In this document: positions 1 through 54,275 of the stretch, one piece after another
Layout: each line of letters starts with the position of its first letter
How positions within the stretch are numbered: the first letter of the stretch is position 1
Assembly (NCBI GenBank): GCA_021647245.1
Contig: JAKIVC010000022.1
Location: 1 to 54,275 of the forward strand
Length of the DNA: 54,275 nt
Direction of reading: 5' to 3'
From: Gammaproteobacteria bacterium
GTDB taxonomy: Bacteria > Pseudomonadota > Gammaproteobacteria > RBG-16-57-12
The notes under the pieces: generated by a model
Databases searched by the model: none
What the model saw: only the letters and a program-made list of their open reading frames with translations
What the model was told of the DNA's origin: nothing
Program-made: the position numbers and the translations under genes

Positions 1-126
1 CCATTCAGGCCCATTTCTCCGATCATTTTCGTTGAATATGCTCAATATTCGCCTCAAACGATCAAAAAAATGGACTCAAAATGGCTTTCCCTCGCTACGA
101 TCACCTAAGCCCGACAGCCTCCTAGG
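1..126. repeat. MITE-like repeat family A, copy 1 (cut by window start)
   Basis: This stretch is nearly identical to 930-1056, with only scattered substitutions. Both copies end in the same terminus, GTCCGACAGCCTCCTAGG or a one-base variant of it. The interior holds an inverted repeat of GAATAT and ATATTC inside a larger imperfect hairpin. No coding sequence is present. The left terminus lies outside the window. Together with copy 2 it brackets flgA as direct repeats. Confidence 0.8.
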
Positions 127-194
127 CATGTTTTTTGCAGTGAAACTGTTAAGCGTCAATATTGTTGAGTGGCTATAGAATAGACAGGGTACAC

Positions 195-887
195 ATGAAA
201 AAAATACTCTTTTTTGTATTATTGTTCTCAATCGGAGATCTCTTTGCTCAGCAATACCAAGCGCATTCCGAAATAGAGCAGACTGTTCGCGATTATGTCG
301 AAAGCCAGCTAAGCACCCCGACTGATTCCAACAGTGAAATAACCTTGGACAGACTTAACAATCGGCTCAAACTGTCTCAATGTGAGGAGCCATTAGAGGT
401 TTTTTCTCTCAATGCCTTTAATCCCACCGGGCGTAACAATATAGGTGTCCGTTGCCACACCCCGCGATTTTGGAAAATATTCATCCCGGTGACGATTACT
501 TTTTATTCAACGGTTGTGGTGGCCACTAAACCACTTCACCGTGGCACAACCCTGACTGCCGATGATGTAAGGCTTGATCGTCGCCAGGTTGCTAATCATC
601 TCGGAGGTTACTTCACTTCAATAGAAGAGGTCATTGGCCGTGATGCACGCCGCTCCATCCGCATGGGTAGCATCATTCAAAAAAACGCAACCGATGCTGA
701 GAAAGTAATCAAAAAGGGAGAGCAGATTACGCTGCGCTCTGGCAACAGCCGGTTTAACGTCGTGACATCTGGAAAAGCGCTGAGTAATGGCGCGCTGGGT
801 GATATTATCAGGGTGAAAAATAGCAAATCTGAACGCATTGTAGAGGGCACCGTTGTTGCGCCGGGTGTCGTCAAGATACATAATTAA
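195..887 (+). CDS. flgA: Flagellar basal body P-ring formation chaperone FlgA
   Basis: FlgA is a periplasmic chaperone needed to assemble the FlgI P-ring around the flagellar rod. The product has about 230 residues with a clear N-terminal signal peptide (MKKILFFVLLFSIGDLFA, then QQ). The C-terminal half is an SAF-type region: a TKPLHRGTTLTADDVRLDRR segment near residues 105-125, then an IGRDARRSIRMGSII segment and a beta-rich end (VVAPGVVKI). An in-frame start exists at 162, but ATG 195 is chosen because it places the Lys-rich signal peptide at the N-terminus. The upstream AGGG is a weak ribosome binding site. flgM and flgN follow, the usual flgAMN arrangement of gammaproteobacteria. A family A repeat abuts the stop codon. 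Confidence 0.93.
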   Translation: MKKILFFVLLFSIGDLFAQQYQAHSEIEQTVRDYVESQLSTPTDSNSEITLDRLNNRLKLSQCEEPLEVFSLNAFNPTGRNNIGVRCHTPRFWKIFIPVTITFYSTVVVATKPLHRGTTLTADDVRLDRRQVANHLGGYFTSIEEVIGRDARRSIRMGSIIQKNATDAEKVIKKGEQITLRSGNSRFNVVTSGKALSNGALGDIIRVKNSKSERIVEGTVVAPGVVKIHN

Positions 888-1056
888 CCTTGGGAGGCTG
901 TCGGACTTAGGGTGAATCAACTGCGGAAAAGTCATCTCGGCCCATTTATCCGATCATTTTCGTTGAATATGCCCAATATTCGCCTCAAACGATCAAAAAA
1001 TGGACTCAAAATGACTTTCCCTCGCTACGATCACCTCAGTCCGACAGCCTCCTAGG
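888..1056. mobile_element. MITE-like repeat family A, copy 2 (complete)
   Basis: A complete 169-bp element starts at the base after the flgA stop. Its termini are inverted: CCTTGGGAGGCTGTCGGACT on the left, and the complement of CCTAGGAGGCTGTCGGACT on the right. The pairing continues inward (GGTGAATC with GATCACC, GGAAAAGTCAT with ATGACTTTCC, CCATTT with AAATGG, and a GAATAT/ATATTC core), so the element can fold into one long hairpin. It has no open reading frame. I read it as a non-autonomous miniature transposon; no transposase is visible in the window. Confidence 0.8.
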
Positions 1057-1135
1057 TAGGGATTAAGTCGAAAAAACTAAAGTATTCTCAAACGCTGGAC
1101 GCTAGTGGCGTATGTGGTAAAAAGGAGTGACTGTG

Positions 1136-1459
1136 ATGGCTATTGATATTAACGGATTTGGTGCGGGCCACCAGATTCAAGCAAATAATGAAAACTCTCA
1201 AGTTAACGTTGCCCGCAATGAGCCAACGGCGGCTCAGGAGGAGACCGGCGGTTCTTCCACAACCGATACTGTCAGCCTGACTGACACTGCGGCACAGCTG
1301 CAAAAACTGGAAAACAGCCTTGCTGCACTGCCCGTTGCCGACACGGCACGCGTTGAGAGTATTAAGCAGGCGCTTAACGAGGGCACCTTCAATATGGATA
1401 GCCGGGTAACGGCAGAAAAGATGCTGGGTATGGAGAGCGCACTTAACAGTGCGTCTTAA
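1136..1459 (+). CDS. flgM: Negative regulator of flagellin synthesis FlgM (anti-sigma-28)
   Basis: FlgM binds and silences sigma-28 (FliA) until the hook-basal body is finished, when it is exported. The product has 107 residues. The N-terminal half is low-complexity and probably disordered (Gln/Asn/Thr/Ser-rich). The C-terminal helical region (DTVSLTDTAAQLQKLENSLA, then VESIKQALNEGTFNMDSRVTAEKMLGME) matches the family's sigma-binding end. ATG 1136 is preferred over the in-frame GTG 1127 because AAGGAG at 1122-1127 lies 8 bases upstream of it. The gene follows a family A repeat and is six bases from flgN. Confidence 0.92.
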   Translation: MAIDINGFGAGHQIQANNENSQVNVARNEPTAAQEETGGSSTTDTVSLTDTAAQLQKLENSLAALPVADTARVESIKQALNEGTFNMDSRVTAEKMLGMESALNSAS

Positions 1460-1465
1460 TTTATA

Positions 1466-1942
1466 ATGAACGGTAGCGCCCAGCAACTGCAACAATTCCT
1501 TGCCGATCAGATTGCCGCATCGGATGATTTTTTACGGCTGCTGCTCCAGGAGCGTGAGATTATCTCGCAAAACCTGATCGACCAACTACCGGCACTCACC
1601 CAAACCAAGCTGGAGCTGATTGAGACGCTAGCGCAAACAGAGATCGAAATACTCTCCTGTTTCAAGCAAACATTGGGTAAAGCCGCCGCTGATCAACCCG
1701 AAAAAGCCATTCAGAAGCTTGACCCTAACAATGAGTATAAGCTGTTGACACTACTACAAAAAGCACGCAATTTGGCCGCCACATGCAAAGCTGAAAACAT
1801 GATTAACAGCCAAATTGTCGAAGGGTGTCAAAACCAAATAGAGGATACCCTTGATGTACTGCTTAGAAGAGAGAAATACGCGGTCTACAGTGCAGCGGGT
1901 AAAACCATAAAGCAAGGTGGCGGAAGTCTCGGCGAGGCTTAA
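1466..1942 (+). CDS. flgN: Flagellar export chaperone FlgN
   Basis: FlgN is the cytoplasmic chaperone of the hook-filament junction proteins FlgK and FlgL. The 158-residue product is almost wholly alpha-helical with heptad-like Leu spacing (LQQFLADQIAASDDFLRLLLQEREIISQNL). It ends in a long helix and a flexible tail, typical of the FlgN family in length and form. It starts six bases after the flgM stop. Its last four bases overlap the convergent gene on the other strand. The call rests on family resemblance plus the flgAMN context. Confidence 0.88.
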   Translation: MNGSAQQLQQFLADQIAASDDFLRLLLQEREIISQNLIDQLPALTQTKLELIETLAQTEIEILSCFKQTLGKAAADQPEKAIQKLDPNNEYKLLTLLQKARNLAATCKAENMINSQIVEGCQNQIEDTLDVLLRREKYAVYSAAGKTIKQGGGSLGEA

Positions 1943-2571
1943 GCCGGGGGAGCTACTGCTGCCATTTCAATCTTCCGCCAGCGCTCTAAATCTGCCCGAT
2001 CATCCACATCCCATAATGTCTTTAGAAGAGAAGGGGTGATACCACAATCTGCCGCTTTCATCATCGTCTGACTTAACACGTCACCCTCTCCCCACGAGAT
2101 ATCGCTAAACAACCTATAATCACTCTCTCGGCACCCTACCAAAACATACCCGCCATCTTCTGCTGGGCCAATCACCCACGGCTCACCGTGTAACAGTGCC
2201 TGTAGAGCCGATGCTAGATAATGCGCGCTGATTGATGGAATGTCACTGCCAATCAATAAGGTGGCGACACCACTGCTCTGACTTAAGGCGTGGTGCATTC
2301 GCTCACCCAGCCCAGCCCCTTGCTGAGCATGGAGTGTCACTCCAAACTGTTTTTGGCATGTTGCAAAAAAAGGGTGCTGGGTATCTGGCGCACACCACAA
2401 CTCAACCGGTGAGAGTGCCGCATTGACAGCTGTTTTAAGGGTGTGGTTCAACAGCTCTTTGTGCAAATCAGCCGCTGCTTGCGGGCCAATATCAGGAATC
2501 AGTCGACTCTTTACCTGGCCTGGGATGGGTGCTTTTGCAAATACAATAATTTTGCTGTTGGGGTAGATCAT
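1939..2571 (-). CDS. TIGR04282/DUF2064 family glycosyltransferase-like protein
   Basis: The 210-residue protein has a nucleotide-diphospho-sugar transferase-like fold. The N-terminus (KIIVFAKAPIPGQVKSRL) is the diagnostic start of the family annotated as rSAM/selenodomain-associated transferase 1 or arsenosugar-type glycosyltransferase. It is followed by a GERMHHAL segment, a LLIGSDIPSI motif (likely metal/nucleotide Asp) and a PAEDGGYVLVG segment near residue 140. All expected motifs are present, so it appears intact. The usual radical-SAM partner is not nearby. It lies in the same direction as ligA with about 29 bases between them, so co-transcription is possible. The substrate cannot be read from the sequence. 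Confidence 0.8.
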   Translation of the reverse strand: MIYPNSKIIVFAKAPIPGQVKSRLIPDIGPQAAADLHKELLNHTLKTAVNAALSPVELWCAPDTQHPFFATCQKQFGVTLHAQQGAGLGERMHHALSQSSGVATLLIGSDIPSISAHYLASALQALLHGEPWVIGPAEDGGYVLVGCRESDYRLFSDISWGEGDVLSQTMMKAADCGITPSLLKTLWDVDDRADLERWRKIEMAAVAPPA

Positions 2572-2600
2572 TATCGGGAGACCCTGGATAGCTGTAACGA

Positions 2601-4853
<2,253 letters not shown>

Positions 4854-4865
4854 TTATCCCGTATG

Positions 4866-4902
4866 CCGCAGTAGGTTCACCCTCAGTCCGACAGCCTCCT
4901 AG
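4866..4902. repeat. Solo terminus of repeat family A
   Basis: On the minus strand this reads CTAGGAGGCTGTCGGACT and then GAGGGTGAACCTACTGCGG. It matches the left end of the complete element at 888 through the ACTGCGG position, with few changes. The rest of the element is absent. Its CTAG supplies the stop codon of zipA (TAG at 4899-4901). Confidence 0.75.
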
Positions 4903-5606
4903 CTACGGATAAGGTCTGCTCTCCAGGCATCAAGCTGCTGGAGATCGAATGGCCGACGGTGGTCATCACACAACTGAGCATCCAGTCGCTCACAAATATT
5001 TCGAGCAACTTTTGCCATACTGTTGAGTGACGTTGCAAGGTCATCCTGTAGGTCACTCTCCATAAAGAGCAGCACCCCGGGCGTGGTGAATCCATTTAGA
5101 TTATCCAGGTCGAAAGTACCCGGCTCCAGCATATTTGCCATACTGAAAGTAATCGCCCCTTGAGTCGCCCCCAGAAAGTGAAAAATTTCCATTTCGCCGT
5201 AACGCATCGCGGCAAGATTGGCCGCTTTCACTAAATCTGCCCCGGCAAAGTCACCCTGCTTTGCCACAATATGCAGGGCGATAACTGCGGGCAGGCTTGG
5301 TTTAGCTGCCGTTGGTGCGGCGGCGATATCATCTGGCGTTGTTATCTCGGGTTGTGCCACCTCGACTACGGCCTTTTTTGGCTCGCTCACGGCCTCTCGC
5401 TCTGCAACGATAGGAGCTTCGCTGGTTTCAACAGGAGTGCTCTCTGGTATCGTTTGTTGATCACCCGTCGCCGCCTTGTCAAACCGCGGCGTTTGTCGGG
5501 GTTGCTGCTTCAACTGACGTTTTTTTGATAACAACTGACTGCCGAAATAGAGCGCCAGCAAAATTATAATGCCAATAATAATCAGGCTGATACGTAAAGA
5601 ATCCAC
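4899..5606 (-). CDS. zipA: Cell division protein ZipA
   Basis: ZipA anchors FtsZ to the inner membrane at the division site. The 235-residue protein starts with one transmembrane helix (SLRISLIIIGIIILLALYFG), then a basic stretch, a Pro/Glu/Ala-rich linker to about residue 100, and a C-terminal FtsZ-binding domain (VIALHIVAKQGDFAGADLVKA onward). The order smc-zipA-ligA is the common gammaproteobacterial arrangement. The stop codon TAG lies inside a repeat terminus (codons AGC TAG, then GAGG), so the present C-terminus may have been set by insertion of that element. Confidence 0.93.
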   Translation of the reverse strand: MDSLRISLIIIGIIILLALYFGSQLLSKKRQLKQQPRQTPRFDKAATGDQQTIPESTPVETSEAPIVAEREAVSEPKKAVVEVAQPEITTPDDIAAAPTAAKPSLPAVIALHIVAKQGDFAGADLVKAANLAAMRYGEMEIFHFLGATQGAITFSMANMLEPGTFDLDNLNGFTTPGVLLFMESDLQDDLATSLNSMAKVARNICERLDAQLCDDHRRPFDLQQLDAWRADLIRS

Positions 5607-5672
5607 CCCTAAAACCCTCTCTTTATAATCTCTACTAAAACTGTGGTGCCACTCATCTGTGCCATTCTCTCA

Positions 5673-8600
5673 CTATTGTGCCGCCAAGTCATAGGCCTCT
5701 TTGATGTCCACGGTAACTAGGCGTGAAACCCCCGGCTCTGACATGGTGACACCGTTCAGCTGCTGGGCCATCTCCATGGTGATTTTGTTGTGGCTGATGA
5801 AGATAAATTGCACTCGCTCCGACATCGATTCAACCATTTTGCAGAAACGCCCCACATTGGTTTCATCCAACGGCGCATCGACCTCATCCAACAGACAAAA
5901 AGGTGCTGGATTAAGTTCAAAAATGGCAAATACCAGCGCAACCGCAGTCAATGCCTTCTCGCCCCCTGAAAGCAGGTGAATAGAGCTGTTTCGCTTACCA
6001 GGAGGGCGAGCCATTACGGTGACTCCGGTATTTAACAGATCATCACCGGTTAAATCAAGGTAGGCATGGCCACCGTCAAACAGCACAGGAAAGCTCGCTT
6101 GCAAACCCGCGTTGACCTTATCAAAGGTCTCCTTAAAACGTGTGCGTGTCTCGCGGTCAATCTTGGTGATTGCCGACTCCAGAGTGGTTAACGCCTCAAC
6201 CAAGTCTTGGTGCTGCTCTTGCAGATAGCGCTGACGTTCAGACTCCCTCTCATACTCATTAATGGCGGCTAAATTGATTGGCCCCAGCTGCTGAAGCTGC
6301 TGCTCTATAGTGACCAGCTGCTGCTTAAGTTGAGCCTCATCCGACTGCTCTGTCACCTCATCAAAGAGCTGAGGAAATGCAAAACCGGTCTCATTTATCT
6401 TTTCTAACAACCCTTGCCTTCTCTCTAGTAACACTTGAAGTTTAAGTCGTAACACCTCTAAATTATTACGTTTTTTGTTTGTTTTTTTCTCTATTTTAGC
6501 ACGTTGGCTATTTTTATTATGCTGCTCGGCCTCTATCTCCCCCGCTCTGGTACGCAGCTCTGCAAGCTCGGCCTCTATGGCCTTGTGCAGTGCCCGTTTT
6601 TCATCAAGCGAGGTGTTTAATGCGGCTGGCGACTGCTGTTGCTGCTGCTCACTATTTTGCTCATTACGTCGCGTTGCTAACTGCTCAAGCTGTTGTTGGC
6701 TACGCGCTATCCCCTGTTCTATCGCTTCTTTAGTGGCGCGTATTGATTGAATTTTCAATGCTAAATCGTGGTTGACCAAGTGAATAGCGTGCTGCTGTTG
6801 CTCAGCTTCATCCCGCTCAGTTTGCAGTGATTCACGACGGCTTGAGAGCCTCTTTCGTTGTTGGTTCAGCTGCTCAATCAGCTGGCCAGCATCATGGTAC
6901 TGTTGGGCTGCCTGTTGCTGCTCTTCAGCTACCCTGGCAAGCTCTTCAACCTGTTGCTGCTGTTGCTGTGTAATTTGCTGCTGGCGATCCCGACACTGCA
7001 CCAGCTCAACCTGAGCACTGTTGAGCTGCTTACCTGTTTCTGCGAGTGCGTGGTGTGCTTCATTATATTCACACTGTTTTGACTGCCGTTTAGCTTCCAG
7101 TCGATTAAGTTGCTGCTGGGCCTCTTGAGCGCGTTTTTCAAGCGCGACACACTGCTGTTCAAGTGGCTGCAGTGTGCTTATCAGCTCACGCAACTGGCTT
7201 TCACGCTGCAACGGCCCCACACTATTGTCCGCTGCACTCCCCACACGCAGCCAAGACGCGCCCAGCCAGAAGCCATCTTGAGTAATCAGTGATTCATGGG
7301 GGGCTAATTGGTCGCGCTGACTTAACGCCTGAGTAAGGTCATCTGCAATATAGACCTCTCCCAACAAACCTTGCAGTGAGCAGTCGGCCACTATTTGGTC
7401 AAGCAGGCGAGGTTTGTTCGACTCGCTTTTCCGGTGTTGAGCGGTGGTATCAAACAGTGTTAGCGAGAGGTTTTCCGGTACTGCTGAGTTGAGTGATGAA
7501 GCCAGTGAATCTAGCTCATCCACACAAACCGATTCGAGATAAAAACCCAACACTAACTCAACCGCACGCTCCCAGCCGGGGGTTACAGAGATAACCTGGG
7601 CAAGGCGTTGAACATTTTTAACTCCTGAGTCGCTCAGCCACTGGGTGGTAGGGTGCTGTTCTCCACCCAAGGCGGCATGTTGTAACACTTCAAGCGATGC
7701 TTTTTGCCCACTCAACTGCTGTATTTTATTGCGCTGGCTGTTCAGCTGGTTAGCCATGTTGAGGTTGAGCGTTCGTTGTTGTTGAATGTGTGATTGCAGC
7801 TCATCACACTGCTTGCCTAACTTAGCGAGCTGCTGTACTTGCACTTTTTCTAGCGGCTCTTGTGCTGTGAGCGCCGCTACTCGTTTCTCCACATCAATTG
7901 CTGAGAGTGCCTCTTGTAGCTGCTGCAATCGCGCTTTATATTTTGCTATTAACGATGACTGCTGCCGTCGCTGCATCTCTGCTGATGCGGCCTGCTTTTC
8001 AGGCTCCAAAATACGCTGATTAAGCTGATCCCACTCACTTTGCCAGTCACGCAGCGCCGTTTCGGCAGTGGCCAATCTTGCCGTAGAGGTTGTACTCAAC
8101 CGCGTTTGCTCAGCTTGTTGCGCCACACTATCCGTTAAATCACCCGCCAGAGCAGCGATTTTTTGCTGGTCGCCCTCAAGATGAGCCAGTAGCGACTGCT
8201 CATCTCGCTGTAGTGATGCCAACAGCTGTTGTCGCTGTTTAGTCCGCGTTGCAATGTGTCCAAGGGATTGCTCGATGGCCACTATGTCAGCACCACAGGC
8301 ATAAAAATCCCCTTGGACTTTGTTGATCAACGCACTGTTTTCATTAAATGCCGTATGCAGCGCCACCCGGTCATTTTCAATGCCCCGTTGAGCGGCAATG
8401 ACGGCCTCAACCTCAGCTTCACCTTTGGTCACTCGCGCCTCTAGCGTGCGGCACTCCTCATCCAACCGGCACCAGTGATGCATGTGCCACTGCCCGGTCA
8501 CATGGCGCTGTTGCTCTTTTAATGCCCGGTAGTGCTCGGCTGTTTTGGCTTGCTGTTGCAGGTGTTCAATCTGCCGGGCCAGCTCACTGCGCAGGTCATT

Positions 8601-9182
8601 CAAACGCTCAAGGTTTTCACGGGTATGACGCATTCTATTTTCTGTCTCACGGCGACGCTCTTTATATTTAGAGATACCCGCCGCTTGCTCCAGAAAAACC
8701 CGCAGCTCTTCCGGTCGCGCCTCAATTAAACGCGAGATCATCCCTTGTTCAATAATCGAATAGCTACGCGGCCCTAAGCCGGTGCCTGAGAAAAGATCGC
8801 TAATATCGCTGCGGCGGCACTTGCTGCCATTGAGGTGGTAATGTGATTGGCCATCGCGCCCCAGTACTCGCTTAACTGATATTTCGTTGTAGTGACCATA
8901 CGGCCCGCCAACACGACCCGCGCTGTTATCAAAAACCATCTCAACCGATGCCTGGCCAACCGGTTTGCGACTGGCCGAGCCGTTAAAAATGACATCAACC
9001 ATCGCTCCACCACGCAGGTTCCTGGCAGAACTTTCACCCATCACCCAGCGCACCGCATCGATAATATTTGATTTGCCACACCCATTAGGCCCAACAATAC
9101 CAACCAGGTTACTGGGAAGTGGAATAGTGGTGGGATCGACAAACGATTTGAAGCCCGCGAGTTTAATCTTGGTAAGGCGCAT
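5673..9182 (-). CDS. smc: Chromosome segregation protein SMC
   Basis: This is the structural maintenance of chromosomes ATPase, 1169 residues, the usual length. The N-terminal head has Walker A GPNGCGKS near residue 32. Two long Gln/Glu/Leu-rich coiled coils flank a hinge region at about residues 510-640. The C-terminal head has the ABC signature LSGGEKALTAVALVFAIF and Walker B CLLDEVDAPLDE. Having smc next to zipA and ligA, instead of mukBEF, fits the non-enterobacterial gammaproteobacteria. The coiled coil is unusually Gln-rich, with runs of five or six Gln. Confidence 0.97.
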   Translation of the reverse strand: MRLTKIKLAGFKSFVDPTTIPLPSNLVGIVGPNGCGKSNIIDAVRWVMGESSARNLRGGAMVDVIFNGSASRKPVGQASVEMVFDNSAGRVGGPYGHYNEISVKRVLGRDGQSHYHLNGSKCRRSDISDLFSGTGLGPRSYSIIEQGMISRLIEARPEELRVFLEQAAGISKYKERRRETENRMRHTRENLERLNDLRSELARQIEHLQQQAKTAEHYRALKEQQRHVTGQWHMHHWCRLDEECRTLEARVTKGEAEVEAVIAAQRGIENDRVALHTAFNENSALINKVQGDFYACGADIVAIEQSLGHIATRTKQRQQLLASLQRDEQSLLAHLEGDQQKIAALAGDLTDSVAQQAEQTRLSTTSTARLATAETALRDWQSEWDQLNQRILEPEKQAASAEMQRRQQSSLIAKYKARLQQLQEALSAIDVEKRVAALTAQEPLEKVQVQQLAKLGKQCDELQSHIQQQRTLNLNMANQLNSQRNKIQQLSGQKASLEVLQHAALGGEQHPTTQWLSDSGVKNVQRLAQVISVTPGWERAVELVLGFYLESVCVDELDSLASSLNSAVPENLSLTLFDTTAQHRKSESNKPRLLDQIVADCSLQGLLGEVYIADDLTQALSQRDQLAPHESLITQDGFWLGASWLRVGSAADNSVGPLQRESQLRELISTLQPLEQQCVALEKRAQEAQQQLNRLEAKRQSKQCEYNEAHHALAETGKQLNSAQVELVQCRDRQQQITQQQQQQVEELARVAEEQQQAAQQYHDAGQLIEQLNQQRKRLSSRRESLQTERDEAEQQQHAIHLVNHDLALKIQSIRATKEAIEQGIARSQQQLEQLATRRNEQNSEQQQQQSPAALNTSLDEKRALHKAIEAELAELRTRAGEIEAEQHNKNSQRAKIEKKTNKKRNNLEVLRLKLQVLLERRQGLLEKINETGFAFPQLFDEVTEQSDEAQLKQQLVTIEQQLQQLGPINLAAINEYERESERQRYLQEQHQDLVEALTTLESAITKIDRETRTRFKETFDKVNAGLQASFPVLFDGGHAYLDLTGDDLLNTGVTVMARPPGKRNSSIHLLSGGEKALTAVALVFAIFELNPAPFCLLDEVDAPLDETNVGRFCKMVESMSERVQFIFISHNKITMEMAQQLNGVTMSEPGVSRLVTVDIKEAYDLAAQ

Positions 9183-9333
9183 TAATTTCTTTGCTTAGCA
9201 AATGGAAAAATCATCAAAGAAGAGTAAACTACCCCGTTTGGGGATCTTCGGAATATTTTATCGCCCTTATTATACATGGGCGGCCACTGGCCAGAGAGCG
9301 TAAAATGGAAATTCCCCCAAACAGACCCCTGCG

Positions 9334-9365
9334 AGCCTTTTCAGGGTAGATCCTGAATAAAGGCT
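9334..9365 (+). other. Strong hairpin in the queF leader
   Basis: AGCCTTTTCAGG, six loop bases and CCTGAATAAAGGCT form a long, nearly perfect stem 24 bases upstream of the queF start. No U-tract follows, so it is not a normal intrinsic terminator. I cannot match it to a preQ1 riboswitch consensus. It could influence mRNA stability or translation. Confidence 0.45.
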
Positions 9366-9389
9366 AAAAATCACCACAGAGACTAACTT

Positions 9390-9779
9390 ATGCCTAGCCA
9401 ACCCAGTAAAGAGCTTGAAACTTTTGATAACCCAAACCCTGAGCGCGATTACACCATTCGGATTCGCTGCCCCGAGTTCACCTGCCTCTGCCCGAAAACC
9501 GGTCAGCCCGACTTTGCCGAGCTATTCATCGACTACGTTGCCGATCAACAGTGTATCGAGCTCAAAGCGTTGAAAATTTACATCTGGGCGTTTCGTGATC
9601 AAGGTGCTTTTCATGAGAAGGTTACCAACGAAATTCTCAACGATTTAGTGACTGCGTGTGAGCCGCGTTTCATGCGTTTGACCGCAAAATTCGGTGTGCG
9701 CGGCGGAATCTATACCACCGTTGTAGCGGAACACCGCCAACCGGAGTGGGTTGCTCCTGTACCCGTAACACTCCCATAA
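9390..9779 (+). CDS. queF: NADPH-dependent preQ0 (7-cyano-7-deazaguanine) reductase QueF
   Basis: QueF reduces the nitrile of preQ0 to the amine of preQ1 in queuosine synthesis. At 129 residues it is the short, unimodular form. The motif [17 protein letters not shown] carries the nucleophilic Cys34 and Asp41. [12 protein letters not shown] contributes the substrate-binding Glu57, and FHE (74-76) is the conserved pocket triad. All are intact. The gene is followed after one base by the FGGY kinase gene, so the two are probably co-transcribed. It is divergent from smc. Confidence 0.95.
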
Positions 9780-9780
9780 A

Positions 9781-11082
9781 ATGAGCGATACCCCGCTCTT
9801 TGTTGGCATCGACATCGGCACCTCTGGCTGCCGTGCCATCGCCATTGATACACAGCGCCAGATTCAGGGTGAAGCGCGCGGTAGCATGGCGGCCCCTCTG
9901 CAAAAAGGTGATGGCTTTGAGCAAAAACCGCAGATCTGGTGGCAAGCGGTAAGCCAAACCCTGATGCAACTCTTTGAGCAGGTACCCGCACAACAGGTGG
10001 TTGCCATAGCGGTTGATGGAACCTCCAGCACCCTACTGTTGTGCGATGGAGAGGGCAAGCCCATCGGCCCTGCTTTGATGTACAACGATGCGCGTGCCAT
10101 TGTTGAAGCGGAGCGCATGGAGCGCATTGTCCCTGAACAGAGTGCCGCCCATGGCCCCACCTCGGGCTTGGCTAAGCTGTTATGGTTACAACGCTGCCTG
10201 CCCACCGAAAATATCCGCCACGTCTGTCACCAGGCCGACTGGATTGTTGGCCAGCTCAGTGGGCGGTTCGACTGTAGCGATATCAACAACGCTCTAAAAC
10301 TTGGCTATGACCCTATTAAACGACAATGGCCCGACTGGATGGGACACCTCGGGGTACTCCGAAAGTGGCTACCAAAAGTCTATCTGCCAGGCCATGCGAC
10401 CGGCACCCTCAGTAGTACGGCAGCTGAGCGCTTTGGTCTTAACCCCAACACTCAGATTGTGGCGGGCACTACCGATAGCACCGCCGCCTTCATCGCTACC
10501 GGCGCAAACCAAATAGGCGATGCGGTCACCTCACTTGGTTCAACTCTGGTAATGAAAGTGGTCGCTGCTTGGCCCGTTTTTGTACCTAAATATGGTATTT
10601 ACAGCCAACCATTAGGCAATCGCTGGCTAGTAGGCGGCAGCTCCAATAGTGGCGGGCGAGTATTGCGACACTATTTTAGTGATGAGCAGCTGCGCACCTT
10701 CAGCCAAAAAATCGATACCGATAACCCCACAGAACTTGACTACTACCCACTACTCTCTCCGGGGGAACGCTTTCCTATCTGCGACCCAAAGCTACCACCA
10801 CAAATGGAGCCACGCCCCGCAGATGAAGTGCAGTTTTTACAGGGGCTACTGGAGGGGATGTCGCAAATTGAGTGGCAAGCCTATCAACGCTTAATGGAGT
10901 TTGGAGCACCCTACCCCACCACAATTAGAAGTGCCGGTGGTGGTGCAGACAATCAACCATGGAAAACGATGCGCCAACAGCTGTTAAAAGTAAAGATGTG
11001 CGATGCCAAGCATCAACAAGCGGCCTACGGCAGTGCACTGCTGGCGCTGCGTGGTATTAATGGAGAATCAGAAGATGATTAA
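9781..11082 (+). CDS. FGGY-family pentulose kinase (ribulokinase/xylulokinase-like)
   Basis: The 433-residue sugar kinase has two RNase H-like ATPase domains. The first opens with FVGIDIGTSGCRAIAID (phosphate 1). The second has GTTDSTAAFIATG and SLGSTLVMK (phosphate 2), then an AGGGADNQPW segment (adenosine contact) near residue 390. The short length and the SSNSGGRVLRHYF segment resemble the D-ribulose kinase clade known from cyanobacteria and plants, more than classical XylB or GlpK, which are near 500 residues. The substrate is therefore likely a pentulose, but this is inference. The gene starts one base after queF and overlaps cysZ. Confidence 0.8.
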   Translation: MSDTPLFVGIDIGTSGCRAIAIDTQRQIQGEARGSMAAPLQKGDGFEQKPQIWWQAVSQTLMQLFEQVPAQQVVAIAVDGTSSTLLLCDGEGKPIGPALMYNDARAIVEAERMERIVPEQSAAHGPTSGLAKLLWLQRCLPTENIRHVCHQADWIVGQLSGRFDCSDINNALKLGYDPIKRQWPDWMGHLGVLRKWLPKVYLPGHATGTLSSTAAERFGLNPNTQIVAGTTDSTAAFIATGANQIGDAVTSLGSTLVMKVVAAWPVFVPKYGIYSQPLGNRWLVGGSSNSGGRVLRHYFSDEQLRTFSQKIDTDNPTELDYYPLLSPGERFPICDPKLPPQMEPRPADEVQFLQGLLEGMSQIEWQAYQRLMEFGAPYPTTIRSAGGGADNQPWKTMRQQLLKVKMCDAKHQQAAYGSALLALRGINGESEDD

Positions 11083-11827
11083 ACCCATCAGCGGTGCAGG
11101 TTATCTCTTACGAGGGTTGGCTCTACTGCCTAAAAAGGGGATCTTTCCCTACGTTGTCATCCCCATGGTCATCAATGCACTGCTCTTTGCTCTGGCACTG
11201 ATTCTGGCTATCGGACAGATTGGCAATCTCATCAACTGGGCGTTGCAGCAGCTGCCAAGCTGGCTTCAATGGTTGGACTGGCTGATGTGGCCACTACTGG
11301 CACTCACCGCGCTGATTTTCGTCTTCTTTCTGGTGGCGATTCTCGCCAACATTATTGCAGCACCCTTCAATGGCCTGCTGGCCGAAGCGGTAGAGCGACA
11401 CCTCACCGGAGAGGTCTATCAGGCTGAGAGCAGCAGCTGGCGACGTGCATTGCTAGAAGCGCCGAAAGCGATAAGCGGTGAGCTGATTAAAATCGCCTAT
11501 TTTGCCAAATTCGCCATCCCGCTGGGGATTCTGTTTTTGATCCCCGGGCTCAATCTTTTCGCCCCGCTATTATGGTTCATCTTCGGTGCCTGGATGTTGG
11601 CACTGGAGTATTGCGACTACCACCTTGGCAACCACTGCATTCGCTTTCCCGAGCAACGCAAGCTACTCGGCCAAGAGCGGTTGCTAACACTCGGTTTTGG
11701 TGCCGCTACCACCTTGGCCACTATCACACCACTGCTCAACTTTATCGCCATGCCCGCCGCAGTGGCAGGCTCCACTGCTATGCTGATAGAGCAAGAGCTG
11801 CTGAAAAAAAGCCAGTGCGGCGAGTAA
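11075..11827 (+). CDS. cysZ: CysZ-like sulfate transporter (EI24 family)
   Basis: CysZ is an inner-membrane sulfate uptake protein. The product has 250 residues with several hydrophobic segments (VVIPMVINALLFALALILAI, LALTALIFVFFLVAILANII, IPLGILFLIPGLNLFAPLLW). The N-terminal SGAGYLLRGLALLPKKGI and the APFNGLLAEAVE segment are typical of the family. ATG 11075 is chosen because GGAG at 11062-11065 precedes it and MIKPISGAGY matches the family start. It overlaps the kinase gene by eight bases, which suggests translational coupling. Confidence 0.88.
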   Translation: MIKPISGAGYLLRGLALLPKKGIFPYVVIPMVINALLFALALILAIGQIGNLINWALQQLPSWLQWLDWLMWPLLALTALIFVFFLVAILANIIAAPFNGLLAEAVERHLTGEVYQAESSSWRRALLEAPKAISGELIKIAYFAKFAIPLGILFLIPGLNLFAPLLWFIFGAWMLALEYCDYHLGNHCIRFPEQRKLLGQERLLTLGFGAATTLATITPLLNFIAMPAAVAGSTAMLIEQELLKKSQCGE

Positions 11828-11866
11828 TAAGGTGAGGGTATTGCTCCTCTCTTGGAGAAAGAGGGG

Positions 11867-13255
11867 TTAGGGCTTAATATCGATATCTTCTATCGCCTCA
11901 TCCAGAATAGCATCCAGTTCGGCATCATTAATGTAGGGGTCTTCTTCGCCCTGCTGGTTATCATCGCCTCCTTCTGCGGCGGCGCTCTCCTCTGAGCTGC
12001 TGTTTTCGGCCAGCAGCTCATCGACATCAAGATCAGTGGCCACCACCTCTTCACTGGGATCCAGAGTCGGTACGGTACCCGCTTGCTCTTCATCATCCGG
12101 GTCAAGATCGAAAGCCAGGTCATCAAAGTTATCTGGGACTGCGGTCTCAGGGGCTGATTTTTCGGCTGTGGACTCAGCCACTGTGGCATCGACATCAATT
12201 TCTGCAAAAAGATTGTCCTCTAGCATCTCATCATCTGGCAGCGGTGGCTCCTCTACCGCTGAAGTGGTCTCTTGCAGTACTGGTGGCTCATCTTCGATCT
12301 CATCCGCGACAACGGCCGCAACGGCCACTGCGGCTGTCGCCGTTGCGGCAGCCGCAGGTGCCAGTTTGGTTTTGCTCTCGGCTGGTTGATCCATTTTAAG
12401 CACATCAACGCACATTTTCAGCTCTTTGCTAGCCCGCTCTATTGCAGCCAATTGTGCTTCAATCTCGGGCAGTGACTCTTTCATTTCATCATCACCCAGC
12501 GAGTTCATCAGGCCGTCCATGGCACTTTTTTGCCCATCCAGCATATTTTTGAGCTTATCCATTTCAGATACCGTCTCGGCACCTTCAATGTCATTCTCGT
12601 CCAAGTTTGCACCCGCCAGTGCTGAGAGTGATGAGAGCTGTAAAATCAGGTTATCCCTAAATTGATTGGCTGCTTGTAATTCGGCAAGGGTCTCTTCATC
12701 AAGCTCCCCACCTTCACTCAACCGCTTGACCAAGCTATCAATTTTATCCATATAGCCAGAGAGCTGTTGCTTAATAACACCACAGAGCGCTTGAGCATCT
12801 TGCCAAAGCCCGGGGTTGGGTTCGCCATCTGTATGTGGCTGTTGCGAAAACAGCGGTGTCAGGTATTCATAGAGATGCCCCCAGTGGGTAGTGGTCTCTC
12901 GCCCCTGGCCTTCGAGTGATTTGCACTCGGCTTGCAGGTATTCGATGCGTAATTTTAAGAGCTCTCCCTGCTCCTCTGTCAGTTCACTATTTTTAACGAC
13001 GTTATTGTCATCCAACTGAAGATGGCGGTGTGTTTTGTCAAGCAGGAATTGTAACGCAAGGGCGACATTGAAATTATTGCGCTCAGCCTCTTCGGCTGCC
13101 TCTTGTTTAGCCTGGGCAATTTCGGCCTCAATATCCACATCATTACCGCATTGCCACTGACGATAGAAGTAGTAGGCTAATCCGGCCGCAACCAGCACCA
13201 TTTCGGCCAAAAACAGAAGGGTAAGGGTAATTCCGACACTCATATTAAGACCCAC
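11867..13255 (-). CDS. Unknown membrane-anchored acidic coiled-coil protein
   Basis: I do not recognise a family. The 462-residue product has one N-terminal transmembrane helix (ITLTLLFLAEMVLVAAGLAYYFY). A long helical, coiled-coil-prone cytoplasmic region follows to about residue 300. Next come an Ala/Val/Thr low-complexity stretch (about 305-330) and a strongly acidic, Asp/Glu-rich tail (about 330-462) ending in DAELDAILDEAIEDIDIKP. The start is uncertain: GTG 13255 or ATG 13243. It lies 16 bases after the VWA gene in the same direction, so the two are likely functional partners. The acidic tail could bind basic proteins or cations. Confidence 0.6.
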   Translation of the reverse strand: MGLNMSVGITLTLLFLAEMVLVAAGLAYYFYRQWQCGNDVDIEAEIAQAKQEAAEEAERNNFNVALALQFLLDKTHRHLQLDDNNVVKNSELTEEQGELLKLRIEYLQAECKSLEGQGRETTTHWGHLYEYLTPLFSQQPHTDGEPNPGLWQDAQALCGVIKQQLSGYMDKIDSLVKRLSEGGELDEETLAELQAANQFRDNLILQLSSLSALAGANLDENDIEGAETVSEMDKLKNMLDGQKSAMDGLMNSLGDDEMKESLPEIEAQLAAIERASKELKMCVDVLKMDQPAESKTKLAPAAAATATAAVAVAAVVADEIEDEPPVLQETTSAVEEPPLPDDEMLEDNLFAEIDVDATVAESTAEKSAPETAVPDNFDDLAFDLDPDDEEQAGTVPTLDPSEEVVATDLDVDELLAENSSSEESAAAEGGDDNQQGEEDPYINDAELDAILDEAIEDIDIKP

Positions 13256-13271
13256 AGATTATGCTTTCTTT

Positions 13272-14990
13272 TCATGATGTGACCCCGCTTTGGCTGGCAA
13301 TCGATTTACGACGCTGAACCCACCATATTATTCCGCCGCCTGCAGCCAAGATAAGATTAAATATAATGAAAATAATAACCGCCAGCAGCACCCCACTCTC
13401 TGCATCGCTCTCTTCGGGCAAGTACTCAACTACGGCGGGGACGACAGGTGCGGGAGTGACAGCCGGTTGAGGTGGGTGCTCGACGGGCGGTGGTACTGTA
13501 TAGACGTGCTCGGCACCTGCCAAGGGTTGCAAAACCGTGCTGTTGGGATCTTCCAACGCGTTCAACACCTCTTGTGGCTTCATTGGCGGCGTTAAATCAA
13601 TTACCTTGGATTTAACACGATCAAAAGTGCCGGTCGATGCCGTGACTTCGATGCGGTAACGCCCATATTCGTTTAACAAAATATCACTGCGATAGTAACC
13701 CGACAGAGTGCCATTGGCCGCTCTGTCACCCTGGAGTGCAATGCGCTGACTGTGGCCACTGGGTAGATTTTCAACCAGATCGACACGCAGTGCCGAGAGC
13801 ACCTCTTGTTTGCTCAGCAAGTGGCCATCATCTTCCAGCCAGATATTGAACTCAAGGCGATCACCGCGCTGTGGTTGCTCTGGTAATACGTGTAACGCCA
13901 TTTTCAAATCAGTGATGATATAGGCTCTATTTGCCTCCCCTTCAGGCAGCATTGCCCACTCACCTGGCTCTGGGTTTTGAATGGTAATCAGATCAAACTG
14001 ATCTGAAACCAGCCACTTGATATCAGCGGGTGCACGGTCACTCTCCAGCACCCGACCACTGGGCAGCGTTAATGATACCCGAGTATCCAATGATGCCTTA
14101 TTAGCAATAATGGTCATCTCTCGGACGTTGTGATCGACCGAAAAGCGACCACTCCGCATCGGTAAAATATCAGGCTCTTTACTCTGCTCAAAAATAGAGG
14201 CAAATACCTGATGAAGGTCTTTGTCGGTACGTGCGATGTTAAAGTGGCCATCGGTTAAATTGGCTATACCCTGGAGCAGCCGCATATCCGAATTATCAGT
14301 AAATGCAATGGTATAGACCTGAATCTGTTTCTCTTTTAACACCGGCAACAACTTTGTGATCAGTTCAGCCGTGGCCTTTTCATCCTCAACAGCCGATGCC
14401 AGATCCACCTTGCCATCGGACATCAGCACCACCACATGCTTTCGCTGGCTATCCCACGCCTGCTCATAAACCCGAGTCGCGGCTTTGATTGCACCTGCCA
14501 AATTGGTATAGGCCCCCTTGTTTGAAATCTTCTCAACTGCTTTAAATAACAGATCATTATTCGAGGCGCTATGGGTGCCGGTTAGGTAGGCAACGGGGTA
14601 GCCATCATCACTAAAGCTGACGATCGATGCCCGATCATCTTTGCCAAGCAGAGAGATCAATAATTTAGCCGCCGGCTTGCGCAGATCATTCGGGTCATTT
14701 TTTTTCATTGAACCCGAACTATCCATAACCAGAACAATATCCAATCCCTGCTCTGCAATAGCGCGAGGCTTGGCCTCTCTTGGTGAGCGGTTAAGGGGTG
14801 CGGGAGAAGTCTCAGTCGCTACCGGTTGTGAAGGGTGTTCAGGCGGGCTTGAGGGGACCTCTTCCACCTTAAGCTGGGGCAGCGCTGGCAGCGCAATCTG
14901 CTCGGTAGCCGCTAAAGCCAAGGAGGGGCTTAGCAGCATTAAGCAGCAAAACAGAAAAAGTGGTGGTGATAAACGGGGCAGATTCATCAT
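13272..14990 (-). CDS. Secreted, membrane-anchored von Willebrand factor A domain protein
   Basis: The 572-residue protein has an N-terminal signal peptide (LFLFCCLMLLSPSLALA, then ATEQ) and a Pro-rich linker. A VWA domain follows from about residue 80 with an intact MIDAS motif DSSGS, a downstream conserved Thr (GAYTNLAGAI) and the MSDG strand. Next come a beta-rich region (about 290-480), another Pro-rich linker and a C-terminal transmembrane helix (LLAVIIFIIFNLILAAGGGIIWW) with a basic cytoplasmic tail. The VWA domain is therefore periplasmic and anchored at the C-terminus. Its target is unknown. The adjacent downstream gene encodes a matching membrane protein. Confidence 0.8.
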   Translation of the reverse strand: MMNLPRLSPPLFLFCCLMLLSPSLALAATEQIALPALPQLKVEEVPSSPPEHPSQPVATETSPAPLNRSPREAKPRAIAEQGLDIVLVMDSSGSMKKNDPNDLRKPAAKLLISLLGKDDRASIVSFSDDGYPVAYLTGTHSASNNDLLFKAVEKISNKGAYTNLAGAIKAATRVYEQAWDSQRKHVVVLMSDGKVDLASAVEDEKATAELITKLLPVLKEKQIQVYTIAFTDNSDMRLLQGIANLTDGHFNIARTDKDLHQVFASIFEQSKEPDILPMRSGRFSVDHNVREMTIIANKASLDTRVSLTLPSGRVLESDRAPADIKWLVSDQFDLITIQNPEPGEWAMLPEGEANRAYIITDLKMALHVLPEQPQRGDRLEFNIWLEDDGHLLSKQEVLSALRVDLVENLPSGHSQRIALQGDRAANGTLSGYYRSDILLNEYGRYRIEVTASTGTFDRVKSKVIDLTPPMKPQEVLNALEDPNSTVLQPLAGAEHVYTVPPPVEHPPQPAVTPAPVVPAVVEYLPEESDAESGVLLAVIIFIIFNLILAAGGGIIWWVQRRKSIASQSGVTS

Positions 14991-15240
14991 GCTTCTTTGG
15001 CTTTTATTATTTGACAGGCTTCAGTAGCGGATCTGACTCCGCACGCGGTTACACCATCAGCTATCGGTCAATAAAACAGAAAGGTTTAATCACCCTTTGG
15101 CTCTTTATTGCCACTGAGCGGCGCGGCCTCATTTTTCGGGGTGTTTTTCGCCCTCAAAAAACAGTGCCACACCCACTTGTTCGTTATGCCCTAACCAGCC
15201 AGCTGTACAAATTTAAAAATACCAAGCGCGACAACCCCTT

Positions 15241-16113
15241 TCATTCTGCCATCACCTGGCTGAATTTACGCTGATAGGTTTTCGCTAACTCAGGGGTGGT
15301 CGCTGTCAGGGTACGAATGATATTAATCATCATCTCTTTAGCGCCCCCACCTTTAAAGTCGGGGTTGCTTTTCAGAATCGACAACAGATGTTCCATCGCA
15401 GCCTGATAATCATGCTGGCTCATCAGGCAAATGGCCAGATCGAAGCGTGCCTCGGCATCATCAGGTGTGCTCTGAAGCTGCGCTTGCAGCGCATCGATTC
15501 CTACGGTTTTAACCGCGTACTCATTCACCGTAATTTGCCCGCTTAACCCCTTGCCTATATCACTGTTTCTATCCTGCTCTGGCAGCTTGGCAAAGAGAGC
15601 TTTGGCACCCTCAAGATCACCTATGTCGATAAAAATCTGCACCATATCCATGGCAATGCGGGTATTGGAGGGGTGTTGTCGAATCGCTTGGGACAACAGG
15701 TTAATCGCGGTGGCAGTCTCCCCTGCAAGGTGTTTTTCACGGGCCTGCTCGCGCAAAACATCGGACGCATGGAATACACCAAACTTTTTCAACAGTGCCC
15801 GCGCACTCAGCTCATCCAACTGACCCACCTCAATACCCACAACCTCACCGTTGCTGATCACCACCACAGTGGGTAAATTTTCGATCTGGTAGCGTTTTCT
15901 CAACTCAGGCTGCTCATCAATATCCACTTTGGCAAAGATAAACTGGCTGGCAAACTCCTTGGCAAGTTCACTAAAGAGGTCAGCCACCACAAAGCATGGC
16001 TCAGACCATACCCCCATAAACCCAACCAACACCGGTATTTTTTGGGAGTTATCAATTACAATCGACGGAAAATTTTTCTCCGTCGCTTCAAATATATACA
16101 CATCCTGGCTCAT
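15241..16113 (-). CDS. CnoX/YbbN-like thioredoxin-TPR chaperone
   Basis: The 290-residue protein has an N-terminal thioredoxin fold and a C-terminal set of tetratricopeptide repeats (GETATAINLLSQAIRQHPSN and further repeats). The active-site region reads WSEPC (Cys40), so the first Cys of CxxC is replaced by Ser. E. coli CnoX (YbbN) likewise lacks a CxxC and acts as a hypochlorite-activated holdase rather than a reductase. The fold and length match. The gene follows the PhnD-like gene and the 42-residue ORF after a 134-base gap, and 250 bases without a convincing gene separate it from the VWA gene. Confidence 0.82.
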   Translation of the reverse strand: MSQDVYIFEATEKNFPSIVIDNSQKIPVLVGFMGVWSEPCFVVADLFSELAKEFASQFIFAKVDIDEQPELRKRYQIENLPTVVVISNGEVVGIEVGQLDELSARALLKKFGVFHASDVLREQAREKHLAGETATAINLLSQAIRQHPSNTRIAMDMVQIFIDIGDLEGAKALFAKLPEQDRNSDIGKGLSGQITVNEYAVKTVGIDALQAQLQSTPDDAEARFDLAICLMSQHDYQAAMEHLLSILKSNPDFKGGGAKEMMINIIRTLTATTPELAKTYQRKFSQVMAE

Positions 16114-16247
16114 ACTAATCTCTATAATGTTTTGCGTTTTTATCCAAGGGATAGAATAACAGTTAAATCCTCAAAACTGTATCGAGTTTGTAGAGCCTAC
16201 GGGCTAAATGCACCCGTAATGAGCACTCTTTTACCTCTTTGCCCCTT

Positions 16248-16376
16248 TCATGTTCCGCCCCCTTTTAACACTCGATCGACTACCCATAAAATGGCCGCAC
16301 AATATAAAAATACCGACCCTAATAGCAATACCGCAATGGCGGCAAAAATATCAGGGGCTTTTATCAGTGTGGTCAT
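16248..16376 (-). CDS. Predicted 42-residue membrane protein
   Basis: A small open reading frame starts four bases after the PhnD-like stop. It encodes MTTLIKAPDIFAAIAVLL, continues as one hydrophobic helix of about 24 residues (to ILWVV), and ends in a basic DRVLKGGGT tail. The layout is that of a single-pass small membrane protein such as an enzyme accessory subunit. I do not recognise it. There is no separate ribosome binding site of quality (AAAAGG abuts the ATG), so translation would depend on coupling to the upstream gene. Confidence 0.5.
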   Translation of the reverse strand: MTTLIKAPDIFAAIAVLLLGSVFLYCAAILWVVDRVLKGGGT

Positions 16377-16380
16377 CCTT

Positions 16381-17127
16381 TTAATTTTTTAGCGTCTCCA
16401 TCAAGTCGATCATAAACTCTGTATCTTCCTGCTCGACCACCTTCCAGCTTTCAATACCTAGCCCTTGTAATACACCCCGCCCTTTTTCGTGCGCGGGCAT
16501 GGCCAGTAAATTTTCCAGTATCTCATCACGTTTATGGCTTATCTGCGGCCCGGCTAACAGCAGGTGATGAATGTCATGAATATCGCTGCGCACCAGTGAT
16601 TTTAATTTACTGCGGGTCATTTTCGATAAGTTTGTATAGGTGTCTGCGAGGAAAAAACCTACGTCAGCATCCTGAGTAATGAGGTCTTTTGCTACAAGGA
16701 CGTAGGTTGCCCGGGTCGCTGCGGTGGTATTTTTTGCATCCAAATTTGCAGGCTCAAGCATCAGTGAGCAGACCATATTGACATCCGGATCGTCAGTTTT
16801 TGAGATACGCAGCCCTGGCTGCAACTCGTCTACATTCGAGACACTGCTTTCGGCACTCACCGCAATAATCGCCTCATCAGCCGCATTATCTGGGCAGGCA
16901 ATCGGTACAAAACTTTTTTCTCGCACCAGTTTTGATGCATCAAACGGGTTGGCATAGATCAAATCTATTTCGTCATTTGCAATGGCTTTACGCTGTGACT
17001 CAAAGTCATTATAGAGTTCAAGATGGATCTGTTCATTAAGGCTTTTTTGTAGCCAGGTGTTGAAAAAAAACCAGCCGGAGATGAACTCCGGGTTGAAGTC
17101 TGGGCTAACCGTGAATGTATATTTCAT
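16381..17127 (-). CDS. PhnD-like substrate-binding protein without a signal peptide
   Basis: The 248-residue protein resembles the periplasmic phosphonate/phosphite-binding fold (PhnD family). Typical features are a FESQRKAIANDEIDLIYANPFDASKLV segment, ATRATYVLVAKDLITQDADVGFFLADTY, and a helical end (HEKGRGVLQGLGIESWKVV). The start MKYTFTVSPDFNPEF has no signal peptide, and GGAG eight bases upstream fixes it, so the protein should be cytoplasmic. No ABC transporter gene is adjacent. It sits at the end of a GTPase/Roadblock/PAS gene set. A role as an intracellular ligand sensor is my inference. Confidence 0.7.
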   Translation of the reverse strand: MKYTFTVSPDFNPEFISGWFFFNTWLQKSLNEQIHLELYNDFESQRKAIANDEIDLIYANPFDASKLVREKSFVPIACPDNAADEAIIAVSAESSVSNVDELQPGLRISKTDDPDVNMVCSLMLEPANLDAKNTTAATRATYVLVAKDLITQDADVGFFLADTYTNLSKMTRSKLKSLVRSDIHDIHHLLLAGPQISHKRDEILENLLAMPAHEKGRGVLQGLGIESWKVVEQEDTEFMIDLMETLKN

Positions 17128-17164
17128 GTTGTTTACTCCAGAGATAGAAGGGATCTACAAGTGG

Positions 17165-17638
17165 TTACGTTAACGTCTCATAGAGTGCTTGTGCTTCCTT
17201 TACTTTGGTTTTGGAGGGGCGACGGCGTACCGAGGTGTAACCTAAAACCTTACCCTCTCTTATGTTGGGAATAACGGTGGCATAGACCCAATAGAACCCG
17301 CCATCTTTACGCAGGTTTTTGACATAGCCGTGCCACTTCTTCTTTTCTGCCAGGGTACTCCATAGCCCCTGAAAGGCGGCGGCGGGCATTGCCGGGTGGC
17401 GCAAAATATAGTGTGGTGCACCCATCAGCTCTTCTCGTGTGTAACCCGACATCTCAACAAATGATTCGTTGGCATGGGTGATTGCCCCCTTTAGGTCGGT
17501 GCGGGAAACAATCAAACGCCCATCAGGCACTGGGGATTCGATCTCTGTGTAGAAAATTTTTCGTTGTGAATCATCATGAAATGTCAGCACCATTTCACGG
17601 TATTCTCCGATAATATCGGCTGTATTCATATCGTTCAT
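17165..17638 (-). CDS. PAS domain sensor protein (Aer-like single domain)
   Basis: The 157-residue protein is essentially one PAS domain: LIVSRTDLKGAITHANESFVEMSGYTREELMGAPHYILRHP, then WHGYVKNLRKDGGFYWVYATVIP and a terminal basic helix. The hallmark series is closest to the N-terminal PAS of the aerotaxis receptor Aer, which binds FAD. No output domain is attached, so it must work through a partner. GAGGAG six bases before ATG 17638 decides the start over in-frame upstream codons. It lies between the Roadblock and PhnD-like genes. Confidence 0.82.
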   Translation of the reverse strand: MNDMNTADIIGEYREMVLTFHDDSQRKIFYTEIESPVPDGRLIVSRTDLKGAITHANESFVEMSGYTREELMGAPHYILRHPAMPAAAFQGLWSTLAEKKKWHGYVKNLRKDGGFYWVYATVIPNIREGKVLGYTSVRRRPSKTKVKEAQALYETLT

Positions 17639-17685
17639 ATGCACTCCTCGATTGCAGTAGCCGTGCTCTATTTGACTCAACCGGG

Positions 17686-18048
17686 CTACAATATTTTGGT
17701 CACATCTTCTGCTGCTCTTTTCACATCAAGAAAGATCAGCCCCAGCCGTGCCGTCGGTTTTGCCATAACGGAGATCACCGCATCTCGGCCAGCATGGGCC
17801 ATCAATACATAGCCGTTATTGCCCTTAATCAGCACCTGCTCCAGCTCGCCCCGCTGTAGCTCTTGTGAGGTGCGGTCGCCCAGTGACAACATCGCTGCAC
17901 CCATGGCACCGACTCTATCTTCATCCATGCCGGCGGGAAGCATCGCCGCTATCATGAGTCCGTCGGTAGAGATGATGGCCGATGCTTCAATATCAGCGGA
18001 GCTTCCATTCAGGTCACTTAAGATGGAGGTTAATAAATCTGAACGCAT
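17686..18048 (-). CDS. Roadblock/LC7 domain protein
   Basis: The 120-residue single-domain protein has the Roadblock/LC7 pattern: a first helix, then IEASAIISTDGLMIAAMLP, then GAMGAAMLSLGDRTSQELQRGELEQVLIKGNNGYVLMAHAG and a final RLGLIFLDVKRAAEDVTKIL. Bacterial members such as MglB and the conservon protein CvnB regulate small Ras-like GTPases, and one is encoded two genes upstream. A GGAG site eight bases upstream supports ATG 18048. Confidence 0.88.
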   Translation of the reverse strand: MRSDLLTSILSDLNGSSADIEASAIISTDGLMIAAMLPAGMDEDRVGAMGAAMLSLGDRTSQELQRGELEQVLIKGNNGYVLMAHAGRDAVISVMAKPTARLGLIFLDVKRAAEDVTKIL

Positions 18049-18090
18049 AACGTGACTCCTATAATCCTGCTTGGTAATAAATCAAACTAA

Positions 18091-18732
18091 TCAATTTTTT
18101 TGGATGTACCGCTCACTGAGAAACCAGATAAGTTGCATAAAAGCCGGTTGATTCAACGTCGGCAGTCCGCTGATCACCAGTGAAAATCGCTGCTCTCCGA
18201 TATAGAGCGGCCAAAACCCCAGCTCGCTATCCCCCCCGGCATTGACTACCGCCCACGCAGAAGATGCCATACTCAGATTGTTTTGCAGCAAGCCCGTGTG
18301 CCGCTGGTGCAAGGAGGCGAGGTCGGCACTGAGTGCTGAAATCTCTTCTGCTGCCTCATGGGCAAAGCCATGGGTGGCCAGATAAAACCCTTCTTCATCG
18401 GCTAACAACGCCTTTCCCGAGCCACAAAGCGCCGCCAGTAACGGGGGAGCGACCTCTTCCAGCCTTCCTTTGGGTGAGTGCTGCTTATCGTCAAAGCCTT
18501 GCAGCCAACCCAGTTTTTGAGATCGATGCAGCAGTGACAGTGCATCTTGCTCATCCGCAATATTGGATAATTTTTTCAGTTTTTCCAGTGTCAAATAACG
18601 GCTTTTCGGTTTTGACAGCAGTGAAAATAGCAGCTGCCTTGCCGGGTCACTATGGTTACTTGAAATGGCGTAGTATGCCCCTGCAGGGGTCGGCACCACG
18701 TAATACTCTGTCATTAATTGTAATTCGCTCAT
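18091..18732 (-). CDS. Unknown protein between GTPase and Roadblock genes
   Basis: The 213-residue protein belongs to no family I can name with confidence. The first part (residues 1-80) is helical and could form a small winged-helix unit (LLFSLLSKPKSRYLTLEKLKKLSNIADEQDALSLLHRSQKLGWL). The second part (about 95-205) has alternating strands and helices (GKALLADEEGFYLATHGFAHEAAEEISALSADLASL) reminiscent of a divergent Roadblock/longin fold. Its place directly after the GTPase gene, with no gap, recalls the third conservon component (CvnC) of actinobacteria. That equivalence is inference. Confidence 0.55.
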   Translation of the reverse strand: MSELQLMTEYYVVPTPAGAYYAISSNHSDPARQLLFSLLSKPKSRYLTLEKLKKLSNIADEQDALSLLHRSQKLGWLQGFDDKQHSPKGRLEEVAPPLLAALCGSGKALLADEEGFYLATHGFAHEAAEEISALSADLASLHQRHTGLLQNNLSMASSAWAVVNAGGDSELGFWPLYIGEQRFSLVISGLPTLNQPAFMQLIWFLSERYIQKN

Positions 18733-19269
18733 CTATTCGCCCAACCATGGATCAAGTGTAAACAGCAGCGCCTCTACCAGCTTGGAAATATCTTCACCCT
18801 CTCGGGCATCTACCTCAAAGAGTGGTGGGTTAATACCGTGCTCTTGAATTTTCTTGTGGTAATCTTCCAGTGAGGGTTCGGGACTGACATCCATTTTTGT
18901 AATACCGATGGCTACCTTATTTTCCGCAATAAAGTTTTTAAAGGCATCGAGAAAAAAAGCCATATCTTTAAAGGGATCGGCGCGGCTATTATCCAGCAGC
19001 AAAACCAACCCCAGCCCACCCTGGCTAAGAATTTCCCACATAAAGCTGAAACGCTCCTGACCGGGCGTGCCATAGAGGTGAATTCGTTCATTATCACCCA
19101 ACAGCATGACACCGTAATCCATGGCAACTGTGGTTTCCGGCTTGTGATCTCGGGCCATATCACTGGCATGTTCATCGGTCTTAACCACCGGTGAGTCACT
19201 AATGGAGCTAATCGCCGTTGTCTTGCCCGCACCCACCGGCCCGGTGAAAATAATTTTATGATTGCTCAT
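18733..19269 (-). CDS. Ras-like small GTPase (CvnD/COG2229 type)
   Basis: The 178-residue single-domain GTPase has a P-loop GPVGAGKT at residues 10-17 and a switch I region with TTVAMDYG near 47. Switch II is YGTPGQERF near 66, where most Ras proteins have DTAGQE. The base-specificity motif is TKMD (124-127) instead of NKxD. Those variants occur in the prokaryotic group that includes the conservon GTPases and relatives of MglA. ATG 19269 is chosen over the upstream TTG. The partner Roadblock protein is encoded in the same run of genes. The target of the switch is unknown. Confidence 0.87.
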   Translation of the reverse strand: MSNHKIIFTGPVGAGKTTAISSISDSPVVKTDEHASDMARDHKPETTVAMDYGVMLLGDNERIHLYGTPGQERFSFMWEILSQGGLGLVLLLDNSRADPFKDMAFFLDAFKNFIAENKVAIGITKMDVSPEPSLEDYHKKIQEHGINPPLFEVDAREGEDISKLVEALLFTLDPWLGE

Positions 19270-19311
19270 GCTATTGTCCAAATTTATGCGCGATTAAGGA
19301 CGCTTTAGTTT

Positions 19312-19468
19312 GAGACCCTTGCACAACAGGGGCGCGAGAAAAAAGAGATAAAATTTGACTGATTAAGGCATAAAATGCAGCGAGTAGTGCGCTATTCACC
19401 AGGTTTTCAACGAAAATAAGGTGCATTTTAACCTTTTTCATCCGTGCATCCTCTCGTGCAAAGGTCTC
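19312..19468. mobile_element. MITE-like repeat family B, copy 1
   Basis: The 157-bp element has inverted ends: TTGAGACCCTTGCAC on the left and GTGCAAAGGTCTCAA on the right. Inside, TAAAATGCA and TGCATTTTA form a second inverted pair. It has no gene of its own. The right end overlaps the end of the 396-residue gene and encodes its last codons. Related copies lie at 44502 and 48301. Confidence 0.75.
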
Positions 19469-20628
19469 AATTTGTTTAATATTTTCCCAAACAAGCCATG
19501 GAGCCGGTGCTGTTTTATGGGCGCAGGCTCTATTAAGGAGTCAGCCATTCGATGGGCAGAGCCGGCCAGCCCGATTGCATGCGCTGCACTGTAGAGTGAA
19601 AACACCTGACTATATGGGATACCCAATACCTGGCTGATCAAGGGAAGCTTGCGGGGCTGGCCTATGAGCAGCGTGATAGCACGCATCATGCTGGGTGAAA
19701 CACGCAAGCGGGTGATGTTTGGCCAGTGCCTCAGATAGACCGGCGCATTTAAATCTGTCCCGAGGGGTACTCTCCCTTGCGCACTCCATAGCGCCACTCG
19801 CCATAAAAATGCATCCATTGAGCTACCCGCTTTGGTCTCAACAGCACGATACTCCAGTTCAAGGCTATTCTTCCTATTATGGGTGCGCATTTTCACCTCA
19901 AGGGTACAGAGTGGTGAGGTGCAAAGCCGCTCCAGCCAGGTTTCATTAATGGAGGTAATTACTTTTTTTGCCTCCGGAAGAACCGTAATTGTCTTCCACT
20001 CACCGCCAATTCTAATACTGAGTTGAACGGCACTATTCTTTTTTACAGCCCGTTTAATTGCGCTAGCAACTTCCCCTTGAAGGTGGTTTTCAGGGTCGTA
20101 GAAATAGCTCTCTTTGGACTCCGCCTGGCTAAAGTCCACCGGGGGTATGCGAGTGCGGCTAACGGGGCGTTTTTTAGGTTCAACTCGACTCACCTTTTCA
20201 GCTGCGGGCGCTTTAACCTGCTCTGTATGGCGAGTAACTGCGTCCTCTTTTAACTCACTCTTCATCGCTATGGCTTCACCAACCCGCCGAGGCTCAAGCA
20301 GCGGTAACTGGGAGACTTTTTTGATTGTTTTTATCAGCATATCGACCCGAATGGGGCGTGCCACATAGTGAGTATCTTCGAGCTGGGGGTCGTTCACTGA
20401 GAGTACAATGATGTGTCGCAACGGGTAGTCGTTACGCACTTTTTCTAACAGGCTTTCACCATCAACACTGTCCATATTAACGATGGACATATCGGCGGAT
20501 GCGGCATCATCAGTGAGCGTGCAGCACTCTTTACCGGGGCCATTAAAGGCCATACGCAGCGCTTCGCATGACCGTTCATCCATGCCGTAAACAGTGGCTG
20601 TTAAGCTATTTTCTCCCGATGCTTTCAT
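19438..20628 (-). CDS. Receiver-like multidomain protein of unknown function
   Basis: The 396-residue protein starts with a region like a degenerate response-regulator receiver (ADMSIVNMDSVDGESLLEKVRNDYPLRHIIVLSVND, then HYVARPIRVDMLIKTIKK). This resembles the D-x-x-D/S/P layout, but the phosphoacceptor is not clear. A basic linker follows (about 120-165), then a C-terminal region of about 220 residues that I do not recognise, with FLWRVALWSAQGRVP and a helical end. The last residues (LRPLHERMHG) and the stop codon are encoded by the inverted terminus of repeat B copy 1, so the original C-terminus has probably been replaced. Confidence 0.6.
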   Translation of the reverse strand: MKASGENSLTATVYGMDERSCEALRMAFNGPGKECCTLTDDAASADMSIVNMDSVDGESLLEKVRNDYPLRHIIVLSVNDPQLEDTHYVARPIRVDMLIKTIKKVSQLPLLEPRRVGEAIAMKSELKEDAVTRHTEQVKAPAAEKVSRVEPKKRPVSRTRIPPVDFSQAESKESYFYDPENHLQGEVASAIKRAVKKNSAVQLSIRIGGEWKTITVLPEAKKVITSINETWLERLCTSPLCTLEVKMRTHNRKNSLELEYRAVETKAGSSMDAFLWRVALWSAQGRVPLGTDLNAPVYLRHWPNITRLRVSPSMMRAITLLIGQPRKLPLISQVLGIPYSQVFSLYSAAHAIGLAGSAHRMADSLIEPAPIKQHRLHGLFGKILNKLRPLHERMHG

Positions 20629-20643
20629 CGCATAACACCCTCT

Positions 20644-21366
20644 TTACAGATCAAAAGCCTCAGCTTGTTTATGCCACTCGGTTTGTACAGCCTGTGGCCA
20701 CTCTGGACATTTTTTATAGCTCACTCGAAAAGCATCTCTATTCTCTGTGTGCCGATAAATCATCAACAGCTCCAGGCTTAACTCCCCCTGCTGTGGCGCC
20801 TGCTGCAACGCTTGCTCCAATAACTTTTGAGCGGTTTCAATCTGCCCGCTATTCAACAGGTCACGCACCTCATCTATCAGTGCGGTATCGGCCACATGTG
20901 CCACGTCTACCTGCTCTTCACTTATATTCAGTGAGCCACTCACCGCTGCACTTAAACGGGAGTAGCGGGTGAGTGGCATCATATTGGTTGCCAAGAGGCC
21001 ACGCTGCATCCCCGCTTTAAACAGAGCAAGCTGAGGCTTGGTCAACCGCGCAGCAACGCCCCGTAACAGCCGCAATCGCAAGGCGCTGCCGTTGTCGCCC
21101 AGCGCGATAAAGAGATCGAGCAAGGAGCCGTATAACCCTTCCCGGTGATCATGTTGATGATATATTTTTAAGCGTTGCAGATGGGCCGCCAGATCGGCGG
21201 GGACTCTCTGAATACGGTGAGCAAGGTGCTCTAATATTTTATCATCCATGTCGCCCGGTCTACTCTGCGCATAATCGCTGGCAGAAAAAAAACAGGGATC
21301 CTGTCGTAAAAGGTCACTCTCAATGCTGTCCGTAGCGGGTACATCACAACCTAGTACATCAACCAT
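20644..21366 (-). CDS. FimV C-terminal-like helical repeat protein
   Basis: The 240-residue, probably cytoplasmic protein is built of helices. Near the C-terminus, IDEVRDLLNSGQIETAQKLLEQALQQAPQQGELSLELLMIYRHTENRDAFRVSYKK is a TPR-like unit close to the conserved end of FimV/TspA proteins, which organise type IV pili and polar structures. The N-terminal FimV parts (LysM, transmembrane) are absent. ATG 21366 is chosen; an in-frame start at 21408 would lie within the fold-back element. The gene heads the signalling run with 15 bases before the receiver-like gene. Confidence 0.55.
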   Translation of the reverse strand: MVDVLGCDVPATDSIESDLLRQDPCFFSASDYAQSRPGDMDDKILEHLAHRIQRVPADLAAHLQRLKIYHQHDHREGLYGSLLDLFIALGDNGSALRLRLLRGVAARLTKPQLALFKAGMQRGLLATNMMPLTRYSRLSAAVSGSLNISEEQVDVAHVADTALIDEVRDLLNSGQIETAQKLLEQALQQAPQQGELSLELLMIYRHTENRDAFRVSYKKCPEWPQAVQTEWHKQAEAFDL

Positions 21367-21616
21367 CTTATATTGCCTGGTCAGTTGATCTGTCAGTGCC
21401 CATGGCAAGGCGCGTTTCGCAGGGAATTGTATTCTCTTTACAAGAAACGCAACACCGCCATGGGTACTGACAGATCAACCCTGCGGGCGTTTCTGTGGCA
21501 CTCCGCCTCGGCGTTATAGCGCTTGCCAAGGGAATAACCATTACCTGCGAGCTATGCCTTGATGCGAAATGCCACAGAATCGCTGACCAGGCAATATAAG
21601 GTGGTTGATGTACTAG
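21351..21616. mobile_element. Nested fold-back element overlapping a gene start
   Basis: The outer arms of 34 bases (21351-21384 and 21583-21616) are inverted copies with one mismatch. Inner arms of 23 bases (21384-21406 and 21457-21479) again differ at one position. A third pair, TTCTGTGGCA (21491-21500) and TGCCACAGAA, lies inside the right half. The left outer arm contains the start of the FimV-like gene. The only outer-arm mismatch turns its ATG into GTG in the right arm, where translation on the plus strand would stop after seven codons. No transposase or ORF is present inside. Confidence 0.8.
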
Positions 21617-21672
21617 ATGAATAGCCGACATGGTTTTGGTGCTCTTAAAGATTTATAAAAGGGTTAATTTCT

Positions 21673-21768
21673 ATGCCACATGATAGAACTCGCACCCCAT
21701 ATGACGGCAATTTGGTGACAAAGTTAATGGCAATCGTTGATGAATACAGAAAAATAACCTTACTTTAA
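21673..21768 (+). CDS. Possible short ORF or gene remnant
   Basis: A 31-codon open frame beginning MPHDRTRTPYDGNLVTKLMA lies in the otherwise empty stretch between the fold-back element and the alcohol dehydrogenase gene. There is no clear ribosome binding site and no recognised family. It could be the start of a gene truncated long ago, or chance. Confidence 0.2.
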   Translation: MPHDRTRTPYDGNLVTKLMAIVDEYRKITLL

Positions 21769-21835
21769 GTGGCAATACCAGGTCATATTATAATAGCGCG
21801 GTTCAGGTGGTAAGAAATAGAGAGGGGAGCTACCG

Positions 21836-23029
21836 CTATAAACGGGCGGACAATAGGCTCATAACCTCCTCATCAAACAGAACAATCGGGTTTGTTTTCA
21901 TGCTGCTACCCCGGCAGTTTTCTACCACCTTCGTAAGCATCGATGGGGTTACCCCGTAGTGAGACAGACCCGGCAATTGCAGATGTGCCGTCCACTCGCT
22001 AAGCTGCGCGGTCAACATCTGCTGAGCCTCTTCATCACTTTGGTGATGTTTACGACTGAATAGGCGACCGACCTCGGCGTAGCGTTTCAACCCTGGGTTT
22101 TGCGGGTCCCTCGATTGCATCGCAACAATATTCACCTTGCTTGCCTCGGCAACCAGGGTGCCGCAAGCGATACCATGGGGGATGGGGAAGAAGGCACCCA
22201 ATGGTGAGGCGAGGCCATGCACTGAGCCTAGGCCTACTTGCGCCAGGGTCACCCCGGATAACCAGGCGGCATAGAGCATGTTATCTTGCGCCTCTGTGGC
22301 CTGGTCACCCTTTTGATACCAATCCAGCAGACTATCTCGCACCCTCCTCAAGCCGCTCAGAGCCAGTGCATCTGTGAAAGGATTTGCCTTGGTTGAGAGG
22401 TAGGATTCCAGCAGTTGGGTCAGCGCATCCATGCCATTACCGGCAATAAGCTCAGCGCTACAACCGTTTAGCAACAGCGGATCCAGAATCGCATACTCTG
22501 CCACCAGCTGGTCATCCCGAAATGATTTCTTGAACCCCTCTGCCCCTTGCATACTCAGCACTGCGTTTTTAGTCGCTTCACTACCGGTGCCCGCTGTTGT
22601 TGGCACCGCAATAAAGGGGGTGGATGGGCCACGATAAATTTTCTCCGGCCCAACACCTTCCAGATGATCCATCACTGAGTTACCGGGCTTCAGCAGCCCG
22701 GCAATCGCCTTTGCGGCATCCAGCACACTGCCACCACCAATACCTAACACCACTTCAATCTGTTGAGGGTGGTATTCGGCTACCACTTCATCAATGCACT
22801 GTGGTGATGGCTCACCACTGATCACAACCTGCTGCCACTCAAAACCATCCACCCGCAAAGCATCCATTAGCCACTGCCATTGCGACTGCTGCTGCAGAGA
22901 GCGGCTACCAGTGACCAGTAGCACTTTGGTACCGTACAGTTTCATAATCAGCGGAATTTTAGCAAAACTGCCCCGCCCATATTCAATGCGGGGAACTCTG
23001 GAAATAGAAAACGAGGTGAGCGACATCAA
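21836..23029 (-). CDS. Iron-containing alcohol dehydrogenase family protein
   Basis: This is a 397-residue NAD(P)-dependent group III alcohol dehydrogenase. The N-terminal Rossmann-like part carries LGIGGGSVLDAAKAIA (dinucleotide site). The middle has the family signature (AVPTTAGTGSEATKNAVLS). Metal-ligand His residues lie in GSVHGLASPLGAFFPIPHGIACG near residues 270-285. The substrate is unclear; relatives act on simple alcohols, lactaldehyde or glycerol analogues. The start is one of two adjacent Met codons. It is transcribed away from the DUF481 gene, with a palindrome between them. Confidence 0.88.
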   Translation of the reverse strand: MMSLTSFSISRVPRIEYGRGSFAKIPLIMKLYGTKVLLVTGSRSLQQQSQWQWLMDALRVDGFEWQQVVISGEPSPQCIDEVVAEYHPQQIEVVLGIGGGSVLDAAKAIAGLLKPGNSVMDHLEGVGPEKIYRGPSTPFIAVPTTAGTGSEATKNAVLSMQGAEGFKKSFRDDQLVAEYAILDPLLLNGCSAELIAGNGMDALTQLLESYLSTKANPFTDALALSGLRRVRDSLLDWYQKGDQATEAQDNMLYAAWLSGVTLAQVGLGSVHGLASPLGAFFPIPHGIACGTLVAEASKVNIVAMQSRDPQNPGLKRYAEVGRLFSRKHHQSDEEAQQMLTAQLSEWTAHLQLPGLSHYGVTPSMLTKVVENCRGSSMKTNPIVLFDEEVMSLLSARL

Positions 23030-23108
23030 GCGTGATCCTTATTTTTTGCATACAAACAATACACATTAAACGATAGCTGAAACCGCTAACCCCGACAATT
23101 TTTTGTGT

Positions 23109-23122
23109 CTCTAGATCTAGAG
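23109..23122. promoter_or_regulatory. 14-bp perfect palindrome in a divergent promoter region
   Basis: CTCTAGATCTAGAG lies between the divergent alcohol dehydrogenase (start 23029) and DUF481 (start 23217) genes. Its symmetry and place suggest an operator for one or both. No regulator gene is adjacent. Confidence 0.35.
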
Positions 23123-23216
23123 CGCTTTCATCCGTAGGGGGTAGTGCTCAATCCAATATCGATTCACCTGTTTATCTGCTACTCTTGCGACAAAAATAGG
23201 TTGATAAATTTTAATC

Positions 23217-23975
23217 ATGAAAAAGCAACTTTTGGCTCTGCTATTGCTAGCCTCTCTGCCAGCACACGCCATTGTCAATCTGGATGAAATTCATAGCCGT
23301 GATGTTGAGCTGGGCCTGAGCGGTGCGCTGGGTATCAACTTCAGTGGCTCGAAAGGTAATAGCGATGAAACCAACACTCAGCTGTCAGCGCAGTTACAGC
23401 GGGGAACGGAAACCTACAGTGATATTTTAATGGTCAGCTACCACTACGGTGAGGCGAATGGTCAGCTTAATAATGATAACGCGTTTATTCATCTGCGCCA
23501 TATACAAAAGATGGACGCTACTTTTTCATGGGAGCTTTTTACCCAGCTGCAAAATGATCGCTTTTCCCGACTCTCGTTGCGCACTTTAGTGGGGGGTGGT
23601 TTGCGCTATAAATGGGCAGAAACAGACAACCGCATCATTTTAGGTGTCGGTGCATTTTATGAGCGGGAGCGTATTGACGATACATCACTGTCAGTAGATG
23701 AGAGAAGAGAGCATCGTAACTGGCGTGGTAATTTTTACAGCATTATCTCCCACACCCTCAACCCGCAAAGCCACCTGTTTGGCACACTCTACTTTCAACC
23801 CCGTTTTGACGATACGACTGATTATCGCCTGCTGCTACAGAGTGGTATTAAAGTCAAAATAGCCAAAAGTCTTGATCTGGTTATTGGGTTGGATGCCGCA
23901 TATGACAACAAGCCGCCACTGACCGTTGAAAAGTATGACATCAACTATCGCAGCGGCCTGGAGTATACGTTTTAG
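23217..23975 (+). CDS. DUF481 family outer-membrane beta-barrel protein
   Basis: The 252-residue protein has a signal peptide (MKKQLLALLLLASLPAHA) followed by alternating amphipathic beta strands: LGINFSGSKGNSDETNTQLSAQLQRG, DILMVSYHYGEANG, FSWELFTQLQNDRFSRL, and a final YRSGLEYTF with the C-terminal aromatic typical of outer-membrane barrels. The GNSDETN motif in the first hairpin is characteristic of DUF481 (YdiY-like) proteins. Function is unknown. It converges on icd with six bases between the ends. Confidence 0.85.
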   Translation: MKKQLLALLLLASLPAHAIVNLDEIHSRDVELGLSGALGINFSGSKGNSDETNTQLSAQLQRGTETYSDILMVSYHYGEANGQLNNDNAFIHLRHIQKMDATFSWELFTQLQNDRFSRLSLRTLVGGGLRYKWAETDNRIILGVGAFYERERIDDTSLSVDERREHRNWRGNFYSIISHTLNPQSHLFGTLYFQPRFDDTTDYRLLLQSGIKVKIAKSLDLVIGLDAAYDNKPPLTVEKYDINYRSGLEYTF

Positions 23976-23981
23976 CTGAGG

Positions 23982-26237
<2,256 letters not shown>

Positions 26238-26242
26238 TCATT

Positions 26243-26371
26243 TTACCCCAGATAGTGCAGAACTTCTAAAAACTTGCGGTTTGGAATAGTGGCCTCCCCA
26301 CTGGCCAGTAAAATCATCACACCGCGCTCACATAACAACACCATGAGAGCACTGCGTAGTTCAGTGTTCAA
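26243..26371 (-). CDS. Possible 42-residue protein coupled to amrS
   Basis: A short frame starts with TTG overlapping the amrS stop codon (TTGA overlap) and encodes MNTELRSALMVLLCERGVMI, then LLASGEATIPNRKFLEVLHYLG and a stop. An internal Met at codon 10 (26344) is an alternative start. GAAGGAGG directly abuts the TTG, too close for ideal initiation, so coupling would be needed. No family is recognised. The composition looks protein-like, but conservation is untested. Confidence 0.35.
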   Translation of the reverse strand: MNTELRSALMVLLCERGVMILLASGEATIPNRKFLEVLHYLG

Positions 26372-27495
26372 CCTCCTTCAGACGTCGTTACAAAGCTTTT
26401 CAGGTCCACCACCTGCCGTCGCGCTCCCCAACCACCTGGTTGCGCTTCAAACAAACCAGCACAAGGGGTATCACAGAAGCGACAATGCCCCTGAGAAGTC
26501 AGGTTCCACTCAGAGAGTTGATACCCATCCCGACCAATCAACATTTCACCACAGAGGTGGCAATAGGTACTCTCTCCGGCTTTATCGTGTAGATTGCCGG
26601 TATAGACATAATGCAGGCCATTATCGAGCGCAATTTTCCGTGCCCGCTGCAGGGTTTCAGCGGGTGTTGATGGCTTGTCCATCATCTTAAAGTCAGGGTG
26701 AAAGGCGCTAAAGTGCAGCGGTACATCGGGCCCTAACTTTTCCACCACCCACTGGCTGAGTTGCTGTAGCTCCTGAGCTGAATCATTTTCGCCGGGAATC
26801 AACAGTGTTGTGAGTTCCAACCAGACATCCGTTTCATGCTTGATATATTGAATAGTCTCCAGCACCGCCTGCAAATGCCCTCCGGTGAGTTTATGGTAGA
26901 ACGGTTCGCGCATCGATTTTAGGTCAATATTCACCGCATCCATAGCGTCATAAAACTCAGCCCGGGGTGCTGCACACACATAACCGGCACTCACAGCAAT
27001 CGACTTTACCCCCTGCTCTGCACACGCCTGGGCAACATCAATCGCATATTCATGAAAGATAACCGGATCATTGTAGGTGTAGGCAACACTGCGGCACTTT
27101 AGCGCCACCGCAGCCCGCGCAATCAACTCAGGGGAAGCCGCATCTGCCAAGGTATCAACCGCCCGAGAGTTGCTGATATCCCAGTTTTGACAAAACTTAC
27201 AGGCCAAGTTACAACCCGCCGTACCAAATGAGAGTACCGGGGTGCCGGGTAGAAAGTGGTTAAGTGGTTTTTTCTCAACAGGGTCAATGCAATAGCCACT
27301 TGAGCGGCCATACGTGGTCAATACAATGGCATTATTCACATTAGCCCGCACAAAGCAGAATCCACGCTGCCCCTCTTTTAACTGACAAAAGCGCGGACAG
27401 AGGTCGCACTGCACCCGACCATCTGCCAGCGGGTGCCAGTAACGCGTCGGCCACGGGTGATCAAGCGCATCCTGATAACTGTCTATTGCTGTCAT
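26368..27495 (-). CDS. amrS: AmmeMemoRadiSam system radical SAM enzyme
   Basis: The 375-residue radical SAM protein has its cluster motif CNLACKFC (CxxxCxxC) at about residue 94, followed by QNWDISNSRAVD. N-terminal and C-terminal Cys-rich segments (CDLCPRFCQLKEGQRGFC; CHLCGEMLIGRDGYQ and CRFCDTPCAG) suggest further metal sites. It resembles pyruvate formate-lyase activating enzymes, as this family does. memo and ammecr1 are divergent on the other strand 77 bases away, which completes the conserved three-gene set. The physiological reaction is, to my knowledge, not settled. Confidence 0.93.
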   Translation of the reverse strand: MTAIDSYQDALDHPWPTRYWHPLADGRVQCDLCPRFCQLKEGQRGFCFVRANVNNAIVLTTYGRSSGYCIDPVEKKPLNHFLPGTPVLSFGTAGCNLACKFCQNWDISNSRAVDTLADAASPELIARAAVALKCRSVAYTYNDPVIFHEYAIDVAQACAEQGVKSIAVSAGYVCAAPRAEFYDAMDAVNIDLKSMREPFYHKLTGGHLQAVLETIQYIKHETDVWLELTTLLIPGENDSAQELQQLSQWVVEKLGPDVPLHFSAFHPDFKMMDKPSTPAETLQRARKIALDNGLHYVYTGNLHDKAGESTYCHLCGEMLIGRDGYQLSEWNLTSQGHCRFCDTPCAGLFEAQPGGWGARRQVVDLKSFVTTSEGG

Positions 27496-27526
27496 ATTAT
27501 CACCTCCAGAATGGTGCTATACACTG

Positions 27527-27542
27527 CTACACTTAAGTGTAG
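27527..27542. promoter_or_regulatory. 16-bp perfect palindrome between amrS and memo
   Basis: CTACACTTAAGTGTAG sits centrally in the divergent promoter region of the AmmeMemoRadiSam genes, flanked by ACACT and ACAGG repeats. It is a good candidate operator controlling both directions. Confidence 0.45.
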
Positions 27543-27572
27543 AACAGGGCTGTAATGACGAGGGGTAATCGC

Positions 27573-28358
27573 ATGAAAATGAGCAGAAAACCGGCCGTTG
27601 CCGGAAGCTTCTATCCTGACGATCCGCAGCTACTGGCAGTGATGGTGGATGAGCTTCTGGCCCAGAACCCTGTGCAAGGCTATCGACCCAAGGCATTAAT
27701 TGTCCCCCATGCTGGTTACATCTACTCCGGTGCGATTGCCGCCAGTGCCTATAATGCGCTGCAACCTCTGCGCGACACTGTTCGCCGCGTGATCTTGCTA
27801 GGCCCCTCGCACTCTGTTGCATTCCACGGGCTTGCGTGCAGTGAAGCGGATACTTTTGTCACCCCATTGGGTGCTGTTGAGCTATGTAAAAAAGATCTTT
27901 CACTGGTTCAAAAACTTCCCCAGCTAAAGCCGCTGGAGCAGGCTCACCAACGTGAGCACAGTCTGGAGGTGCAGCTCCCTTTTTTACAGCGCACCCTGCA
28001 ACAGTTCACTCTGCTGCCGCTGGTGGTGGGTGATGCCTCTGCTGAAGAGGTGAGTGAAGTTTTAGAGCCGCTGTGGGGAGGTGATGAAACACTGATAGTA
28101 GTGAGTTCCGACCTGAGTCACTACCTGAGCTACTCGAAGGCAAAGGCGCTCGACCTGGCCACTAGCCAAGCAATTGAAACGCTGAACACGGAAGGGGTTG
28201 GTGCAGGGCAAGCGTGTGGAAGAGCACCCATAATCGGACTATTACATGCCGCTAAAGCACACCACCTGCACGTAACTACCCTTGATCTACGCAACTCAGG
28301 AGATACCGCTGGCACAAAGGATCGTGTGGTCGGGTATGGTGCTTATGTCCTACAATAA
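27573..28358 (+). CDS. amrB: AmmeMemoRadiSam system protein B (Memo family)
   Basis: The 261-residue Memo-like protein is related to class III extradiol dioxygenases. The start RKPAVAGSFYPDDPQ is the family hallmark. Conserved His-containing segments follow: IVPHAGYIYSGAIAASAY, LLGPSHSVAFHGLA, HQREHSLEVQLPFLQ and VVSSDLSHYLSY. These His residues correspond to the metal-site region. ATG 27573 is chosen from GAGGGG seven bases upstream. It overlaps ammecr1 by 14 bases, implying coupling. Confidence 0.93.
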   Translation: MKMSRKPAVAGSFYPDDPQLLAVMVDELLAQNPVQGYRPKALIVPHAGYIYSGAIAASAYNALQPLRDTVRRVILLGPSHSVAFHGLACSEADTFVTPLGAVELCKKDLSLVQKLPQLKPLEQAHQREHSLEVQLPFLQRTLQQFTLLPLVVGDASAEEVSEVLEPLWGGDETLIVVSSDLSHYLSYSKAKALDLATSQAIETLNTEGVGAGQACGRAPIIGLLHAAKAHHLHVTTLDLRNSGDTAGTKDRVVGYGAYVLQ

Positions 28359-28938
28359 ACAGCCCCTAGAGGGCCAAGCAAAACAACAACTACTCTCCCT
28401 TGCCAGAGAGTCCATCACATGTGGTTTGCAGCGCCATCAGCCTGCTACGGTAAAGCTCGACGACTACCCAGCAGCACTTCAACAGCGAGGGGCAAGTTTT
28501 GTGACGCTGGAAAAGCAGGGTATGTTACGGGGCTGTATCGGCACCCTTGAAGCCTACCGACCACTGGCTATTGATGTGGCAGAGAATGCCTTTGCAGCGG
28601 CTTTTCGTGACCCTCGCTTCCCCCCTGTTCAGGCAGATGAGTTGAGCGATCTACAGCTCCACATATCACTGCTTACCCCACCAGAGCCATTGCCAGTAAA
28701 AGATCAAGCCGAGCTATTACGTCGACTACAGCCAGGCATTGATGGGCTTATTCTGCACGAAGGCAACCTCCGCGCCACCTTTCTTCCCTCGGTGTGGGAG
28801 AGCTTGCCAGAGCCACGCCAGTTTCTTGCTCAGCTCAAACTAAAGGCGGGCCTGCCGGCAGATTACTGGTCTGAAACGCTTCACTTTGAGCGCTATAAAA
28901 CCATCAGCATTGATCCCCCTAATCCAGATATTTCATAA
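28345..28938 (+). CDS. amrA: AmmeMemoRadiSam system protein A (AMMECR1 family)
   Basis: The 197-residue AMMECR1-domain protein has the conserved segments FVTLEKQGMLRGCIGTLEAYRPL (family motif around RGCIG), AAFRDPRFPPVQADELSDLQLHISLLTPPEPL, and LRATFLPSVWESLPEPRQFLAQLKLKAGLP. Start ATG 28345 is preferred; ATG 28336 is equally in frame. Both lie inside the end of memo. Bacterial genomes often keep these three genes together, and human homologues of A and B exist, but the molecular role is unclear. Confidence 0.92.
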   Translation: MSYNKQPLEGQAKQQLLSLARESITCGLQRHQPATVKLDDYPAALQQRGASFVTLEKQGMLRGCIGTLEAYRPLAIDVAENAFAAAFRDPRFPPVQADELSDLQLHISLLTPPEPLPVKDQAELLRRLQPGIDGLILHEGNLRATFLPSVWESLPEPRQFLAQLKLKAGLPADYWSETLHFERYKTISIDPPNPDIS

Positions 28939-28995
28939 ATTTTCGCACAGATCACGCAGGCGTTTTATGGGTCGCTTTTAGGTTGGCCAACATCG

Positions 28996-31008
28996 CTAGC
29001 TGATAGAGAGCAGTGCCCGCTCTTTAAGGTGATGGATTTGGTCTCGCACCACACTCGCCTGTTCAAACTCCAGGTTGCGGGCGTGAAGGTACATGGTATC
29101 TTCCATTTTTTTGATCTCTTTTTCGAGTTGGCTAGGAGTCATTTTTGCATAGATCGCCGCCTCATCGGCTACATGTGCGTACTCCTTTGCGCTGGTCACT
29201 CCGCCAGGTCGCCCGCCTTGCATAACATCAAGTATCGCTTTTTTAATGCCTTGTGGTGTGATGTTATTGGCTTGGTTGTGAGCGATCTGCTTTTCTCTGC
29301 GCCGTTCGGTTTCATCCATCGCGATACGCATAGATTTGGTGATTTTATCGGCATATAAAATAGCGCGGCCATTCAGGTTACGTGCAGCGCGGCCAATGGT
29401 CTGAATCAGCGAGCGTTTGGAGCGTAAAAAGCCCTCTTTGTCTGCATCGAGAATCGCCACCAGTGAAACTTCGGGAATATCTAACCCCTCGCGTAGCAGG
29501 TTAATACCCACCAGTACATCAAATACGCCCAGCCGTAAATCCCGTAAAATTTCCACTCGCTCAACGGTATCGATATCTGAGTGCAGGTAGCGGACTTTTA
29601 TCCCATGTTCGTTCAGGTAATCACTCAAATCCTCGGCCATTCGCTTGGTCAGCGTGGTGACCAGCACCCGCTCACCCAGCGCAATACGCTTGTTAGCCTC
29701 TGAAAGCAGGTCGTCCACCTGAGTACCCACCGGGCGAACTTCAATTTCTGGGTCAATCAGCCCAGTGGGGCGTACCACTTGCTCAGCCACTTCACCCGAG
29801 TGTTCCATCTCATACTCTGCCGGTGTTGCCGAAACATAGATTGTTTGTGGTGAGCGCTGCTCAAACTCCTCAAACTTCATGGGGCGATTATCCAGCGCGG
29901 AGGGGAGCCTAAAACCGTACTCGACAAGGTTCACTTTTCTGGCTCGATCCCCTTTGTACATTCCGCCAATTTGCGGCACTGTGACGTGACTTTCATCTAT
30001 AATAAGCAGCGCATCATCGGGCAGATAATCAAACAGTGTTGGCGGTGCATCACCCGGTGTACGGCCCGAGAGGTAACGTGAATAGTTTTCGATGCCCGAG
30101 CAGTAGCCCAGCTCCAGCATCATCTCAATATCGTAGTTAACCCGCTGCTCAATACGCTGCGCTTCCACCAATTTATCAAGGCTGCGTAACTGTTTAAGGC
30201 GCTCTTTTAACTCAGCTTTAATATGTTCGAGGGCATCCAAAATCGTTTGGCGTGGTGTCACGTAGTGGGTACTAGGGTAGACCGTGGCGCGAGGTACTCG
30301 CTGCAACACTTCACCGGTCAGTGGGTCAAACCATGCCAGTGACTCCACCTCATCATCAAACAGCTCAATTCTCAGTGCCCGCTTCTCCTCATCTGCCGGG
30401 AAGATGTCGATCACCTCACCCCGCACCCGAAAAACACCCCGGTGGAAGTCGGTATCATTGCGGGTGTATTGCAGCTCCGCTAAGCGCGCCAGTACGGCCC
30501 GTTGGTCAACCATCTCCCCTGTAGAGAGGTGCAACATCATCTTCAAATAGGCGTTAGGGTCACCCAAGCCATAAATTGCTGAAACCGTCGCGACGATGAT
30601 GGTGTCTTTACGCTCAAGCATCGCCTTGGTGGCCGAGAGGCGCATCTGCTCTATATGCTCATTAATTGAGGCATCCTTCTCTATGAAGGTATCGGTACTG
30701 GGCACATAGGCTTCTGGCTGGTAGTAGTCATAGTAGGAGACAAAATATTCAACCGCATTTTCGGGGAAAAACTCGCGTATTTCAGCATAGAGCTGAGCAG
30801 CCAATGTTTTATTGGGTGCCATGATCAGGGCGGGCCGTTGCAATTCTGAAATGACGTTGGCAATGGTAAATGTTTTACCCGAGCCGGTAACCCCCAGCAG
30901 GGTCATTCCGGCCTCGCCGGCTTTTAGCCCCTCGACTAATGTTGCAATCGCCGAGGGTTGGTCTCCGGATGGTTTGAATTCTGAATTTAATTTGAAGGGT
31001 TTGCTCAT
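28996..31008 (-). CDS. uvrB: Excinuclease ABC subunit B (UvrB)
   Basis: UvrB is the damage-verifying helicase-like subunit of nucleotide excision repair. The 670-residue protein has the Walker A motif GVTGSGKT near residue 40 and the beta-hairpin region [27 protein letters not shown], the helicase motifs ([18 protein letters not shown]) and a C-terminal UvrC-binding UVR motif ([31 protein letters not shown]) are all present. It is divergent from the aminotransferase gene, with a perfect inverted repeat in the 76-base gap. Confidence 0.98.
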
Positions 31009-31032
31009 AAAGTGATTCTGAAATTCGCGTGA

Positions 31033-31057
31033 ATACAGTAGTATACCGTTACTGTAT
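31033..31057. promoter_or_regulatory. Inverted repeat of SOS-like half-sites, everted, upstream of uvrB
   Basis: ATACAGTA (31033-31040), nine bases, then TACTGTAT (31050-31057) form perfect 8-bp arms between uvrB and the aminotransferase gene. The arms equal the two halves of the consensus LexA box (TACTGTAT and ATACAGTA) but in the opposite order, so no CTGT-N8-ACAG box is present. This may be an operator for another regulator or a rearranged SOS box. Confidence 0.4.
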
Positions 31058-31084
31058 CTGATTTGTGGACTAAAAGGCTTTCAC

Positions 31085-32272
31085 TTGAACATACATCTTT
31101 CAAAGCGCGTCCAGCGTATAAAACCATCCCCTACTCTCCTCGTTACTGCCCGGGCCAATGAACTCAAAGCCGCTGGGAAAGATATTATCGGGCTGGGTGC
31201 TGGCGAACCCGATTTTGATACGCCCGAGCATATAAAGCAGGCGGCTATCGAAGCAATCAACAGTGGATTCACCAAGTATACCGCAGTTGACGGCACCGCA
31301 GAACTCAAGCAGGCGATCATTGATAAGCTGCAACGCGATAATCAACTGAGCTACCAAGCAGACCAGGTGCTGGTCTCTTGCGGTGGCAAGCAGAGTTTTT
31401 TCAACCTTGCCCAGGCGATGCTGGATGAGGGAGATGAAGTTATCATCCCCGCCCCCTACTGGGTCTCATACCCAGACATGGTGCTTTTGGCCGACGCCAC
31501 GCCGGTAGTTGTTGAGACCTCGCTGCATGAACAGTTCAAGATGTCGGCAGAAATGCTTGAGGCGGCCATTACAGATAAAACACGCCTCGTGGTGATCAAC
31601 AGCCCCTCCAACCCGAGTGGTACCTGTTACAGTCAAGCCGAGTTGGCTGCATTAGCTGCTGTACTCAAAAAATACCCCAACATCATCATTGCCAGTGATG
31701 ACATGTATGAACATATCATTTTAGGCGATCAGCCGTTCTGTAATATCTTGATGGCTTGTCCGGCACTGTATGATCGCACGGTGGTCTTAAATGGAGTCTC
31801 AAAAGCCTACTCCATGACAGGCTGGCGTATCGGTTATGCGGCAGGGCCAGCCCCCTTAATCAAGGCGATGAAAAAGATCCAGTCACAAAGCACATCCAAC
31901 CCCACCTCCATCTCGCAAGTTGCCGCCACCACGGCACTCAACGGCGGCGGTGAGTGTATTGATGTGATGCTGACAGCATTTAAAATGCGTCATCACTATA
32001 TTGTGGCGGCCTTAAATAGCATCGATGGTGTTGAGTGCCTCCCGTCACAAGGTGCATTTTACTCTTTTCCTTGCATGCAGGGAGTGATTGATCGAATGGA
32101 TAACATCAGCAATGATGTCGAATTGGCAGAGTTTTTCCTGACCAAAGCGGGCATTGCACTGGTACCTGGCTCAGCCTTTGGATCTCCCGGCTATATGAGA
32201 CTCTCTTTTGCCACCAGCATGGAGAACCTTGAAAAGGCAATTATGCGTATTAAATCAGCGCTTTGCGAGTGA
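31085..32272 (+). CDS. Class I pyridoxal-phosphate aminotransferase (aspartate aminotransferase-like)
   Basis: The 395-residue fold-type I aminotransferase belongs to the subgroup of thermophile-type aspartate/prephenate aminotransferases. Key pieces are GLGAGEPDFDTPEHI (substrate loop), APYWVSYPDM, INSPSNPSGTCY (PLP Asn), ASDDMYEHI, VSKAYSMTGWRIGY with the Schiff-base Lys, and a C-terminal YMRLSFATS with the carboxylate-binding Arg. The start is TTG 31085, supported by AAAAGG eight bases upstream; no in-frame ATG lies near. Two tRNA-Asn genes follow. The exact amino-acid specificity is not decided by sequence alone. Confidence 0.92.
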   Translation: MNIHLSKRVQRIKPSPTLLVTARANELKAAGKDIIGLGAGEPDFDTPEHIKQAAIEAINSGFTKYTAVDGTAELKQAIIDKLQRDNQLSYQADQVLVSCGGKQSFFNLAQAMLDEGDEVIIPAPYWVSYPDMVLLADATPVVVETSLHEQFKMSAEMLEAAITDKTRLVVINSPSNPSGTCYSQAELAALAAVLKKYPNIIIASDDMYEHIILGDQPFCNILMACPALYDRTVVLNGVSKAYSMTGWRIGYAAGPAPLIKAMKKIQSQSTSNPTSISQVAATTALNGGGECIDVMLTAFKMRHHYIVAALNSIDGVECLPSQGAFYSFPCMQGVIDRMDNISNDVELAEFFLTKAGIALVPGSAFGSPGYMRLSFATSMENLEKAIMRIKSALCE

Positions 32273-32304
32273 TTTTGACCGCCAAATAAATATCATTTTT
32301 AGTA

Positions 32305-32333
32305 TTGACCCACTTGGGGTGTTTCTGTACTAT
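32305..32333 (+). promoter_or_regulatory. Sigma-70 promoter of the tRNA-Asn genes
   Basis: TTGACC (32305-32310), a 17-base spacer and TACTAT (32328-32333) lie 28 bases upstream of the first tRNA-Asn. Spacing and both hexamers are near consensus. Confidence 0.7.
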
Positions 32334-32361
32334 ACGCACATCTTATCGAGTAGATAATTAT

Positions 32362-32437
32362 TCCCTGATAACTCAGTTGGTAGAGTAGCGGACTGTTAAT
32401 CCGTTTGTCGCTGGTTCGAGCCCAGCTCAGGGAGCCA
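32362..32437 (+). tRNA. tRNA-Asn (GUU), copy 1
   Basis: A 76-nt cloverleaf has the acceptor stem TCCCTGA/TCAGGGA, discriminator G and an encoded CCA. Anticodon GTT is at 32395-32397 in GACTGTTAATC, and the T arm carries GGTTCGAGCC. The gene is identical to the second copy and is transcribed from the promoter at 32305. Confidence 0.97.
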
Positions 32438-32446
32438 TATTCAAAC

Positions 32447-32471
32447 ACCTGGAAGTGATGCCAGGTTTTTT
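32447..32471 (+). terminator. Short hairpin with T-tract between the two tRNA-Asn genes
   Basis: ACCTGG, eight loop bases, CCAGGT and a run of T. It could be a weak terminator or a processing signal, since the same promoter may serve both tRNAs. Confidence 0.5.
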
Positions 32472-32489
32472 AGTTTTACCTATTACCAT

Positions 32490-32565
32490 TCCCTGATAAC
32501 TCAGTTGGTAGAGTAGCGGACTGTTAATCCGTTTGTCGCTGGTTCGAGCCCAGCTCAGGGAGCCA
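32490..32565 (+). tRNA. tRNA-Asn (GUU), copy 2
   Basis: A second 76-nt gene has the same sequence as copy 1 over its full length, including the encoded CCA. Only 52 bases separate them. The identical bodies with different flanks indicate a recent tandem duplication or gene conversion. A strong terminator follows directly. Confidence 0.97.
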
Positions 32566-32570
32566 AATAC

Positions 32571-32606
32571 AAAAAAGCCTATAGATCTCTCTATAGGCTT
32601 TTTTTT
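32571..32606 (+). terminator. Intrinsic terminator after the tRNA-Asn pair
   Basis: AAAAGCCTATAGA, a 4-base loop and TCTATAGGCTTTTTTTT. The stem is perfect and followed by eight T. The flanking A-tract also makes it potentially bidirectional. Confidence 0.85.
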
Positions 32607-32659
32607 GCCTGTGGATAACACAAATATAATACGCCACCCATGGCAAGTAACCATAATAT

Positions 32660-32729
32660 TGTAGGAGCCATCTTTAGATGGCGAAAATAGCAATGTGCTA
32701 TCCACCGCAAGCTGAAGCTTGCGCCTACA
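32660..32729. repeat. REP pair (REPIN/BIME-like element)
   Basis: This 70-bp element is flanked by TGTAGG and its complement CCTACA. Each end is followed inward by a small hairpin: GCCATCTTTAGATGGC on the left and GCAAGCTGAAGCTTGC on the right. The conserved GTAG plus hairpin is the signature of REP sequences mobilised by RAYT (TnpA-REP) transposases. The two REPs are in inverted orientation. No RAYT gene is in the window. Confidence 0.65.
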
Positions 32730-32746
32730 GATATGGGTAGATAGTT

Positions 32747-33349
32747 TTACAAATCAGAAGCGTGCTTCTCCAGATATGAAGCAACGCCATCTGCATCCGG
32801 CTTCATTCCCTCATCACCCTTGTTCCAGCCGGCCGGACAAACTTCACCGTGCTCTTCAGAGAATTGAAGTGCATCAACCAAACGTACCATCTCATCAACA
32901 TTACGCCCAAGCGGCAAATTGTTAACGATTTGAGACTGCACCACACCCTCTTTATCGATCAAGAACGAACCGCGCAGTGCCACAGAGGCTTCAGGGTGCT
33001 CAACACCGTATGCCTTAACAATTGAGTGGTCAATATCAGCCACCAGTGGAAATTTGATAGGGCCGATGCCACCCTTATCAACCGCCGTATTACGCCATGC
33101 ATAATGGGAAAACTGAGAGTCGATTGAGACACCAACCACCTCAACACCACGCTCTTTCAGGGCATCAACACGGTGGTCGTGCGCCAAAATTTCAGACGGG
33201 CAAACAAAGGTGAAATCCAGTGGATAGAAGAACAGAACAACATATTTTCCACGCAGATCGGAGAGTTTAAAATTATCCACGATGGTACCGTCAGCCAGAA
33301 CTGCGGGGGCACAAAAATCAGGAGCTTGCTTAGTTACTAATACAGTCAC
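32747..33349 (-). CDS. Typical 2-Cys peroxiredoxin (AhpC/Prx1 group)
   Basis: The 200-residue thiol peroxidase has the peroxidatic Cys in DFTFVCPSEI and the resolving Cys in EEHGEVCPAGW. The C-terminal end GVASYLEKHASDL resembles the helical tail of robust or sensitive-type eukaryote-like Prx1 proteins, not E. coli AhpC. GTG 33349 is chosen as start because AGAGGA lies seven bases upstream and VTKQAPDF is the family N-terminus; the frame is open further upstream. No ahpF is next to it, so reduction by thioredoxin is likely. Confidence 0.92.
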   Translation of the reverse strand: MTVLVTKQAPDFCAPAVLADGTIVDNFKLSDLRGKYVVLFFYPLDFTFVCPSEILAHDHRVDALKERGVEVVGVSIDSQFSHYAWRNTAVDKGGIGPIKFPLVADIDHSIVKAYGVEHPEASVALRGSFLIDKEGVVQSQIVNNLPLGRNVDEMVRLVDALQFSEEHGEVCPAGWNKGDEGMKPDADGVASYLEKHASDL

Positions 33350-33577
33350 GCTATTATCCTCTAGGGTTGAGAGAGTATAACCACTCAGAGCATTCACCTT
33401 TTGCTTCGACGCTTCTTAAAACAAAATCTAAATACGCCGAGTAGTTACAATAGATTATTCTTTGCAAGTGGAATAGTACAATGCGAATTAGAGTGAGTCT
33501 ATATTTGTTTCGACTCTCCACTCGTGGAGAGACTCAGTGTATTATGTGAAAATGAAGTGTCAAACAGCAAAGCAACA

Positions 33578-34486
33578 ATGAATCCACCCTACCGGGGGCG
33601 GTTTGCCCCCTCACCCACCGGGCCACTCCATTTTGGATCACTCGTCGCCGCTGTTGGCAGCTATTTAGCGGCCATAACGCAAAAGGGTGAGTGGCACCTG
33701 CGCATCGAAGATCTGGATCCGCCAAGAGAGATACCCGGTGCCGCTGATGCGATACTCCGCTGCCTCGATGCTTTTGGCTTTGCCTGGCATGGAGAGGTTA
33801 TCTATCAAAGCCAACGCCACCCCGCCTATCATGCAGCACTGGAGCAGCTACAAAAACAAGGGTTAACCTTCCCATGCCACTGCACACGCAAATCGCTATC
33901 AGCCTCACCTATCTATCCTGGGCACTGCCGCCATCAAGAGAATAACAGCCTGCCACACGCCATTCGGCTGCGTACATTGAGTGACACGCCGACCCTTCAA
34001 TTTAATGATCGTCTCCAAGGGTTACAGCAACAAAACATTACCAGAGAGGTCGGTGATTTTGTTATTAAAAGGGCAGACGGCTTGTTTGCCTACCAGCTGG
34101 CGGTGGTGGTTGATGATGCGGCACTGGGTGTTACCGAAGTGGTGCGAGGCGGCGATCTTCTCGCCGTAACAGCACGACAAATTTACCTGCAACAGAAGCT
34201 AAAAGTGACAACACCTGACTACTGCCATCTACCGCTAGTAACTCACCGCACCGGAGAAAAACTGAGCAAACAAACCTTTGCCAAGCCACTGGATACCGAC
34301 AACCCGGCACCCCATCTATGGTATGCACTGCTATTTCTAGGCCAGGCACCACCCGCCGCACTTCGACAAGATTCACTTTCAGAAATCTGGCAATGGGCTA
34401 GGCAGAATTGGCGTATTGAAGCGATACCCGCACCACCATCACCCGCACCGTTTGATGGAGAACATAGCACCTCAATAGAACATTGA
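33578..34486 (+). CDS. gluQ: Glutamyl-Q tRNA(Asp) synthetase
   Basis: GluQ-RS attaches glutamate to queuosine-34 of tRNA-Asp, so it belongs functionally with queF. The 302-residue protein is a truncated class I synthetase with only the catalytic domain: the HIGH-like PSPTGPLHFGSL, a Cys/His zinc cluster (CHCTRKS and CRHQ near residue 110-130), and the KMSKS-like EKLSKQ near residue 240. The anticodon-binding domain is absent, as expected for this family. An open frame extends upstream to 33524, but ATG 33578 gives the usual start. Confidence 0.94.
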   Translation: MNPPYRGRFAPSPTGPLHFGSLVAAVGSYLAAITQKGEWHLRIEDLDPPREIPGAADAILRCLDAFGFAWHGEVIYQSQRHPAYHAALEQLQKQGLTFPCHCTRKSLSASPIYPGHCRHQENNSLPHAIRLRTLSDTPTLQFNDRLQGLQQQNITREVGDFVIKRADGLFAYQLAVVVDDAALGVTEVVRGGDLLAVTARQIYLQQKLKVTTPDYCHLPLVTHRTGEKLSKQTFAKPLDTDNPAPHLWYALLFLGQAPPAALRQDSLSEIWQWARQNWRIEAIPAPPSPAPFDGEHSTSIEH

Positions 34487-35389
34487 CCGCCCAAGCTTGG
34501 GTTGTTGTATCAAGGTGAATCCCCTTTTTTCCAACAGCGCAATAACACCCTGCTCTCCCCCGAGGTGCCCCGCACCTATTACCACCAGGTAAGCATCGGC
34601 CTCTTCCAGTAATGCGGCGATTTTATCCGCCATCTGCCGGTTGCGCTGAATCACCAGGCGATCAAACGGCGCCGCTAATTGTGGATAGTGTTGCTTGGGG
34701 GCCTCCATCAGGCGATAGATGACAGCAGCATCACCTTGGTGCCATGCGCTGTTCATTTCATTCATATCACCGGCCATTTCTGACATCTGCTCTAGTGTCA
34801 GTCGCAGTGATAAGTCTTGCTCTTCTCTATTATCGCCCGCTAAAACCGCAAGCTGTTGGTCGAGAGTCTCCAGACTGATAACCGGTTTGACACCCTGAGC
34901 TTTGCTAATAAGGTAATTATCCACCCCCAGATCAGCACGATACCCCAGCTCACTGATTTTTTGCAGTGTTATGGTGAGCGCGAGGTACCAGGGGCGCATC
35001 TGCTGGTAATTCATCGGCAGTGCTGAGTATTGCGACAACCGTTTTAACGTCTCACTACTCAACTGCTCTGTTAGCGTCTCACCCACGGGTAACCGCCCAA
35101 GCTGGCGCATTTTTTGTGATATTTCCTGTGGGTCAATCAACTGGATATTCAACTCAACAACCAGAGAGGCGCTTTTTTGGTAAGCATCATCCACACAACT
35201 ATCCAACGGATAATCCTCCGTCCGCATCATGTGAATAGAGCCCAGCAGATAGAGCGTGTTGTACTCCCCTTGCAGCTCCCATAGCAGGCAGTGGTTATTC
35301 TCAGCATGGAGCGGCACAAACCAGAGTAGCCCCAGCAATAGCACCCCCCAGTGAACAGGTCTGGCGCAGGCTTTATGGTTACTCGCCAT
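34472..35389 (-). CDS. TraB/GumN family protein
   Basis: The 305-residue protein has a signal peptide (WGVLLLGLLWFVPLHA). It carries the two GxxH-type motifs of the TraB/GumN (Tiki-like) family: YLLGSIHMM near residue 50 and VVIGAGHLGGEQGVIALLEKRG near residue 270. Family members are thought to be metal-dependent peptidases, by analogy with eukaryotic Tiki; the bacterial role is open. It overlaps yjbQ at its start by 11 bases and gluQ tail-to-tail by 15. Confidence 0.85.
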   Translation of the reverse strand: MASNHKACARPVHWGVLLLGLLWFVPLHAENNHCLLWELQGEYNTLYLLGSIHMMRTEDYPLDSCVDDAYQKSASLVVELNIQLIDPQEISQKMRQLGRLPVGETLTEQLSSETLKRLSQYSALPMNYQQMRPWYLALTITLQKISELGYRADLGVDNYLISKAQGVKPVISLETLDQQLAVLAGDNREEQDLSLRLTLEQMSEMAGDMNEMNSAWHQGDAAVIYRLMEAPKQHYPQLAAPFDRLVIQRNRQMADKIAALLEEADAYLVVIGAGHLGGEQGVIALLEKRGFTLIQQPKLGRSMFY

Positions 35390-35798
35390 GCAACGTCACC
35401 AACAAGCGTCTTGATCCGCCATGATTGCGATGCTCACCAAGATAGATGCCCTGCCAAAGCCCCAACTTAAGTTGTCCGGCACTGATCGGAATATTCAAGC
35501 TGCACCCCAAAATACTCGCTTTCAAGTGGGCCGGAAGGTCATCCGCACCCTCGTCCACATGGCGATAATAGGACTCATTTTCAGGTACACTGCGGCAAAA
35601 GTAGGCTTCAAAATCCTGCCTAACGGTGGGATCGGCATTTTCGTTAATGGTCAGTGAGGCGGAAGTGTGTTGAATAAACAGGTTCGCCATCCCAACCGAG
35701 ATGCCAGCCAGTTCCGGCAACTCATCAAGCAACTCTTTAGTGACCAAATGAAACCCCCTTGGCCTTGATCGCAAACGGATCTCTTTCTGTAGCCACAT
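35379..35798 (-). CDS. yjbQ: YjbQ family protein (UPF0047)
   Basis: The 139-residue protein has the diagnostic FIQHTSASLTINENADPTVRQDFE and a C-terminal YLGEHRNHGGSRRLLVTLHGE with conserved Glu/His residues. Members form trimers and have weak thiamine-phosphate synthase activity reported for E. coli YjbQ; the main role is not settled. It sits between efpL and the TraB gene in one minus-strand run. Confidence 0.92.
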   Translation of the reverse strand: MWLQKEIRLRSRPRGFHLVTKELLDELPELAGISVGMANLFIQHTSASLTINENADPTVRQDFEAYFCRSVPENESYYRHVDEGADDLPAHLKASILGCSLNIPISAGQLKLGLWQGIYLGEHRNHGGSRRLLVTLHGE

Positions 35799-35829
35799 AC
35801 AAACAGCACCTCATCCAGATATTCTCAGG

Positions 35830-36393
35830 CTAAGCACGTGAAATAAATTCACCACTCTCCGTATTCACCTTAATCACCTCACCCGAGCTAATATACTCCG
35901 GCACCTGAACCACCAGCCCACTACTCAAAGTCGCCGGTTTGGTGCGCGCAGATGCCGATGCACCCTTGATGCTGGGCGAGGTCTCTATAATCTCAAGAAC
36001 CACCGTAGTGGGTAGCTCAACCCCCATTAACAGATCGTCAACAATCAGCGCATAGATCCCCTCAAGGCCATCACTCAAGTAGTTTATTTCATCTGCCAAG
36101 GCTTCATCAGAGAGGGTATATTGTTCGTAGGTTTCAGTATCCATGAAAGTACAACCGTCACCATCACGAAACAGAAACTGCACCTGACGCCGCATCAAAT
36201 CGACATCCTGCAACACCTCGTCACCCTTATAGCTCGCCTCAAACTTCTGTTTGCTGACCACATCACGACCACGCAGCTTGTAAAGCGTATTGCCACTGCG
36301 TGAGGAGGGCGATTGAACCTGCACCTGCTTTACAATGATTGTTCGATTATTAACCTTAAATACCGAACCTTTTTTAACCTCACCCGCTTTCAT
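35830..36393 (-). CDS. efpL: Elongation factor P-like protein EfpL (YeiP)
   Basis: This 187-residue, three-domain EF-P paralogue relieves ribosome stalling. The loop that contacts the P-site reads VQSPSSRSGNTLYKLRG. It has Arg32 at the tip instead of the modifiable Lys of EF-P, which is the mark of the EfpL branch. The middle and C-terminal OB domains (VELPTTVVLEIIETSP and PEYISSGEVIKVNTESGEFISRA) are complete. No EpmA/EpmB-type modification should be needed. Confidence 0.93.
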   Translation of the reverse strand: MKAGEVKKGSVFKVNNRTIIVKQVQVQSPSSRSGNTLYKLRGRDVVSKQKFEASYKGDEVLQDVDLMRRQVQFLFRDGDGCTFMDTETYEQYTLSDEALADEINYLSDGLEGIYALIVDDLLMGVELPTTVVLEIIETSPSIKGASASARTKPATLSSGLVVQVPEYISSGEVIKVNTESGEFISRA

Positions 36394-36418
36394 GATTGCT
36401 CCTTACAATTATCATCGG

Positions 36419-36682
36419 CTACTTCAATAGTGGGTGACCTTTGGGCAGCTGCCGCGAATGCCACAGTGCCAGCTTATGCTTCATCGACTTGATGGAGACC
36501 TGATCTTCCGGTAGAGGAACCATTAATTTGTCATGAATAAGCAGACGGTATATATAGAGGATTTTATCATTCAAGGAGTCCGTCGGCTCAAAAATAACCG
36601 CACCACGCGCCTCCCCATACTTCACACCGGCCTCAACTGCCAACTTGACCAGCTCAGCCTCGTGCTTCAATTTTTTCATCAC
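36419..36682 (-). CDS. DUF5062 family protein
   Basis: The 87-residue helical protein (MMKKLKHEAELVKLAVEAGV, then YGEARGAVIFEPTDSLNDKILYIYRLL, then KHKLALWHSRQLPKGHPLL) matches the small DUF5062 family of gammaproteobacteria. Function is unknown. It is the first gene of the run DUF5062-efpL-yjbQ-traB-like, with 25 bases before efpL. Confidence 0.75.
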   Translation of the reverse strand: MMKKLKHEAELVKLAVEAGVKYGEARGAVIFEPTDSLNDKILYIYRLLIHDKLMVPLPEDQVSIKSMKHKLALWHSRQLPKGHPLLK

Positions 36683-37383
36683 TCATGACCTTTTTTGATG
36701 TGCAGATATCTCGTAAAATCAAGGTTAACCCTTAATCCCGGTGACTGCCATACAAAACGGTGTACCTTATAAAATCTCCGCCACACAACCTTAAATACCA
36801 ATACCCAAAAACATATTTTTCACAAAATATGCAGATTAACACTAAATAATTAATATAAAGGCTCGATACAAGTGGCTGAAACTTTACGATCACGGATATC
36901 TCACGGATTTGCACAAACATCACGTAGAGATTTGGTCTTGCAGGAGAATCACCAACAGCGTTCTGCATCAGTAATTACGAGCGACAAGGTGAATATTTCC
37001 TTTAAAATCAACAGAGAAGTGAGATTGTGTATATTTGATGGATTATTCGGGCTATATTCAAGAAACGTCTGGATAGAGCACAACCCCTCTACCACAGAGT
37101 GAAAACATCTTTGCTTACTCGAAAAGTATCTCGAAAAGGCTGAAGAGTAATTTCACCATCAGCTGGGGATATTCACCCTAATCCCTAGGTAGAAACGCGA
37201 GATGATGGGTAAGCGTTTGGTTTCACAGTGAAGCTAAAAATATTAGTTGCACCCGCAGGTTCGGCGGTTATTTTTTGTTTTGTTGTGTAATCAATAGCTT
37301 GTGCAGCATACGTGTTTCTGCCTAGGGATTAGGGATTCAGAACGCTCTTGGGAAAAAATGAAAAAAAAGGGGGGGCAAGCGCA
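36683..37383. other. 700-base gene-poor stretch
   Basis: It holds an inverted-repeat element at 37176-37334 and a doubtful 76-codon frame (GTG 36872 to 37102, plus, beginning MAETLRSRISHGFAQTSRRD) with AAAGG about nine bases upstream. The sequence ACGGATATCTCA at about 36890 recurs at 48272. I see no tRNA, no terminator and no riboswitch consensus. The 76-codon frame is of no recognised family and may be chance. Confidence 0.6.
37176..37334. mobile_element. Inverted-repeat element with 21-bp ends (family D)
   Basis: Left arm CCCTAATCCCTAGGTAGAAAC (37176-37196) and right arm GTTTCTGCCTAGGGATTAGGG (37314-37334) are inverted with one mismatch. The 159-bp element has no ORF. It ends 50 bases before the start of the TonB receptor gene and so probably forms part of its leader or promoter. 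The CCTAGG core recalls the ends of family A. Confidence 0.65.
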
Positions 37384-39522
37384 GTGACGTGCCTAAAGAA
37401 AAATATATTTATACTGCTGTTTCTATCCAGCTTTACGGCGACAGCTGAAAACAATTCAGAACTCTATGCAGAAGATTTTCTACTACTGTATCAAGATGAA
37501 GAGATGATCAGCATCGCGACGGGTAGCGCAAAACCCATTCACCTTGCACCCTCGGTGGCTAGCGTCATCACCGCCAGAGAGATCAAAGCGCTGGGAGCCA
37601 GAACACTGGATGAGGCATTGGAATTTGTTCCGGGGCTGCATGTATCCAGAGACCAGTACAGTCAAAGTGCCATCTACTCGATTCGTGGCATCCACAGCAA
37701 CTTTAACCCCCAGGTCGTTGTGCTGATCAATGGTCACCCCATTAATGAACCCATCAGTGGTAGCCGCCCATCACAATTTAAACTACCGGTAGCCAATATT
37801 TCGCGTATCGAAGTTATTCGTGGGCCTGGCTCGGCTGTGCATGGTGCCGATGCCTTTGCCGGGGTGATCAATGTCATCACCAAGAGCGCCGATGAGCTTA
37901 GCGGCAGTATTGCCGGGGCGCGGGCCGGCTCATTTGGCCAGCGGGATATCTGGCTGCAACATGGCGGAGAATTCGCTGACTGGAAAAGTGCCTTCAGCTT
38001 CGAATATAGCACCACTGATAGCGATAATAATCGCTACATAGAGAGCGATTTCTCTGGTAATACAGGTAATATGAATACCCAGTATGAACTCTACAACACC
38101 TCTTTCAACTTGAAAAAGGGGCGATGGAATCTCTGGTTAAACAGCTGGAATCAACGCGATGGTAGACTAGGTATCGGAGTTACTCAGGTGTTTGACCCGA
38201 ACGGCTACCAAACCAATGACATGTACACCGGTAAACTTAATTATGAAGACAAAAACTTCACAAAAGATTGGCAGCTAAGCACTACGCTAGCATATCGGCG
38301 GCTTGAACAAAATTCCTACTACTGGCTCTATCCCCCGGGTAGTGTAATACCAATGGATTCTCAAGGTAATATTTTTATTCCCGGCTCTGTCTTTGGTGGT
38401 TACGCTAATTTCATTGACGGCATGCGTGGCAACCCTGGCGGAAAGTTGGATCACAGCAGTTTTGAGAGCGCTTTTAGCTATCATGGTCAGCGCAACCATC
38501 TAATTCGTTTCGCCTTTGGAGTCAAACATGAAAGGGTATCGGTTTGGGAGAACAAAAACTTTGGTCCTGGTGTACTTGATGGTACAACTCTGAATAATAA
38601 TGAAAACGACCCCACCCCAGTTACTGGCACCTTAACTTCGGTGACTGGCACTCCTAACATTTTTTTACCCAACTCATCTCGCACTGTGCGCCATATTTCA
38701 TTTCAAGATGAATGGAAATTTGCCCGCGACTGGGAGTTAACTACGGGAATTCGCTACGATCACTACTCCGATTTTGGTAGCACCACTAACCCCCGGATAG
38801 CACTGGTGTGGGCCACCCGTTACAACCTTACTAGCAAACTACTCTATGGCCGTGCCTTTCGGGCCCCTGGTTTTGGTGAACTCTATTATGTCAATAACCC
38901 CGCAACCATAGGTAACCCAGATTTAACCCCGGAGGTGTTGGATATGCTGGAGCTGGCCTTCGATTACCAACCCACCTTCGACCTAGACTTGGCGCTGAAT
39001 CTGTTTCAATACCAAGCGCGTGACCTAATTGCCTACGGTGCTGACGGTGTTGCACAAAACGCCCATGACCAGCGCGGTTACGGCATGGAGATGGAATTTA
39101 ACTACATAGCCTCCAAGCAGCTAACCCTGCTGGGAAATTTTTCTTGGCAGCGCTCCAAAGATCGTGAAAGTTCCGAGCCTGTCGCTGATGCGCCGGGTTA
39201 TCAGGCCTCACTGGCTCTGCGTATGCGCACAACAGATCGCTGCAACCTCAACGCTCAGGCCAACTGGGTGGCCGGTCGTCAACGGGCATTGAGTGATGGA
39301 CGTGCGCCCATCGATGACTATATGGCGATTGATTTTACCGCACGCTGCAACTATCTATTCAAACAGCCTCTGGAGATTGCCGCCAGTATTCGCAACGCCC
39401 TCAATAACGATATACGCGAGCCCTCCCCCTATAACCCCATCGCTGGCTCTGCGGGAGTTGCCAATGACTACCCTCAGGAGGGGCGCAGCCTCTATGTAGA
39501 GCTAAGCTACACCTTCAAATAG
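37384..39522 (+). CDS. TonB-dependent outer-membrane receptor
   Basis: The product has about 712 residues. A signal peptide (KKNIFILLFLSSFTATA) comes first. A plug domain follows (APSVASVITAREIKALGARTLDEALEFVPGLHVS, then YSIRGIHSNFNPQVVVLINGHPINEPI and IEVIRGPGSAVHGADAFAGVINVITK), then a 22-strand barrel ending in SLYVELSYTFK. The plug resembles siderophore/haem/cobalamin receptors; the ligand is not evident. Start GTG 37384 is inferred from the G-run (37369-37375) eight bases upstream, which acts as ribosome binding site. ATG 37358, followed by eight A and seven G, is out of frame by one base. The citrate-synthase-fold genes follow in the same direction. Confidence 0.88.
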   Translation: MTCLKKNIFILLFLSSFTATAENNSELYAEDFLLLYQDEEMISIATGSAKPIHLAPSVASVITAREIKALGARTLDEALEFVPGLHVSRDQYSQSAIYSIRGIHSNFNPQVVVLINGHPINEPISGSRPSQFKLPVANISRIEVIRGPGSAVHGADAFAGVINVITKSADELSGSIAGARAGSFGQRDIWLQHGGEFADWKSAFSFEYSTTDSDNNRYIESDFSGNTGNMNTQYELYNTSFNLKKGRWNLWLNSWNQRDGRLGIGVTQVFDPNGYQTNDMYTGKLNYEDKNFTKDWQLSTTLAYRRLEQNSYYWLYPPGSVIPMDSQGNIFIPGSVFGGYANFIDGMRGNPGGKLDHSSFESAFSYHGQRNHLIRFAFGVKHERVSVWENKNFGPGVLDGTTLNNNENDPTPVTGTLTSVTGTPNIFLPNSSRTVRHISFQDEWKFARDWELTTGIRYDHYSDFGSTTNPRIALVWATRYNLTSKLLYGRAFRAPGFGELYYVNNPATIGNPDLTPEVLDMLELAFDYQPTFDLDLALNLFQYQARDLIAYGADGVAQNAHDQRGYGMEMEFNYIASKQLTLLGNFSWQRSKDRESSEPVADAPGYQASLALRMRTTDRCNLNAQANWVAGRQRALSDGRAPIDDYMAIDFTARCNYLFKQPLEIAASIRNALNNDIREPSPYNPIAGSAGVANDYPQEGRSLYVELSYTFK

Positions 39523-39559
39523 CAAGCATTAAAGACCACCAGCAACTGGACATTAAAAT

Positions 39560-40384
39560 ATGAGAGAAAACCCGAGTAAGGAGCAGCGTCGTGAGGGTAC
39601 ATTTGCGCAACAGGTTACCACAAAAATATGCCTCGAAACCCCAACCAAAGAGAACCCCTACCTAACTGAAAAGAGCTACTGCCACGGCTATAACTTAATG
39701 GAGTTGATGAGCAAACGACGTTTTGTGGATGTGTTCTATCTACTGTTTCGCAGCGAGCTGCCCACGGCCGCCGAATCGGAGATCCTTGAACAGTTGATGA
39801 TTGCGTTGATCAACCCCGGGCCTCGCCACCCCGCCACCCGTGCCGCCATGGTGGCTGGGGTGGGTAAAACGGATACCAGCCACCTGCTGCCGATCAGTTT
39901 AACCATTATGGGTGGACAACACCTGGGTGGGGCGGGTGTCGAACCTGCGATGCGCTTTTTACGCAAAAACCGCCGCACCCCAGCTTATGAGGTTGCGGAA
40001 AAGTTAATCAGCCAGCGTCCAGCTGCAACCGAAGGCGACTGGCAGATTGCCCCGGGATTTGGCAGCCGCTACAACGGCATCGATCCGATGCCCACCAAGA
40101 TAGCCAAGCAGCTGCTAACCCTTGAGGGAGCAGGCGATACTTTAAAATGGGCTTGCACCTTTGCAGATGCCATCACCCCAGCCAATGTGGGATGGCTTAC
40201 CCCAGGTGTCGCGGCAGCGGTATTAACCGATCTGGGTTTTGCACCCCGCGCCGGGGCCGGCCTTTTTCAAATTTTTTGCGCCCCGGGGCTACTAGCCCAT
40301 GCCGTTGAATTTGCCAGTAAACCCATTTCAGCCATGCCATTCCCAGAGGATAAGGACTATATCATTGAATACCAAAACAGATAA
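39560..40384 (+). CDS. Citrate synthase-fold protein, subunit-like paralogue 1
   Basis: This 274-residue protein is related to citrate synthase and citryl-CoA lyase but shorter than citrate synthase (about 370-430). The helix around GGQHLGGAGVEPAMRFL corresponds to the LHGGANEAV region and keeps the first catalytic His (His121). GFGSRYNGIDPMPTKIAKQL corresponds to GFGHRVYKxxDPR, with Ser169 in place of the second His. NVGWLTPGVAAAVLTDLGF corresponds to NVDFYSG, with Gly211 in place of the Asp. Two of three catalytic residues are thus changed. It overlaps the next gene by 20 bases. Automatic pipelines may call it citryl-CoA lyase; I would keep the function open. Confidence 0.7.
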   Translation: MRENPSKEQRREGTFAQQVTTKICLETPTKENPYLTEKSYCHGYNLMELMSKRRFVDVFYLLFRSELPTAAESEILEQLMIALINPGPRHPATRAAMVAGVGKTDTSHLLPISLTIMGGQHLGGAGVEPAMRFLRKNRRTPAYEVAEKLISQRPAATEGDWQIAPGFGSRYNGIDPMPTKIAKQLLTLEGAGDTLKWACTFADAITPANVGWLTPGVAAAVLTDLGFAPRAGAGLFQIFCAPGLLAHAVEFASKPISAMPFPEDKDYIIEYQNR

Positions 40385-41222
40385 TCGCCGGCCAAACGAT
40401 ACAACACTTTGGGATAACAACCGTGGTGTTATGCGCAGCGGTATTGGTGGCTGGAAGGTAGGTGAGGCGGTCTATAACCACGGCTACTCGATGATGGATG
40501 ACTTTGTCGGCAAGCTCAGCTATATGCAGGTGGCAATGTTAAATGCCACCGGTCGCCTGCCAGAGCGCCCTATTGCCGACTGGGTTGAACAGGTGCATAT
40601 CTGTATGAGCTGGCCGGACTCGCGTATCTGGTGCAACCAAATTGGTGCTCTTGGAGGCACCAACCAGACATCAGCCATTGCCGCAACTTGCGCCGGTGTA
40701 CTTGCCAATGATTCGCGCACTTATGGTACTAAACCTATTATTGAGGGGGTTCAATTTATTCAATCAGCTCTACTTCAAAAAAATGAAGGTATCAGTGTGG
40801 AGGTAATTATCGAAAAAGAGTGTTCGAAGCGTGGGGGGAGACCAGATATTATGGGCTACGCTCGACCCATCGCAAAAGGTGATGAACGCATCCCAGCAAT
40901 GGAGGATGTACAAAAAAATAGCCATATTCCATTCGGCCCCCATCAAAAACTTGCATATGCAATCAGCGATGCTCTACACAATAAATTTGGTGAAAATATT
41001 AATTTTAATGGGTATTGTGCAGCTGTACTTGCCGATCTAGAATTTTCCCCCAAAGAATCTTATTATATTTTTAATATATCTGTCTCCAGCGGTGTCACGG
41101 CCTGCTATGTGGATGCCATGAGCAAGCCCCCTGAAAGCTTTTTCACCCAACGCTGTGAAGATATCAACTACGCCGGCAAAGCGATTCGCACACTGGAAGA
41201 GGATGGTTCGACGCATCCGTAA
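40365..41222 (+). CDS. Citrate synthase-fold protein, subunit-like paralogue 2
   Basis: The 285-residue protein starts at TTG 40365, supported by AGAGGATAAGGA upstream; the frame is open to 40299 but lies inside the previous gene. Citrate synthase features are the C-terminal INFNGYCAAVLADLEFSP (usual NVDFYSG, Asp replaced by Asn213), DIMGYARPIAKGDERI (usual GFGHR, His replaced by Arg167) and TYGTKPIIEGVQF in place of LHGGANEAV. None of the three catalytic residues appears to be kept. Overlap with paralogue 1 suggests an obligate hetero-oligomer. The alignment is by eye. Confidence 0.68.
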   Translation: MNTKTDNRRPNDTTLWDNNRGVMRSGIGGWKVGEAVYNHGYSMMDDFVGKLSYMQVAMLNATGRLPERPIADWVEQVHICMSWPDSRIWCNQIGALGGTNQTSAIAATCAGVLANDSRTYGTKPIIEGVQFIQSALLQKNEGISVEVIIEKECSKRGGRPDIMGYARPIAKGDERIPAMEDVQKNSHIPFGPHQKLAYAISDALHNKFGENINFNGYCAAVLADLEFSPKESYYIFNISVSSGVTACYVDAMSKPPESFFTQRCEDINYAGKAIRTLEEDGSTHP

Positions 41223-41237
41223 CCTTTTTCAACCGCA

Positions 41238-41280
41238 ATAAAAAAGCGCCACCTGATCATCATCAGAGTGGCGCTTTCAA
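41238..41280 (-). terminator. Intrinsic terminator of tRNA-Gly
   Basis: On the minus strand AAAGCGCCAC, then ATCAG-type inner pairing, then GTGGCGCTTTTTT. The stem is long (arms 41243-41252 and 41268-41277, extended by CTGAT/ATCAG). It may also stop transcription from the citrate-synthase-fold genes on the plus strand, although the T-run there is short. Confidence 0.8.
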
Positions 41281-41284
41281 AACT

Positions 41285-41360
<76 letters not shown>

Positions 41361-41374
41361 ATTCGATGGCGCGT

Positions 41375-41402
41375 ATCATACCGTGTTGACCCAGACTGTC
41401 AA
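41375..41402 (-). promoter_or_regulatory. Sigma-70 promoter of tRNA-Gly
   Basis: On the minus strand TTGACA, 16 bases and TATGAT lie 15 bases before the tRNA. Both hexamers are near perfect. The -35 lies within an inverted repeat (GTGTTGAC 41383-41390, GTCAACAC 41398-41405) that could bind a regulator. Confidence 0.7.
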
Positions 41403-41601
41403 CACCTTCCCCAATATATTTATTGCAATAGCCGAGTATTGCCCGCTGCAACGACCGCCCATGGAGGTAAATACCCGTTACGAAAAAGTAAGCAAGCGTC
41501 GCTTAACCAGAAGAAAACAATTGTAATAACCCGACAAAGCCAATAGATTATATCGGATAGGGAGAGCCTTTTGGCTTATCAACCGAGGTGTAATCAGACA
41601 G

Positions 41602-44478
41602 ATGGATAGCACAATAAAAGGTATTTTTAACCCAACACCCTTGAGTGTTAATCTACACACCACCCTCCATGACTGCATCAAACTGATGCGCAACCAACAG
41701 ATCAGCAGCCTGATTATCACCGAAAACCAGCGCCCAGTCGGAATCTACACCGAAGCGGATATCGTTAGAACATTCAACAGCCAGCTTGATTTTCATAACA
41801 CCACTATCCGCGAGTTAATGAGTGCGCCACTCGTTACCGCAACTGAAAATATTAATGCATTTGATGCCAGCACACTGCTCACCACAAACCGCATACGTCA
41901 CCTTGTGATCACTACAGAGGGTGGTGAACTCTGTGGCATTCTCACCCAGACAGATATCATCGCTCACTTTAGCAAAGAGCACGCGATTAACATGGGCACA
42001 GTGGATAGTGTCATGACTAAGCGGATGCTCACTGTGAGCCCTCTCTGCTCTGTGCATGAGGTTGTTGACCTTATGAGTTGCTTCACCTCTGGTTGCGCCA
42101 TTGCCATTGAAGATGAGAAGCCGGTTGGCATTCTTACTGAGAGAGATATGGCCTCGCTGATCATTCGACAGGTCGGCATTAAGCACCTGACAATGGCCGA
42201 TGTAATGACATCCCCCGTCACCACCATCCGCAAAGATATGGGTACGATTGATGCGATTTCCATCATGAATCAGCGTAAAATAAGGCGCCTAATTATCGTT
42301 GATGAGAAGGATCAAGTTTCCGGTGTGTTAATTCAGGAAGATATTATCCGTAGCCTGGGAGGGAGTTATATTGACCTCCTAAAAGAGGCGCTGAGCGAGC
42401 AGGATGACACGCTGCACCAAGCTCAGCTAGCGTCTCAAACCAGCAAGACACAACTGGAAAACCTGCTTCAATCTCCGCTGGGCCTAGCTATTATTGCCAC
42501 CGATAAACACTTCAACATCTCCTACCTCAATAAAGGGGCAGAACAGACATTTGGCTTGCAACAAGCTAACCACAGCCACCGGCGGGTAACGGAGCTGCTC
42601 AAGTGCGATGCTTTCAATGAGCAGAACCTTGATAAAACAAAACAGCTCATCAACTCGAAAGGTTTTTATACCTTTACCCATCAAATTCGAGCAGATGACA
42701 CGTTGCAACATTTAGAGACGCGTATCACACCGATTATTGAAAGCCAGCAGATGATTGGCTACACTTTTATTTCGCGCAACATTACCGAGCAACTCTCAAC
42801 AGAGCGAAATTTGCGCCTGGCGGCCCATGTTTTTGAGGCCGCCATTGAGGGCATTCTGGTCACCGATGCTCAAGGTATTATCCAGTCGGTTAATCCAGCA
42901 TTTAGCCGAATCACCGGTTACCGTGCCGATGAAGTGATCGGTAAAGAGTCTCGCCTGCTACAGACCAAACAGCAGACAAAAGCGTTTTATGAAGCCATGC
43001 GCCATGAACTGCTAACGGTGGGTTTTTGGCAGGGGGAGATTTGGAGTAGACGAAAAAATGGTGAGATATTTCCGGAGCGACTGAGCATCTCATCAATTCG
43101 TGACAGTCATCATAATATCACCCAATACACCGCAGTATTTTATGACATTACCGAGATAAAAAAACAGCAGGATAAACTCAGTTATCACGCCTACCACGAC
43201 CCACTGACCGAGCTGCCGAATCGACAGCTGTTTAAAGATCGCCTAGGTCAGGCGATAACGCGAGCACGTCGGCATGATGCCCAGCTCACCGTTATGTTCA
43301 TTGACCTCGATTATTTCAAACGTCTCAATGACACCTTTGGACATCAAGCGGGGGATGAGTGCCTACAAGAGATCAGCATGTTATTTCGCGGCGAGCTGCG
43401 TGAAGGTGATACGGTTTCACGTTATGCCGGTGACGAGTTCACCATTTTACTCAATGACGGTATCAACAAAAAAGCCGCCATGGGAGTGGCTGAAAAATTA
43501 TTAAACCTGTTTAAATCCCCTTTTATGATCCACGGACAGGAGGCCTACCTGGGTGCCAGCATCGGCCTTGCCTGCTACCCAGAAGATGGCACCACGCCTG
43601 ATGCCTTGATAAAAAATGCGGATACGGCGATGTACCATGCCAAAAGGAGTGGCCGCAACAGGATAGAGCCGTTTCAAGCAGAGATGGCGACAAAACTCAA
43701 ACAACGGGCCAGCCTCGAATCAGAATTACGCAAAGCCCTCGGCAACCATGAGCTCACCATTCGTTACCAACCGATCATCGATCTGCACAGTCGCGCCATC
43801 ACCTCCATGGAGGCCTTGTTGCGTTGGAATAACAGTGCTAATGGCCACATTTCTCCCGAGCAATTTATTCCCATCGCAGAAGAGAGTGGCCTCATTATTC
43901 CCATTGGTGAATGGGTACTGCGCCAAACCTGTCAACAGATCTCACAATGGCAAGTTGATGACATCAGCGGACTCGCCGTTTCGGTCAACCTCTCTGCCCG
44001 TCAATTCAGGGAGAAAGAGCTGCTATCGACCATTGAACGGATATTGAATGAAACAGGCCTTAAACCGCAACAGCTTAATCTTGAAATCACTGAAAGCAGT
44101 ATGATGCATGATATGGATAACTCAGTTGCCACACTGGAGTGCCTGAAAAAACTGGGAGTGCGCATTTTTCTGGATGACTTCGGAACCGGCTACTCCTCTC
44201 TCACCTGTTTGCAAAGGTTTCCCATTGATGTACTCAAGCTCGACCACTCCTTTGTTCGTAACATCGGGGTTGATAACAACACTACCCGGCTCGCTTCCGC
44301 CATTATCGCCATGGCAAAAGACCTCTCCCTTGAGGTGATTGCAGAAGGGGTAGAAAACCCAACCCAATTGCAATTTTTAAAGGAGCACGGCTGCGATAAA
44401 GTGCAAGGCTACCTGTTCCACAAACCACTGACCGAAGAGGCGCTAAAAAGAGTCCTTATGCGACAACAAAAGCAGTGA
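41602..44478 (+). CDS. CBS-CBS-PAS-PAS-GGDEF-EAL cyclic-di-GMP signalling protein
   Basis: The 958-residue cytoplasmic protein has four CBS motifs in two pairs (about 1-255), two PAS domains (about 285-390 and 400-510), a GGDEF domain (about 520-690) and an EAL domain (about 705-955). The cyclase site reads AGDEF, an active variant in other proteins, and the inhibitory RxxD site (REGD) lies five residues before it. The phosphodiesterase keeps EALLRW, NLEITESS, DDFGTGYSSL, KLDHSF and EGVE. Both activities are therefore possible. Four CBS motifs point to adenine-nucleotide sensing combined with PAS redox or ligand sensing. No transmembrane segment is seen. Confidence 0.93.
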   Translation: MDSTIKGIFNPTPLSVNLHTTLHDCIKLMRNQQISSLIITENQRPVGIYTEADIVRTFNSQLDFHNTTIRELMSAPLVTATENINAFDASTLLTTNRIRHLVITTEGGELCGILTQTDIIAHFSKEHAINMGTVDSVMTKRMLTVSPLCSVHEVVDLMSCFTSGCAIAIEDEKPVGILTERDMASLIIRQVGIKHLTMADVMTSPVTTIRKDMGTIDAISIMNQRKIRRLIIVDEKDQVSGVLIQEDIIRSLGGSYIDLLKEALSEQDDTLHQAQLASQTSKTQLENLLQSPLGLAIIATDKHFNISYLNKGAEQTFGLQQANHSHRRVTELLKCDAFNEQNLDKTKQLINSKGFYTFTHQIRADDTLQHLETRITPIIESQQMIGYTFISRNITEQLSTERNLRLAAHVFEAAIEGILVTDAQGIIQSVNPAFSRITGYRADEVIGKESRLLQTKQQTKAFYEAMRHELLTVGFWQGEIWSRRKNGEIFPERLSISSIRDSHHNITQYTAVFYDITEIKKQQDKLSYHAYHDPLTELPNRQLFKDRLGQAITRARRHDAQLTVMFIDLDYFKRLNDTFGHQAGDECLQEISMLFRGELREGDTVSRYAGDEFTILLNDGINKKAAMGVAEKLLNLFKSPFMIHGQEAYLGASIGLACYPEDGTTPDALIKNADTAMYHAKRSGRNRIEPFQAEMATKLKQRASLESELRKALGNHELTIRYQPIIDLHSRAITSMEALLRWNNSANGHISPEQFIPIAEESGLIIPIGEWVLRQTCQQISQWQVDDISGLAVSVNLSARQFREKELLSTIERILNETGLKPQQLNLEITESSMMHDMDNSVATLECLKKLGVRIFLDDFGTGYSSLTCLQRFPIDVLKLDHSFVRNIGVDNNTTRLASAIIAMAKDLSLEVIAEGVENPTQLQFLKEHGCDKVQGYLFHKPLTEEALKRVLMRQQKQ

Positions 44479-44501
44479 GTGCTCACAGTAACAATCAACT
44501 A

Positions 44502-44533
44502 GAAACCTTTGCAGAAGAGGGTGCAAAGGTCTC
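44502..44533. repeat. Repeat family B, minimal copy (ends only)
   Basis: GAAACCTTTGCA, eight bases and TGCAAAGGTCTC form the two ends of family B joined directly, leaving a perfect 9-bp stem. The hairpin lies between the converging GGDEF-EAL and galU genes and may stop transcription, although no T-run adjoins it. Confidence 0.65.
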
Positions 44534-44543
44534 GACTAACTGA

Positions 44544-45455
44544 CTATTTCTCTTTTTTCTTGCTGGATGGTGGCAGACAGTAAGATTGCAGGTATTCAAG
44601 AAAATCATCTTTCAACTCGGCATGCTTGATTCCCAGTTCAACAGATGCTTTAAGGTAACCCAGTTTGCTACCACAATCATAGCGAGGCCCCCGGAAGGTG
44701 TAGGTCAACACCTGCTGCTCATCCATCAAGCTCGCGATGGCATCGGTGAGTTGATATTCGCCACCGGCACCCTTGGGGGTTGATTCAAGTAGTTCGAATA
44801 TTCTGGGGGTGAGAATATAGCGCCCGACAACAGCAAGATTCGAGGGGGCCTCTTCCGGCTTTGGCTTCTCTACAATCGCCGTGACATGTCCCACACGTTC
44901 ACCCTGATCTTTTATATCGACAATACCGTATTTGGAGGTCTCCTCCTTGGGCACATACTCCACACCCAGTACCGAGGAGTGCCGATAATCATAAACCTCA
45001 ACCATTTGTGCCAACGCCCCGGCATCTTCGCCATCAATCAGATCATCCGCAAGAATAACCGCGAAAGGCTCGTTGCCAACCACATCTTTAGCACACAACA
45101 CCGCATGCCCCAGACCCAACGCTTCGGCCTGGCGAATATAGACGCAGGAGACACCCTCTGGAAGAATGTTTCGCACCAACTCGAGCAGTGCAGTTTTCCC
45201 CTTGCGTTCCAGCTCCGCCTCTAATTCGTAATTTTTATCAAAATGATCCTCGATAGAGCGTTTGCTACTACTGGTAACAAAAATAAGCTGTTGAATGCCA
45301 GCGGCTACCGCCTCTTCAACTGCATATTGAATCAATGGCTTATCCACCACCGTCAGCATCTCTTTCGGGTTAGCTTTGGTTGCGGGAAGAAAACGTGTAC
45401 CCATACCCGCCACCGGGAAAACTGCTTTACGGACATTCTTATTATTTTTTGCCAT
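44544..45455 (-). CDS. galU: UTP-glucose-1-phosphate uridylyltransferase
   Basis: GalU makes UDP-glucose for surface polysaccharides. The 303-residue protein has the nucleotide-binding start [24 protein letters not shown] and the [17 protein letters not shown] segment. The sugar-site region [10 protein letters not shown] and the C-terminal [20 protein letters not shown] are also present. All family motifs are in place. It is a single gene converging on the c-di-GMP gene. Confidence 0.96.
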
Positions 45456-45585
45456 AATCTACCCTTAACCATCCTTATAAGATAAAAAACAAGTCACTAC
45501 CCAACGCCGCCGTTGGCAAACGATGCCATATGTTAACCACCCCGTGGAGACAAATCCACATAATCCCCGATAACGCGTACCAAGC

Positions 45586-45600
45586 CCGGATAATTCATGA
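45586..45600 (+). repeat. Shared 15-bp motif, copy at the end of the histidine kinase gene
   Basis: CCGGATAATTCATGA followed by AATAT occurs here, and in opposite orientation at 48281-48295 followed by GATAT. The two copies flank the histidine kinase, response regulator and DHC genes. It may be part of a short dispersed repeat. Confidence 0.5.
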
Positions 45601-45605
45601 AATAT

Positions 45606-46967
45606 TCAGACAGAAAGTGATGCGTCGCAGGTTTTAAAGAAAACAGTAATGCCTAGTCCGCGACTACCCAGCCCGCAGCCCAGTTGAATAGTGGCCTGAT
45701 GTAGTTCTGCAATTCTCAATACAATCGATAAGCCCAGCCCACTGCCTGCTATCTGCTGGTGTTCTCCCCGTTTAAAACGGTCAAACACCTCTTTTTTTAG
45801 TGCTTCGGGAATACCTGGCCCACTGTCACTCACATCGAGAGTAGCGCCCCGTGCGTCATGCGCCACACGCACGGTGATACGCCCACCCTCTGGGGTGTAA
45901 CGGATGGCGTTGTTGAGCAGGTTGGTAATTAAAATCTCTATCAACTCCCTATTACCACAGAGTGTGGTCGTCGACTCACCACTCAGACTGACCTCTACCT
46001 GCTTATCCAGCGCTGAAGTAATTTGCTCACTGATCACATGGGCACACAGCGGCTTCAGGTCGAACTCGGCTTTTTCAAGCTGCTGCTCTGCATCGACTCT
46101 CGCCAATACCAGCAGTTGATTAACCAGTTTAGTGGTGCGCTCGACCCCGGTAATGACCTGCGTTATCGCTTTTTGTCGCTGAGCGGTCTTTGTTGATCGC
46201 AGTGCCACTTGTGCCTGGGTTTTTATACCCGCTAAAGGTGTGCGCAGCTCATGTGCCGCATCGGCGGTAAAACGACGCTCTTTTTCAAAAGCCTGATCGA
46301 GACGGTCAAAAAGCGCATTGAGCGCCTCGACCATGGGGCGTGTCTCACTGGGCACCCCTCGAAGCGGGATCGCTTCCAGTTGATAGATTGAACGGTCAGA
46401 TATGTGGTCTGCCAGCTTAACCAGTGGGCGCAAGCCCCGGCCAATGCTGATCCAGATCAAAATGGCGATAAGTGGCAGCGAGATCAACATAACACCGGAT
46501 ACGCTGTAGCTGATGTAGAGAATCAACTCCTGGCGAACATCGTAGCGTTGTGCGGTTTGAATAAGCAGACCTGTTTGGGGGTCGTGAAGGCTATAGGTGT
46601 ACCAGGTGACTCCATCGACCTGCATCTGTTTGAAGCCGTTAAATGATGCCGCTACCGGCAATATCGGAGCCGACGATGAGCGCGCCATTACCCGACCATC
46701 CGGGTGGTAGACAATAAAAGATATTTTGGATTCGTATTTGTGGGTGTCGGGTAAAAACTCTTCGGTATCGACGGGCAGCTGTTTACCCTCTTCCACCTTA
46801 TACCTCAGCAGTGAGGTCAGCAGTTTGGCATTTTGTGCTAACTGAGCATCGTACACCTCTTCCACTTCATGCTGTGTACTGTAGTAGATAAACAGGCTGG
46901 CAACCAACCAGGTGATGAGTACAGATCCCAACAGTAAGAGCAGTAAATTACGATAGATGGAGTGCAA
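45606..46967 (-). CDS. Sensor histidine kinase (QseC/PmrB-like)
   Basis: The 453-residue inner-membrane kinase has an N-terminal helix (NLLLLLLGSVLITWLVASLFIYY), a periplasmic sensor of about 130 residues and a second helix (YSVSGVMLISLPLIAILIWISIG). A HAMP-like region, the phosphoacceptor segment FTADAAHELRTPLAGIKTQ, an N box (LLNNAIRYTPEGG) and G boxes (DSGPGIP, GSGLGLSI) follow. It starts five bases after the response regulator gene. It is the last gene of the SHP/DHC cluster, so it probably senses a redox or respiratory cue that controls that cluster. Confidence 0.92.
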   Translation of the reverse strand: MHSIYRNLLLLLLGSVLITWLVASLFIYYSTQHEVEEVYDAQLAQNAKLLTSLLRYKVEEGKQLPVDTEEFLPDTHKYESKISFIVYHPDGRVMARSSSAPILPVAASFNGFKQMQVDGVTWYTYSLHDPQTGLLIQTAQRYDVRQELILYISYSVSGVMLISLPLIAILIWISIGRGLRPLVKLADHISDRSIYQLEAIPLRGVPSETRPMVEALNALFDRLDQAFEKERRFTADAAHELRTPLAGIKTQAQVALRSTKTAQRQKAITQVITGVERTTKLVNQLLVLARVDAEQQLEKAEFDLKPLCAHVISEQITSALDKQVEVSLSGESTTTLCGNRELIEILITNLLNNAIRYTPEGGRITVRVAHDARGATLDVSDSGPGIPEALKKEVFDRFKRGEHQQIAGSGLGLSIVLRIAELHQATIQLGCGLGSRGLGITVFFKTCDASLSV

Positions 46968-46972
46968 CTTAA

Positions 46973-47635
46973 TTACTCTGCTTTTGGGATCATGTAACCC
47001 ACACCACGAATAGTCACAATCAGTGCTTTACCTAATTTTTTGCGCAGATGGTGAATGTGAACCTCAGTGGCATTGCTCTCAAGGGAGTCACCCCAGCCAA
47101 ACAGGCTCTCTTCGATACGTTCGCGGGAGAGAACTCGGCCACTGTTCTCCAATAGAATTTGTAGAATTTTAAATTCCCGTGTTGAGAGGCTAACCTCTTT
47201 ACCCGCTTTTTCAAGGCGATAAGCCATGGGGTCTAGCACAATGTCACGGTATTTGATCGATGGTGAGGAACGACCTTTATGGCGACGTATTAGGGCTCTT
47301 ATCCGCGCACACAATTCGTCTAGGTCAAACGGTTTTACCATGTAGTCATCCGCACCACTATCCAATCCACCAACACGGTCTGTGACGGTATCTCGAGCGG
47401 TCAAAATCAGCACTGGAATCGAGTGACCCAAAGCGCGAATTTTTTCCAGCACAGCCATACCACTCATCTGTGGCAAGCCCAAATCAAGCACCATTAAATC
47501 GAAGTGATCCACTTGCAGGCTATGCAGTGCACTCAAGCCATCACGCAGCCAATCGACAGCATAACCCGCCTGTTGCAGGCCAACACGGACACCATCACCC
47601 AGTTGCGGGTCATCTTCAACCAACAGTATTCGCAT
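46973..47635 (-). CDS. OmpR-family response regulator (QseB/PmrA-like)
   Basis: The 220-residue DNA-binding regulator has a receiver domain with the acidic pair in LLVEDD, the phosphoacceptor Asp in MVLDLGLPQMSG and Lys in MVKPFDLDEL. A C-terminal winged helix follows (LSTREFKILQILLENSGRVLSRERIEESLFG, then SNATEVHIHHLRKKLG). ATG 47635 is chosen over TTG 47650 because MRILLVEDD is the canonical start. It is paired with the downstream kinase. Confidence 0.93.
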   Translation of the reverse strand: MRILLVEDDPQLGDGVRVGLQQAGYAVDWLRDGLSALHSLQVDHFDLMVLDLGLPQMSGMAVLEKIRALGHSIPVLILTARDTVTDRVGGLDSGADDYMVKPFDLDELCARIRALIRRHKGRSSPSIKYRDIVLDPMAYRLEKAGKEVSLSTREFKILQILLENSGRVLSRERIEESLFGWGDSLESNATEVHIHHLRKKLGKALIVTIRGVGYMIPKAE

Positions 47636-47678
47636 TATTTCAGCATCCAAATATCACAGAGCATTTTGTCAATTCAGG

Positions 47679-48245
47679 CTACCAGGTCCAGTTGCCATGC
47701 CCAGGAATAGCCACCGTATCATCATCATAGATTCCCTCATCGGCTTTTTGATGACAAGCATCACAGAAGCTTAGCGACTTCACTTTCTCATTGCCAGCGA
47801 TAAGATCATCTGGAATATCATGGTGTTTACGCTTGATGTAAGGGACATCGGTAATACGCAGTGGCGCTTCACTTTCACCCAGTGAAGCGATGATTTTTTT
47901 AGATCGTTTGTAGTGAGACTTGTCGGCTGAATCTGCAATCAAAGCCGTTAACAGCTCAAGCCTCGTCTCATCATCCAGCTCGGCATTGTCACCAAAATGA
48001 TCCTCTAGCGCGGCTGGCTCAAACAGCTTGTACCATGATGCCTCCGGCAACAATCCCGCTTGGTAGGGGAAGTGACAATCGCTGCACTCTTCGTTATACA
48101 ACTCGTTATGCATCGGCTTGACTTCATTACGTGGCTCCAGCGAAAACAACCAATCGAAGAAGCTTTCATCCTCCGCAAAAGCACTGCTATTTATACCCAG
48201 CCCAATCACCGCCACCATTAACAATACTGTCCATTTTTTCATCAT
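47679..48245 (-). CDS. Diheme cytochrome c (DHC-like)
   Basis: The 188-residue periplasmic protein has a signal peptide (VLLMVAVIGLGINSSAFA) and two haem-binding motifs, CSDCH near residue 55 and CDACH near residue 161. Extra His residues (KHHD, PGHGNW) could serve as axial ligands. It resembles DHC, the diheme partner of sphaeroides haem protein. The SHP-like gene and cytochrome b561 gene upstream complete that cluster. It should carry electrons between b561 and SHP. Confidence 0.85.
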   Translation of the reverse strand: MMKKWTVLLMVAVIGLGINSSAFAEDESFFDWLFSLEPRNEVKPMHNELYNEECSDCHFPYQAGLLPEASWYKLFEPAALEDHFGDNAELDDETRLELLTALIADSADKSHYKRSKKIIASLGESEAPLRITDVPYIKRKHHDIPDDLIAGNEKVKSLSFCDACHQKADEGIYDDDTVAIPGHGNWTW

Positions 48246-48280
48246 GATCTTTTAGCCTTTCTGTAAGTTTTACGGATATC

Positions 48281-48295
48281 TCATGAATTATCCGG
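48281..48295 (-). repeat. Shared 15-bp motif upstream of DHC
   Basis: The complement reads CCGGATAATTCATGA then GATATCCG, which forms a hairpin (CGGATA with TATCCG). It lies directly before repeat B copy 3 and 36 bases upstream of the DHC start. The same 15 bases occur at 45586. Confidence 0.5.
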
Positions 48296-48300
48296 TTAGT

Positions 48301-48393
48301 GAGACCTTTGCACGAGAAGGTCGTCATACAAAAGAGATAAAATCAGCTGTATTTCAGCCTTTTCATCCGTGCACCCTCTCACGCAAAGATCGC
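48301..48393. repeat. Repeat family B, copy 3
   Basis: The left end GAGACCTTTGCACGAGA is well kept; the right end TCTCACGCAAAGATCGC is diverged. The interior AAAAGAGATAAAAT and TTTTCATCCGTGCA match copy 1. It separates the SHP-like and DHC genes and abuts the SHP stop codon. Confidence 0.65.
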
Positions 48394-48786
48394 TTAGTAT
48401 TGAGATAAATATTTAAGCAGATCACCCTTTTCCTGTGTGGTGCACTCGCGTCCATAAGTCCATTTACAATTGCGTTTAAACCACTTTTTAACTTTTTTCA
48501 GCTTAGTAAAGCGCTCTTTATTAGCTGAATAGGCCATCGGCTCAATCACTTTTCCTGTTTTGACGTGTTTGCCTGCTTGCGTCAGATCTTTACCGTGGCA
48601 GGTATTGCAATCACGTTGCTTACCTTCAACCATACGTTGCTGATGCCATAGCGCTTCACCACGTTTTGCATCAAAAATTAAATCACCATCCGGGTTATAA
48701 TCCGCCATGCGCTGTTCGATAGGTGTAACGGCTGCGGCCACGGGTGAAAGTAATAGCGCAATAATAAACAGTGTTAGCTTGCTCAT
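48394..48786 (-). CDS. SHP-like monoheme c-type cytochrome (DUF1924)
   Basis: The 130-residue protein has a signal peptide (LTLFIIALLLSPVAAA) and a single haem motif CNTCH near residue 59. YSANKERFTKLKKVKKWFKRNC provides a candidate Asn axial ligand, as in sphaeroides haem protein, whose open haem site can bind O2 or NO. The Cys pair in RNCKWTYGREC fits the known SHP disulfide. The neighbours DHC and b561 support the call. Confidence 0.85.
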   Translation of the reverse strand: MSKLTLFIIALLLSPVAAAVTPIEQRMADYNPDGDLIFDAKRGEALWHQQRMVEGKQRDCNTCHGKDLTQAGKHVKTGKVIEPMAYSANKERFTKLKKVKKWFKRNCKWTYGRECTTQEKGDLLKYLSQY

Positions 48787-48798
48787 CTCGCCCTCCCT

Positions 48799-49344
48799 CT
48801 ACCAGGTTAATTTAATGGCAATGGCCATCGCCAGCGCACCTAGAGCACCAGGAGCGGCATGGCCACCATCTGCACCGCTGCTGACTGCTGCGGCATAACC
48901 CAAGGTACCTAAAACACCCAGCATCATATGTAGGTTATCCGGGTCATCAAAACCACCATCCAGGCTAATATCTTCATAATGAAAAGCGAAGCCTGTGGCC
49001 ACAGCGGCTGCACCCAATGCAGCGGCGGCAGTACCAAAAAGTTCATGGGGACCATCTGTTGTTTTGGGTGATATAACGGTCAAGATGGCACTCGCCATGG
49101 AGGCATAACCCAGATATTTGTGCGTTTTATTCAAGGTCAAAGCGCGTGATTTAAACAGTGGAGCCGAATCTTCACCTGCCGCCACTTGAGACTCGCTTTG
49201 ATTACCAACATCCAACTGAGCCAACTGTAGATAGGGTTGCGCATTAATTGATAAATCCAGAGGCGTGTTGGCTAACGGCTCCTCTGCTTGAGCTGAGCAG
49301 ACCCAACCGAACAGTATGCAGTAGATCAATAAATATTTTTTCAT
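48799..49344 (-). CDS. Unknown four-helix His-containing membrane protein of the SHP cluster
   Basis: The 181-residue protein has a signal peptide (LLIYCILFGWVCSAQA) and a periplasmic segment. Four hydrophobic helices follow, each opening with a His: HKYLGYASMASAILTVI, HELFGTAAAALGAAAVATGFAFH, HMMLGVLGTLGYAAAV and HAAPGALGALAMAIAI. This repeating pattern resembles a minimal four-helix b-type haem protein, like the eukaryotic b561 core. Haem binding is inference. It overlaps the b561 gene by four bases and precedes the SHP gene by 12. Confidence 0.65.
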   Translation of the reverse strand: MKKYLLIYCILFGWVCSAQAEEPLANTPLDLSINAQPYLQLAQLDVGNQSESQVAAGEDSAPLFKSRALTLNKTHKYLGYASMASAILTVISPKTTDGPHELFGTAAAALGAAAVATGFAFHYEDISLDGGFDDPDNLHMMLGVLGTLGYAAAVSSGADGGHAAPGALGALAMAIAIKLTW

Positions 49345-49937
49345 TGCTTTCCTTCACCTTTATTTATCGTTTTATAGCCCGTGACCATGGCATGCGGGAG
49401 ATTCTCTTTATGCTGAATAGAGGCCACCACTACACCAAGCAGATGCCCCACAATCAGTAACCACAACAGATCCAACACCCACTCATGTAATGCTGAAAAG
49501 CGATACGCCCATTGATCACTCATACCCGACAACAAGCTAAGCAGTGGCCCTTCAAATTCAATTACCGCAACAAGAATCACGCCACTTATCGCCATCAGTA
49601 ATAGCGCGCCCATCAGTACCAGTACCATCCACCCCCCTGCCGGGTTGTGACCAAGGTAGTGCGGTGGATCATTTCTGAAACTGGCTTTCAGATAGCGCCA
49701 AACTTCAGTAGGTGTTGCAATAAAATCGGCAAAACGCGCATGCTGGCTACCCACAAAACCCCAGGCGATGCGCACAACCAATAACAGAGCAATCAGGTAA
49801 CCAATTAGAATATGCGTCTGCTGCATTCCAAACTGACTTGTCAGGTAAGCCGCTACAAAGCTGAGCAACACCAGCCAATGAAAGCCACGCACCAAACCAT
49901 CCCAGACTTTAATTTGTGTTGTAGAGTGCTCTGCCAC
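49341..49937 (-). CDS. Cytochrome b561-type quinol oxidising membrane protein
   Basis: The 198-residue four-helix cytochrome b has haem-ligand His candidates in VRGFHWLVLLSFVAAY, THILIGYLIALLLVVRIAWG, FSALHEWVLDLLWLLIVGHLLGVVV and ENLPHAMVTG. This is the prokaryotic Ni-hydrogenase-type/b561 (PF01292) family. It should pass electrons from quinol to the periplasmic DHC and SHP cytochromes. It is the first gene of the operon running to the histidine kinase. Confidence 0.9.
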   Translation of the reverse strand: MAEHSTTQIKVWDGLVRGFHWLVLLSFVAAYLTSQFGMQQTHILIGYLIALLLVVRIAWGFVGSQHARFADFIATPTEVWRYLKASFRNDPPHYLGHNPAGGWMVLVLMGALLLMAISGVILVAVIEFEGPLLSLLSGMSDQWAYRFSALHEWVLDLLWLLIVGHLLGVVVASIQHKENLPHAMVTGYKTINKGEGKQ

Positions 49938-50056
49938 CGCTTATTACTCATTATTTAAAGATTCATAATGGGTAACAGTGTCGTTATGAAAACTTAAAGA
50001 AGACTTAATTTTTGATATGCTTTACGGAAGGTTGAGGTATTCAGGCTTCGAAAGGG

Positions 50057-51742
50057 TCAGTTTTCACGCTTACCACTGCGCCAGATTGAGAACAGCAGCC
50101 AGATTGCACCGACCGTCGCACCGACAAAACCCAGCAGGCCAAATAGCGGCAACCCCAACAGGGTTGGCCCGCCTTTTATAGTCATTACAATGGATGAGCC
50201 AATAATCAGCGCAGCAATCACGTTACCCACTGCAATACGGCTGGCGGCACGATCCAGTTGATTACCAAATGTTTTAAGCCGGGTAACATCTACATGTAGC
50301 TGGAGTCGGCCACTACGTGCCGAGCGCAGTAATTGCCGCAAATCTTGCGGTAGTCCAATTAAAAGATCCGCAGTGCTAGCGACCGCTCGCCAGCCTCTCT
50401 TTGCCAAAGCTTCGGGGGCATATCGCGCCAGCATGGCCCGGTGCAAGAAGGGCGCTGCCACTGCCACCATATCAAACTCAGGATCCAGCTGTCGGCCCAC
50501 CCCTTCAAGGGTCACAAAAACTTTAATCAGTAAAGTAAGATCTGGCGGCAGGCTAAGTGCGTAGTCACGCAGCAAACTGGTCAGCTCATTCAGCAGGGTA
50601 ACCAGGTTAAGATCTTTTAGCGGTACGCCGTGGTATTGATCAACAAATCCTTCAACGTCCAAACTCAGCCGCTCTGTATCAACCGCAACATCAGAGGACC
50701 AATCCAGTAGCACCTCAACCACCGCTTGTGCATCTTGCTCTACCAGCCCATGCAAAAGTGTTATGACTTGATCCCGCCGATGCTCGGAGAGGCGGCCAAC
50801 CATGCCAAAATCGATAAAAGCAATACGATTTTCTGGCAGATAAAAGAGGTTTCCCGGGTGTGGATCCGCATGAAAGAAGCCATCTTCCAGTACCATTTTC
50901 AGTACCGCCTGAGCACCCTGCCGTGCCAATATTTTTCGATCAAGAGCCGCCTCGTCAACCGCTTTAAGGTCGTGTCCGGAGAAGCCATCGATATACTGCT
51001 GCACATTGACGCGCTCACTGCACCACTTCCAATAGACCTTTGGAATAACAACTTCCGGGTGCTGTGAGAAGTTATCGGCGATGCGTTCCGCATTGCGGCA
51101 CTCAGTTGCCAAATCCAGCTCTCGACGCAGCGATAATTTGAACTGGCGCACCACTTCACGGGGTTTATAGCGACGAAAATCAGCAATTTCTGTTTCAATA
51201 ATCTCGGCCACACGGCCTAGCAGGCGCAGATCAGCCTCCACTACTGAACGAATGCCGGGGCGGCGCACCTTAATCACCACCTCGGTGCCATCCTCCAGTT
51301 GCGCCCGATGCACCTGCGCTATAGAGGCCGCTGCCAATGGCTCAGGGTCTACTGTTTTGAAGAGTGTTAGCGGCGCACAACCTAGGTCCTTCTCCAGTTG
51401 CTGAGAGATCACTTCAAATGAGACGGTAGGCGCGTGATCCTGAAGTTTCTCAAACTCCTCAATCCACTCCGGGGAGAACAGGTCTACCCGGGTGGCGAGA
51501 ATCTGGCCCAACTTAGTAAAAGTTGGCCCCATCTCCTCCAGAGCGCGACGTAATCTAGCGGGTGGCTCAAGCCGAGCCAGCTCAGAGGCTCTATTCCAGT
51601 GCAATACCTTACCCGCACTCTCCAACACACCCGCCATACCCAATCGCCGCACCACATCACCAAAGCCATAGCGAATCAGAATCGAGGCAATCTCATGTAG
51701 TCGACCCAGATCTCGGGCAGCGCTTAAGGTTTCCCAAAGCAT
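50057..51742 (-). CDS. UbiB/ABC1/ADCK family atypical kinase
   Basis: The 561-residue protein has the KxGQ motif (TFTKLGQILATRVDLF), the Ala-rich nucleotide loop (PLAAASIAQVHRA), an EXD-like segment and the DGFFHADPHPGN metal site. A pair of C-terminal hydrophobic segments follows (NVIAALIIGSSIVMTI and LPLFGLLGFVGATVGAIWLLF) that anchors it in the membrane. Members support ubiquinone synthesis or related lipids. The neighbours here are stress proteins, not ubi genes, so this is probably a second ADCK-type protein and not UbiB itself. Confidence 0.88.
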   Translation of the reverse strand: MLWETLSAARDLGRLHEIASILIRYGFGDVVRRLGMAGVLESAGKVLHWNRASELARLEPPARLRRALEEMGPTFTKLGQILATRVDLFSPEWIEEFEKLQDHAPTVSFEVISQQLEKDLGCAPLTLFKTVDPEPLAAASIAQVHRAQLEDGTEVVIKVRRPGIRSVVEADLRLLGRVAEIIETEIADFRRYKPREVVRQFKLSLRRELDLATECRNAERIADNFSQHPEVVIPKVYWKWCSERVNVQQYIDGFSGHDLKAVDEAALDRKILARQGAQAVLKMVLEDGFFHADPHPGNLFYLPENRIAFIDFGMVGRLSEHRRDQVITLLHGLVEQDAQAVVEVLLDWSSDVAVDTERLSLDVEGFVDQYHGVPLKDLNLVTLLNELTSLLRDYALSLPPDLTLLIKVFVTLEGVGRQLDPEFDMVAVAAPFLHRAMLARYAPEALAKRGWRAVASTADLLIGLPQDLRQLLRSARSGRLQLHVDVTRLKTFGNQLDRAASRIAVGNVIAALIIGSSIVMTIKGGPTLLGLPLFGLLGFVGATVGAIWLLFSIWRSGKREN

Positions 51743-51751
51743 AGTGAGCTA

Positions 51752-52414
51752 CTAGCCTCTTTTAGAGTGGCGGTGATTAGCCACCTTGGCATCCAGCGTT
51801 TCAGCAAATCCCTCAAGAAACCCAGCCGCAGCCTGGGAGAGGTGAGCCGTCACTTTCAACACCGCATCACCACGGGCAGAGACCGCTTCACGCAAACCCT
51901 CCGTCAGCTCCCGGTTCAGTGTTTCCACTATTTCACTCGATTTTTGACCCACCGCCGTACCGCTGTTACCCGCATGGGCGATCAACTCATTCAGCGTTGT
52001 GCTAACCACCTCACCCGACTCTTTTGCAACGGTGCGGGTAACCTCCAAAAACAGCCCCTCCAGCGCCATAACATCATCCAGCGCCCGTTTTAAATCCTCT
52101 TTGCCAAACGTCTTAAGGTGCCCCGCCGCCTCTTGCAGCGCCAGTTTGGAGGCTTCCGCCGATTTCGCGATCGCTTCATCCACGCCCGCCATCGACTCCG
52201 ACAGGGTCTCCTTAATATGCACACCCCTCGCCTCAGCCCCCACACTGGCACCATCCAAAACGGCGCTAACAACCTCTTTTATCTTCTCTAAGTCCAGCCC
52301 GCCCTGACTCAACGCCTCCACAGTCAGGTTGCGAACATCGTCACGAATCGAGCCACTCTGCTCAGCCGCTTCACGGGCAGCATCTTTCACTTTTTGATAA
52401 TCAACACCACTCAT
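51752..52414 (-). CDS. Ala-rich helical protein, phasin-like (DUF6781-like)
   Basis: The 220-residue protein is almost entirely amphipathic helix rich in Ala, Glu and Lys, with repeated 11-residue-like periodicity (MAGVDEAIAKSAEASKLALQEAAGH, LNRELTEGLREAVSARGDAVLKV). It has no signal peptide, and no Cys is seen. The pattern resembles phasins and other surface-coating or LEA-like proteins. I recall a DUF6781 family of this kind but cannot confirm it. ATG 52414 is chosen because AGAGAGG lies eight bases upstream. It sits between the Hsp20 and UbiB-like genes, suggesting a stress role. Confidence 0.55.
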   Translation of the reverse strand: MSGVDYQKVKDAAREAAEQSGSIRDDVRNLTVEALSQGGLDLEKIKEVVSAVLDGASVGAEARGVHIKETLSESMAGVDEAIAKSAEASKLALQEAAGHLKTFGKEDLKRALDDVMALEGLFLEVTRTVAKESGEVVSTTLNELIAHAGNSGTAVGQKSSEIVETLNRELTEGLREAVSARGDAVLKVTAHLSQAAAGFLEGFAETLDAKVANHRHSKRG

Positions 52415-52486
52415 ATTCGCGCCCTCTCTGTCACTGTGGAATAGCCAGTCATGCTTTTGATCGATCAATAGTAACTCAACCGTCAA

Positions 52487-52981
52487 CTAGTCTGTCTCAA
52501 TATCAACCCGATGACGGCCTGAAGTCGTTTTTGGTAACTTAATATGTAAGACACCTCGGCTATACTTTGCCTTAGCGCGACTCCCTTCCACGTTATCGGG
52601 TAGTGGAATCGCCCGTTCAAATACCCCATAGGCACATTCTGAAATATGGTAGTCACCCTGCTTACGCTGCTCTTGGTAACGTTTTTCACCATAGATCAAC
52701 AACATATCATCGACCACACTGACATCAAAATCTTTACGCTCCATGCCCGGTGCTTCGAGCCGCACAATCACATTGTCACCATCATCATAGAGTTCGGCCG
52801 CCAACAACCCCCAACCGATACCCTTGTGCACCGGAACCCATAGACCCGCTTTATCTTTTTTCTCTGAAGGCTTAAACCGGGTCAGCGCCCCGGAAGCCCG
52901 ACTCGCCAAGTGGTGCCAACCCTCAGCCACAGAGTCCCAAAAACGGCTCAACCCACTGCGAATCTCTTCTAAAGTAGACAT
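52487..52981 (-). CDS. Small heat shock protein Hsp20, copy 1
   Basis: The 164-residue protein has an N-terminal helical segment (EEIRSGLSRFWDSVAEGWHHL) and an alpha-crystallin domain at about 65-160 (VIVRLEAPGMERKDFDVSVVDDMLLIYGEKR, then YGVFERAIPLPDNVEGSRAKAKYSRGVLHIKLPKT). The terminal IxI motif appears as VDIETD, a weak form. ATG 52981 is chosen because GGAGGGGG precedes it by five bases. It is 61 bases after the other Hsp20 gene and shares only the domain with it. Confidence 0.9.
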   Translation of the reverse strand: MSTLEEIRSGLSRFWDSVAEGWHHLASRASGALTRFKPSEKKDKAGLWVPVHKGIGWGLLAAELYDDGDNVIVRLEAPGMERKDFDVSVVDDMLLIYGEKRYQEQRKQGDYHISECAYGVFERAIPLPDNVEGSRAKAKYSRGVLHIKLPKTTSGRHRVDIETD

Positions 52982-53042
52982 AACCCCCTCCTCAATTCTC
53001 ACTTGATATTAAATAACGACCACAACCGTACCCGAGCAAAAA

Positions 53043-53567
53043 TCAATCGACTTTAATACTGTGCCGCCGAGTCGGAGCCGCCTTGGGTAATTTCAGTTTC
53101 AACACACCATTTTTGAAGCTAGCCTTCGCCTTTTTACTCTGCACTGATGCTGGCAAAGCCACGGTGCGAACAAACGACCCTCGTGATATTTCGCGGCGGT
53201 GGTAATCACCCTTATCCTCATTACTCTCCTGCCGAGTAAACGCTTTAATAGTGACACTATCCGCAGTAACCGAGATATCCAGATTTTTTTTATCAACGCC
53301 TGGCAACTCAGCACGCACCACAACCTCATTATCGTGTGCCACCACATCAACTTTTGGTGCATAACCATCAAAAGGAGCTTCCAGACTTGCCCAAGCAGGC
53401 CACTCCTGACGCAGTGGCTGCATCCAGCCACGGGGAGAGACGCTCTCAAACACCCGGTCAATCTCTTCAAAGGGGTTTGTTGCCCGACGAGGTGGATGTT
53501 GAAACTCACCGCCCTTTGTCGCTGATGAAAGTTTGCCTCTATTTTTAACCTTCTTGTTTTTTGCCAT
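53043..53567 (-). CDS. Small heat shock protein Hsp20, copy 2
   Basis: The 174-residue protein has a basic N-terminus (MAKNKKVKNRGKLSS), a FEEIDRVFESVSPRGWMQPL segment and an alpha-crystallin domain (VVVRAELPGVDKKNLDISVTADSVTIKAFTRQE, then GSFVRTVALPASVQSKKAKASFKNGVLKLKLPKA) ending in SIKVD. ATG 53567 is chosen from AGGAG upstream; the open frame begins further out at 53618. It is the first gene of the run Hsp20, Hsp20, phasin-like, UbiB-like. Confidence 0.9.
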   Translation of the reverse strand: MAKNKKVKNRGKLSSATKGGEFQHPPRRATNPFEEIDRVFESVSPRGWMQPLRQEWPAWASLEAPFDGYAPKVDVVAHDNEVVVRAELPGVDKKNLDISVTADSVTIKAFTRQESNEDKGDYHRREISRGSFVRTVALPASVQSKKAKASFKNGVLKLKLPKAAPTRRHSIKVD

Positions 53568-54151
53568 CACCCTTCTCCTCATAATATCTCTCAATACAGC
53601 AATCTGAATTACACCCATTCCAAAATCGCTCGGAACAGCACCAGACTCTCACAGCAAAAAGATATTTTCTGCTACTTAAGTTACACACATCAGCGAATGA
53701 TCATAGCGAGCAAAGCGAAAGCGGCAAGCGGTCTGTTTTCAATGACAGTGGGGCCGGAGATAAAAGAAGCTGAGGCCTTTACACGGAAGGGGAAAAAAGC
53801 GGAGGGGTGCAAGGCCATTTTTAACACCACTGAGGTGGAAAACAGGCACCGTGCAAAGCGCTCTATTTAGTGGTGCGGCGAGTGCTGGTTTTATGGTGGC
53901 TGATTCGGGTTTGGCTGGCCTTGTTGGCACGATAAGGGGTCATAAGGGGTCATAAGGGGTCATAAGGGGGCAAATGCAACATTAACTCTTTCATTGTATA
54001 GCCCACCCTTGGCTATATAGACTGATCGCAGTTCACTTGAGATTGAGGCGTACAAGGATGAAAATGAGGAGACGATTAGAAGAAAACAAGAGCTTAGTTT
54101 ATCAGTCTGACTAGATAAGCAGTCAATATTGTACTTGACCCCTTATTCTTG
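53568..54151. other. Gene-poor region at the right side
   Basis: No open frame here looks like a gene: the longest ones are of about 60 codons and not of a known family. The left part should hold the promoter of the Hsp20 run; I see no clear sigma-32 or sigma-70 match. It also carries the 10-bp tandem repeat at 53931-53970. Confidence 0.6.
53931..53970 (+). repeat. Four tandem copies of a 10-bp unit
   Basis: CATAAGGGGT is repeated four times; the first unit has G and the last ends in G instead of T. The core ATAAGGGGTCA recurs inverted at 54138-54146, next to the intron end. Confidence 0.85.
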
Positions 54152-54275
54152 GTCGAGTAGATGGGTTCCTCTAGCTTTATCAGGATCATGATGGCCATCA
54201 CACGGCCGATTTCCTGCTTCTACCATTGTTGCCACACCCCTCTCAGAACCGTGTTTGCGCTATTTACGCACACGG
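54152..54275 (-). mobile_element. 3' end of a group II intron (domain V, domain VI), cut by window end
   Basis: Read on the minus strand, the edge begins CCGTGTGCG, an A/T loop, GCGCAAACACGGTTC. This fits the 34-nt domain V hairpin of group II introns, with its two-base bulge near the end. The next stretch TGAGAGGGGTG pairs loosely with CCCATCTACTCGAC, as domain VI with a bulged A would. The intron 3' boundary is near 54152. The loop is not a clean GNRA. The reverse transcriptase would lie beyond the window. Confidence 0.55.

Follow-up and report, generated by a model that had tools for sequence, protein, structure and literature searches.

The source of the signals that act on Group 3 Mgl GTPases has been an open question since these proteins were first described. 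The question arises again for the 54,275-nucleotide stretch of a gammaproteobacterial genome analysed here (hereafter the window), in which genes for a small GTPase and two Roadblock proteins are followed by genes for a stand-alone PAS protein and a cytoplasmic PhnD-like protein. This operon is almost certainly a Group 3 Mgl operon, and the PAS and PhnD-like proteins are likely to be inputs to its module. The PAS-PhnD pair, together with other sensors found at the same site in relatives, suggests redox state, gas, zinc and a ligand as candidate inputs, so that the question can be addressed experimentally in cultures of methanotrophs, Thiothrix and Sphaerotilus.

A conserved seven-gene operon

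On the minus strand, positions 16381-21366 hold a conserved operon of seven genes encoding, in this order, a TPR protein, a receiver-like protein (RecWH), the GTPase, a winged-helix-Roadblock protein (Rbl2), a second Roadblock protein (Rbl1), the PAS protein and the PhnD-like protein. These are seven of the eight genes listed, on the same strand and at the same positions, in an initial annotation of this DNA; the eighth, a small membrane peptide, stands apart from them, as discussed in the last section. For comparison, loci were gathered with the GTPase as query, the best matches being taken, and 71 of them had sufficient flank. The five-gene core order TPR-receiver-GTPase-Roadblock2-Roadblock1 is retained in 63 of these 71 loci and the complete seven-gene order in 38, figures that are not class-wide frequencies because the loci were chosen as best GTPase matches. 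The conserved gene order that the initial annotation had proposed as a check is thus found in many genomes, and the GTPase-Roadblock module with its PAS and cytoplasmic PhnD-like proteins is kept as a unit outside the window, a grouping that is not accidental. The hosts belong to several gammaproteobacterial families, to which Sphaerotilus has to be added, and include methanotrophs and sulfur oxidisers of varied lifestyle; the complete operon occurs, for example, in Methylotuvimicrobium buryatense 5G (locus L053). Pairwise distances of all seven proteins correlate (r 0.73-0.92, 39 loci), as common descent alone would also make them do; the possibility that GTPase and Roadblock proteins come from unrelated phylogenetic groups, named beforehand as a refutation, did not hold.

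The stretch was at first called an island. Its GC content (49.0%) resembles that of the flanks (50.3%), and it is therefore better described as an operon than as a compositional island. A mobile defence system was also considered and rejected: there is no GC deviation, and PADLOC gave no convincing match to the operon proteins, the sole one being a weak, generic P-loop match of the GTPase to mad8 (E 6.6e-4). When the operon proteins were compared with phage families, none matched, apart from a weak match of the PAS protein.

The GTPase and its Roadblock partners

The GTPase (18733-19269, minus strand) is MglA-like, and the genome encodes no second protein of this kind; its Pfam matches, to Ras and ATP_bind_1, are in keeping with the earlier description of a Ras-like protein. 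In our alignment (A1), motifs G1 to G3 are invariant. The G3 motif reads GTPGQ, with T68, P69, G70 and Q71 invariant and G67 nearly so, and the G2 motif contains an invariant T46-T47 pair, with Thr in place of the Group 1 Arg. According to the available text of the 2014 survey, GTPGQ in G3 and Thr replacing the Group 1 Arg in G2 define Group 3, described from beta- and gamma-proteobacteria with a receiver-like protein, MglA and one or two MglB proteins (PMC4316618).

Two MglB-like proteins are encoded in the window. Rbl1 (17686-18048, minus strand) is a canonical Roadblock/LC7 protein, as first annotated (Robl_LC7, E 1.3e-15), and its invariant D29-G30 corresponds to the Asp-Gly pair of Group 2-5 MglB. 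Rbl2 (18091-18732, minus strand; AlphaFold pLDDT 93) had been left without identity in the initial annotation, apart from a suspected winged helix. We read its N-terminal region as winged-helix-type, and the protein can now be identified: in the model, residues 88-211 resemble Roadblock/MglB structures (Z up to 11.8), making it a second Roadblock protein. The operon thus shares with Group 3, as far as the survey's available text describes it, the GTPGQ and G2-Thr GTPase, two Roadblock proteins, the receiver-like gene ahead of the GTPase and an identical order, and differs by the additional Aer-type PAS and cytoplasmic PhnD-like proteins. Neisseria and Snodgrassella loci were recovered with the window GTPase as query, and a core tree, built without Group 1, 2, 4 or 5 sequences, groups the window operon with these homologues.

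The initial annotation drew parallels with both MglA/MglB and the actinobacterial conservons. The first parallel stands, Group 3 being closest. The second does not: a conservon (CvnA-D) likewise has genes for a Roadblock protein, a small GTPase and a small protein of unknown function side by side, but the window operon has no CvnA-type histidine kinase, its GTPase has TKMD where the conservon NxFD G4 motif would be, and in place of the small unknown protein it encodes a Roadblock fusion with no DUF742 match. Conservon membership is ruled out on these three grounds. The sensor kinase was correctly noted as absent, since no kinase gene occurs in the operon and its flanks (11867-23029); it is, however, not a missing part, because Group 3 has a receiver-like partner without a histidine kinase. 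By analogy, the operon may also correspond part by part to the polarity module of Myxococcus xanthus (MglA/MglB/MglC/RomR and SgmX), which has a GTPase, a Roadblock pair, a receiver-containing partner and a TPR protein, and whose output is type IV pili at one pole. There, however, the GTPase is of Group 1, with an intrinsic Arg finger and TVPGQ instead of TT and GTPGQ, the input is the Frz chemosensory system, and the genes are dispersed.

RecWH and the possibility of a transcriptional output

RecWH (19438-20628, minus strand; AlphaFold pLDDT 84) consists of a receiver-fold N-terminus, a variable linker, a C-terminal helical region and a terminal amphipathic helix. Residues 6-112 of the model resemble receiver domains (Z 12.5), in agreement with the initial description, and the linker (residues 122-160) is modelled with low confidence. 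In residues 312-357, a region that the fold comparison barely covered, the model shows three helices (312-351) and then a short strand. In the 2014 survey, the C-terminal part of the receiver-like protein was expected to form a winged helix, and a role in transcription was suggested (PMC4316618). It can thus be asked whether the same Group 3 module has a transcriptional output, a C-terminal winged helix of RecWH binding DNA while PAS and PhnD-like proteins tune expression through the GTPase. The modelled helices and strand and the winged-helix-type region of Rbl2 are in keeping with this. However, winged helices are often protein-protein domains as well, and every one of the 66 RecWH homologues carries a basic amphipathic helix of the membrane-targeting type at its C-terminus (the motif occurs in 2% of shuffled tails), which would be unusual for a transcription factor. 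Furthermore, the acidic pair is missing from the receiver part, and the window copy has Asn at the phospho-acceptor position. We consider a transcriptional output unlikely, although it is the strongest of the alternatives to a pilus or polarity output.

The TPR protein and a possible link to type IV pili

The first gene of the conserved core encodes a TPR protein of 240 residues, counted from the ATG at 21366 (20644-21366, minus strand; TPR_19, E 2.6e-5), with homologues at the equivalent position in 74 of 90 loci. It had been labelled FimV-C-like and, on that basis, linked to pili or cell polarity. This identity is unsupported: neither the C-terminal nor the core FimV model matched the window protein, which matched TPR families and, weakly, PilW. 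The link itself fares better outside the window: in four Leucothrix/Thiotrichaceae loci the core is immediately followed by FimV/HubP genes, and Neisseriales have TPR homologues with an N-terminal membrane segment. One TPR homologue (L106) matched SgmX weakly (E 0.0013), which we do not count as evidence because TPR repeats match widely.

Other observations point in the same direction. PilT is encoded in 47 of 47 genomes with the GTPase and in 185 of 227 without it (p 2.5e-4, uncorrected for descent), an association that may stem from reduced genomes lacking both. In Snodgrassella, placed in Group 3 by the authors of the study, mglB mutations are reported to alter colony flares, which are ascribed to type IV pili, and mglB genes to aid gut colonisation (PMC11112851). 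It should, however, be noted that the mutated gene is an orphan mglB and that the mgl operon of this species has neither PAS nor PhnD.

Alternatively, the module could serve the general sensing of energy or metabolites and act on something other than pili or transcription (for instance a metabolic enzyme or storage), the pilus signals being indirect. The varied lifestyles of the methanotroph and sulfur-oxidiser hosts, the GTPase-free versions of the operon described below and the seven-gene form in the window, beside which no pilus gene is found, would fit such a platform. The FimV genes of Leucothrix-type loci, PilT in every GTPase-carrying genome and the Snodgrassella mglB genetics in the available account (PMC11112851) speak against it, and we regard it as improbable, somewhat more so than a transcriptional output. 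A type IV pilus or polarity state is therefore the output that we favour, by a modest measure.

The PAS and PhnD-like proteins as candidate inputs

The PAS protein (17165-17638, minus strand) has 157 residues and consists of a PAS domain only, without HAMP or chemoreceptor signalling domains, so that its annotation as stand-alone is confirmed. Its proposed role as a redox sensor is strengthened: the family profile matches the PAS domain of Escherichia coli Aer (8dik, E 2.8e-44), and H76, R80, W93, N108 and R138 are kept as equivalents of the FAD-contact residues H53, R57, W70, N85 and R115 of Aer. To judge from sequence, the protein is probably an FAD-binding redox sensor. The window copy carries Ala at a site that is Asp or Glu in almost every relative. 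Aer contains the same type of PAS domain with the same contact residues, but joined to a HAMP/chemoreceptor partner that the window protein lacks, and CetB of Campylobacter is a known case of an Aer-type PAS protein that stands alone. Unlike in Aer and CetB, the predicted partner here is the Roadblock/GTPase module.

The PhnD-like protein (16381-17127, minus strand; PF12974, E 2.5e-31) begins directly in its domain, with MxYxFTVSPDF throughout the family and, as judged by eye, no signal peptide, in support of the cytoplasmic location first proposed. It shares the PF12974 fold family with the solute-binding proteins PhnD and PtxB and with ArrX-type sensors; ArrX is an example of a PF12974 protein that serves signalling. 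In contrast to PhnD and PtxB, the window protein is cytoplasmic and has no adjacent transporter genes. In a profile alignment, its conserved TDDPDV faces a Ser/Thr-rich loop of PtxB, which we take to comprise the phosph(on)ate ligand-binding residues. The subfamily is rarely found apart from this module: among the genomes sampled, 13 gave a strong match, and in 11 of these the gene lies beside it.

PAS and PhnD are both present in 42 loci and both absent in 31, and to explain this joint pattern on the core tree takes at least 9 changes, compared with 24 for shuffled patterns. Both genes are missing from Neisseriaceae and several Thiotrichaceae loci, and the equivalent operon position in relatives holds other stand-alone sensors (protoglobin, CZB, FIST or an extra PhnD). 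That the two genes are co-transcribed passengers without action on the GTPase, as the loci lacking them might suggest, is very improbable given their joint gain and loss, the fixed order after Rbl1 across several families, the exchange of sensor domains at their position and the scarcity of this PhnD subfamily elsewhere.

Two nearly complete genomes (G148 and G103) keep the receiver and Roadblock genes with no such GTPase anywhere, and G148 also retains PAS and PhnD. Since the partner genes persist without it, the GTPase is not always the switch. A tentative generalisation is a plug-in sensing platform in which Roadblock proteins and a membrane-tethered pseudo-receiver, with or without a GTPase, would accept exchangeable stand-alone sensors for flavin redox, heme gas, zinc or oxidant (CZB), the ligands of FIST and the cytoplasmic ligand of PhnD. 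In the open-licence literature, we found no account of a PAS-PhnD extension of Roadblock or Group 3 operons; as far as we searched, this extension, the exchange of stand-alone sensors at one site and the GTPase-free versions appear to be new. The Group 3 and Snodgrassella descriptions in the available texts (PMC4316618; PMC11112851) also contain no mention of the TPR gene, of an amphipathic tail, of a winged helix fused to a Roadblock domain or of GTPase-free forms.

Proposed working of the operon

Sequence and structural models show which parts the operon has; how they sense, how this reaches the GTPase and what the module acts on are inferred. On balance, we lean towards a Group 3 Mgl operon to which two stand-alone proteins of sensor type have been added, with a pilus or polarity output. 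RecWH would hold the assembly at the membrane, and Rbl1 and Rbl2 would form a Roadblock platform setting the GTP/GDP state of the GTPase. This platform would be informed of the redox state of the flavin by the PAS protein and of a small ligand in the cytoplasm by the PhnD-like protein. In its GTP-bound form, the GTPase would then act on type IV pili or on the identity of the poles, with the TPR protein as a possible intermediary. The net effect would be to feed respiratory state and ligand into decisions on surface motility or attachment. If this is true, respiration would be coupled to pili or polarity without chemoreceptors or histidine kinases, and the GTPase-free forms would be Roadblock assemblies able to signal alone.

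Small open reading frames and repeat elements

The small membrane peptide proposed as eighth member corresponds to an ORF for 42 amino acids with one hydrophobic segment (16248-16376, minus strand) and no Pfam match. The ORF exists, yet no counterpart is found downstream of PhnD in other loci, not even in two of the same genus, and we therefore place it outside the system. A dispersed, MITE-like inverted-repeat element of about 159 bp (19311-19469, minus strand), the copies of which were aligned, spans the 3' end of the RecWH gene and most of the gap before the GTPase gene. It has 12 additional partial copies in the genome and is missing from a same-genus locus (L020). An ORF at 19271-19441 was discarded as a gene, as it sits within this repeat. 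A second MITE-like element, of 266 bp with 43-nt inverted ends (21351-21616), has many copies in the genome and no match in a plasmid collection. It lies within the 5' end of the TPR gene, whose start is uninterrupted in L020; in the present genome, its insertion has severed the native start codon.

Operon Organization and Conservation

The operon is genuine and widely conserved. Seven close-packed genes on the minus strand (16381-21366) are real, and Pfam domains were assigned within them for the TPR protein, the Ras-like GTPase, Roadblock, PAS and the PhnD-like protein (PF12974). The initial annotation described an eight-gene GTPase-Roadblock-PAS-PhnD signalling island at 16248-21366; its first seven genes are borne out, whereas the eighth, a 42-aa hydrophobic ORF (16248-16376), has no counterpart in either of two same-genus loci. 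The window is one contig of a gammaproteobacterial genome of 2.57 Mb (99.5% complete), the nearest named relatives of which are genomes of uncultured Chromatiales or gammaproteobacteria. The stretch downstream of the operon, read in the same direction (11867-16113), encodes a thioredoxin-TPR protein and two membrane proteins, one with a VWA domain and one acidic and of unknown family, which are not conserved together with the operon.

A GTPase profile scan of 84,980 species genomes yielded 80 named loci, taken as best GTPase matches and scored with one profile per protein; 71 had enough flank to be judged. The order TPR-RecWH-GTPase-Rbl2-Rbl1 (the core) is kept in 63 of these 71 loci, and is followed by PAS and PhnD in 38, including Methylococcaceae, Methylothermaceae, Chromatiaceae, Halothiobacillaceae, Thiothrix, Spongiibacteraceae and Sphaerotilus. 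In Neisseria, Snodgrassella, Eikenella, Aquitalea and Leucothrix, the core alone is present. PAS and PhnD are jointly present in 42 loci and jointly absent in 31; two were scored otherwise, one (L076) with both genes in overlapping ORFs and one (L106) with divergent PhnD copies without PAS. On the core tree, the pair requires at least nine changes, against a mean of 24 with shuffled labels. Protein distances correlate at 0.73-0.92 among 39 complete loci, values to which vertical descent contributes.

Within an even sample of the class (274 genomes), the GTPase was found in 47 genomes, Rbl2 in 26 and strong PhnD-subfamily matches (E 1e-70 or better) in 13. The PhnD gene stands beside the module in 11 of these 13, and a divergent copy is located elsewhere in two (G029, G174). 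In G029, an SCP2-domain gene comes before this copy and secretion-type genes come after it; the same arrangement is recorded at L151 (4906-6143), where a divergent cytoplasmic PhnD-like gene is paired with the SCP2-domain gene and no Roadblock module lies nearby.

A Group 3 Mgl Core

The operon core is of a known kind, Group 3 Mgl. Three things define this group in the original description: GTPase motifs that it shares with Groups 2-5, its restriction to beta/gamma-proteobacterial hosts, and its gene neighbours, namely one or two MglB and a protein in which a variable linker joins a receiver-like N-terminus to a winged-helix-like C-terminus (Wuichet and Sogaard-Andersen, PMC4316618). The testable features of the window operon clearly fit: in alignments, the GTPase has G1, GTPGQ and the Thr pair in G2. 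The predicted model of Rbl2 (pLDDT 93) contains a Roadblock domain (residues 88-211), whose best fold matches are a Roadblock protein of Streptomyces (Z 11.8) and MglB of M. xanthus (Z 11.0). There are therefore two Roadblock proteins per GTPase, like the 1:2 systems treated in the same 2014 paper (PMC4316618).

In RecWH, residues 6-112 match the receiver fold with Z 12.5 across 105 residues, and no acidic pair follows strand 1. The phospho-acceptor position is Asp in 59 of 66 homologues and Asn in the other seven, as in the window; the strand-5 Lys, kept in 64 of 66, is Arg in the window. Every one of the 66 sequences ends in a short amphipathic stretch that is basic and follows the pattern GLLSRILKKLRG, which turns up in only 2% of shuffled tails; the tails carry a mean net charge of +4. 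Such a tail resembles the membrane-targeting tails of MinD-type proteins.

Probable Sensor Modules

The profile of the PAS family hits E. coli Aer with E 2.8e-44. The FAD contacts in the Aer crystal structure, H53, R57, W70, N85 and R115 (PMC9668731), are all retained in the window PAS as H76, R80, W93, N108 and R138, the last four being invariant in 27 homologues. In the RHPxMP motif of the window protein, RHP is followed by Ala (residue 83), where 42 of 45 sequences carry Asp or Glu. Like CetB of Campylobacter jejuni, a known PAS of Aer type (PMC2628428), the operon PAS is stand-alone. The PhnD-like family opens directly with its domain and, judged by eye, has no exported leader; transporter genes were not found beside the PhnD-like gene. 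The family differs from PtxB by a conserved TDDPDV at the place of the PtxB Ser/Thr stretch.

Relatives carry other stand-alone sensor-type genes, placed between the Roadblock genes or behind them: protoglobin (L031, L036, and the same type by sequence in L046, L054, L057, L067, L070), CZB (L056, L090), FIST (L023), extra PhnD copies (L061, L062, L106, L149) and a STAS domain with a match below the cut-off (L024). In Halothiobacillus-type operons, a small unknown protein (MDTREVVNLLADIAGQVE...) without a Pfam match is encoded between Rbl2 and Rbl1 (L042 11177-11734, L045, L061 12145-12573); it is possibly another sensor.

GTPase-free forms also occur. The window's genome, which has a single GTPase of the operon's family, holds a second cassette of RecWH-like, Roadblock, protoglobin, TPR and Rbl2 genes with no GTPase (L148 2913-6955, contig C20 of that genome, G000, at about 10.9-15.0 kb), also present in same-genus L155. 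Genomes G148 (L149) and G103 (L150) keep TPR, RecWH, Rbl2 and Rbl1, together with PAS, PhnD or protoglobin (PAS and two PhnD in G148); their operons have lost the GTPase, and none of this type was found anywhere in these genomes (98-99% complete). Judged by the open literature searched, the new features are the operon's link with an Aer-type PAS and a cytoplasmic PhnD-like protein, the swapping of sensor modules, the GTPase-free forms and the RecWH membrane tail predicted from sequence.

A Possible Output to Pili or Polarity

An output to type IV pili or polarity appears somewhat favoured, with support from several sides outside the window itself. FimV/HubP-type LysM genes directly follow Rbl1 in four loci of Leucothrix and other Thiotrichaceae (L068, L071, L073, L084; FimV C-terminal matches at E 8e-9 to 8e-13). 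All 47 genomes with the GTPase have PilT, versus 185 of the 227 that lack the GTPase (Fisher p 2.5e-4, without correction for descent), and the window genome contains PilT-family genes and a full FimV. TPR homologues of Neisseriales (470-560 aa) have an N-terminal membrane segment. Snodgrassella is stated to carry Group 3 mgl; mutation of an orphan mglB gives soft-agar flares attributed to type IV pili and alters host competitiveness, and gut colonisation data indicate that all three mglB genes are beneficial (PMC11112851). In M. xanthus, MglA works on pili together with the TPR protein SgmX (PMC7519303), and its state is set by RomR/RomX, MglB and RomY (PMC9481161). By analogy, RecWH may be the functional counterpart of RomR, Rbl1/Rbl2 those of MglB/MglC, and the TPR protein that of SgmX.

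Repeat Elements in the Operon

A dispersed repeat, about 159 bp long with inverted ends (TTGAGACC.TTGCAC...), covers the stop codon of RecWH and the space between RecWH and the GTPase gene (19311-19469); 12 further partial copies are found across the genome, and it is missing from same-genus L020. An element of 266 bp whose inverted ends measure 43 nt (21351-21616), and of which about ten good copies exist elsewhere in the genome, is inserted after codon five of the TPR gene. The in-frame ATG at 21366 comes from this element; in L020, the start of the TPR gene is uninterrupted (MSAIHPDCDL).
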